Source of the DNA: Desulfobacterales bacterium | Lineage (GTDB): Bacteria > Desulfobacterota > Desulfovibrionia > Desulfovibrionales > Desulfothermaceae | NCBI GenBank assembly: GCA_027064715.1 | Contig: JAMOPG010000203.1 | Span: 1 to 33,549 of the forward strand | Length of the DNA: 33,549 nt | Reading direction: 5' to 3' | Shown here: positions 1-33,549 of the stretch, in pieces | Layout: the number at the start of each line of letters is the position of its first letter | Numbering within the stretch: the stretch's first letter is position 1 | Position numbers and translations under genes: made by a program | The notes under the pieces: model-generated | Seen by the model: the letters and a program-made list of their open reading frames with translations, nothing else | Told to the model about the DNA's origin: nothing | Databases searched by the model: none

Positions 1-130
1 CCAGTTTTTTCTTTGTTCCCCCAGTGGAGATCAACTCTACATCATGATCTGCTAAAAATCTAGCAAAATCAATAAGTTTTGATTTGTCTGTAACACTTAT
101 TAATGCCCTTTTGATTTTTAGATATTTCAT
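1..130 (-). CDS. purH: PurH, bifunctional AICAR formyltransferase/IMP cyclohydrolase, N-terminal fragment (cut by window edge)
   Basis: Not on the ORF track because it runs off the left edge. Reading the minus strand from the ATG at 130 gives 43 codons beginning [19 protein letters not shown] and containing ELISTGGT, the typical opening of the MGS-like IMP cyclohydrolase domain of PurH. PurH carries out the last two steps of de novo purine synthesis in the cytoplasm. A strong ribosome binding site, AAGGAGG, lies about ten bases upstream of the ATG and fixes the start. The gene is divergent from the flagellar operon. The MGS fold also occurs in carbamoyl-phosphate synthase and methylglyoxal synthase, but an N-terminal MGS domain with this opening fits PurH best. 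Confidence 0.85.
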
Positions 131-147
131 GTCTAATATCCTCCTTC

Positions 148-190
148 TTTTGACAAAACATCCAATAAAAATCACAGATATTTTGTCAAA
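148..190. repeat. Inverted repeat TTTGACAAAA / TTTTGTCAAA
   Basis: Perfect 10-bp arms at 148-157 and 181-190 are separated by 23 bases between purH and flgB. One arm abuts the purH ribosome binding site, so in a purH transcript it could fold into a hairpin next to the start. It could also be a dyad operator. No known regulator motif is recognised. Confidence 0.4.
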
Positions 191-229
191 GCTTCCAATT
201 TATGGCAATAAATTTTTTTCAATTAAAGT

Positions 230-245
230 TGGAATAGGAGTTGCA
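230..245 (+). promoter_or_regulatory. Candidate sigma54 (RpoN) promoter of the flagellar operon
   Basis: The sequence TGGAATAGGAGTTGCA keeps the invariant GG (231-232) and GC (243-244) exactly 12 bases apart, plus the TTGCA half of the consensus TGGCAC-N5-TTGCA. The predicted transcript would begin near 256, about 37 bases before flgB. RpoN control of basal-body genes is known in many flagellated proteobacteria. The -24 half is only partly consensus. Confidence 0.55.
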
Positions 246-292
246 AAAATTTTAATACAAATTAACAAAAAAAATAATAGTAGGAGATGGTT

Positions 293-694
293 ATGAAAAA
301 GTTGTTTGAGCCACATATAGAGCTTGTAAAATATGTAATGGATTTAAGATTGATACGTCAAAATATTGTCGCCAGTAATCTGGCAAATATAGAAAACCCC
401 AATTATAAGGCAAGGCGGATTGATTTTGAAGAGAAGTTACAAGCTGCTTTAAATTTAAAAGAATCTGGGGCTATGGCAAGGACCAATGAAAGACATCTGC
501 CAACTTCGGTTTTGGTAGAGCCAGATTTTTATAAAGAATTGGAGATCAGGGTTGTTCAAGGAGAGGACAGTGTAGATCTAGACAAAGAAATGACTATTCA
601 GGCCAAGAATGTATTGGCATACAAAACACTAAGTAATGTGCTTACAAAGGAATTTCAACTTCTAAAGGATGTTATTGTAGAAGGAGGGAAATAA
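293..694 (+). CDS. flgB: Flagellar basal-body rod protein FlgB
   Basis: A 133-residue protein and proximal rod subunit of the flagellar basal body, exported to the periplasm by the flagellar type III apparatus. The N-terminal part carries the rod/hook family signature around residues 20-40 (RQNIVASNLANIENPNYKAR), and the C-terminal part has the usual amphipathic helix. Length matches the family at about 130-140 aa. The ORF track starts at 287, but the TAGGAG ribosome binding site at 281-286 touches that ATG, whereas the ATG at 293 sits at the right distance, so I use 293. It is the first gene of the flgB-flgC-fliE-fliF-fliG-fliH-fliI run, downstream of a sigma54-like site, and its stop overlaps the flgC start by one base. 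Confidence 0.93.
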   Translation: MKKLFEPHIELVKYVMDLRLIRQNIVASNLANIENPNYKARRIDFEEKLQAALNLKESGAMARTNERHLPTSVLVEPDFYKELEIRVVQGEDSVDLDKEMTIQAKNVLAYKTLSNVLTKEFQLLKDVIVEGGK

Positions 695-1137
695 TGGGTA
701 TAAATTTTATGACAGCCCTAGATATTGCTTCTTCTGGATTGTCTGCACAAAGGACACTTTTAAATGTAATATCTATGAATTTGGCAAATATAAACACAAC
801 AAGGACCCAAGAAGGCGGGCCTTATAGGAAAAAAGAGGTTATTTTTCAGTCAGCACCAATAAAGTGGCCGTCTGATAACCTCATGAGAACAGAGCTTGAA
901 AGACAGATTAAGGGAGTTAAAGTAAATAGGATAGTTGAAGATTATGATGGTGTGAGAAAGGTGTATGATCCAAATCATCCTGATGCAGATGAGGACGGGT
1001 ATGTTTCTTATCCTGATATCAATGTAGTGGAGGAAATGGCAAAAATGCTCACAGCTCTAAGAAGTTATGAGGCAAATTTATCAACAGTAACATCAATAAA
1101 GACTATGTTAAATAGTGCTCTTCAGATTGCTAGATAA
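694..1137 (+). CDS. flgC: Flagellar basal-body rod protein FlgC
   Basis: A 147-residue proximal rod protein. The N-terminus has the rod family signature (LDIASSGLSAQRTLLNVISMN), and the C-terminus ends in the helical segment NVVEEMAKMLTALRSYEAN that is typical of FlgC and FlgG. Together these helices pack into the rod. Length is normal. The start ATG overlaps the flgB stop (TAATG) and follows AAGGAGGG, so translation is probably coupled. It stands between flgB and fliE, the canonical order. Confidence 0.93.
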   Translation: MGINFMTALDIASSGLSAQRTLLNVISMNLANINTTRTQEGGPYRKKEVIFQSAPIKWPSDNLMRTELERQIKGVKVNRIVEDYDGVRKVYDPNHPDADEDGYVSYPDINVVEEMAKMLTALRSYEANLSTVTSIKTMLNSALQIAR

Positions 1138-1154
1138 AAGGTAAGGAGGAGGGT

Positions 1155-1457
1155 ATGAGCATTAAGTCAATAGCTAACAATGCATATCTAAATGCATTAA
1201 ATACAGAACCAAAAAGATATGCTACTTCTAAACCTAAAGAATCCTTTATGGAAACTATAGAAGAATCATTGAAAAAAGTAAATGATCTTCAGTTAGAAAA
1301 GGATCAAATGATTGAGGAATTTGCAGTAGGCAAAAATGAAAATGTGCATGAGTTAATGATTGCACTTCAAAAGGCAGATATTGCAATGAAACTTACTTCT
1401 GCTGTTAGAAATAAAGTTATGGAGGCATATAAGCAATTGATTAATATGCCTATGTAG
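1155..1457 (+). CDS. fliE: Flagellar hook-basal body complex protein FliE
   Basis: A 100-residue protein that joins the FliF ring to the rod. The family pattern is clear in the C-terminal half: SFMETIEESLKKVNDLQLEKDQMIEEF, then a Glu-Asn-Val-His element followed by ELMIALQKADIAMKLTSAVRNK and a closing YKQLINMPM. The N-terminal 30 residues are variable, as usual. A strong AAGGAGGAGG ribosome binding site precedes the ATG. It lies 17 bases after flgC and 41 bases before fliF. Confidence 0.93.
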   Translation: MSIKSIANNAYLNALNTEPKRYATSKPKESFMETIEESLKKVNDLQLEKDQMIEEFAVGKNENVHELMIALQKADIAMKLTSAVRNKVMEAYKQLINMPM

Positions 1458-1498
1458 CTTATTAAAAAATAAGTTAGCTATGTAGGAGGCTATTTTAA

Positions 1499-3088
1499 AT
1501 GGAAAATCCATTACCCAAGTGGAATCAAAAAATAAAAGATTTGTGGAGTAAAGGAACAACCCCACAAAAAATAATTGCAATTGGAGTAATGCTCTCAGTT
1601 ACCATTATGTTCATTTTTTTAATGGTGTGGTTAAATCAAGAAGAATATGGGGCATTATATTCAAATCTAAAACAGGAAGATTCTGCTGCTGTTGTAAAAT
1701 ATTTAAAAAAGCACAATATAAAATATAAACTGCAAGACAATGGTGGGACTATTTTGGTCCCTAAGGACAAGGTGTATGAGCTCAGATTAGAGATTGCAGG
1801 GCAAGATATATTAGAAAAAGGTGGTGTAGGTTTTGATATATTTTCAAAAAGCTCAATAGGACAAACGGATTTTGTGCAAAGAATCAACTATCAAAGGGCT
1901 CTTCAAGGTGAATTAGCAACTACTATTTCTGCAATACCTGAAATTATAGCTGCCAGGGTTCATTTGGTCCTTCCCAAAAAGTCTCTTTTTTTAGAAGAAC
2001 AGACTCCAGCGTCAGCCTCTATATTGGTCCAATTAAAAAGGGGAAAGGAACTAACAAAAGAACAGATAAAGAGCATAGTAAATCTAGTGGCAACAGCTGT
2101 AGAAGGGCTTTCGCCCGAAAATATCACTCTTATAGACAATAGGGGACGGCTGCTTTATCGATCTAAAAATGAAGGGGAAATGGCTTTAACAACAAGCCAG
2201 ATGGAATATAAATTAAATCTTGAACAGTCACTTACAAAAAAGATTGAGAGCTTACTATTTCCAGTAATTGGGGCAGGAAAGGTTATAGCTCAAGTGAATG
2301 TTGATCTTGATTTAAGTGAACAAAATATTTATAAAGAATTATATGATCCAGATTCATCTGTGGTAAGGAGTGAGCAGAGGGTAAAAGAGTCATCTAAGGG
2401 AACAGCACAGGCAGAGGCATCAAAAGCTGGGCCTCAGTATAAGGCACAGGGTGGAGGAACTACTACCACAGAAGAATCTTCCAGGATGCAGGAGACTATT
2501 AATTATGAAATCAGCAAACAGGAGCAAAGGGTACACATCCCCAAAGGTCAAATATCAAAAATTACAGTTGCTGTGCTTGTTGATGGGAAATATAAAAAAG
2601 GTAAAAATGGAAAACTCATATATGAACCAAGGTCAGATGTTGAATTGGAAAAGATAAAGGATATAGTGAAAAGTGCAGTGGGTTATGATCCAAAAAGGGG
2701 AGATGTAGTAGAGGTGGCCTCCATGCAATTTTCGCCAATAGAGCTTGCAGAGCCAAGTTTTTGGCAGGTAGTGTTAGATTATTTACATAAATTTATAAAA
2801 CCTATTTTAAATACACTAGTATTACTAATCTTTATCTTGTTTGTGCTGAGACCAGTGATACTCTCTATTGTAAAGCCTAAAGTAGAGGAAGAAGTTGCTG
2901 AGATAGAAGAACTACCAGAAGGAGAAGAAACTGAGGCTCCCCCACTGTCAGAAGAGGAGTTAAGAGCACTTGAGTCAAAAAGGCCCTTTGAAGAGATAAA
3001 GCAAAAGGTAGCTGCTATATTGGATAAATATCCAGAGGAGGCTATAGCAATAATTAAAGGTTGGGTAAGAGAAGAATCTAAAAGGTAA
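1499..3088 (+). CDS. fliF: Flagellar MS-ring protein FliF
   Basis: A 529-residue inner-membrane protein that forms the MS ring, the base on which the rod, export gate and switch assemble. Two membrane segments are visible, at about residues 25-45 and 434-458, enclosing the periplasmic ring-building domains. These contain the YscJ/FliF-type stretches YSNLKQEDSAAVVKYL and ARVHLVLPKKSLF. The cytoplasmic tail is acidic (about 460-480) and ends in a conserved segment (EEIKQKVAAILDKYPEEA) matching the FliG-binding end of the family. Length is typical. The ribosome binding site is GTAGGAGG. It precedes fliG, its direct binding partner. Confidence 0.95.
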   Translation: MENPLPKWNQKIKDLWSKGTTPQKIIAIGVMLSVTIMFIFLMVWLNQEEYGALYSNLKQEDSAAVVKYLKKHNIKYKLQDNGGTILVPKDKVYELRLEIAGQDILEKGGVGFDIFSKSSIGQTDFVQRINYQRALQGELATTISAIPEIIAARVHLVLPKKSLFLEEQTPASASILVQLKRGKELTKEQIKSIVNLVATAVEGLSPENITLIDNRGRLLYRSKNEGEMALTTSQMEYKLNLEQSLTKKIESLLFPVIGAGKVIAQVNVDLDLSEQNIYKELYDPDSSVVRSEQRVKESSKGTAQAEASKAGPQYKAQGGGTTTTEESSRMQETINYEISKQEQRVHIPKGQISKITVAVLVDGKYKKGKNGKLIYEPRSDVELEKIKDIVKSAVGYDPKRGDVVEVASMQFSPIELAEPSFWQVVLDYLHKFIKPILNTLVLLIFILFVLRPVILSIVKPKVEEEVAEIEELPEGEETEAPPLSEEELRALESKRPFEEIKQKVAAILDKYPEEAIAIIKGWVREESKR

Positions 3089-3121
3089 CATGGTGGCAAA
3101 AAATAGAATCGAGGAAAAGTG

Positions 3122-4138
3122 ATGCGTGAGATAAAGGATGTTAAAGAGCTTTCAGGAGTAGAGAAGACCGCTATCCTACTTTTGGCCCTTGGGGATAAAT
3201 ATGTACAGAAAATATTTAAGGAGTTAACAAGAGAAGAGATTGTGAAGGTCTCAAGAGCTATGGTGGATTTAGAAAAAATTCCTAAAGAAATTGTAGAACA
3301 GGTGTTAAGGGAGTTTCATGAGACCTTTATTTCAGGTTCTCATGTAATTGTTGGGGGGTCTGATCAGGCGAGAAAACTCTTGTCAAAGGCTTTAGATGGA
3401 AAAACCGTGGAAGAGATAATGAAAAATGTGGAATATGACTATAGACCTCCACCATTTAAAGGTCTTGAAAATTTCAGTCCTACAATTATGGCACAGATAC
3501 TTTCTAATGAGCATCCTCAAACTTTGGCCCTGATACTTGGATATCTTCCCTCTCAACAAGCAGCAGAGGTACTTAAAAATCTTCCCCCAGGGGTGAGGCC
3601 CGAGGTATTGCTTAGACTTGCAAAGTTGGAAACTGTACCACTTGAGATGTTATATGAAGTAGATTCAGTGCTTAGGGAACAGCTTGAAGCAATGGGTGGT
3701 GAAGGTCAAAAGGTTGGTGGTGTACAAGCTGTTGCTGAGATATTAAACTCTGTGGAAAGATCTGTTGAAGAGGAGGTACTTGCAGACATTGAGATGGAAT
3801 CTCCACAGCTAGCTGAAGAGATAAGAGAGTTGATGTTTGTATTTGAGGATATCAAAAATCTTGATGATCGCTCTATAAGAGAGATTTTAAAGGAAATATC
3901 CAATGAAGATTTAACACTTGCTCTAAAAGGTGCATCAGAGGAACTTAAACAAAAATTCTTCTCTAACTTATCAGAACGTGCAGCTGCTATGATTAAAGAA
4001 GACCTAGAGATTATGGGACCTGTCAGGATCTCAGATGTGGAAAAGGCTCAAAAGAACATTGTAAAGGTGGTGAGACAGCTCGAGGCTGAAGGCAGGATTG
4101 TGATAGCAGGAAAAGGAGGCGAGGATGTCCTTGTGTAA
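3122..4138 (+). CDS. fliG: Flagellar motor switch protein FliG
   Basis: A 338-residue cytoplasmic C-ring protein that couples the stator to rotation and switching. The N-terminal domain (LSGVEKTAILLLALGDKYV) binds FliF. The middle domain carries the EHPQ motif (SNEHPQTLALILGYLP). The C-terminal domain has the charged torque helix around FEDIKNLDDRSIREILKEI. The ORF track begins with a GTG at 3119. The ATG three bases on is better spaced from the GAGGAAAA ribosome binding site, so I start at 3122. The end overlaps fliH by 14 bases, which suggests translational coupling. Confidence 0.95.
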   Translation: MREIKDVKELSGVEKTAILLLALGDKYVQKIFKELTREEIVKVSRAMVDLEKIPKEIVEQVLREFHETFISGSHVIVGGSDQARKLLSKALDGKTVEEIMKNVEYDYRPPPFKGLENFSPTIMAQILSNEHPQTLALILGYLPSQQAAEVLKNLPPGVRPEVLLRLAKLETVPLEMLYEVDSVLREQLEAMGGEGQKVGGVQAVAEILNSVERSVEEEVLADIEMESPQLAEEIRELMFVFEDIKNLDDRSIREILKEISNEDLTLALKGASEELKQKFFSNLSERAAAMIKEDLEIMGPVRISDVEKAQKNIVKVVRQLEAEGRIVIAGKGGEDVLV

Positions 4139-4853
4139 GGGACGAATCTTTTTGGGTAGTAGTGGTATTGTTGTAGATGAGGTAGAGTTTAGTAAAAAAC
4201 ATGTGGATACGGATTTATGGGATGAGAATATAGAAAAGAAGATTTTAGAAAAAATAAAAAATAAGGCATTTGAACAGGCAAGATCCATTGTTCAAGACGC
4301 ACAAAAACAGGCAATACAGATAAGAAATGATGCCTATGAACAGGGATATAAAGAAGGATATAAAAAGGGCATGGCCAAGGCTCATGAAGAGATTGAAAAG
4401 ATTAAAAAAGATACAGCTGCTAAATTAATTACAATAGTAAATAATATAGAGAATGAGAAGAAAAAAATCTTTGAAAAATATATTGATGAGATATTAAAGC
4501 TTATATTTATAAGTGTTGAAAAATTATCAGATATTGTATTTGTTGAACAAAAAAAGGCAGTTATAAAGGATATATTAGAAGATTGTCTTCAAGAAATAGA
4601 TAACTCTTCACAGGTAAAGATATTTGTAAATGAACAAGACTATCCATTAATAAAAGAGATTATTGAGGAAATAAAGTGTAATTATCCAGATATAAAAAAG
4701 TGGGACATAAGTGTAAAACAAGGTCTAAGTAGTGGTTCTGTGCAAATAGATACAGGGACATCAATGGTTGAAGATGCCTTTTTAAAAAGAAAAGAAAAAC
4801 TGATGGAGATTATAAAGAATATATCATTAGAAGAAGAGTATGAAGATAAGTGA
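4125..4853 (+). CDS. fliH: Flagellar export regulator FliH
   Basis: A 242-residue cytoplasmic stator-like protein that binds the export ATPase FliI. The central region (about residues 45-125) is a long charged helix with spaced Gly and Ala residues (DAYEQGYKEGYKKGMAKAHEE), characteristic of FliH/YscL. The C-terminal domain (about 135-230) matches the FliH/V-ATPase E-subunit type in its pattern of hydrophobic helices and KIFVNEQDY. Sequence identity in this family is low, so position between fliG and fliI supports the call. It overlaps fliG and fliI by 14 bases each. The ribosome binding site is AAAAGGAGGCGAGG. Confidence 0.9.
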   Translation: MSLCKGRIFLGSSGIVVDEVEFSKKHVDTDLWDENIEKKILEKIKNKAFEQARSIVQDAQKQAIQIRNDAYEQGYKEGYKKGMAKAHEEIEKIKKDTAAKLITIVNNIENEKKKIFEKYIDEILKLIFISVEKLSDIVFVEQKKAVIKDILEDCLQEIDNSSQVKIFVNEQDYPLIKEIIEEIKCNYPDIKKWDISVKQGLSSGSVQIDTGTSMVEDAFLKRKEKLMEIIKNISLEEEYEDK

Positions 4854-6144
4854 GGCAATAGAAAATATATCAAAGTTACGTACTGTGGCCCAGTATGGTG
4901 TTGTTAGTAAGGTTGTGGGTCTTATAGTTGAGTGTAAAGGGCTGAGAACTTCTATTGGCTCAGTTTGTGAGATATTAATAGATGAGAAAAAAAAGATTTT
5001 GGCAGAAGTAGTTGGTTTTAGAGATTCCACTGTACTCCTTATGCCTTATGGGGATCTGTTTGGAATAAAGACAGGGGCTAGAGTCAAAAATTTGAATTTG
5101 CCTCCAGTAATTGGTGTGGGCAGTGGTCTTTTGGGGAGGGTTGTGGATAGTTTTGCAAGGCCCATAGATAATAAAGGGCCTGTCAAATATTCCTCTTTTT
5201 ATCCTCTATATGCAGAACCATTGAATCCTTTACTGAGAAGAAGAATTAGCGAGCCACTGGATGTTGGTATTAGGGCAATAAATGGACTTTTGACTCTGGG
5301 AAAGGGGCAGAGAATAGGTATAATGGCTGGCTCTGGGGTGGGAAAATCAACTCTTCTTGGTATGATCGCCAAATATACCACAGCAGATGTAAATGTCATA
5401 TGTCTGGTTGGTGAAAGGGGAAGGGAGGTCAATGAATTTATAGAGGATTCTCTTGGAGAACAAGGGCTCAAAAAGTCAGTGGTGGTGGTTGCTACTTCTG
5501 ACCAATCTCCACTCTTGAGAATGCGGGCTGCTTATACAGCTCAGACTATTGCAGAATATTTTAGGGATCAGTCAATGGATGTGTTACTTATGATGGATTC
5601 TATTACCAGGTTTGCAATGGCCTCCAGAGAGATTGGTTTGTCTGTTGGAGAACCTCCAACTTCAAAAGGCTATACTCCATCAGTTTTTTCACAACTGCCA
5701 AAACTACTAGAAAGGGCTGGGACATCAGATAAAGGCACTATTACAGGTATTTATACTGTCTTGGTAGAAGGGGATGACTTTACAGAACCAATAGCAGATG
5801 CTGTTAGATCTATTGTGGATGGACACATTGTACTCACCAGAGAACTTGCTGATATGGGGCACTATCCTGCAATAGATGTACTAAAAAGTGTTAGTAGATT
5901 AAGAAACCAAGTGATTGATAAAGAAAAGTTATCCCTTGGCAATAAATTATTATCTACTCTTGCTACTTATAAAAGAGTAGAAGATATGATAAATATTGGA
6001 GCATATCAAAAAGGATCAAATAAAGAGATTGATTTTGCTATTGAGAAAATAAATGAAATAAATAAATATTTAGTTCAAGAAATAGAAGAAAAGGCCTCCC
6101 TTGAAGATTCATTTTCCAGACTTAAAAAGATATTTATCCAATAG
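4840..6144 (+). CDS. fliI: Flagellum-specific ATPase FliI
   Basis: A 434-residue P-loop ATPase that powers or gates flagellar protein export. Walker A is GSGVGKST at residues 164-171, and Walker B ends at Asp253 in VLLMMDS. The F1-beta-like stretches GERGREVNEFIED and the type III-specific PPTSKGYTPSVFSQLPKL are present. The length matches the family. It starts inside the 3' end of fliH. It is the last gene of the plus-strand run, because the next gene is convergent after only 17 bases. The usual next partner, the chaperone fliJ, is therefore not here. Confidence 0.96.
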   Translation: MKISEAIENISKLRTVAQYGVVSKVVGLIVECKGLRTSIGSVCEILIDEKKKILAEVVGFRDSTVLLMPYGDLFGIKTGARVKNLNLPPVIGVGSGLLGRVVDSFARPIDNKGPVKYSSFYPLYAEPLNPLLRRRISEPLDVGIRAINGLLTLGKGQRIGIMAGSGVGKSTLLGMIAKYTTADVNVICLVGERGREVNEFIEDSLGEQGLKKSVVVVATSDQSPLLRMRAAYTAQTIAEYFRDQSMDVLLMMDSITRFAMASREIGLSVGEPPTSKGYTPSVFSQLPKLLERAGTSDKGTITGIYTVLVEGDDFTEPIADAVRSIVDGHIVLTRELADMGHYPAIDVLKSVSRLRNQVIDKEKLSLGNKLLSTLATYKRVEDMINIGAYQKGSNKEIDFAIEKINEINKYLVQEIEEKASLEDSFSRLKKIFIQ

Positions 6145-6161
6145 TTCTTTTAAATCCTGTT

Positions 6162-8861
6162 TTATTCTTTTGGTAATTTTTCTATCTCCAGCCATAATGT
6201 AATTGTTTCTGGGTCATTGGGATCTGTTTTTATCTCAAATCCCAATTTTTTCCCTAATGCGATCATTGCCTTATTATCTCTCAAGGTGTAAGCCATGAGT
6301 CTCTTAGTTCCTCTCATCTTGCAATATCTAATCATCTTATCTAAAAGTATAGTTCCAAGACCCTTTAATTTTAGATCACTCCTTACAACAATGGAAAATT
6401 CTGCCTCCTCATTGTCAGGATCAAAATATGCCCTAACTTCACCCACGGTTTCGTTTTTGTCTAGTCCTTCTGTTAAGTTAATGGCTATAAAGGCCATTTC
6501 TCTATCATAGTCTATTTGTGTTAGATTGGCCATTTGTGTGTGGGTGAATTGGTGAACAAACCCAAAAAATCTCATTCTTAAATCATATTCTGAGAGTTTT
6601 TCCATAAATTTCATATGATTTTCTTCATCTTCTGGGCGGATTGGTCTTATAAATACCTTCAGGCCAGAAGGCAGTGATACATATTCTTCTAAATATTCGG
6701 GATAAGGCCTAATGACCAGCCTTGCATCACCACTTATGTTGGTTTCTTTTATTTTGACCTGTGCGTTTACAGCCATCACCCCTGAATCATTTAGCAATAG
6801 GGGATTTATAAAAATCTCTTTAATCTCTGGAATATCTATAACAAGTTGAGATAATTGAACCAAGGTCAATTTTAGAGACTCAACATCAATGTTGCTAATA
6901 CCACTAATCTGTTCTATTAATTTATAGATGTTGGTATGGATTAAGATCTCTTTGGCAATGGTCATATTAAGGGGTGGAAAACCTGCAGCAACATCTCTGT
7001 TTATTGTTACATGTTTTCCTCCTTCACCAATTACTATTACAGGGCCAAAAACATCATGGTCATAAATACCCAAAAACAATTCAAAGACATCTACTCTCTT
7101 GTATGACTTTTGGACAATGAATCCTTCGATATTTGCCTCTGGGCGATTTTTAATAGTCCTTCCAAGTATTGCTTGTGCTGCCTTTTTCACTTCAGCTTCA
7201 TTGTCAAGATCCCATTCAATAGCCCCTATTTCCTGGGGATTAGGTATATCTTTAGACGCAATTTTTATGCACACTGGATATCCTATTTCCCTTGCTACTA
7301 ATGTAACATCTTCCAAAGAATTTACAAACCTGGTCTCTGGAATGTGTATTGAATATAGGGAAAAGATCTCTTTAATCTCTGGAAGTGATAAAGTATCCCT
7401 TCCTTCTTTTAATGCATTTTTTACAATCATTCTTGCTGGTCGAGGATTAGGAGTGAATTCTTTAGGCACAGAAGGAGGGGTTTCCCTAAGAAGTTCTTGG
7501 TTTCTGCGAAAGTTTACCAGGTCCATGAATATTCTAACAGCCTGATCAGGGGTTTCATAGGTTGGGATTCCTGAAATTGAAAAAATACGCCTTGCCTCTT
7601 TTGTGTTTTTTTCACCAAGCCAGACAGTAAAGATATTTTTCCTGCTTTGGCCAATGGTATTAACAATGGCTCCTGCAATATCCCTTGCTGAAGCAAAGGC
7701 AGTGGGAACATGGATCACCATGATAGCGTCTACATTTTTATCTTTAATTAATGTGTCAAGCACAGCGGAATATACATCGCTTGGTGCATGATCAATTATT
7801 CTAATGGGATTTTCTCCAACAAACATATCTCCCAATTGTTTTTTTAGTTTATCTTTTGTTTCTTGACTAAGTGGAGCAAGGGTTCCTCCTAGCTCTAAAA
7901 GTTTTTTTCTTGCTATATGTGCTGGTCCGCCTCCATTGCTAATTATGGCTAGTTTATCTCCTCTTAAAGGTTTTGTCCTTGCCAGGGTTTCAACAGCACT
8001 GAAAAGTTCACTAATTTCGTAAACTCTGAGCATTCCAGCTCTGCGAAATAGTGCATCATATACAATGTCAATATCTACCTCTACACCTGATTCAAAGGCC
8101 AATATATCTGAGTTGTTATTTTCAACTTTGGCACCTTTTATTACTATTAAAGGTTTATTTCTAGATGCAGATCTTGCTGCAGATATGAATTTTCTTGGAT
8201 TACTGATCTGTTTAACATATAAAAGTATAGAAGAAGTATATGGATCCCCTGCAAGAAAATCTATTACTTCCTCAAAATTTATATCCAGAGAGTCACCAAG
8301 AGACAAGAAAGTTGAAAAACCAATGTGTTTTAGATGAGCCCAGTCAAGTACTGCCACACCCAGAGAATCAGATTGGGAGATAAAGGCAATCTTCCCTGCT
8401 GACACTGTTGTTGTGCCAAATGTAGCATTAAGACCTATTCTTGGAATTATTATTCCAAGACAATTTGGTCCTAAAATTCTCATGGAGTGCTTTTTGGCAA
8501 TATCTAAGCACAGTTTATCTAAACTTTTACCTCTTTCCTCATACTTATTGAGATCACTGCTCATTATCAGGACGGTTTTAGCCTCAGCATTACCTAATTG
8601 TTCCAGATAGTTGGGTATTATTTTAGGTGGCGTGCAAATAATGGACAAATCAGGAGATAAAGGGAGGCTTGCAATATCTGGATAGGCCAGGATTCCACCT
8701 ATTGATCTATATCTGGGATTGACAGGTAGTATAGGACCTGAAAAACCTCCGCTAATCAAATTTTTTATAACTATATTACCAATACTTTTAGGCCTGTTAG
8801 ATGCGCCTATAATGGCTACAGATTTTGGTCTGAAAAGATAATTAAGATCTTTAAGACTCAT
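6162..8861 (-). CDS. Pat/YfiQ-like protein lysine acetyltransferase (acyl-CoA synthetase-like domains plus GNAT domain)
   Basis: An 899-residue fusion. Residues about 10-130 form a CoA-binding Rossmann domain (VAIIGASNRPKSIGNIV), about 140-460 succinyl-CoA-ligase-like domains, about 475-705 an ATP-grasp domain, and about 733-899 a GNAT domain (acetyl-CoA loop KLKGLGT). This order and size match Salmonella Pat and E. coli YfiQ/PatZ. In the active ADP-forming acetyl-CoA synthetases a catalytic His sits about ten residues before VYDA. Here the aligned residue is Glu257, so the synthetase half is probably not catalytic, as in Pat. It is divergent from acs, the classical Pat target. The ribosome binding site is AAAGGAG. 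The alternative, an active ADP-forming acyl-CoA synthetase, is less likely. Confidence 0.82.
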   Translation of the reverse strand: MSLKDLNYLFRPKSVAIIGASNRPKSIGNIVIKNLISGGFSGPILPVNPRYRSIGGILAYPDIASLPLSPDLSIICTPPKIIPNYLEQLGNAEAKTVLIMSSDLNKYEERGKSLDKLCLDIAKKHSMRILGPNCLGIIIPRIGLNATFGTTTVSAGKIAFISQSDSLGVAVLDWAHLKHIGFSTFLSLGDSLDINFEEVIDFLAGDPYTSSILLYVKQISNPRKFISAARSASRNKPLIVIKGAKVENNNSDILAFESGVEVDIDIVYDALFRRAGMLRVYEISELFSAVETLARTKPLRGDKLAIISNGGGPAHIARKKLLELGGTLAPLSQETKDKLKKQLGDMFVGENPIRIIDHAPSDVYSAVLDTLIKDKNVDAIMVIHVPTAFASARDIAGAIVNTIGQSRKNIFTVWLGEKNTKEARRIFSISGIPTYETPDQAVRIFMDLVNFRRNQELLRETPPSVPKEFTPNPRPARMIVKNALKEGRDTLSLPEIKEIFSLYSIHIPETRFVNSLEDVTLVAREIGYPVCIKIASKDIPNPQEIGAIEWDLDNEAEVKKAAQAILGRTIKNRPEANIEGFIVQKSYKRVDVFELFLGIYDHDVFGPVIVIGEGGKHVTINRDVAAGFPPLNMTIAKEILIHTNIYKLIEQISGISNIDVESLKLTLVQLSQLVIDIPEIKEIFINPLLLNDSGVMAVNAQVKIKETNISGDARLVIRPYPEYLEEYVSLPSGLKVFIRPIRPEDEENHMKFMEKLSEYDLRMRFFGFVHQFTHTQMANLTQIDYDREMAFIAINLTEGLDKNETVGEVRAYFDPDNEEAEFSIVVRSDLKLKGLGTILLDKMIRYCKMRGTKRLMAYTLRDNKAMIALGKKLGFEIKTDPNDPETITLWLEIEKLPKE

Positions 8862-9048
8862 CTTTGGCTCCTTTGTTTTAAGTCATTCTTAACTTAACAA
8901 ATAATTAAAGTAAATAACATATTTCGGGATAGAGTAAAGTTAAATTTAAAGATTTTATAAAAATTATTGATGTGTTAATTATTATCTTTTCAATGTCTAC
9001 AAATAGTGTGGGATTCACATTACCTGTAAAATTCATTTAAAAAAAGGG

Positions 9049-9077
9049 TTGACAAAAATTACTCTTTTTTACATAAA
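9049..9077 (+). promoter_or_regulatory. Candidate sigma70 promoter for acs
   Basis: A perfect -35 TTGACA at 9049-9054 is followed after 17 bases by CATAAA (four of six matches to the -10 consensus). The start would lie near 9084, giving a leader of about 70 bases. This is the best promoter in the 291-base AT-rich gap between the divergent pat-like and acs genes. The rest of the gap shows no other clear structure. Confidence 0.5.
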
Positions 9078-9152
9078 ATAATCAACCACACGACACTATA
9101 CATTTTTTTTGTTGTTTAACTTTAAAAATTTAAGAATGGAGAGAGGGCGGAC

Positions 9153-11165
9153 ATGGAACCAAAACATTGTGAGGCGAGATGGCAAGAAGAAGAATATTAT
9201 TATCCTTCCCCTGATTTTATTGGACAGGCCAATTGCGCAGATTCTTCTGTTTATGATCGTTTCTGTTTAGACAATTTTCCAGAATGTTTCAAGGAGATGG
9301 CAGAGCTTTTGGACTGGGACAAATACTGGCATACTATATTGGATACATCTGATGCTCCATGCTGGAAGTGGTTTGTGGGGGGCAAATTAAATGCATGTTA
9401 TAATTGCGTGGACAGACACTTAAAAAAATATAGAAACAAAACAGCTATCTACTTTGTGCCTGAACCAGAAGAAGAGAGGATATTAAAGATTACCTATCAA
9501 GAATTGTGGAGAAGAGTAAATGAGATGGCAGCCCTTTTACAAGATTTTTGTGGGCTTAAGGCTGGAGATAGAGTTACTCTACATCTTCCAATGACTCCTG
9601 AATTGCCAATTACAATGCTTGCATGTGCGCGTTTAGGGGTAATACATTCACAGGTCTTTGCTGGATTCAGTGGGAAAGCATGCGCAGATAGATTAGTAGA
9701 TGCTGAGAGTGAAGTACTCATTACCATGGATGTATATTACAGGGCAGGAAGTCTTCTAGATCACAAACAAAAGGCAGATGAAGCAGTAAAAGTTGCAGAG
9801 GAGCAGGGGAAAAAGGTTAAAAAGGTTTTAATCTGGCAAAGATATCCAGGAAAATACTCATCTCCTACTCCACTTGTTGAGGGAAGAGATTTTATAGTAA
9901 ATGATCTTTTGAAAAATTACTATCACAAGGAAGTTAAACCAGTTTCCATGCCAGCGGAAGGGACTTTATTTTTGATGTATACAAGTGGTTCCACAGGTAA
10001 ACCCAAAGGGGTGCAACATTCCATAGGAGGATATCTTTCATATGTTACATGGATGTCAAAGGTAATTCAGGATATACATCCAGAGGATGTGTATTGGTGC
10101 ATGGCGGACATTGGGTGGATTACAGGACATTCTTTTGTTGTATATGGTCCTTTAGCACTTGCAGCATCCACTGTGATTTATGAAGGGACACCCACCTATC
10201 CAGATGCAGAGAGATGCTGGAGAATAGCTGAAGAACTGGGGGTAAATATCTTCCACACATCTCCCACAGCCATTAGGGCACTTAGAAAGGCAGGGGAAGA
10301 TTTGCCTTTAAAATATAATTATGAATTCAAACACATGACCACTGTTGGTGAGCCCATTGAGCCAGAGGTGTGGAGATGGTATTATAAAGTTATTGGAAAG
10401 GGTAAGGCGGTTATTGTGGATACTTGGTGGCAGACAGAAAGTGGAGGTTTTTTGTGTTCCACTGTACCTGCAATAAAACCAATGAAACCGGGAAGTGCTG
10501 GCCCAGGGGTCCCTGGTATTCATCCTGTGATTTTGGATGATGAGGGAAATGAGATACCGCCAGGATCTGGTAAAGCGGGAAATCTCTGTATCAAAAATCC
10601 ATGGCCAGGACTGATGCAAACAATTTGGAAAGACAGGGAGAGATATGTAGATACATATTATGCAAAATATTGCAAGAATCCCAAGAGCAAGGATTGGAGA
10701 GATTGGCCATACATGTCTGGTGATGCAGCAGTAATTGCAGCTGATGGATATGTACGGATTTTAGGTAGAGTTGATGATGTTATTAATGTTGCAGGACATA
10801 GGCTTGGAACAAAAGAGATTGAGTCAGCAGCTTTAACTGTTGAAGAAATAGCAGAAGCTGCAGTGGTTGCTGTATATGATGAGATCAAAGGAACAGTACC
10901 ACATCTATATGTTTCCCTAAAACCAGGATATGATCCTTCAGATGAAATAGCAAAAAAAGTCACAGATGCTGTGTGTGATATTGTGGGTAAAATAGCAAAA
11001 CCAGCAAAGGTATTTATTGTTCCTGATATGCCTAAAACAAGGTCTGGTAAGATTTTGCGCAGGATTTTGGCTGCAATATCTAATAAAAAAGAGGATCTTG
11101 GTGATATTACCACCTTGTCCAATCCTCATGTAATAGAAGAGATTAAAAGGTTGGTGCATGGATAA
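9153..11165 (+). CDS. acs: Acetyl-CoA synthetase (AMP-forming)
   Basis: A 670-residue cytoplasmic enzyme that converts acetate, ATP and CoA to acetyl-CoA, AMP and PPi through acetyl-AMP. The adenylate-forming signature LMYTSGSTGKPKGVQHS lies at about residues 272-288, the acetate and adenylate pocket motif WWQTESGG further on, and the hinge region GRVDDVINVAGHRLGT before the C-terminal domain. The C-terminal motif PKTRSGKILRR places the catalytic, acetylation-prone lysine at Lys633. Length is slightly above the usual 650. The N-terminus is Cys- and Asp-rich. It heads an operon with a SatP-type transporter and is divergent from a Pat-like acetyltransferase, which points to acetate assimilation under acetylation control. 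Confidence 0.96.
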   Translation: MEPKHCEARWQEEEYYYPSPDFIGQANCADSSVYDRFCLDNFPECFKEMAELLDWDKYWHTILDTSDAPCWKWFVGGKLNACYNCVDRHLKKYRNKTAIYFVPEPEEERILKITYQELWRRVNEMAALLQDFCGLKAGDRVTLHLPMTPELPITMLACARLGVIHSQVFAGFSGKACADRLVDAESEVLITMDVYYRAGSLLDHKQKADEAVKVAEEQGKKVKKVLIWQRYPGKYSSPTPLVEGRDFIVNDLLKNYYHKEVKPVSMPAEGTLFLMYTSGSTGKPKGVQHSIGGYLSYVTWMSKVIQDIHPEDVYWCMADIGWITGHSFVVYGPLALAASTVIYEGTPTYPDAERCWRIAEELGVNIFHTSPTAIRALRKAGEDLPLKYNYEFKHMTTVGEPIEPEVWRWYYKVIGKGKAVIVDTWWQTESGGFLCSTVPAIKPMKPGSAGPGVPGIHPVILDDEGNEIPPGSGKAGNLCIKNPWPGLMQTIWKDRERYVDTYYAKYCKNPKSKDWRDWPYMSGDAAVIAADGYVRILGRVDDVINVAGHRLGTKEIESAALTVEEIAEAAVVAVYDEIKGTVPHLYVSLKPGYDPSDEIAKKVTDAVCDIVGKIAKPAKVFIVPDMPKTRSGKILRRILAAISNKKEDLGDITTLSNPHVIEEIKRLVHG

Positions 11166-11173
11166 GGTTGAAA

Positions 11174-11205
11174 AACAGAGGACAGTTATGTGGCTGTCTT
11201 CTGTT
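11174..11205 (+). other. Intercistronic hairpin between acs and the acetate transporter gene
   Basis: AACAGAGGACAG at 11174-11185 pairs with CTGTCTTCTGTT at 11194-11205, 12 pairs including one G-U, around an 8-base loop. No run of T follows, so it is not a standard terminator. Such hairpins often mark RNA processing or stability control between genes of one operon. A run of seven G follows at 11212-11218. Confidence 0.5.
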
Positions 11206-11256
11206 ATAAAAGGGGGGGTAAATTTTTTTATAATCATTTAAAAAAAGGAGGGTGTT

Positions 11257-11838
11257 ATGAGTGAAGTAAAATTTAGTAATCCAGGAGCTGTGGGGTTAGG
11301 TGGTTTTGCAATGACTACCTTTCTACTTCAGTGCCATAACCTTGGGTGGGTTGGAATAACCCCGGTGTTATGGTTAGGGCTATTTTATGGAGGTGCTGCT
11401 CAACTCATTGCTGGATTTTTTGAATTTAGGGTGGGGAATAATTTTGGGTTTAGTGCATTTGTATCTTATGGGGCATTCTGGATAGCGTTGTGCTTTTTTA
11501 TAATTATGGGGACTAATCCTGAATTGGTAAAGGCCTATCCAGTATTAAAATTCACTGGTAAAGGGCTGGGATGGTTTCTCCTTGGTTGGACTATTTACAC
11601 AGCTATTTTGTTTATAGCCTCTATGAAACACAATACAGCGCTCGCCCTTACATTTTTGACATTGCTTCTCGGATTTATTGGTCTGGATTTTAAAGAACTT
11701 GCAGGGAGCCAAGCTCTGGGAACATTGGCAGCCTGGGACCTGATTGTGTGTGCGTGCTGTGCATGGTATATAATGGCCCATATAATCTTAGCTGATGTTG
11801 GTATTAATCTTCCAGTTGGAAAGCCGTGGATAAAATAA
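11257..11838 (+). CDS. satP: SatP/YaaH-type acetate/succinate transporter (GPR1/FUN34/YaaH family)
   Basis: A 193-residue integral inner-membrane protein with about six hydrophobic segments (roughly 9-26, 31-53, 65-84, 103-122, 125-143 and 155-177). The family signature NPGAVGLGGFAMTTF appears at the N-terminus, and GLFYGGAAQLIAGFFEFRVGN matches the conserved core. Family members move acetate, and in some cases succinate, with protons or as channels. Its position downstream of acs, with a shared terminator behind it, supports acetate uptake as the role. Substrate specificity cannot be settled from sequence. The ribosome binding site is AAAGGAGG. Confidence 0.88.
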   Translation: MSEVKFSNPGAVGLGGFAMTTFLLQCHNLGWVGITPVLWLGLFYGGAAQLIAGFFEFRVGNNFGFSAFVSYGAFWIALCFFIIMGTNPELVKAYPVLKFTGKGLGWFLLGWTIYTAILFIASMKHNTALALTFLTLLLGFIGLDFKELAGSQALGTLAAWDLIVCACCAWYIMAHIILADVGINLPVGKPWIK

Positions 11839-11843
11839 TAAAG

Positions 11844-11884
11844 GCAAAAAAGGTGCTAATCTTTTAAGATTAGCACCTTTTTTT
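11844..11884. terminator. Rho-independent terminator after acs-satP, probably bidirectional
   Basis: A long perfect stem, AAGGTGCTAATCTT paired with AAGATTAGCACCTT around two T bases, is flanked by A and T runs. It lies six bases after the transporter stop and 13 bases beyond the end of the convergent GalT-like gene, so it can serve both. Confidence 0.92.
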
Positions 11885-11897
11885 GGGTGAAGTTGTC

Positions 11898-12941
11898 TTA
11901 TTTGAAAAATTTTTTTATCTCTTTTGCTAACTCTTCAGGGGTTAGCTCTGAGAGTTCACTATTTAAGAGTTTTTGCAAAAAATAATCATCTGTTCTGTGG
12001 TCTCTTACCACATTTTGTCTATTTACTATCTTCATGATACATCTAAAATAATCAGGTTTTTCATAAAATGGCCCGCCGAAAAGAGAGAAATTGTAGGTGG
12101 AAATCTTTTTATGGTGAAAATAAGAAAAAAGTCTTTCAAGTCCCAAACTCAAATCCTTGAGGTCTTGTTCATCTAGCTCAGACAGATCTTTTTTATTTTG
12201 CCAGATGACGTGAATTTCGTTTCTTCCCATAGGTGAATAAGCAGATAACCACACACTTTCACCTATTTCCCATATAAATCTTTCCTTTAATTTTTTTTCA
12301 ATAGATATAAGGTCCACAAAATAGCACGAACCATTTTTCTCATAGTATTGCCTGGCTTTATCTAATAAAAGTTGGTGATAAGTGGATGGAATATAAAAGT
12401 TTACTGGTTGAAAATGGGGGTGTGGTGCGCTTGCTCCAGCTGGGAACATGTGGTTGGCATTTATAGTTGGATATTTATATCTGTTGTCATATTGAAAGGT
12501 TGCCTTTAAAAAGTCTATGGAAAGTTTCAGGCCATTAAAAATCATTGAACTAGTAATTTCCCCTATTTTTTTATAGTGTTCAGATGTTATTCGCACAACA
12601 GCATGAAACTTTGTTAAAGGAAATAGATTTGGAAACAAGATTGCATCTTTGAATTTAAGCCGACCTCCTTTGATTATATCTTCTGGGTAAGAGGGCGTTA
12701 ATTTTTCTATATTATCATCGCACAAAAAACATCTTTCTTTGCTTTTTTCTCCAATTTCATCCAGGTAATTATAATCTGTATCAGGATATAAGCTCCATTT
12801 TTTCCCAAGATAGGTATTTATGATGCTCCTTGCACCCGTTAGTGGATCTTCCCTGATTTCCAGATCAATGGTAACTTTATTGAAATTTTCCAATGGGCTG
12901 TGAAACGTGGCTGTTTCATGGTATCTTTTAAACTCAATCAT
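11898..12941 (-). CDS. GalT-like nucleotidyltransferase (galactose-1-phosphate uridylyltransferase family, HIT superfamily)
   Basis: A 347-residue protein. The GalT active-site motif HPHFQ lies at residues 174-178, preceded by GASAP. The CxxC pair Cys71/Cys74 (CFLCD) corresponds to a metal site seen in many GalT proteins. GalT enzymes transfer a nucleotide to hexose-1-phosphate through a nucleotidyl-histidine. The length fits the family. No Leloir genes (galK, galE) lie nearby, so an ADP-glucose-type or other sugar-1-phosphate nucleotidyltransferase is equally possible. It stands alone on the minus strand, with a shared terminator at its end and divergent from coaX. No strong promoter could be chosen in the 159-base gap to coaX. 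Confidence 0.75.
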   Translation of the reverse strand: MIEFKRYHETATFHSPLENFNKVTIDLEIREDPLTGARSIINTYLGKKWSLYPDTDYNYLDEIGEKSKERCFLCDDNIEKLTPSYPEDIIKGGRLKFKDAILFPNLFPLTKFHAVVRITSEHYKKIGEITSSMIFNGLKLSIDFLKATFQYDNRYKYPTINANHMFPAGASAPHPHFQPVNFYIPSTYHQLLLDKARQYYEKNGSCYFVDLISIEKKLKERFIWEIGESVWLSAYSPMGRNEIHVIWQNKKDLSELDEQDLKDLSLGLERLFSYFHHKKISTYNFSLFGGPFYEKPDYFRCIMKIVNRQNVVRDHRTDDYFLQKLLNSELSELTPEELAKEIKKFFK

Positions 12942-13100
12942 CAGATGCCTCCCTTAAAGATTTTAATTTCTGAGAATGTGCTTTAGATGTTATTTTTTGT
13001 CCTATTTTTCAGACAAATAAACATCTTGAGTTTGATATATTTATTTTGTATTGTAATTTTCTCTTTTTTTCAATAACTTTTTTAAGATGAGGGGAGATGT

Positions 13101-13892
13101 ATGGATAAAAAACACATAATTTTACTTATGGATATTGGTAATACAAATACCAAGGTGGGTATAGCATTTGATGATAAAATTGTTGCCACCTATGTATTGC
13201 CAACCACTTTGAAAGAAACTGCAGACACCTTTGGTTTTAAGATAGTTGCAATGTGTAGGAATTTGAAGATTCAGGTTAGTGAAATTGATCTATGGATGGT
13301 CTGTTCAGTAGTTCCTCCCCTTAATTTAATTATTAAAGAAGCTGGAGAGAAGTATTCCAATTGTAAAGTGATATTTGTACCTGAGGATTTTGCTCTACCT
13401 TTAGAAAATAAATATGCAAACCCATCCGAAGTTGGTTCAGATAGGCTGGTTACAGCCTATGCTGCAAGAGAGCTCTATTCCACACCAGGTCTTATTGTGA
13501 TAGACTTTGGAACAGCTACTACCTTGGAGTGCGTCCAGGATAATTCATATTTAGGTGGGCTTATATGTCCAGGTATTTTTTCTTCTTTGCAGGCCTTAAG
13601 TGTGAAGACTGCAAAACTTCCAAAAATTAGCTTAGAAATGGATAATAGGAAGATGCAAATAGGTAATTCGACAATAACAAGCATGACACATGGTTTTATA
13701 TTTGGTTTTGCAAAGATGGTAGATGGTCTTTGTGAGGAGCTTAAGAAGTTTTTAAAAGGAGAGATCACTATAGTGGCAACAGGTGGTTTTGCCCCTAAAA
13801 TTAAGCCTGTATCAAGATTGATAAATGAGATAAGACCTGATCTTTTGCTTAGAGGACTACTTTTTGCCTCAAAAAATTATTTGGACAAATAA
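13101..13892 (+). CDS. coaX: Type III pantothenate kinase CoaX
   Basis: A 263-residue cytoplasmic enzyme catalysing the first step of coenzyme A synthesis, phosphorylation of pantothenate, in the ASKHA fold. The phosphate-1 loop DIGNTNTKVG begins at residue 11. The motifs NPSEVGSDRLVTAYAA and IVIDFGTATTLECV, including the substrate-binding GSDR and catalytic-Asp regions, are all present, as is VATGGFAP at the C-terminus. Length is typical. The gene is a single transcription unit ending at a hairpin shared with the convergent enolase gene. The start is supported by a GAGGGGAG site. A weak TTGAGT-17-TATTGT promoter candidate lies at 13026-13054. Confidence 0.94.
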   Translation: MDKKHIILLMDIGNTNTKVGIAFDDKIVATYVLPTTLKETADTFGFKIVAMCRNLKIQVSEIDLWMVCSVVPPLNLIIKEAGEKYSNCKVIFVPEDFALPLENKYANPSEVGSDRLVTAYAARELYSTPGLIVIDFGTATTLECVQDNSYLGGLICPGIFSSLQALSVKTAKLPKISLEMDNRKMQIGNSTITSMTHGFIFGFAKMVDGLCEELKKFLKGEITIVATGGFAPKIKPVSRLINEIRPDLLLRGLLFASKNYLDK

Positions 13893-13900
13893 AACTTTAA

Positions 13901-13920
13901 GGGCAGGATATTTCCTGCCC
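13901..13920. terminator. Hairpin terminator between convergent coaX and eno
   Basis: GGGCAGGA pairs perfectly with TCCTGCCC around a TATT loop. T-rich sequence follows on the minus-strand side (TTAAAGTTTTA), so it best serves eno and may also stop coaX transcripts. Confidence 0.75.
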
Positions 13921-13928
13921 ACTTATTG

Positions 13929-15203
13929 TTATTTCCAATAATAGTGCGCTCCTTTGCCAAGTTCCATCTCTATCTCAAGGAGTCTATTGTATTTTGCTAT
14001 CCTTTCACTTCTAGACACTGAGCCTGTCTTGATCTGACCTCCATCCATGGCAACAGAAAAATCAGCAATAAAATCATCTTCTGTCTCACCAGATCTGTGG
14101 GAGATCATAAATCTCCAGCCAGCGTCTTTACACATACGGATTGCCTCAATGGTTTCTGTTACAGTACCTATTTGATTTAGTTTTATGAGAACAGAATTTG
14201 CTGTATTTTCTTCAATACCCTTTTTGATATACTTGGTATTTGTAACAAATATGTCATCACCAACAATCTGGATTTTATCTCCAAGTAACTTAGTAATTTT
14301 TGTAAATCCTTCCCAATCTTGTTCTCCCAAGGGATCTTCCCATGAGATTACTGGATATTTTTCAGTCCACTCTTTGCACATATCAATTATCTCATCACTG
14401 GTCTTTTTCCCGCCACCAGACCATTTTAGATCATAAGTTCCAGGTTCCTCTCCTACAAAAGATGATGCTGCAGAATCAAAGGCAAGGGCAATATCTTTTC
14501 CTGGCTCATATCCAGCCTTTTTAATTGCCTCTAATATGAGTTCAACAGCCTCTTCGTTACTTTTAAGATTGGGAGCAAATCCACCTTCATCTCCTACAGA
14601 TGTTGCAAGGTTTTTTTGTTTCAGGATCTTTTTTAAAGAATGAAAGGTCTCTGAGCCATATCTAATGGCCTCAGCAAATGTTGGGGCACCAATGGGCGCA
14701 ATCATAAATTCTTGTATATCCACGCTATTGTCAGCATGTGCTCCACCATTTAAGATATTCATAAAAGGAACAGGGAGCCTCCTTGCTGTGGTTCCACCTA
14801 AATATTTATACAAAGGTAGTCCACACGATTTGGCTGCTGCCCTGCAAACAGCCATGGAAACACCCAGTATGGCATTTGCACCAAGTTTTGACTTATTTTC
14901 AGTGCCATCCAGCTCAAGCATAATTTGATCTATCTTTATCTGCTCAGTGGGGTCCATTCCAATGAGCTTAGGAGTAATTACCTCATTTACATTTTTTACA
15001 GCCTTAAGAACACCTTTTCCCAAATAACGATTTTTGTCTCCATCTCTTAGCTCAAGGGCCTCATTTTCGCCTGTGCTTGCTCCAGATGGCACAGATGCAG
15101 ATACATATATTCCAGATTCAAGACCAACAAATACTCTCACAGTTGGATTACCCCTTGAATCTAGTATCTCCATCGCCTTGATTGTGGATATTTTGTCCTT
15201 CAT
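13929..15203 (-). CDS. eno: Enolase
   Basis: A 424-residue glycolytic and gluconeogenic enzyme that interconverts 2-phosphoglycerate and phosphoenolpyruvate with two Mg ions. Conserved stretches in order are [62 protein letters not shown] (metal Glu and Asp), [10 protein letters not shown] (catalytic Lys) and [14 protein letters not shown]. Length matches the family. The ORF track begins with a GTG at 15206. The ATG at 15203, eight bases after AGGAGG, is preferred. It is divergent from gmhA and has its own sigma70-like promoter. Confidence 0.97.
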
Positions 15204-15249
15204 CACTTTATCCTCCTTTGATTTTAAATAAAATCTTTATATGTCAGAT

Positions 15250-15278
15250 AAAATAGATTTTCCAGTTTTTTATGTCAA
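15250..15278 (-). promoter_or_regulatory. Candidate sigma70 promoter for eno
   Basis: On the minus strand TTGACA (15278-15273) is followed after 17 bases by TATTTT (15255-15250), four of six matches to the -10 consensus. The start would fall about 40 bases before the eno ATG. Confidence 0.55.
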
Positions 15279-15308
15279 TTTTTTGCGCACATAAAAATAA
15301 TCTCTTGT

Positions 15309-15337
15309 TTGACAGCACTCAATATACTTTATACAAA
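15309..15337 (+). promoter_or_regulatory. Candidate sigma70 promoter for the gmhA-fba unit
   Basis: TTGACA at 15309-15314 with a 17-base spacer to TACAAA at 15332-15337. Transcription would begin near 15344, about 28 bases before the chosen gmhA start. This also argues against the ORF-track start, which lies inside the -35 element. Confidence 0.6.
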
Positions 15338-15371
15338 ACAAGTTCTATATAAATGTGTTGAGGATCGCTTT

Positions 15372-15980
15372 ATGTTTACCAAAGAATTGGAAATCATTAA
15401 TCGTCATTCTGAGGTTGGTGCCCAGGTCAGGACCCTCTTTTTTAAGGAAAATGCAAAGCTTATTATTGATATCGCAGGATATATTGCAGCATCTTTAGTC
15501 AAAGGTGGAAAGGTACTTATTTGTGGAAATGGCGGCTCAGCAGCAGATGCCCAGCATATGGCAGCGGAATTAGTTGGGAGATTTAGATTAGAAAGACCCC
15601 CATTGCCAGCAATAGCATTGACAACTGATACATCCATACTTACTTCCATAAGTAATGATTACCACTTTAGAGAAGTATTTGCAAGACAGGTCAAGGCACT
15701 GGGCAAAGAAGGAGATGTGTTGATTTCAATTACCACATCTGGAAAGAGCAGAAACATCATATCTGCGATTAAGATTGCAAAGGAAAAGAAATTATTGACA
15801 GTGTGTTTAACTGGACAAAAGGGAATATCGTTATCAGACTTATGTGATTACACTTTAGTAGTTCCTTCAGATGATACACCTGTTATTCAAGAAGTACATA
15901 TAAGTGCCATACATTTGATATGTGAGCTTGTAGATGTTTTTTTGTTTGATGAAGTGAAAAAATTAGAATTATATATGTAA
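15372..15980 (+). CDS. gmhA: Phosphoheptose isomerase (sedoheptulose-7-phosphate isomerase) GmhA
   Basis: A 202-residue SIS-domain enzyme that converts sedoheptulose 7-phosphate to glycero-manno-heptose 7-phosphate, the first step toward LPS core heptose. The phosphosugar-binding loop VLICGNGGSAADAQHMAAELVGRF, the second loop SITTSGKSRNII and the C-terminal VIQEVHISAIHLICELVD with its metal or catalytic residues are present. The ORF track starts at a TTG at 15309 that overlaps the promoter. The ATG at 15372, behind GAGGAT, gives the normal family length. It heads a run of six plus-strand genes. Confidence 0.92.
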   Translation: MFTKELEIINRHSEVGAQVRTLFFKENAKLIIDIAGYIAASLVKGGKVLICGNGGSAADAQHMAAELVGRFRLERPPLPAIALTTDTSILTSISNDYHFREVFARQVKALGKEGDVLISITTSGKSRNIISAIKIAKEKKLLTVCLTGQKGISLSDLCDYTLVVPSDDTPVIQEVHISAIHLICELVDVFLFDEVKKLELYM

Positions 15981-15992
15981 GGAGGGAAAGTT

Positions 15993-16229
15993 ATGCCAAT
16001 TTATGAATTTATTTGTGAGGATTGTAATAACAAATTTGAGGAACTAGTATTTGGTAATCCAGATAGTGTTAAATGCCCAAAATGCAATGGTGAAAATACC
16101 AAAAAATTAATGTCTGTGTGCAGAAAAAAGATATCTGGAAATGGCTCATCTTTTGAAGGTCAATCTTCATCATCAGGTGGTGGTTGTGCAGGATGTAGTG
16201 GTGGTAGTTGTGCAACCTGTGGTAGATAA
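15993..16229 (+). CDS. FmdB-family zinc ribbon protein
   Basis: A 78-residue protein starting MPIYEFICEDC, the hallmark of the FmdB/CxxC_CXXC_SSSS regulatory-type zinc ribbon. The metal site is Cys8/Cys11 and Cys28/Cys31. The tail is rich in Ser, Gly and Cys (GGGCAGCSGGSCATCGR), a common extension in anaerobes. The family name comes from a putative regulator of the formamidase operon, but the true function is generally unknown. It sits 12 bases after gmhA behind AAGGAGGG and upstream of hemC, so it is probably co-transcribed. Confidence 0.85.
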   Translation: MPIYEFICEDCNNKFEELVFGNPDSVKCPKCNGENTKKLMSVCRKKISGNGSSFEGQSSSSGGGCAGCSGGSCATCGR

Positions 16230-16264
16230 CTCACATTTTTGAGATATTTTTATACGGTGGAATC

Positions 16265-17194
16265 ATGAATAAATTGAGGATAGCAACCAGGGGAAGTAAA
16301 TTGGCACTTTGGCAGGCCTATTTTATAGGAGATAAGATAAAAGAAAAATATCCTGAGATAGATATAGAATACAAAATAATTAAGACATCAGGAGATAAGA
16401 TATTGGATGTGCCTCTTGCCAAGATAGGTGGTAAGGGGCTCTTTGTTAAAGAGATTGAAGAGGCCTTAATTCGGGGAGATGCTGATATTGCTGTTCATTC
16501 TATGAAGGATGTCCCTTCTATATTACCTGATAAATTGGAAGTGGGGATTATTACAGAGAGGGAAGAACCTGTAGATGTCTTTTTATCAGAAACATATAAA
16601 GATATCCATGAACTCCCTGAAGGTGCAAAAATTGGCACAAGTAGTTTAAGAAGGCAGGCACAGATAAAGCGTATTAGGCAAGATTTAAAGATTGAGGTGT
16701 TAAGGGGAAATTTAGATACCAGATTAAATAAGTTAAAAAAAGGAATGTATGATGCTATAGTGGTTGCCAAGGCGGGTCTAAAGCGTTTGGGCCTGTCTGC
16801 CCAATATTCATGGGAACTTATTCCTCCTAAATTTATTCCAGCAGTGGGGCAGGGTGCACTGGGTATTGAATACAGAAAGGATAGAGAAGATATAAAAGAT
16901 CTTATTTCATTTTTAGATCATTTTGAGACAAAGGTCTGCGTGATAGCTGAAAGGTCCTTTCTTTTTAAGCTGGAAGGTGGATGTCAGGTCCCAATAGGTG
17001 CATATGCTTTTGTTAAAGATAATCACATTGTGCTCACTGGATTTGTCTCTGATTTAGATGGAAAAAAGTTTATTTTAAGGGAAAAAATGGGAAAGTTAAG
17101 TGATGCAAAAAATATAGGATTAGATCTTGCACAAGAAATATTAGATCTGGGGGGAAGACAGATATTAGAGGAAGTTTATAATGAAACAAAATAG
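16265..17194 (+). CDS. hemC: Hydroxymethylbilane synthase (porphobilinogen deaminase)
   Basis: A 309-residue cytoplasmic enzyme that joins four porphobilinogens into hydroxymethylbilane on the route to uroporphyrinogen, sirohaem and haem. The dipyrromethane cofactor cysteine is Cys240 in EGGCQVPIGA. Arginine-rich substrate motifs (TSSLRRQAQ, VLRGNLDTRL) and the catalytic Asp region (VHSMKDVPS) are intact. Length is typical. It lies within the gmhA-to-fba run, with the first M16 peptidase 12 bases downstream. With hemL and ahbB elsewhere in the window it contributes to the sirohaem-dependent haem pathway inferred for this organism. Confidence 0.96.
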   Translation: MNKLRIATRGSKLALWQAYFIGDKIKEKYPEIDIEYKIIKTSGDKILDVPLAKIGGKGLFVKEIEEALIRGDADIAVHSMKDVPSILPDKLEVGIITEREEPVDVFLSETYKDIHELPEGAKIGTSSLRRQAQIKRIRQDLKIEVLRGNLDTRLNKLKKGMYDAIVVAKAGLKRLGLSAQYSWELIPPKFIPAVGQGALGIEYRKDREDIKDLISFLDHFETKVCVIAERSFLFKLEGGCQVPIGAYAFVKDNHIVLTGFVSDLDGKKFILREKMGKLSDAKNIGLDLAQEILDLGGRQILEEVYNETK

Positions 17195-17206
17195 GTGGGA
17201 GAAAAA

Positions 17207-18712
17207 ATGTTAAAAAGAATAATTTTATTCGTTGTATATATTCTATTTTTTAATAGTATACTTCTTTATGGAGGTGATGATAATTTTATGAAGCAGGTAA
17301 TGGAAAAAGTACATACATTTAAATTAGAAAATGGCATGCAATTTGTTGTGATGCAACGGGAAAAGACACCAGTTGTGAGTTTTGTTACATTTGTAAAAGT
17401 GGGAAGCGTTGATGAAGATATTGGACATACTGGTATAGCGCATATTTTTGAGCATATGGCATTTAAAGGTACAAAGGATATAGGGACAAAGGATTGGAAA
17501 AAAGAGAAGGTGGTATTGGAAGAATTAGATAATGTTTACAGAAAATATATAAGATGTGTAAATGAAGATAAATCAAGTGATAGATGCAAGTTGTTAAAGA
17601 ATAAATTTAACAGATTATTGGAACAGGCAGATTCTTATGTTATACCAAATGAATTTTCAAAGATTATAGAAAAAAATGGGGGAGAAGATTTAAATGCAGC
17701 CACTTCTACAGATTATACAATATATTATTGTTCCTTTCCATCAAATAAGGTGGAGCTCTGGTTTTCCCTTGAGTCTGATAGGCTAAAAAATCCTGTTTTT
17801 AGAGAATTTTATACAGAAAAAGAGGTGATTAGGGAAGAACGAAGGATGAGGATAGATACATCCCCAATGGGCAAATTGATAGAGGGTTTTAGGTCAATAG
17901 CATTTTCCGCACATCCATATTCTCACCCAACCATTGGCTGGGATTCTGACATTATAAATACAACTATTAAAGATGTGGAAGAGTTTTATAAAAAATATTA
18001 TGTGCCTCAAAATATTACCATTGCAATAGTAGGAGATGTGGACATTGAAGAGATTAAAAAATTTGCTCAAATATACTTTGGTTCCATTGAAAAAGGAGAT
18101 GAACCTCCAATTGTTTATACAAAGGAGCCAAAACAAAATGCCAAAAAAGGGATAACCATTTTTGGTAATGCGCAGCCAATATATGTTCGTGGATATCATG
18201 TCCCAGGATATGGGGATAAGGATTATGTTGTATTAAGGGTGCTTGAAGATATCCTGAGTGAAGGAAGAAGCTCAAGGCTATATTCACACCTTGTGCTTGA
18301 GAAAAAGCTGGCCCTTTCAGTTTCTGCTTTTTATGGATTTCCTGGGGAGAGATATCCTTGTTTGTTTGGTGTGCTCGCTATTCCAAATATGGGGGTTAGT
18401 GTTGATAAATTGTCAAAGGCAATTGATGATGAACTAAATGATATATTAAAAAATGGAGTAAAAAAAGATGAGATCCAAAGGGCTTATACCTTAGAGAAGG
18501 CAGAACTTGTGAGACAAATGGAATCAAATCTAGGAATGGCCAGAGAATTGGCATATGCCCAGGCAATTTATGGAGATTGGAAAAACATATTTTTTATTGT
18601 GGAAGAATTTAAGAATGTGAGTTCTAATGATATTCAACACGTTATAAGGAAATATTTTAAGCAAGATAATATGGTTGAGGGAAAATTAATTCCAACTAAT
18701 AACAAAAATTAA
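17207..18712 (+). CDS. Secreted M16-family zinc peptidase, catalytic subunit
   Basis: A 501-residue protein with a signal peptide (residues 1-21, hydrophobic, ending near LLYG), so it is periplasmic or envelope-located. The inverted zinc motif HIFEH is at residues 79-83, and the downstream acidic helix EKEVIREERRMR carries the third-ligand region. Both the N-terminal peptidase and C-terminal M16 domains are present. Such proteins (pitrilysin/processing-peptidase class, M16B) usually act as heterodimers with an inactive homologue, and the next gene encodes exactly that. The track starts at a GTG fused to the hemC stop. The ATG at 17207, behind GGGAG, is preferred because it yields a proper signal peptide. 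Confidence 0.9.
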   Translation: MLKRIILFVVYILFFNSILLYGGDDNFMKQVMEKVHTFKLENGMQFVVMQREKTPVVSFVTFVKVGSVDEDIGHTGIAHIFEHMAFKGTKDIGTKDWKKEKVVLEELDNVYRKYIRCVNEDKSSDRCKLLKNKFNRLLEQADSYVIPNEFSKIIEKNGGEDLNAATSTDYTIYYCSFPSNKVELWFSLESDRLKNPVFREFYTEKEVIREERRMRIDTSPMGKLIEGFRSIAFSAHPYSHPTIGWDSDIINTTIKDVEEFYKKYYVPQNITIAIVGDVDIEEIKKFAQIYFGSIEKGDEPPIVYTKEPKQNAKKGITIFGNAQPIYVRGYHVPGYGDKDYVVLRVLEDILSEGRSSRLYSHLVLEKKLALSVSAFYGFPGERYPCLFGVLAIPNMGVSVDKLSKAIDDELNDILKNGVKKDEIQRAYTLEKAELVRQMESNLGMARELAYAQAIYGDWKNIFFIVEEFKNVSSNDIQHVIRKYFKQDNMVEGKLIPTNNKN

Positions 18713-18726
18713 AAAAGGTAAAGAAA

Positions 18727-20130
18727 ATGAAAAGGATGGTGTTATTTATGGTATTAATGGCTCTTGGCAGTTGTGCAACATATGCTCCCAAAAAATACAA
18801 TGAGCTAAAATTTGACAAAGATATCTCCTGGCCTAATTATAAGATACACAGCTTTGTGTCTAAAAACAAGATAAAATTTTTTGTAATAGAGGACAGTGAA
18901 CTACCCTTAATCAGGATTCAGATGTATGTAAAAGGTGGAAGAAGTGTGGTGCCCTCTGGAAAAGAGGGACTGGATTTTATCCTTGCACAAATGATCTTAA
19001 ATGGTGGAACCAAAAAATATCCAGAAGAGCAGTTTAACGTATTTTTAGAAGATAGGGCAGTGGAATTTTATATAGACTTTGATTTTTTAAATGCGGTTGT
19101 AAACATTGATCTTTTGTCAAAGGACTTTTATGAGGTCATGCCTGTTATTTTGGACTCACTTGCACATCCAAATTTTACAAAAGAGAATTTTGAGTTAGCC
19201 AAAAAAAGATTAAAAAGTATAATTGCCAGGAGAAATGACAATCAGGAGGAGATTGGTCACAGGGAATTTAAAAGAATAGTCTATGGAAAAGATTCCATTT
19301 ATGGCCGCATCCCTACTTATGAAAGTGTGGATAATATAACAATGCAGGATGTTTTAGATTTTCACAAAAGATTGTTTGTGGGATCTAATCTGCTTGTTGG
19401 AATAGTTGGAGATTTACAAGTTAAGGATATAAAAAATCGGGTTTTGGACCTGTTTTCACTTTTTCCAAAGGGTCAAGAGGTAGTTTTTGATTTTCCTGAA
19501 CCACCTTATAATGGTGGGGAAAAATTTATAGTTGATTCAAAAGATTCAAATCAAGCCTTTATTATTTTAGGACATTTGGGAGATTATAGATTAAATCCAG
19601 ATTATGGTGCTTTGCAAGTGATGAATATGGTTTTAAGTGGTGGATTTTCTGGAAGGCTTTTTGAAAATATTAGGACAAGAAAAGGACTTGCTTATTCTGT
19701 TTATAGCCATTTTGGATGTGAGAGATATTTTCCAGGCATATTTTTTGTGGCCTTAAAGACTAAAAATAGCTCAGTAACAGATGCCATTTTGGCAGTTATA
19801 GATGAGCTTAAAAAGATCAAGGAACATGGATGTAGTGCAAAAGAAGTAGAAGATGCTAAAGAACAATTTTTGAACTCCATTGTGTTTAGATATGATTCAC
19901 CTAGAAAGGTTATGGAGAGAAGGCTATATTATGAGTTGAGAGATATGGATCCCAACTCTTTTCTAAAGTTAATTGATGACATAAAAAAGGTAAGTGAAAA
20001 TGACGTATCCAGGGTTGCAAAAAAATATTTGGATGTGGACAAATTGGACATTTTAGTGGTAGGAGATAAGAAACAATTGGAAAACGAACTTAAAGGTCTG
20101 GGAAATTGGAGAGAGTGGGAGTTAGATTAA
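18727..20130 (+). CDS. M16-family peptidase-like lipoprotein, non-catalytic partner subunit
   Basis: A 467-residue protein with a lipoprotein-like signal (hydrophobic core followed by LMALGSC, acylated Cys at residue 16), so probably membrane-anchored in the envelope. It aligns over its length with M16B proteins (GGRSVVPSGKEGLDFILAQMI, VLSGGFSGRLFENIRTRKGLAYSVYS), but where the active subunit has HxxEH it has DFILAQ, so it cannot bind zinc there. It keeps the substrate-clamping C-terminal motif FENIRTRKGLAYSV. It follows the active homologue by 14 bases, as expected for an active/inactive heterodimer. The substrate is unknown. Confidence 0.86.
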   Translation: MKRMVLFMVLMALGSCATYAPKKYNELKFDKDISWPNYKIHSFVSKNKIKFFVIEDSELPLIRIQMYVKGGRSVVPSGKEGLDFILAQMILNGGTKKYPEEQFNVFLEDRAVEFYIDFDFLNAVVNIDLLSKDFYEVMPVILDSLAHPNFTKENFELAKKRLKSIIARRNDNQEEIGHREFKRIVYGKDSIYGRIPTYESVDNITMQDVLDFHKRLFVGSNLLVGIVGDLQVKDIKNRVLDLFSLFPKGQEVVFDFPEPPYNGGEKFIVDSKDSNQAFIILGHLGDYRLNPDYGALQVMNMVLSGGFSGRLFENIRTRKGLAYSVYSHFGCERYFPGIFFVALKTKNSSVTDAILAVIDELKKIKEHGCSAKEVEDAKEQFLNSIVFRYDSPRKVMERRLYYELRDMDPNSFLKLIDDIKKVSENDVSRVAKKYLDVDKLDILVVGDKKQLENELKGLGNWREWELD

Positions 20131-20157
20131 AAAGTAAAAACATAGGAGGGAATAATT

Positions 20158-21420
20158 ATGCATCATACAGAAGAAGCATATAAAAGACTTTTGGAGATTG
20201 GTCGTCCCCCAAACATCAAAAGGCTTTTTCCAAATTCAAAGGCACTTATAGTAAGTGGTAAGGTCATTGACAGGGCAATGCTTAAAAAAGGGAAGGCAAT
20301 GACCATTGCTGCAAATGGGAGAAATTATTTTGTGATAAGGGGGGCTCTGTTAGCTGCGCAACGTGCAAATGCTGCTATAATTTTAGAGATAGCCAAGTCT
20401 GAATCCACATATTGTGCTACTAATTTCTGGAATTTGGCAAGAAGGGTTGATGCACTGTGTAATGAGCTCAATATCACTGTTCCAGTGGCAATTCACGCAG
20501 ATCATTTTACAATAAAAAACAAAGATGACATAGAAAAGGCCAGAAAACAGATTCCATCAATGTTTGATTTTGGTATAACTTCAATTGCCATTGACGCATC
20601 TCATATGCCTGATAGGGATAACTTACTTGCAAATATTGAACTCGCTCAATATATCCCAAAATGGGCAGGATATGAGACAGAGGTTGGAGAGATAAAAGGA
20701 AAAGAGGGATTATCTACCCCAGAAGAGGCCCTATTCTTAATCAGGGGCTTAAATGCCCATTCCATATTCCCAGATTGGATTGCCTTAAATAATGGAACTA
20801 CGCACGGTATACAGGATTCAGAGGCAGGAATCCAGGTAGATTTAACTGCAAAGATACATAAGGCACTGGAACCTTATAAGGTATCAGGTGCCCAGCATGG
20901 CACATCTGGAAATAGCACTCAAAGATTAAAAGAGATAGCTGAAAAGACTCGCACCACAAAGGCAAATGTGGCAACAGCGCTTCAGATGCTCACCTGGGGT
21001 GTAAAGGTAAATGAATATGGAAATGCTGAGCTAGATGAAAATGGCGAATTTATAAAAGAGAAAGACAAGGGTGTAAGTGAAGAGCTGTGGAGGGAGATGG
21101 TGGAATATGCCAAGAAAAATGGTTTAAAAGGTGGAAATTACAAAAAGCTAAACCTTCCTTTTGAAACTGCCCTGTTATCTGAACCAAAGGAAATTAGGGA
21201 GAGAATGACTAAGGCAGTGGAAGAATTTGTATATGATTTAATTGTAAATGTCTTTAATGCAGAAGATACAGCTGATATAGCAAAAGAGATTATTGCCAAA
21301 GCAAATTCCTATGACCTCGGTCCAAAGGCAGAAAAAATTGAAGATGAAAAAGAGTGGAGTATTGAAAAGATAAAGGCAATGGAAGCCAATGTTAAAGATA
21401 GTGGAGATTATGATGATTAG
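20158..21420 (+). CDS. fba: Class II fructose-bisphosphate aldolase family protein (long form)
   Basis: A 420-residue protein of the zinc-dependent class II aldolase fold. Metal and catalytic residues are recognisable in HADHF (His113, Asp115, His116), ETEVGEIKG, NGTTHGI and GAQHGTSGNS. The size exceeds the usual 285-360 residues, with extra C-terminal helices that are acidic at the end. Likely reaction: cleavage or formation of fructose 1,6-bisphosphate in gluconeogenesis and glycolysis. A related ketose-bisphosphate specificity cannot be excluded. It ends the six-gene run and is followed at once by a strong terminator. The ribosome binding site is TAGGAGGG. Confidence 0.82.
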   Translation: MHHTEEAYKRLLEIGRPPNIKRLFPNSKALIVSGKVIDRAMLKKGKAMTIAANGRNYFVIRGALLAAQRANAAIILEIAKSESTYCATNFWNLARRVDALCNELNITVPVAIHADHFTIKNKDDIEKARKQIPSMFDFGITSIAIDASHMPDRDNLLANIELAQYIPKWAGYETEVGEIKGKEGLSTPEEALFLIRGLNAHSIFPDWIALNNGTTHGIQDSEAGIQVDLTAKIHKALEPYKVSGAQHGTSGNSTQRLKEIAEKTRTTKANVATALQMLTWGVKVNEYGNAELDENGEFIKEKDKGVSEELWREMVEYAKKNGLKGGNYKKLNLPFETALLSEPKEIRERMTKAVEEFVYDLIVNVFNAEDTADIAKEIIAKANSYDLGPKAEKIEDEKEWSIEKIKAMEANVKDSGDYDD

Positions 21421-21440
21421 TTGTTGAATAATAAAAAGAT

Positions 21441-21477
21441 AAAGAAGGGAGCAACATTCGTTGCTCCCTTCTTTTGT
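21441..21477 (+). terminator. Rho-independent terminator after fba
   Basis: AAAGAAGGGAGCAAC pairs perfectly with GTTGCTCCCTTCTTT around an ATTC loop, followed by TTTTGTT. It lies 20 bases after the fba stop and closes the gmhA-fba unit. Confidence 0.95.
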
Positions 21478-21740
21478 TGATGGGTTGTTGTTAGGAAAAA
21501 TCCCAAGTAAATGTCTTTAAAAAATAGTGTATAGATCATGCGGCGGCATATATAACCTCCATATGAGAGAGCATTTCATTATTTGTGTATAATGTTATAG
21601 CCTCTTATTTTAAGTTGTTATATGTGCGACTTCTTGTCTTTCAATCTATCTGTATTTTGTATATGATTTTGAAACAAATTTTGGTAGGACAAAATTAAGA
21701 AGTGTAGATTTCTGAATAAAAAATGATTGGGTTTTAAAAT
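21478..21740. other. AT-rich intergenic stretch with one very short minus-strand ORF behind a good ribosome binding site
   Basis: Together with the flanking terminators this makes a 380-base gap. No gene-length ORF is seen. On the minus strand GGAGG followed by ATG at 21549 opens a 10-codon frame, MPPHDLYTIF, then TAA (ends 21517). It may be a chance match, a leader peptide or the 5' stub of a decayed gene. I see nothing else I can name here. Confidence 0.3.
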
Positions 21741-21780
21741 AAAGACCCTCTTTTCTTATTAATAAGAAAAGAGGGTCTTT
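21741..21780. terminator. Perfect 40-bp palindrome, terminator of the octahaem cytochrome gene
   Basis: AAAGACCCTCTTTTCTTATT is immediately followed by its exact reverse complement. It lies 20 bases beyond the minus-strand stop of the cytochrome gene, with TTTATTTT on the exit side. It can function in both directions. Confidence 0.85.
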
Positions 21781-21800
21781 TACTACAGATAAAAATGTTT

Positions 21801-23060
21801 TTACTTTTGTTTATTCATTATATTTTTTCTCATCTGTTCTGCCAGATGTTTCATTTCAACAAGGGTTTCTTTCATCTTTGCATAGCCATACCAGGTTGTA
21901 TAATCAGGATTCATATGAAATGCTGCCTGGAAGGTCTTCATACGATAGTCCATGAACATTTCATAGAGTTTTTCTTCAATAGGTGTATTAACTTCATAAA
22001 ATGTTAAAAGATCTGGATAAGGCCAAGTTGCCATATTGGTTTTCTTTGGAATAATACCGTCTTTATAAAGCCCTTCTACCAGCTCAATTGCTTCAGCAAA
22101 GATCTTATCAGCAGCCTTAATCATTTGGTCTGCATTTTTTAGATTATTCTCTGCAAAATTGGCAGAATGGCATTTTTCACACCTCTTTAACATCTTAGTT
22201 CTTTCAGCCTTAAAACTAGCTTCATCTAGCCTTGCCATATTTGCCTTTTTTACGAGATCAAGTCTCGGTGTAGGTTTTCCATCTTTGTCTAATACTCCAA
22301 GCGCCTTTAAAATTGTAATCCTATAATCTAGCCACTCTTTATCTTTTTCAGGTAACCTTAGGGCCAAAAATCCCCATCCAGTCATTACCCTGTGATTACC
22401 ATCTGGCATATGACAATCCTGACATGTAGGGCCCCTATGGGATTTTCTATCAGTAAGATAAGCTATTCCGTGTCTGGAATGTGACCAGAATTCCCACTGG
22501 GCATGATCAAATCCAGTATGACAACTTGCGCATGTTTCAGGTTCTTTTGCCTCTTTTACAGAAAAGGCATGTCTTGTGTGGCAGTTTTGACAATCCATGC
22601 CATATTTATAATATTTTCTGAATTCATTGTTTCTTACCTGGTTGTCTGTGATTCCAAGATTGTGACAACCATTACATCCTTTTTGGCCAGCAATAAATGC
22701 TTTTGGTTGCTTGTGGGCAAAATCTGGAAAAGCTGTAATAGGCAAAAGACCTAAGGCATGCTTTCCACTCATATACTGTTTTACTTGTGTTCTGTGGCAT
22801 CTCTTACAAGTTGAAATAGTAGGTAACAGGGCTTTATCAGCATCTGCAGCACATTTATGAGCACTGCCATGGCATGTAGCACAATTTAATCCAGCTTTAG
22901 ACATCTTGCTTTTGTGAAAATCTTTGACGATTCCTGGTGAAATTTTTGCATGGCACGATTCACAATCTTTAACATTTTTTGCAAAACCTTGGGCAGAACA
23001 TAAAAATAAAATTGCAAAACAAATTGCTTCTGAAAGGATTAAAAAGTTTTTGTTTTTCAT
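21801..23060 (-). CDS. Octahaem c-type cytochrome of the hydroxylamine oxidoreductase (HAO) family
   Basis: A 419-residue periplasmic protein with a signal peptide ending near residue 27 (QGFA). Eight CxxCH haem sites are at residues 33, 60, 85, 129, 157, 177, 213 and 294. The block CQNCHTRHAFSVKEA, then CASCHTGFDHAQWEFWSHSRHG, is characteristic of the HAO-like octahaem family. The C-terminal third is helical and haem-free. HAO oxidises hydroxylamine using a tyrosine cross-linked haem. Relatives without the cross-link reduce nitrite or hydroxylamine. I cannot align the tyrosine by eye. In an anaerobe a reductive or detoxifying role is the better guess. At 419 residues it is shorter than classical HAO. 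It is transcribed alone, with a good promoter and terminator. Confidence 0.85.
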   Translation of the reverse strand: MKNKNFLILSEAICFAILFLCSAQGFAKNVKDCESCHAKISPGIVKDFHKSKMSKAGLNCATCHGSAHKCAADADKALLPTISTCKRCHRTQVKQYMSGKHALGLLPITAFPDFAHKQPKAFIAGQKGCNGCHNLGITDNQVRNNEFRKYYKYGMDCQNCHTRHAFSVKEAKEPETCASCHTGFDHAQWEFWSHSRHGIAYLTDRKSHRGPTCQDCHMPDGNHRVMTGWGFLALRLPEKDKEWLDYRITILKALGVLDKDGKPTPRLDLVKKANMARLDEASFKAERTKMLKRCEKCHSANFAENNLKNADQMIKAADKIFAEAIELVEGLYKDGIIPKKTNMATWPYPDLLTFYEVNTPIEEKLYEMFMDYRMKTFQAAFHMNPDYTTWYGYAKMKETLVEMKHLAEQMRKNIMNKQK

Positions 23061-23111
23061 AACATTCCTCCTATTTTTTAACTTTTGTCCTTACCTTATA
23101 ATTTTTTAAGA

Positions 23112-23141
23112 ATTATATAAAACAACTATTATTATAGTCAA
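23112..23141 (-). promoter_or_regulatory. Sigma70-type promoter of the octahaem cytochrome gene
   Basis: On the minus strand TTGACT (23141-23136) is followed after 18 bases by a perfect TATAAT (23117-23112). The leader would be about 45 bases, ending in AGGAGG before the ATG. Confidence 0.65.
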
Positions 23142-23210
23142 CTGAGGATAAGGCTGTGCAAAAGGATCTTTTGATCAGGCTTTAGTTATAAAAAAAACGG
23201 GGAAGAACAA

Positions 23211-23321
23211 CCTATTCTAATTTATAAGACCATACATAAGCAATATCATTAGATCTCAAAATGTCCTCAATGGGTGGAGGAAAATCATGAGCTCTAATAA
23301 CATAAAAAGAAGTTTTCAGGC
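23211..23321 (-). pseudogene. Possible remnant of a protein-coding gene, C-terminal end
   Basis: The frame between a TAG at 23324-23322 and a TAG at 23213-23211 encodes 36 residues of protein-like composition (SFYVIRAHDFPPPIEDIL, then AYVWSYKLE) but has no ATG. The same frame continues upstream of the first TAG for about 20 further codons. This suggests an old gene end broken by a stop, in an otherwise empty 388-base gap (23061-23448). I do not recognise the family. Chance is a serious alternative. Confidence 0.25.
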
Positions 23322-23448
23322 TCTATCCATATCCAATTATAAAACAGGGCCAACAAGAGAGTGTCGCAGGAAAGTCAACTTGTAAAAGATATAAAATTTA
23401 TACACAAAATAATTGACACAATCCATCATTTTTATAAAAAATCAGCAC

Positions 23449-23655
23449 ATGAAGTTAGAAATAACACCTATACAATTACTTTTGGTTGGTATAGGTATGG
23501 CGTTTTTGATAGAGGGGATGATATATTTTTTATTTCCCTCTAGTATAAAAAATATGTTAGAACATATAAAAGAGATGTCTCCGTTAGTTTTGAGAAATTT
23601 GGGTTTTTTAGCGATGATTACAGGACTTATTATAGTGTATATGGTGATTAAGTAA
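23449..23655 (+). CDS. Small DUF2065-family membrane protein
   Basis: A protein of 68 residues starting MKLEITPIQLLLVG. Two hydrophobic helices, about residues 8-26 and 48-66, flank a short loop with the conserved core FPSSIKNMLEHIKEMSPLVLRNLG, matching the DUF2065 (YjeT-like) pattern of a Pro after the first helix and LRxxG before the second. Function unknown. The track starts at a TTG at 23413. I prefer the ATG at 23449 because it gives the family length, although no clear ribosome binding site precedes it. A TTGACA at 23413-23418 with a poor -10 could yield a nearly leaderless message. It ends three bases from the convergent PilZ gene. Confidence 0.7.
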   Translation: MKLEITPIQLLLVGIGMAFLIEGMIYFLFPSSIKNMLEHIKEMSPLVLRNLGFLAMITGLIIVYMVIK

Positions 23656-23658
23656 GAA

Positions 23659-24303
23659 CTACTGCAGTATCTTTGCCACATCTTTAATATATGAAGAGAT
23701 GGCCTCTATATCATCCACCTCTTCTGTTTTAAAAGCAATACCGAAACCCACTTTATCTTGTTTTGAAAAAATACGTTTTATAATTGAAGGTATGGAAAGT
23801 GCTTTATCAATATTGGGCAAGTTAAATTCCACAATCACTTCCTCTCCTGTTTTCAGTTTTTTTGAGTTTTCAGGATCATCAATAACAAATGCACATCCAC
23901 CAACACTTATATCCACAATTACTCCATCGTATTTTTGCTTTTTTCCCTTATCAAAGATCTTTGCAGGGAGCAAAGAGCTTATCCTATCAGCTTTACGAAG
24001 ATTCATAACATCAAATTTTTCAGGCTCTGCAAGAAAAATAATCTCAATGGGCCTAAATTGATAATGCACAACCTGAGTATTTCCTGAATAAATCTTTCCA
24101 TCTGCAAGAAAAATTACAGTTACATATGGTTTATTTATCAATATTTGTTTAATATTGGAGTTTAAATGAGTAGTTGTTAACATAAATCTCTCTCTTACCC
24201 AACCGATATATTTAACTTTTAGTCTTGTTTTTAAATGAGGAATCTCTATTAATACATTGTCTCCAGGATGCAATTTATTCAATATATTATAATTGTCAAA
24301 CAT
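23659..24303 (-). CDS. YcgR-like PilZ domain protein (c-di-GMP receptor)
   Basis: A 214-residue cytoplasmic protein. Residues about 8-95 resemble the YcgR N-terminal (PilZN-type) beta domain, and about 98-205 form a PilZ domain with both c-di-GMP motifs intact: RKADR (Arg103, Arg107) and DISVGG (Asp131, Ser133, Gly136). YcgR-type proteins bind c-di-GMP and slow the flagellar motor, and others affect the cell surface. The organism has flagellar genes elsewhere in the window, so motor control is plausible but inferred. It begins two bases after the ubiE stop, with its ribosome binding site inside the end of ubiE, indicating coupling. Confidence 0.85.
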   Translation of the reverse strand: MFDNYNILNKLHPGDNVLIEIPHLKTRLKVKYIGWVRERFMLTTTHLNSNIKQILINKPYVTVIFLADGKIYSGNTQVVHYQFRPIEIIFLAEPEKFDVMNLRKADRISSLLPAKIFDKGKKQKYDGVIVDISVGGCAFVIDDPENSKKLKTGEEVIVEFNLPNIDKALSIPSIIKRIFSKQDKVGFGIAFKTEEVDDIEAISSYIKDVAKILQ

Positions 24304-24305
24304 AA

Positions 24306-25022
24306 CTATTTCCTCGCTTTATGCAAATAAACTATCCCATAAGTCAAAGGATAATAATTTACATCAGAAAAACCCGAATGTAAAAGTTCTTGTTTTAATT
24401 GAAAAGAGCTGGGAAATTTTAATATAGAGTCTCTTAAATAGGTATAAGCTTTTTTGTTTCTAGAGACCTTATTTCCAATAAAGGGAAGTATAGAAGAGAG
24501 ATAAAGATTATAAAGGCCAAACATGATCTTTTTTTTGGGAGGAGAAAATTCCAATATCAAAAAAGTTCCACCTGGTTTTAACACCCTTAGCACTTCTCTA
24601 TATAACTCTTTTCTAGGACTGACATTCCTTATACCAAATGCAATGGTGACCACATCTATGGAAGATGTTTTTATTGGTATTTTTTTTCCATTTGCACAAA
24701 TAGCTAATTTGGAATCTATTTTTTTGGTTTTTTTAAGTCCTGCTCTGAGCATTTCATAAGAGAGATCTAAACCAATAAGTATAGGCTTTGACTGATAAAA
24801 CCGCTTTGCCAGATAGATTATTACATCCATGGTCCCTGTGGCCAGATCTAAAAAAACAGGTCTTTTTATGCCCTGAATGTTCTCTATACTTTCAATTAAT
24901 TTTTTTCTCCAATATATATCAATTCCAAAACTAAGAAAGTGATTTAAGAAATCATACCATGGCGAGATCTTTGAAAACATTGATGCAATTTGTTTGTCTT
25001 GAAACTTACTCATTCTTTTCAT
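24306..25022 (-). CDS. menG: Demethylmenaquinone methyltransferase (UbiE/MenG family)
   Basis: A 238-residue class I SAM methyltransferase that performs the last step of menaquinone synthesis, methylating demethylmenaquinone. Motif I reads FLDLATGTMDV, with GLDLSYEML as motif II. The UbiE-specific AFGIRNVSPRKELYREVLRVLKPGG and the C-terminal YTYLRDSILKFPS stretch are present. Anaerobes of this type use menaquinone only, hence menG. Two in-frame ATGs (25022 and 25013) compete and neither has a strong ribosome binding site. Both overlap the end of the 62-residue gene upstream, so translation is probably coupled. Confidence 0.9.
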   Translation of the reverse strand: MKRMSKFQDKQIASMFSKISPWYDFLNHFLSFGIDIYWRKKLIESIENIQGIKRPVFLDLATGTMDVIIYLAKRFYQSKPILIGLDLSYEMLRAGLKKTKKIDSKLAICANGKKIPIKTSSIDVVTIAFGIRNVSPRKELYREVLRVLKPGGTFLILEFSPPKKKIMFGLYNLYLSSILPFIGNKVSRNKKAYTYLRDSILKFPSSFQLKQELLHSGFSDVNYYPLTYGIVYLHKARK

Positions 25023-25194
25023 TTAATTCATTGTTATAAAGTGGATCCTCTGATATGGTCTTATACACCTCATTGTAGATAGGGGCAAAAAATTGGTGGA
25101 AATTTGTGGGCGAAATTCTGCCTATTTCAATAAATTTAACAATTATCTCTTTTGTCACCTGTATGGCCATTTTTTTTATTGCATCTTGTTTCAT
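25006..25194 (-). CDS. Small hypothetical protein, 62 aa
   Basis: A protein of 62 residues, starting MKQDAIKKMAIQVTKEIIVKF, with an amphipathic helix followed by the compact segment GRISPTNFHQFFAPIYNEVY and an acidic tail. It has no membrane segment or known motif that I recognise. The composition, the GGAGATGA ribosome binding site and the overlap with the ubiE/menG start argue that it is real. It is the first gene of a minus-strand group with menG and the PilZ gene, behind a terminator-like hairpin. Confidence 0.65.
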   Translation of the reverse strand: MKQDAIKKMAIQVTKEIIVKFIEIGRISPTNFHQFFAPIYNEVYKTISEDPLYNNELNEKNE

Positions 25195-25238
25195 GGATCA
25201 TCTCCAACTAAAAAAAACTGTTTAAAAAGTTATAAAAA

Positions 25239-25290
25239 AGTCCGGAAGGGGGAAATGGTCTGGCCCACTAACCAGTATCACTTCCGGACT
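25239..25290 (-). other. Terminator-like hairpin with structured loop in front of the 62-aa/menG/pilZ group
   Basis: AGTCCGGAAG and CTTCCGGACT form a perfect 10-bp stem, and on the minus strand TTTTTTATA follows. The 32-base loop can pair further (CTGG with CCAG, or TGGT with ACCA, mutually exclusive). Only 36 bases separate its T run from the ATG of the 62-aa gene, with no good promoter between. It is either a second terminator of the upstream group or a leader attenuator of the downstream one. Confidence 0.6.
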
Positions 25291-25330
25291 AAAAAAGAGG
25301 AGAAACCCTCTAAGGCACCCCCTCTTTTTT
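25291..25330 (-). terminator. Terminator following the acidic coiled-coil gene
   Basis: On the minus strand AGAGG-GTTTCT-CCTCT is followed by TTTTT. The upstream AAAAAAGAGG, which includes the stop codon, can also pair with CCTCTTTTTT, giving an alternative longer fold. Confidence 0.6.
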
Positions 25331-26303
25331 ATTCTTCTTCCTCTTTTAGTTCTTCTTCCATTGCCTCTATTTCTTCCCTAATAATCTTTGCAGCTTCTTT
25401 GGGAATCAATACATTTATCTCTTGTCTTAGATCGTCTCTTAAGCCATCAACAACTTCTTTTAAATGTCCTTTTAGCACTTTTTCCCAATTATTAATCTTT
25501 TCACTAAGACCCATTAGCTCACTTTTTATTAAATCCTTAAATTTTTCAATCTCATGCTTTAGGTTATCTATATCTTTTTGAAAAGAAGGTTCATCCACAG
25601 ACGCATGCTTTTGATTTTGGACTTCTGCTAAAATCAACTCTAATTTATTGTTTAATTTTTCTTCAACTGATTTTATCTTTGGATCTATTATTTCTGTTAT
25701 ATGTTGTTTTAAGGTGCCTAATAATTGTTCATTATCAGCAAATGTCTCCTTCGCTGTGGCTTCATTTGCTTTAGCTTCAGTTTCTTCTATAGATTCTGTG
25801 TCTAGTTTTTCATCTGGGGCTTCTGGAATATCTTGATCAGCAATAGTCTTTTCTTCTTCTGTCTTTACTAACTCTTCATCACTGTCTTTATCCTCTTGAT
25901 TTTCCTCAAATAAAGAATCAATTTCATCCTGATTGATTTGTTGAGAATCTACCCCTGACTCTTCATCATCTATATTTAAGTCCTTATCAAGTTTATCAAA
26001 TATAGAGTCTATGTCCAAATCATCTTTTTTTTCTTGTTCAGACTGATACTCTGATGTTTCTGTTTCTTCTGGTTCTTCATCCAGTAAAGTATCTAGTTCA
26101 TCATCTAAAGAGGCCTCTTTATCAGAGCCCTCTTTTTTATCTGTTTTGTCGCTATTTGTCTGTTGTTCATCCCCTTCTAATAATGCATCTAATTCTTTTT
26201 CTAGATCATCAAACTCACTTTCCTCCCCTGATTCTGATTTCTTTTCCCCAGGCTCTTCTACCACTTCTGTTAATTCAATAACCTCTTCATCTTTTTTTGA
26301 CAT
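25329..26303 (-). CDS. Acidic low-complexity protein with C-terminal coiled coil, function unknown
   Basis: A protein of 324 residues from the ATG at 26303, which has GGAG about eight bases upstream. The track start 11 codons earlier lacks this. Residues 1-190 are strongly acidic and disordered-looking (Asp, Glu, Ser, Gln). Residues about 195-324 are helical with coiled-coil heptads (KSVEEKLNNKLELILAEV). Four short hydrophobic islands recur in the acidic part: KELDALLEGD (36), DELDTLLDEE (68), DIDSIFDKLD (97) and DEIDSLFEEN (126). These resemble the SQxEIDALL peptide at the FliM N-terminus. No signal peptide or membrane segment is seen. It is the last gene after ahbB, hemL and cytochrome c3, 36 bases from the cytochrome. 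I do not recognise the family. Confidence 0.7.
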   Translation of the reverse strand: MSKKDEEVIELTEVVEEPGEKKSESGEESEFDDLEKELDALLEGDEQQTNSDKTDKKEGSDKEASLDDELDTLLDEEPEETETSEYQSEQEKKDDLDIDSIFDKLDKDLNIDDEESGVDSQQINQDEIDSLFEENQEDKDSDEELVKTEEEKTIADQDIPEAPDEKLDTESIEETEAKANEATAKETFADNEQLLGTLKQHITEIIDPKIKSVEEKLNNKLELILAEVQNQKHASVDEPSFQKDIDNLKHEIEKFKDLIKSELMGLSEKINNWEKVLKGHLKEVVDGLRDDLRQEINVLIPKEAAKIIREEIEAMEEELKEEEE

Positions 26304-26339
26304 AAAATTAACTCCATAAAAGTGTAATGGGTACACCGA

Positions 26340-26753
26340 TTATTTTTTATGACACCCTTTGCAACTCAATGGACCAGTGGGTTTATTCTTTACTTTGTTT
26401 TTTGCATGACAGCTGAGGCAACTATGTACACTTTTTTTATCATGAAAGGCAAAATAGGCAGATTTTTTGTTCATCATTTGCGGTCCTTTAGCATTAATTA
26501 AATCATGGCATCCTGAGGACGTGCATTTTAAAGGTGCTTTGGTTTTATCAGTCCACTTATGATGACATGTCTCACAGGGTATTTTCTCATGTTTTTTGTG
26601 TGGCATTATAACAGGTGTGTAAAGGGGATTTTTGGTTTTGCCCAGCGAATCTTTCATTTCAATTTCTTCAGGGGGTTCAATTGCCATAGATCCCACAATT
26701 GCAATGCCAAATAGGAGACACCCTAAAAATACTAGAACTTTTGCTGCTTTCAT
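26340..26753 (-). CDS. Tetrahaem class III cytochrome c (cytochrome c3 family)
   Basis: A 137-residue periplasmic electron carrier with a signal peptide of about 24 residues. Haem sites are CETCH (60), CTSSGCH (77, the CX4CH form typical of cytochrome c3), CLSCH (112) and CKGCH (131). Axial-ligand histidines lie in PHKKHEK and FAFHDKKSVHSC. Cytochrome c3 shuttles electrons between periplasmic hydrogenases or formate dehydrogenases and membrane complexes in sulfate reducers. The fourth haem uses CX2CH rather than CX4CH, so it may be a variant c3. It follows hemL by 51 bases, behind AAGGAGG, in a group with haem-synthesis genes. Confidence 0.9.
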   Translation of the reverse strand: MKAAKVLVFLGCLLFGIAIVGSMAIEPPEEIEMKDSLGKTKNPLYTPVIMPHKKHEKIPCETCHHKWTDKTKAPLKCTSSGCHDLINAKGPQMMNKKSAYFAFHDKKSVHSCLSCHAKNKVKNKPTGPLSCKGCHKK

Positions 26754-26804
26754 TCTTACCTCCTTTTTTAATTTTTTACTTACAAAAATGTCAAGCTTCC
26801 TTTT

Positions 26805-28076
26805 TTATAAGTTGATCCTTTGTACACTATCAATAATCTTGTCCATGTCTTTTAAATCATGGGCAAAGGATGTAAACATGCATTCAAAATTAGAAGGAGG
26901 GATAAAGATTTTTGAGTTTCGCATATGAACAAAAAAATGTGAAAATCTGTTAGTATCAGTTGTTTTTGCATCCTCAAAGTTTTTGATTTTATCTTTTTCT
27001 GTAAAAAATATTGTAAAGGCTGAACCAAACTGATTAATTCTTACTGGGATACTTTTTTCCTTAAAAATGTTATTAAGTTCTTTTACCAAATTGTGAGTAT
27101 AATCTTCAAGATTTTTGTAGTCCTGGTTTTTTAAGATTTTTAATGTAGCAATCCCTGCTGCCATAGCCACAGGATTTCCAGAAAGGGTTCCTGCTTGATA
27201 TATATCTCCAGTAGGGGCTAGATGTTCCATTATCTCTCTTTTTCCACCAAATGCGCCTACTGGAAACCCACCTCCTATTATTTTTCCTAAACAGGTTATA
27301 TCAGGCTCTATTCCAAATATGTTTTGAACTCCACCATAACAGAATCTAAAACCAGTAATAACTTCATCAAAGATGAGAAGGGAGCCATACTTTGAAGTTA
27401 TCTCCCTTAATCCTTTTAAGAAATCCTTTTTTGGTAGAACTAACCCCATGTTTCCAGCAATGGGTTCAACAATTACCCCTGCAATATCCTCTCCATGTTT
27501 TTCAAAGATTTCTTTCACACCATCTATATTATTGAATTCTGCTAACAGAGTATGTTGAACAATTTGTTCAGGAACCCCTGGGGTTCCAGGAATGGAATAT
27601 GTAGCAACCCCTGATCCAGCCTGAGCGAGCAAATGATCCACATGGCCGTGGTAACATCCAATAAATTTAACAATTTTTTCTCTTTTTGTATAACCCCTTG
27701 CAAGCCTTATTGCGCTCATTGTAGCTTCTGTTCCAGAATTCACCATTCTTACCATTTCAATGCTTGGGATAGCATCTGTTATTAGCTCGGCCATTTCTAT
27801 TTCCCAAGGAGTTGGAGCACCAAAACTTGAGCCCAGTTCCAATGCCTGTTTTGCAGCCTTTACTACTTCAGGGTGTGCATGACCTAAAATCAACGGACCC
27901 CATGAGAGCACAAGGTCTATATATTCATCTCCATCAACTGAATAAATCTTGCTTCCTTTGCCTTTTTTAATAAAAAGTGGATCACATCCAACACTTTTGC
28001 ACGCCCTAACTGGGCTGTTAACACCCCCTGGTATTATTTTTTTTGCCTTGTTGTATAACTGGTTTGACCGCTCCAT
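26805..28076 (-). CDS. hemL: Glutamate-1-semialdehyde 2,1-aminomutase
   Basis: A 423-residue PLP enzyme that converts glutamate-1-semialdehyde to 5-aminolevulinate, the tetrapyrrole precursor in the C5 pathway. The PLP lysine is Lys265 in [17 protein letters not shown]. The motifs [34 protein letters not shown] and [10 protein letters not shown] are intact, and length is normal. The ribosome binding site is AAGGAGAT. It lies 38 bases after ahbB and before the cytochrome c3 gene, a sensible pairing of haem supply with a haem protein. Confidence 0.97.
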
Positions 28077-28114
28077 TTTTATTATCTCCTTAAACTGTTC
28101 TAGAAAAAATAAAA

Positions 28115-28597
28115 TTAAAAATATTTCATTGAAGTCTTTTTTAATTCTTCATCACTAAAAAGCATTTCATATTCAGTAAAATGTGTTAACTCTTTAATTT
28201 TATTTACAATAGACAAACAATCTTGTTTGCACCTTCCATGTATCATGGTGTATAAATTATAAGGCCAAGAGGGGTGAGTTTTTCTTACATAACAATGAGA
28301 TATCTCGGGTACTTGGGTAATAATGTCTGCAATATGATCAATTTTTTCCTCAGGCTCAACCTTCCAGGCAACCATCACATTACACTCGTATCCAGCAATT
28401 TGATGTTTTAGTGTAGCCCCAAACCTTCTGATTATTCCCTCTTTTTTGAGATTATTTAAAAAAGAAATTACCTTTTGCTCTGTAGTACCTACCTTTTTGG
28501 CTATTTCAAAAAATGGCATTGGACTATCTGGAATATTTTCTTGTACTATTTTTAGAATTTCAATTTCTACTTTGGTAAACTCAAGGTGATGGCTCAT
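28115..28597 (-). CDS. ahbB: Sirohaem decarboxylase subunit, AhbB-like (Lrp/AsnC-type fold)
   Basis: A 160-residue protein with an N-terminal winged helix (about 8-62) and a C-terminal Lrp-like alpha/beta domain (about 70-150). The stretch [24 protein letters not shown] and the signature [22 protein letters not shown] are typical of AhbB/NirG-type sirohaem decarboxylases rather than true DNA-binding Lrp regulators. AhbA and AhbB together remove two acetate carboxyls from sirohaem to give didecarboxysirohaem in the alternative haem route used by sulfate reducers. No ahbA, ahbC or ahbD gene is in the window. It leads the ahbB-hemL-cytochrome group. Confidence 0.88.
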
Positions 28598-28688
28598 ATA
28601 TCCCTATCCTGATCTATAAAAAGTCACGTAAGAATGTATAATATCCAATGAGATTAATTACAAGCAAATTTTCAGTACAAAAAAAGAT

Positions 28689-28722
28689 AAGGAAAATCAA
28701 AAATGTTTTGATTTGTTTCCTT
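28689..28722. other. Inverted repeat in the divergent ahbB/gpsA intergenic region
   Basis: AAGGAAAATCAAAA faces TTTTGATTTGTTTCCTT across ATG. The inner AAATCAAAA/TTTTGATTT arms are perfect, and AAGGAAA/TTTCCTT extend them with slight slippage. It could be an operator for either promoter or a terminator-like element. The remaining gap (28598-28802) shows no gene. Confidence 0.4.
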
Positions 28723-28802
28723 GACCATCCCTTTTAAAAAGGTTAGAGACAGGGACAACGTTGTAATTAAAAACAATCTCAAGTGTGATAGAGGAGGCTC
28801 AC

Positions 28803-29798
28803 TTGAACATAGGAGTGGTTGGGGCTGGTTCATGGGGAACTTCATTGGCAAACATGCTTTGTTCAAAAGATTATAATGTAGTATTATGGGTTAGAGAAAA
28901 GGAACTTTTAGATATTATGATATTAAAAAGGGAAAACACCTGGTTTTTACCAGGGATAAAGCTTGATTCTAGGCTTAAATTCTCCAATTCTTTTGAAGAG
29001 GTGGTGAGAAATAAGAATTTTTTGGTGTTCGTTATACCTTCTCAATATACCAGAGGGGTTTTATTAGATATTAAGCCTTTTTTGTCAAAAAACGTGATAG
29101 TGGTGTGTGCCAGTAAAGGCATTGAACTTAATACATTAAAGACTATGTCAGAGGTGTTTTTTGAGGTTCTTGGAGATTTAAATCCCATATATGCCCATCT
29201 CTCAGGGCCGTCTTTTGCAAAAGAAGTTGCTTTATGTCAGCCAACAGCAGTTTCTCTTGGTTGTACAGATGAAGAAAAGGCAAAAATATTACAACAAGCC
29301 TTTTCTACAGATTATTTTAGGGTGTATATCAATCCAGATGTAAAAGGGGTTGAATTGGGCGGTGCTATTAAGAATGTAATAGCCATTGCTGCTGGAATAT
29401 GTGATGGATTAAACTTAGGTTATAATGCAAGGGCTGCGCTTATAACGAGAGGACTTGCTGAGATGGCCAGACTGGGAATAAAATTAGGTGCTAAAAAAGA
29501 GACTTTTATGGGGCTTTCTGGTTTAGGGGATTTAGTATTAACATGTACAGGAGAACTCAGTAGAAATAGACAGGTGGGGCTTAGAATAGGTAGGGGAGAA
29601 AAGTTAAAAGATATTGTAAATAGTATGAAAATGGTAGCTGAGGGTGTAAAGACCGCTGAAGCACTTTATAAACTTGCAAAGAAGATTGGTGTGGATTTAC
29701 CAATTACAGAACAGGTTTATAAAATACTTTATGAAGACAAAGATCCTACACAAGCTACTATTGAACTTATGGTAAGGGAATTAAAGTGTGAATTCTAA
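28803..29798 (+). CDS. gpsA: Glycerol-3-phosphate dehydrogenase [NAD(P)+]
   Basis: A 331-residue cytoplasmic enzyme reducing dihydroxyacetone phosphate to sn-glycerol 3-phosphate for phospholipid synthesis. The dinucleotide fold opens with NIGVVGAGSWGTSLANML. The motifs HLSGPSFAKEVA, the catalytic-lysine stretch GGAIKNVIAIAAGI and LITRGLAEMARLG, and GLSGLGDLVLTCTGELSRNR are present. The track starts at a GTG at 28785, but GAGGAGG at 28791-28797 places the start at the TTG at 28803, giving the family's usual MNIGVVG beginning. The start codon is therefore an uncommon TTG, and expression may be modest. Confidence 0.93.
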   Translation: MNIGVVGAGSWGTSLANMLCSKDYNVVLWVREKELLDIMILKRENTWFLPGIKLDSRLKFSNSFEEVVRNKNFLVFVIPSQYTRGVLLDIKPFLSKNVIVVCASKGIELNTLKTMSEVFFEVLGDLNPIYAHLSGPSFAKEVALCQPTAVSLGCTDEEKAKILQQAFSTDYFRVYINPDVKGVELGGAIKNVIAIAAGICDGLNLGYNARAALITRGLAEMARLGIKLGAKKETFMGLSGLGDLVLTCTGELSRNRQVGLRIGRGEKLKDIVNSMKMVAEGVKTAEALYKLAKKIGVDLPITEQVYKILYEDKDPTQATIELMVRELKCEF

Positions 29799-29814
29799 AA
29801 ATAGAGGACAAAAA

Positions 29815-29872
29815 ATTGTTTCATTGTTTGATAAATAAAAATTTGTTTAAAAAATGTGTTTAATTGTTTCAT
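29815..29872 (+). repeat. Repeated ATTGTTTCAT-type motif in the cooS leader
   Basis: ATTGTTTCAT occurs at 29815-29824 and 29863-29872, with a one-base variant ATTGTTTGAT at 29823-29832 overlapping the first. All lie in the 93 bases between gpsA and cooS. They may be regulator half-sites or simply AT-rich repetition. No known regulator motif is recognised. Confidence 0.35.
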
Positions 29873-29891
29873 AAGGGAAGAGTGTAGGGAA

Positions 29892-31868
29892 ATGAGAGTG
29901 GTAAAAGAGCAGAGTGACCAGGAAAAAGGTTTTACTGCTCAAGATTTTACAATTTGTGAAGCCACTGCCCAGATGCTTAAGAGGACTCATAAGGATGGTG
30001 TTTCAACGGTCTTTGAGCGTGCAGCAGAAATGAAGCCCTGTCCTATAGGTTCTGCATCTGCCTGCTGTAAGAATTGTTCTATGGGACCATGCAGACTAAA
30101 TGCAAAAGATCCTTATTCAAAGAGAGGTGTTTGTGGAGCCACTATTGATACCATCCAGGCAAGGAATTTTGCCAGGATGGTTGCAGGTGGTGCTTCTGCC
30201 CATGCAGACCATGGACTGGAGATGTTGGATATCTTCAGAGACGTGGTTAATGGAAAGATCAAGGATTATCAGATTAAAGATCCAATTAAATTGATTGAAG
30301 TAGCAAAATCTATTGATATAGAGACAGAAGGGCGCTCTATTGAAGAAATAGCAAAGGATTTATATGAAGAATTAAAGAAGACATTTACCCAGATTGAAGG
30401 TGAAATTCCCTTTGTTAAAAGGGTTCCTGAGGCAACTAGAGAGATATGGAGAAAATTGGGGATTGTTCCAAGAGGCGCAATGAGGGAAATTATGGAGACC
30501 ATGCACAGGACTCATATTGGTGTGGATCAGCATTATGAGAATATAGCCCTACAATTTAGTAGGTGTGCATTGGCTGATGGTTGGGGTGGCTCTATGGTTG
30601 CCACAGAGATCTCTGACATCCTTTATGGTACTCCCTCGCCTGTGTTGGCGAATGTCAATATGGGGGTATTAAAAGAGGATTATGTTAATATTATTATTCA
30701 TGGCCATGAGCCAAACCTTTTTGAGTCAATGTTGGCATCAGTAAATGATTCAGCCTTAATCGAGGCAGCAAAAGAGGCGGGTGCCAAAGGTATAAATATT
30801 GCTGGGATGTGTTGTTCAGGTGCAGAAATTTTATCCAGGCATGGAATATCTCATGCTGGTAATTTTTTATCCACAGAATATGTACTTGCAACTGGTGCTG
30901 TGGACGCCATGGGTGTGGATGTTCAGTGTATTATGCAGGGCCTTAGCACTGTTGCTAAATGTTATAATACATTCTTGTTCACCACAAATCCAAGGGCAAA
31001 GATTGAAGGTGCAGAATACATTGAATTAGATGAACACAATCCAAGAAAATGTACTGATGAGATCGTAATGAGGGCAATTGCAAGGTTTAAGAATAGAAAC
31101 GTAAAAGTTGAGATTCCTCAAATTGTAAATCCTGGTATTCATGGTTTCTCTTATGAATATATTAAATACATGTTAGGTGGTACATTTAGGGCATCATATA
31201 AGCCACTTAATGAGAACATTATAAATGGGAAAATTAGAGGACTCGCTGGTGTAGTTGGATGCACCAACCCTAGAGTAAAACACGATTATATCCATGTTGA
31301 ATTGGTCAAAGAACTCATAAAAAATGATGTGTTAGTTCTCCAGACAGGTTGTTCCCAGATCGCCTTGGCCAAGGCAGGCCTTTTGGTACCTGAAGCTGCT
31401 CATTTAGCTGGTGATGGTCTTGCTGAGGTATGTGAAGCTGTTGGTATGCCACCAGTGTTAGGTCTGGGTTCTTGCGTAGATAATAGCCGAATCTTGATAG
31501 CTGCATCAGAGGTGGTAAAAACAGGTGGGCTTGGAAACTCTTTAGCAGATCTACCACTTGCAGGAGCAGCACCAGAATGGATGAGTGAAAAGGCTATATC
31601 TATTGGTCAATATTTTGTTGCATCTGGTATATATACGGTCTTTGGCGTGACCTTCCCAGCTATGAAGGGTACTAAATTTTATGACTTACTTTTTGGTGGT
31701 TTGGAAAAGATGGGCCTAGGATACTGGGGCTTTGCGGAAGATCCATATGAGATGGCAAAACTCATGATTGCCCATATTGATAAGAAGAGAAAGGCCTTAG
31801 GTATTGATAAGGCAAGAGAAAGGGTACTATTTGATATGGCAGTAAGACGTGAATTAGAAGCTATATAA
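29892..31868 (+). CDS. cooS: Anaerobic carbon monoxide dehydrogenase catalytic subunit (Ni-Fe-S)
   Basis: A 658-residue enzyme interconverting CO and CO2. N-terminal cysteines for the D and B clusters lie in KPCPIGSASACCKNCSMGPCRLN and GVCGAT. All C-cluster ligand motifs appear in order: the His in IIHGHEPNL, then the Cys residues in GMCCSGAE, DVQCIMQGL, GVVGCTNPR, LQTGCSQI and GLGSCVDN. The protein is therefore expected to be active. The track starts at a GTG 12 codons earlier. The ATG at 29892 gives the usual N-terminus, though its ribosome binding site is not strong. The nickel-insertion ATPase cooC and the ferredoxin cooF are not adjacent, so this is an orphan gene. It is followed by a terminator. 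Confidence 0.95.
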   Translation: MRVVKEQSDQEKGFTAQDFTICEATAQMLKRTHKDGVSTVFERAAEMKPCPIGSASACCKNCSMGPCRLNAKDPYSKRGVCGATIDTIQARNFARMVAGGASAHADHGLEMLDIFRDVVNGKIKDYQIKDPIKLIEVAKSIDIETEGRSIEEIAKDLYEELKKTFTQIEGEIPFVKRVPEATREIWRKLGIVPRGAMREIMETMHRTHIGVDQHYENIALQFSRCALADGWGGSMVATEISDILYGTPSPVLANVNMGVLKEDYVNIIIHGHEPNLFESMLASVNDSALIEAAKEAGAKGINIAGMCCSGAEILSRHGISHAGNFLSTEYVLATGAVDAMGVDVQCIMQGLSTVAKCYNTFLFTTNPRAKIEGAEYIELDEHNPRKCTDEIVMRAIARFKNRNVKVEIPQIVNPGIHGFSYEYIKYMLGGTFRASYKPLNENIINGKIRGLAGVVGCTNPRVKHDYIHVELVKELIKNDVLVLQTGCSQIALAKAGLLVPEAAHLAGDGLAEVCEAVGMPPVLGLGSCVDNSRILIAASEVVKTGGLGNSLADLPLAGAAPEWMSEKAISIGQYFVASGIYTVFGVTFPAMKGTKFYDLLFGGLEKMGLGYWGFAEDPYEMAKLMIAHIDKKRKALGIDKARERVLFDMAVRRELEAI

Positions 31869-31895
31869 TATTGGGCTAAAAGATATGGGACTAAT

Positions 31896-31931
31896 AAAAA
31901 GGGATTTGCCCTTGAAGGCAAGTCCCTTTTT
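31896..31931 (+). terminator. Rho-independent terminator between cooS and argB
   Basis: AAAAAGGGATTTGCC pairs with GGCAAGTCCCTTTTT (one G-U) around a CTTGAA loop and ends in a T run. It lies 27 bases after cooS and only 24 bases before the argB start. Confidence 0.9.
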
Positions 31932-31955
31932 GTATTTAAATTTTGGAGAGCAGAT

Positions 31956-32831
31956 ATGGAAAATGAAAGACTTAAAGCCAAAATCCTTTTAGAATCCTTA
32001 CCTTATATAAGAGAATTTTATAAACAGACCATTGTGATTAAATATGGTGGGCACGCCATGAAAGATGAGAATCTAAAAAAGGCCTTTGCCTTAAATGTTA
32101 CATTGTTAAAATACATTGGAATTAATCCAGTAATTGTCCATGGTGGTGGCCCTCAGATAGGTAAGATGTTGAAAAAATTAAATATTGATTCTAAATTTAG
32201 AGAAGGTCTAAGGGTCACAGACGATGTTACCATGGATGTTGTAGAAATGGTATTGGTGGGAAAAGTAAATAAGGAAATTGTCAATTTGATCAATTTAATG
32301 GGCGGAAATGCTGTTGGGCTGTCAGGAAAAGATGGATGGATTATCAAGGCTAGAAAACTTGAGATGGTGATCTCTAAAGATAATACTCCGCCAGAGATAA
32401 TTGATTTAGGTAAAGTTGGAGAAGTAGTTTCTATTCACAATGAGCTTATAACCACGTTAGAGGATAAAGGCTTTATTCCTGTTATAGCACCTGTTGGTGT
32501 TGATGGAGATGGAAATACCTACAATATAAATGCTGATGATGTTGCTGCTGCTATTGCTGGCTCTTTAAAGGCCAAAAGATTAATTTTACTTACTGATGTG
32601 CCTGGTATTTTGTCAAATGGTGAACTTATATCCTCAATTTCCAGAAAAGATGTCATGGAAGCTATACAGAGAGGTATTATTACTGGTGGCATGATCCCAA
32701 AAGTCAAATGTTGTATTGAGGCCTTAGAAGAAGGGGTTGAAAAAACACATATAATTGACGGTCGAATAGAAAATTCTATCTTGTTAGAGCTGTTTACAAA
32801 TGCTGGTATAGGAACTGAAATAGTGAGGTAA
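31956..32831 (+). CDS. argB: Acetylglutamate kinase
   Basis: A 291-residue amino-acid-kinase-fold enzyme that phosphorylates N-acetylglutamate, the second step of arginine synthesis. The conserved stretches [10 protein letters not shown] (phosphate-binding Lys and Gly residues), [46 protein letters not shown] and GGMIPKV are present. An N-terminal helix (residues 1-20, [21 protein letters not shown]) resembles that of arginine-inhibited hexameric forms, so feedback inhibition is likely but inferred. The ribosome binding site is GGAGAG. The start lies just behind a strong terminator, leaving almost no room for a promoter. Confidence 0.95.
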
Positions 32832-32921
32832 AAAATTGATTTGGGAGCCCACTTTGAATAAAGATCAAAAAGATTATATAAAATATTAAGTTATCCCAAC
32901 CAAAATGATGGGAGGGAGAAG

Positions 32922-33256
32922 ATGGAGGAAGCCGAATCACTTCCTGAACCAGTTATCTCTAATGAGATAAAAGAAATAGAATTTGATGAGATGTGGCATT
33001 TTATCCAGTCAAAAAAAACAAAATATGGATTATCAAGGCGTTGGATCGTAGCAGAGGGTGAACTATTGCCTGGGTTATTGGCAATCGTGATGCTTCAACC
33101 TTCAGACGGTTATACAAAAAACTTGAACAATTGAAGGATTGTGTTTTTTATACAGATGATTGGGAAGCTTTTAAGAAGGTATTGTCGCGAGAGCGCCATA
33201 TAATAGAAAAAAGAGGAACAGTGACAATTCCTGAAATTTTTGCCCAATATCAGTAA
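32922..33256 (+). pseudogene. Decayed IS1-family transposase (InsB-like) fragment
   Basis: Two frames together spell an IS1-type DDE transposase core. The first gives IEFDEMWHFIQSKK. After the run of eight A at 33011-33018 the other frame gives WIIKALDRSRG, then a TGA at 33059-33061, then TIAWVIGNRDASTFRRLYKKL and YTDDWEAFKKVLSRERHI, ending at TAA 33254-33256. One extra A would restore the frame. The TGA stands where an Arg (CGA) is expected. The N-terminal zinc-finger part and the end of the catalytic domain, including the final acidic residue region, are missing. It is clearly non-functional. The track shows only the first frame (70 aa) as an ORF. Confidence 0.85.
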
Positions 33257-33320
33257 AGATTTTTATCTATCTTTAGATGAACATTCTTAAGATTTATTAT
33301 ATATATTTACGCACTTTTAC

Positions 33321-33549
33321 TTACAATTCAAGTTGTTTTAATTTTTCCTCGAATTCAGATAAAGAATCTACTCTAATGGCCAGTTTAAGCAGGCTTTTTA
33401 AAACCTCTCTATTTACAATTGCTTTAATTTTAACAGCTAAATCTGGTTTAATAAGGCCAAACCTCTCTATCAAGGCCTCAATGACCATTTCTTGAGCCTC
33501 TAAAATCATGCCTTCCATACGTCCTTCCATACGTCCTTGTTCTATCCAT
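33321..33549 (-). CDS. C-terminal part of an Rpn/PD-(D/E)XK-type (DUF4351-like) protein, cut by window edge
   Basis: The minus-strand frame is open from the window edge (beginning WIEQGRMEGRMEGMILEAQ) to TAA at 33321, so the true gene extends beyond the window and the internal ATG at 33530 is unlikely to be the start. The glycine- and glutamate-rich repeat EGRMEG, followed by a helical tail (VIEALIERFGLIKPDLAVKI), is typical of the C-terminal region of Rpn-family recombination-promoting nucleases and their DUF4351-type relatives. The nuclease domain itself would lie outside the window and cannot be checked. Such genes are often in variable regions, consistent with the IS1 remnant beside it. 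Confidence 0.6.
   Translation of the reverse strand, partial: WIEQGRMEGRMEGMILEAQEMVIEALIERFGLIKPDLAVKIKAIVNREVLKSLLKLAIRVDSLSEFEEKLKQLEL

Follow-up and report, generated by a model that had tools for sequence, protein, structure and literature searches.

A candidate polar hub of Desulfovibrionales with a PopZ/RomR-like C-terminal element and a clade-restricted array of EIDALL-like motifs

HubP and FimV, the polar hubs of Gammaproteobacteria, carry acidic repeats and are membrane-anchored, with LysM and TPR parts. PopZ, described in the literature as an alphaproteobacterial hub, combines a client-binding N-terminus, an acidic intrinsically disordered region (IDR) that tunes its material and a C-terminal oligomerization domain (PMC9512792), and the popZ genes of Magnetospirillum and Caulobacter lie in the neighbourhood of valS (PMC6414705). 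RomR consists of a receiver (REC), a linker and a Glu-rich C-terminus with an invariant Trp and Pro, and this last part, RomR-C, has been described as non-homologous to characterized domains (PMC3441718).

Here we describe a 324-residue protein encoded in a 33,549-nucleotide stretch of DNA (the window; contig JAMOPG010000203.1 of assembly GCA_027064715.1) from a member of the Desulfovibrionales. On balance, the protein, called the hub below for brevity, probably belongs to a family of polar hubs of PopZ/RomR type as its Desulfovibrionales branch, in which an array of short motifs would dock clients. Its acidic repeats recall those of HubP and FimV, but a membrane anchor, LysM and TPR parts are absent, and its N-terminus, which reads EEVIELTEVVEE, is charged and of cytosolic type. 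The gene and its parts are as follows.

25329..26303, minus strand (ATG at 26303): hub protein gene, 324 aa, from translation, with homologues order-wide
26253..26291, minus strand: N-terminal motif DEEVIELTEVVEE, residues 5-17; consensus [DE][DE]IIELT[DE][VI]VEEG in the order-wide alignment
26178..26195, minus strand: motif 1, ELDALL, residues 37-42; AlphaFold2 (AF2) helix 27-43, order-wide alignment
26082..26099, minus strand: motif 2, ELDTLL, residues 69-74; kept in genus orthologues, AF2 helix 66-74
25998..26015, minus strand: motif 3, DIDSIF, residues 97-102; kept in genus orthologues as DIDSIFEKLDEDL, AF2 helix 98-109
25908..25925, minus strand: motif 4, EIDSLF, residues 127-132, with INQD before it; genus orthologues, AF2 helix 125-136
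25407..25799, minus strand: long helical, coiled-coil-like region, residues 169-299; AF2 helices 169-233 and 238-299
25344..25442, minus strand: C-terminal PopZ/RomR-like element LRDDLRQEINVLIPKEAAKIIREEIEAMEEEL, residues 288-320; conserved order-wide, aligned by hhalign to PopZ and to valS-linked relatives

In the full-length AF2 model, built on a genus-plus alignment, each of the four motifs forms a short predicted helix, and the linkers between them have pLDDT values below 50. Long helices follow, interrupted at residues 299-301 (L-I-P) ahead of a final helix at residues 302-323; modelled in isolation, the C-terminal 80 residues form one continuous helix without a turn. Asp and Glu make up 40% of residues 1-195, and the motifs do lie in an acidic region ahead of a coiled coil, as the first-pass annotation of this DNA had proposed. 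Weak Pfam matches to FliG_C, EcsC, Baculo_PEP_C and similar models were rejected as sub-threshold hits typical of helical or acidic sequence.

Homologues of the hub were found in 120 of the 199 genomes of the order by alignment-profile search (E ≤ 0.001), and the named genomes among them include Desulfohalobiaceae, Desulfothermus okinawensis, Desulfonatronum, Pseudodesulfovibrio and Desulfovibrio. Across genera the plan is fixed: the N-terminal start [DE]IIELT[DE]VVEEG is followed after 20-40 residues by D.[FL]E.EL.[DE]LF, to which motif 1 of the hub corresponds, and then by the acidic region, the coiled coil and, at the C-terminus, LR.EL..E....P.AAA.IIREEIAAL. At phylum scale, the profile of the window family's C-terminus gave no convincing match beyond the order, and two matches outside it (genomes G378 and G403) proved spurious. 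The D. okinawensis copy (L006/L022, genome G001) is broken by frameshifts and stops; this assembly is estimated to be 43% complete, so sequencing error is the likely cause.

A profile of 41 family C-termini (A4) aligns without gaps to a set of four PopZ tails (A3), with an hhalign score of 25.0 and an E-value of 3.9e-5. The highest score among 200 column permutations was 13.4, the reversed profile reached 12.9, and coiled-coil controls were likewise far lower. Three of the four tails come from database records, and further PopZ was sought among plasmids (six records, four loci taken); for Caulobacter we used what we take to be the PopZ sequence, residues 1-134 of which agree with PDB 6xry, the C-terminal tail being presumed. 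When 1532 ORFs were searched with an HMM, three of the four PopZ tails came immediately behind the family members and a single, intentionally included false match. The coiled-coil part of the family gave no match to PopZ, and no PopZ relative was confirmed in IMG/VR. The hub resembles PopZ in its acidic disordered middle and in a helical, presumably self-associating C-terminal element of the form P....[RE].[IV].[RE]EEI. Moreover, the Caulobacter PopZ IDR contains DEVLELTDPI, an EVLELTD-type motif close to the N-terminal motif of the hub (1/2000 shuffles), for which the PopZ proteins of Sphingomonas and Shinella showed no significant match.

The differences from PopZ are equally clear. The client-binding helix EP[ST]M[ED]EILASIRRII of the PopZ N-terminus is absent from the hub, and the RP..L..W signature is absent from its C-terminal element. 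Unlike that of PopZ, the acidic disordered region is not proline-rich (2% Pro), and the hub differs further in its EIDALL-type array, in the long coiled coil ahead of its C-terminus and in its gene neighbourhood. It matches neither PF10691 (DUF2497) nor PopZ_fam (NF052660). Because it lies below the cut-off of these curated models and lacks the N-terminal helix, the proline richness and the linkage to valS, we do not claim it as a member of the curated PopZ family.

The link to valS reappears in relatives of the hub elsewhere in the Desulfobacterota, which share this neighbour with popZ. The N-terminal motif also occurs in valS-linked proteins of other orders, and a profile restricted to the N-terminus (A5) gave matches at E ≤ 0.05, with many weak ones among them, in 72 of the phylum's 297 genomes. 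Seventeen of the 18 best A5 proteins from other orders end in P.[IL][AV]..[IV][IL][RK].EI..[LI], a C-terminus that was absent from the query. One set of relatives, the L162 group, has the C-terminus RPVMGELVREL.......LPGIVEKVIREEIEKLKK, and its profile matches PopZ with an E-value of 5.2e-7 and a score of 34.1 (permuted, at most 17.5). Among five L162-group proteins, four have DUF2497 as their top Pfam match and the remaining one has it in second place, and two have PopZ_fam as their sole NCBIfam match; all these matches are below cut-off. A profile of mixed relatives (A7) in turn matches the window family (E 2.1e-6, score 31.6; permuted, at most 17.2). Loci of 52 relatives were examined, and in 40 of them the next gene downstream, in the same orientation, is valS; alphaproteobacterial popZ has a like neighbourhood (TolC-DUF2497-kinase-valS in Sphingomonas, TolC-popZ-valS in Sinorhizobium). 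Of the genomes of the window's order, 11 were sampled: A4 found the window type in them and A7 found no match, and no sampled genome had both types. There is no valS beside the hub gene in the window, and in the window's own genome valS has a different, unrelated neighbour.

Some relatives vary the C-terminal element. Three valS-linked proteins (L165:1459-2232, L170:706-1668 and L183:658-1620) carry three to four such elements in tandem (...REMIPRIA.E...KEIEKL...), a naturally occurring parallel to the PopZ oligomerization domain that was engineered to be multivalent (PMC9512792). Seven proteins of only 92-147 aa (L213-L218 and L220) have the element, in at least some of them right after a short LTDVVDD-like motif; no valS was found near them within the stretches examined.

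Other relatives point to RomR, which was compared here by its published description (PMC3441718) and not by RomR sequences. Seven of ten further valS-linked or A7-matching proteins have Response_reg above cut-off, and many end in WEVVP.LAE.LI..EI..L; as a lead, their REC, linker and WEVVP tail match the described RomR plan. Proteins L222, L224, L225, L226, L228, L230 and L234, which combine a receiver, an acidic linker and a PopZ/RomR-like C-terminus, are candidates for RomR; in several orders of the Desulfobacterota their genes immediately precede valS. The hub itself shares with RomR, as described, a linker and a conserved Glu-rich helical C-terminus with an invariant Pro. Unlike RomR, it has no receiver domain (no Response_reg match in Pfam), and the invariant Trp is absent from its C-terminal element, the WEVVP form being found in the relatives.

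Tentatively, these comparisons allow a wider reading, to which we give somewhat less than even weight: alphaproteobacterial PopZ, RomR-type response regulators and the Desulfovibrionales hub may all derive from one ancient valS-linked polar hub with a P..[AV][AE]..[IV]I[RK].EI oligomerization tail, and the Desulfovibrionales gene, without a receiver, may have moved beside cytochrome and haem genes and gained variable EIDALL-like docking helices for one conserved client. If the common C-terminal element and the valS synteny do reflect common descent, the polar hubs of Alphaproteobacteria and Desulfobacterota would be one family, and sulphate reducers would gain a candidate pole organizer. The evolution of client motifs would also become testable, with 0 to 13 copies on one scaffold. 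One may argue that short helical elements can converge, and that the hub is an unrelated coiled-coil scaffold whose likeness to PopZ is a convergence of short amphipathic helices. The shared element is indeed short (about 34 columns), the curated models stay below cut-off, and AF2 gave the isolated C-terminus as a single helix. Nevertheless, the scores of the permuted, reversed and coiled-coil controls are far lower, and neither the retrieval of relatives by the N-terminus alone nor the valS synteny depends on the C-terminal similarity; we regard convergence as unlikely.

The Desulfovibrionales branch is also marked by its motif array. The first-pass annotation had picked out four recurring EIDALL-type motifs, and these are real: [DE][LI]Dx[LI][LF] occurs four times against 0.02 expected from shuffles of residues 1-195, and none of 20000 shuffles reached four. 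All four are present in the same order in the genus orthologues, where motif 4, correctly read as following INQ in the window (INQDEIDSLF), becomes GQDEIDALF or SQDDIDSLF, and one copy is retained almost throughout the Desulfovibrionales. Across the family, copy number ranges from 0 to 13 and the spacing is not fixed. Summed over 48 family proteins, a loose form of the pattern gives about 136 matches, and shuffled sequences give about 10. The strict form has 69 matches within the family's 24.0k aa; the other ORFs of the family loci, some of which are non-genes, have 5 in 273k aa. The orthologues thus keep the motif pattern itself, conserved and enriched, and not acidity alone. The largest array lies in the acidic region of the hub of genome G142 (L066:3466-5649), with 13 loose and 11 strict motifs. 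In the valS-linked relatives, EIDALL-type motifs are rare (12 loose matches in 11.5k aa against about 5.6 expected by shuffling); hence the array is clade-restricted, an addition of the Desulfovibrionales branch that did not arrive with the fold.

By analogy with PopZ, the repeated motifs are most likely candidate docking sites for partner proteins, and we infer that the hub would oligomerize, localize to the pole and hold clients there. The coiled coil and the P.AAA.IIREEI helix would drive self-association, like the PopZ oligomerization domain, and the acidic disordered region would keep the assembly expanded and open. Clients would be docked multivalently by the N-terminal EIIELTEVVEEG motif together with the variable [DE][LIF][DE]x[LI][LF] amphipathic helices. 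On this proposal, the array would have been added in the Desulfovibrionales lineage, the ancestral gene elsewhere in the Desulfobacterota having stayed beside valS, often with a receiver domain instead. As to the clients, a response regulator would be a plausible one: CpdR, a response regulator, is bound by PopZ (PMC11519897), and relatives of the hub carry a receiver in cis. Receiver domains have 32 matches in the window's own genome.

The hub might also assemble as proposed but use its motifs as spaced stickers that tune self-association or the material of a condensate, and not to dock clients. Composition and charge pattern of the PopZ IDR do tune condensate material (PMC9512792), and a copy number of 0 to 13 without fixed spacing would suit such a role. 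On the other hand, stickers do not need a strict D/E and i, i+3, i+4 pattern, and one motif is conserved at a set position behind the N-terminal motif almost order-wide, which suggests a specific partner; we regard the sticker role as improbable, roughly on a par with convergence, and prefer client docking.

Less probable still is that the motifs mimic the FliM peptide and bind CheY or FlhG, which would make the hub a scaffold for chemotaxis or flagellar placement. CheY binds the EIDAL motif of FliM (PMC6946799), and FlhG is a partner of the FliM N-terminus in polar flagellates (PMC12826062); since this N-terminus binds both, CheY and FlhG are possible partners of the hub. Motif 4, INQDEIDSLF, resembles the N-terminus of FliM in the window's own genome, ILNQEEVDALL, within a protein that begins MSKILNQEEVDALLKGL, and hub motifs and FliM EIDAL share the [DE][IVL]D.L[LF] core and a predicted helix. 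However, the FliM N-terminus is near-invariant in the order (L.QDEVDALLRGL in 20 sequences and in that of the own genome), whereas the hub motifs are internal and repeated, lack the invariant QDEV..LLRG and take the order-wide form D.[FL]E.EL.[DE]LF. Nor does a FliM-specific profile single them out: the best hub motif scores 8.4 bits against 34.8 for FliM, 51 of 3000 shuffles match that score, and unrelated ORFs score higher. The FliM domain (Pfam PF02154) has no match in the hub protein. In addition, FliM was undetected in 16 of the 199 genomes of the order, some of them incomplete, and seven of the eight hubs from genomes without detectable FliM have at least one motif. These hubs do have somewhat fewer motifs on average (1.6 versus 3.0, p = 0.07, relatedness uncorrected). 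FliM mimicry was therefore rejected, because the FliM profile is unspecific and hubs of FliM-less genomes keep the motifs; "FliM-like core" is a better name for the motif than "FliM mimic". Of the earlier idea of a multivalent scaffold for a response-regulator-like partner, the multivalent scaffold survives, with conserved, clade-wide motifs and a hub architecture, and the specific connection to FliM and CheY finds no support in the FliM profile or the FliM-less hubs.

The hub gene was also correctly placed downstream of a cytochrome c3 gene, within a cluster whose other members are listed here.

24306..25022, minus strand: UbiE/MenG-type methyltransferase, downstream neighbour; domain match, conserved gene order
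26340..26753, minus strand: class III cytochrome c, upstream neighbour; Pfam Cytochrom_CIII, E 4.8e-19, conserved gene order
26805..28076, minus strand: HemL-type aminotransferase, upstream; assigned by sequence and gene context, conserved gene order
28115..28597, minus strand: siroheme decarboxylase subunit AhbB, upstream; domain match, conserved gene order

The order ahbB-hemL-cytochrome c3-hub-ubiE is kept in most Desulfovibrionales loci with enough sequence, in many genera. That the hub is an accessory protein of haem or cytochrome maturation or of electron transfer is very unlikely despite this constancy, as the protein has neither a haem motif nor a domain match (Pfam and NCBIfam profiles), and its nearest relatives in other orders adjoin valS, so that the genomic context is not tied to this kind of protein. 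The fixed arrangement around the cytochrome gene is no evidence for a redox role. Further along the window, 21801-23060 (minus strand) encodes a multihaem cytochrome similar to hydrazine dehydrogenase/HAO-type multihaem proteins, which matches NF052343 with an E-value of 8.9e-20, far below cut-off. Beyond ubiE, on the opposite strand (23413-23655, plus), lies the gene of a small membrane protein that accompanies the hub cluster at many of the order's loci.
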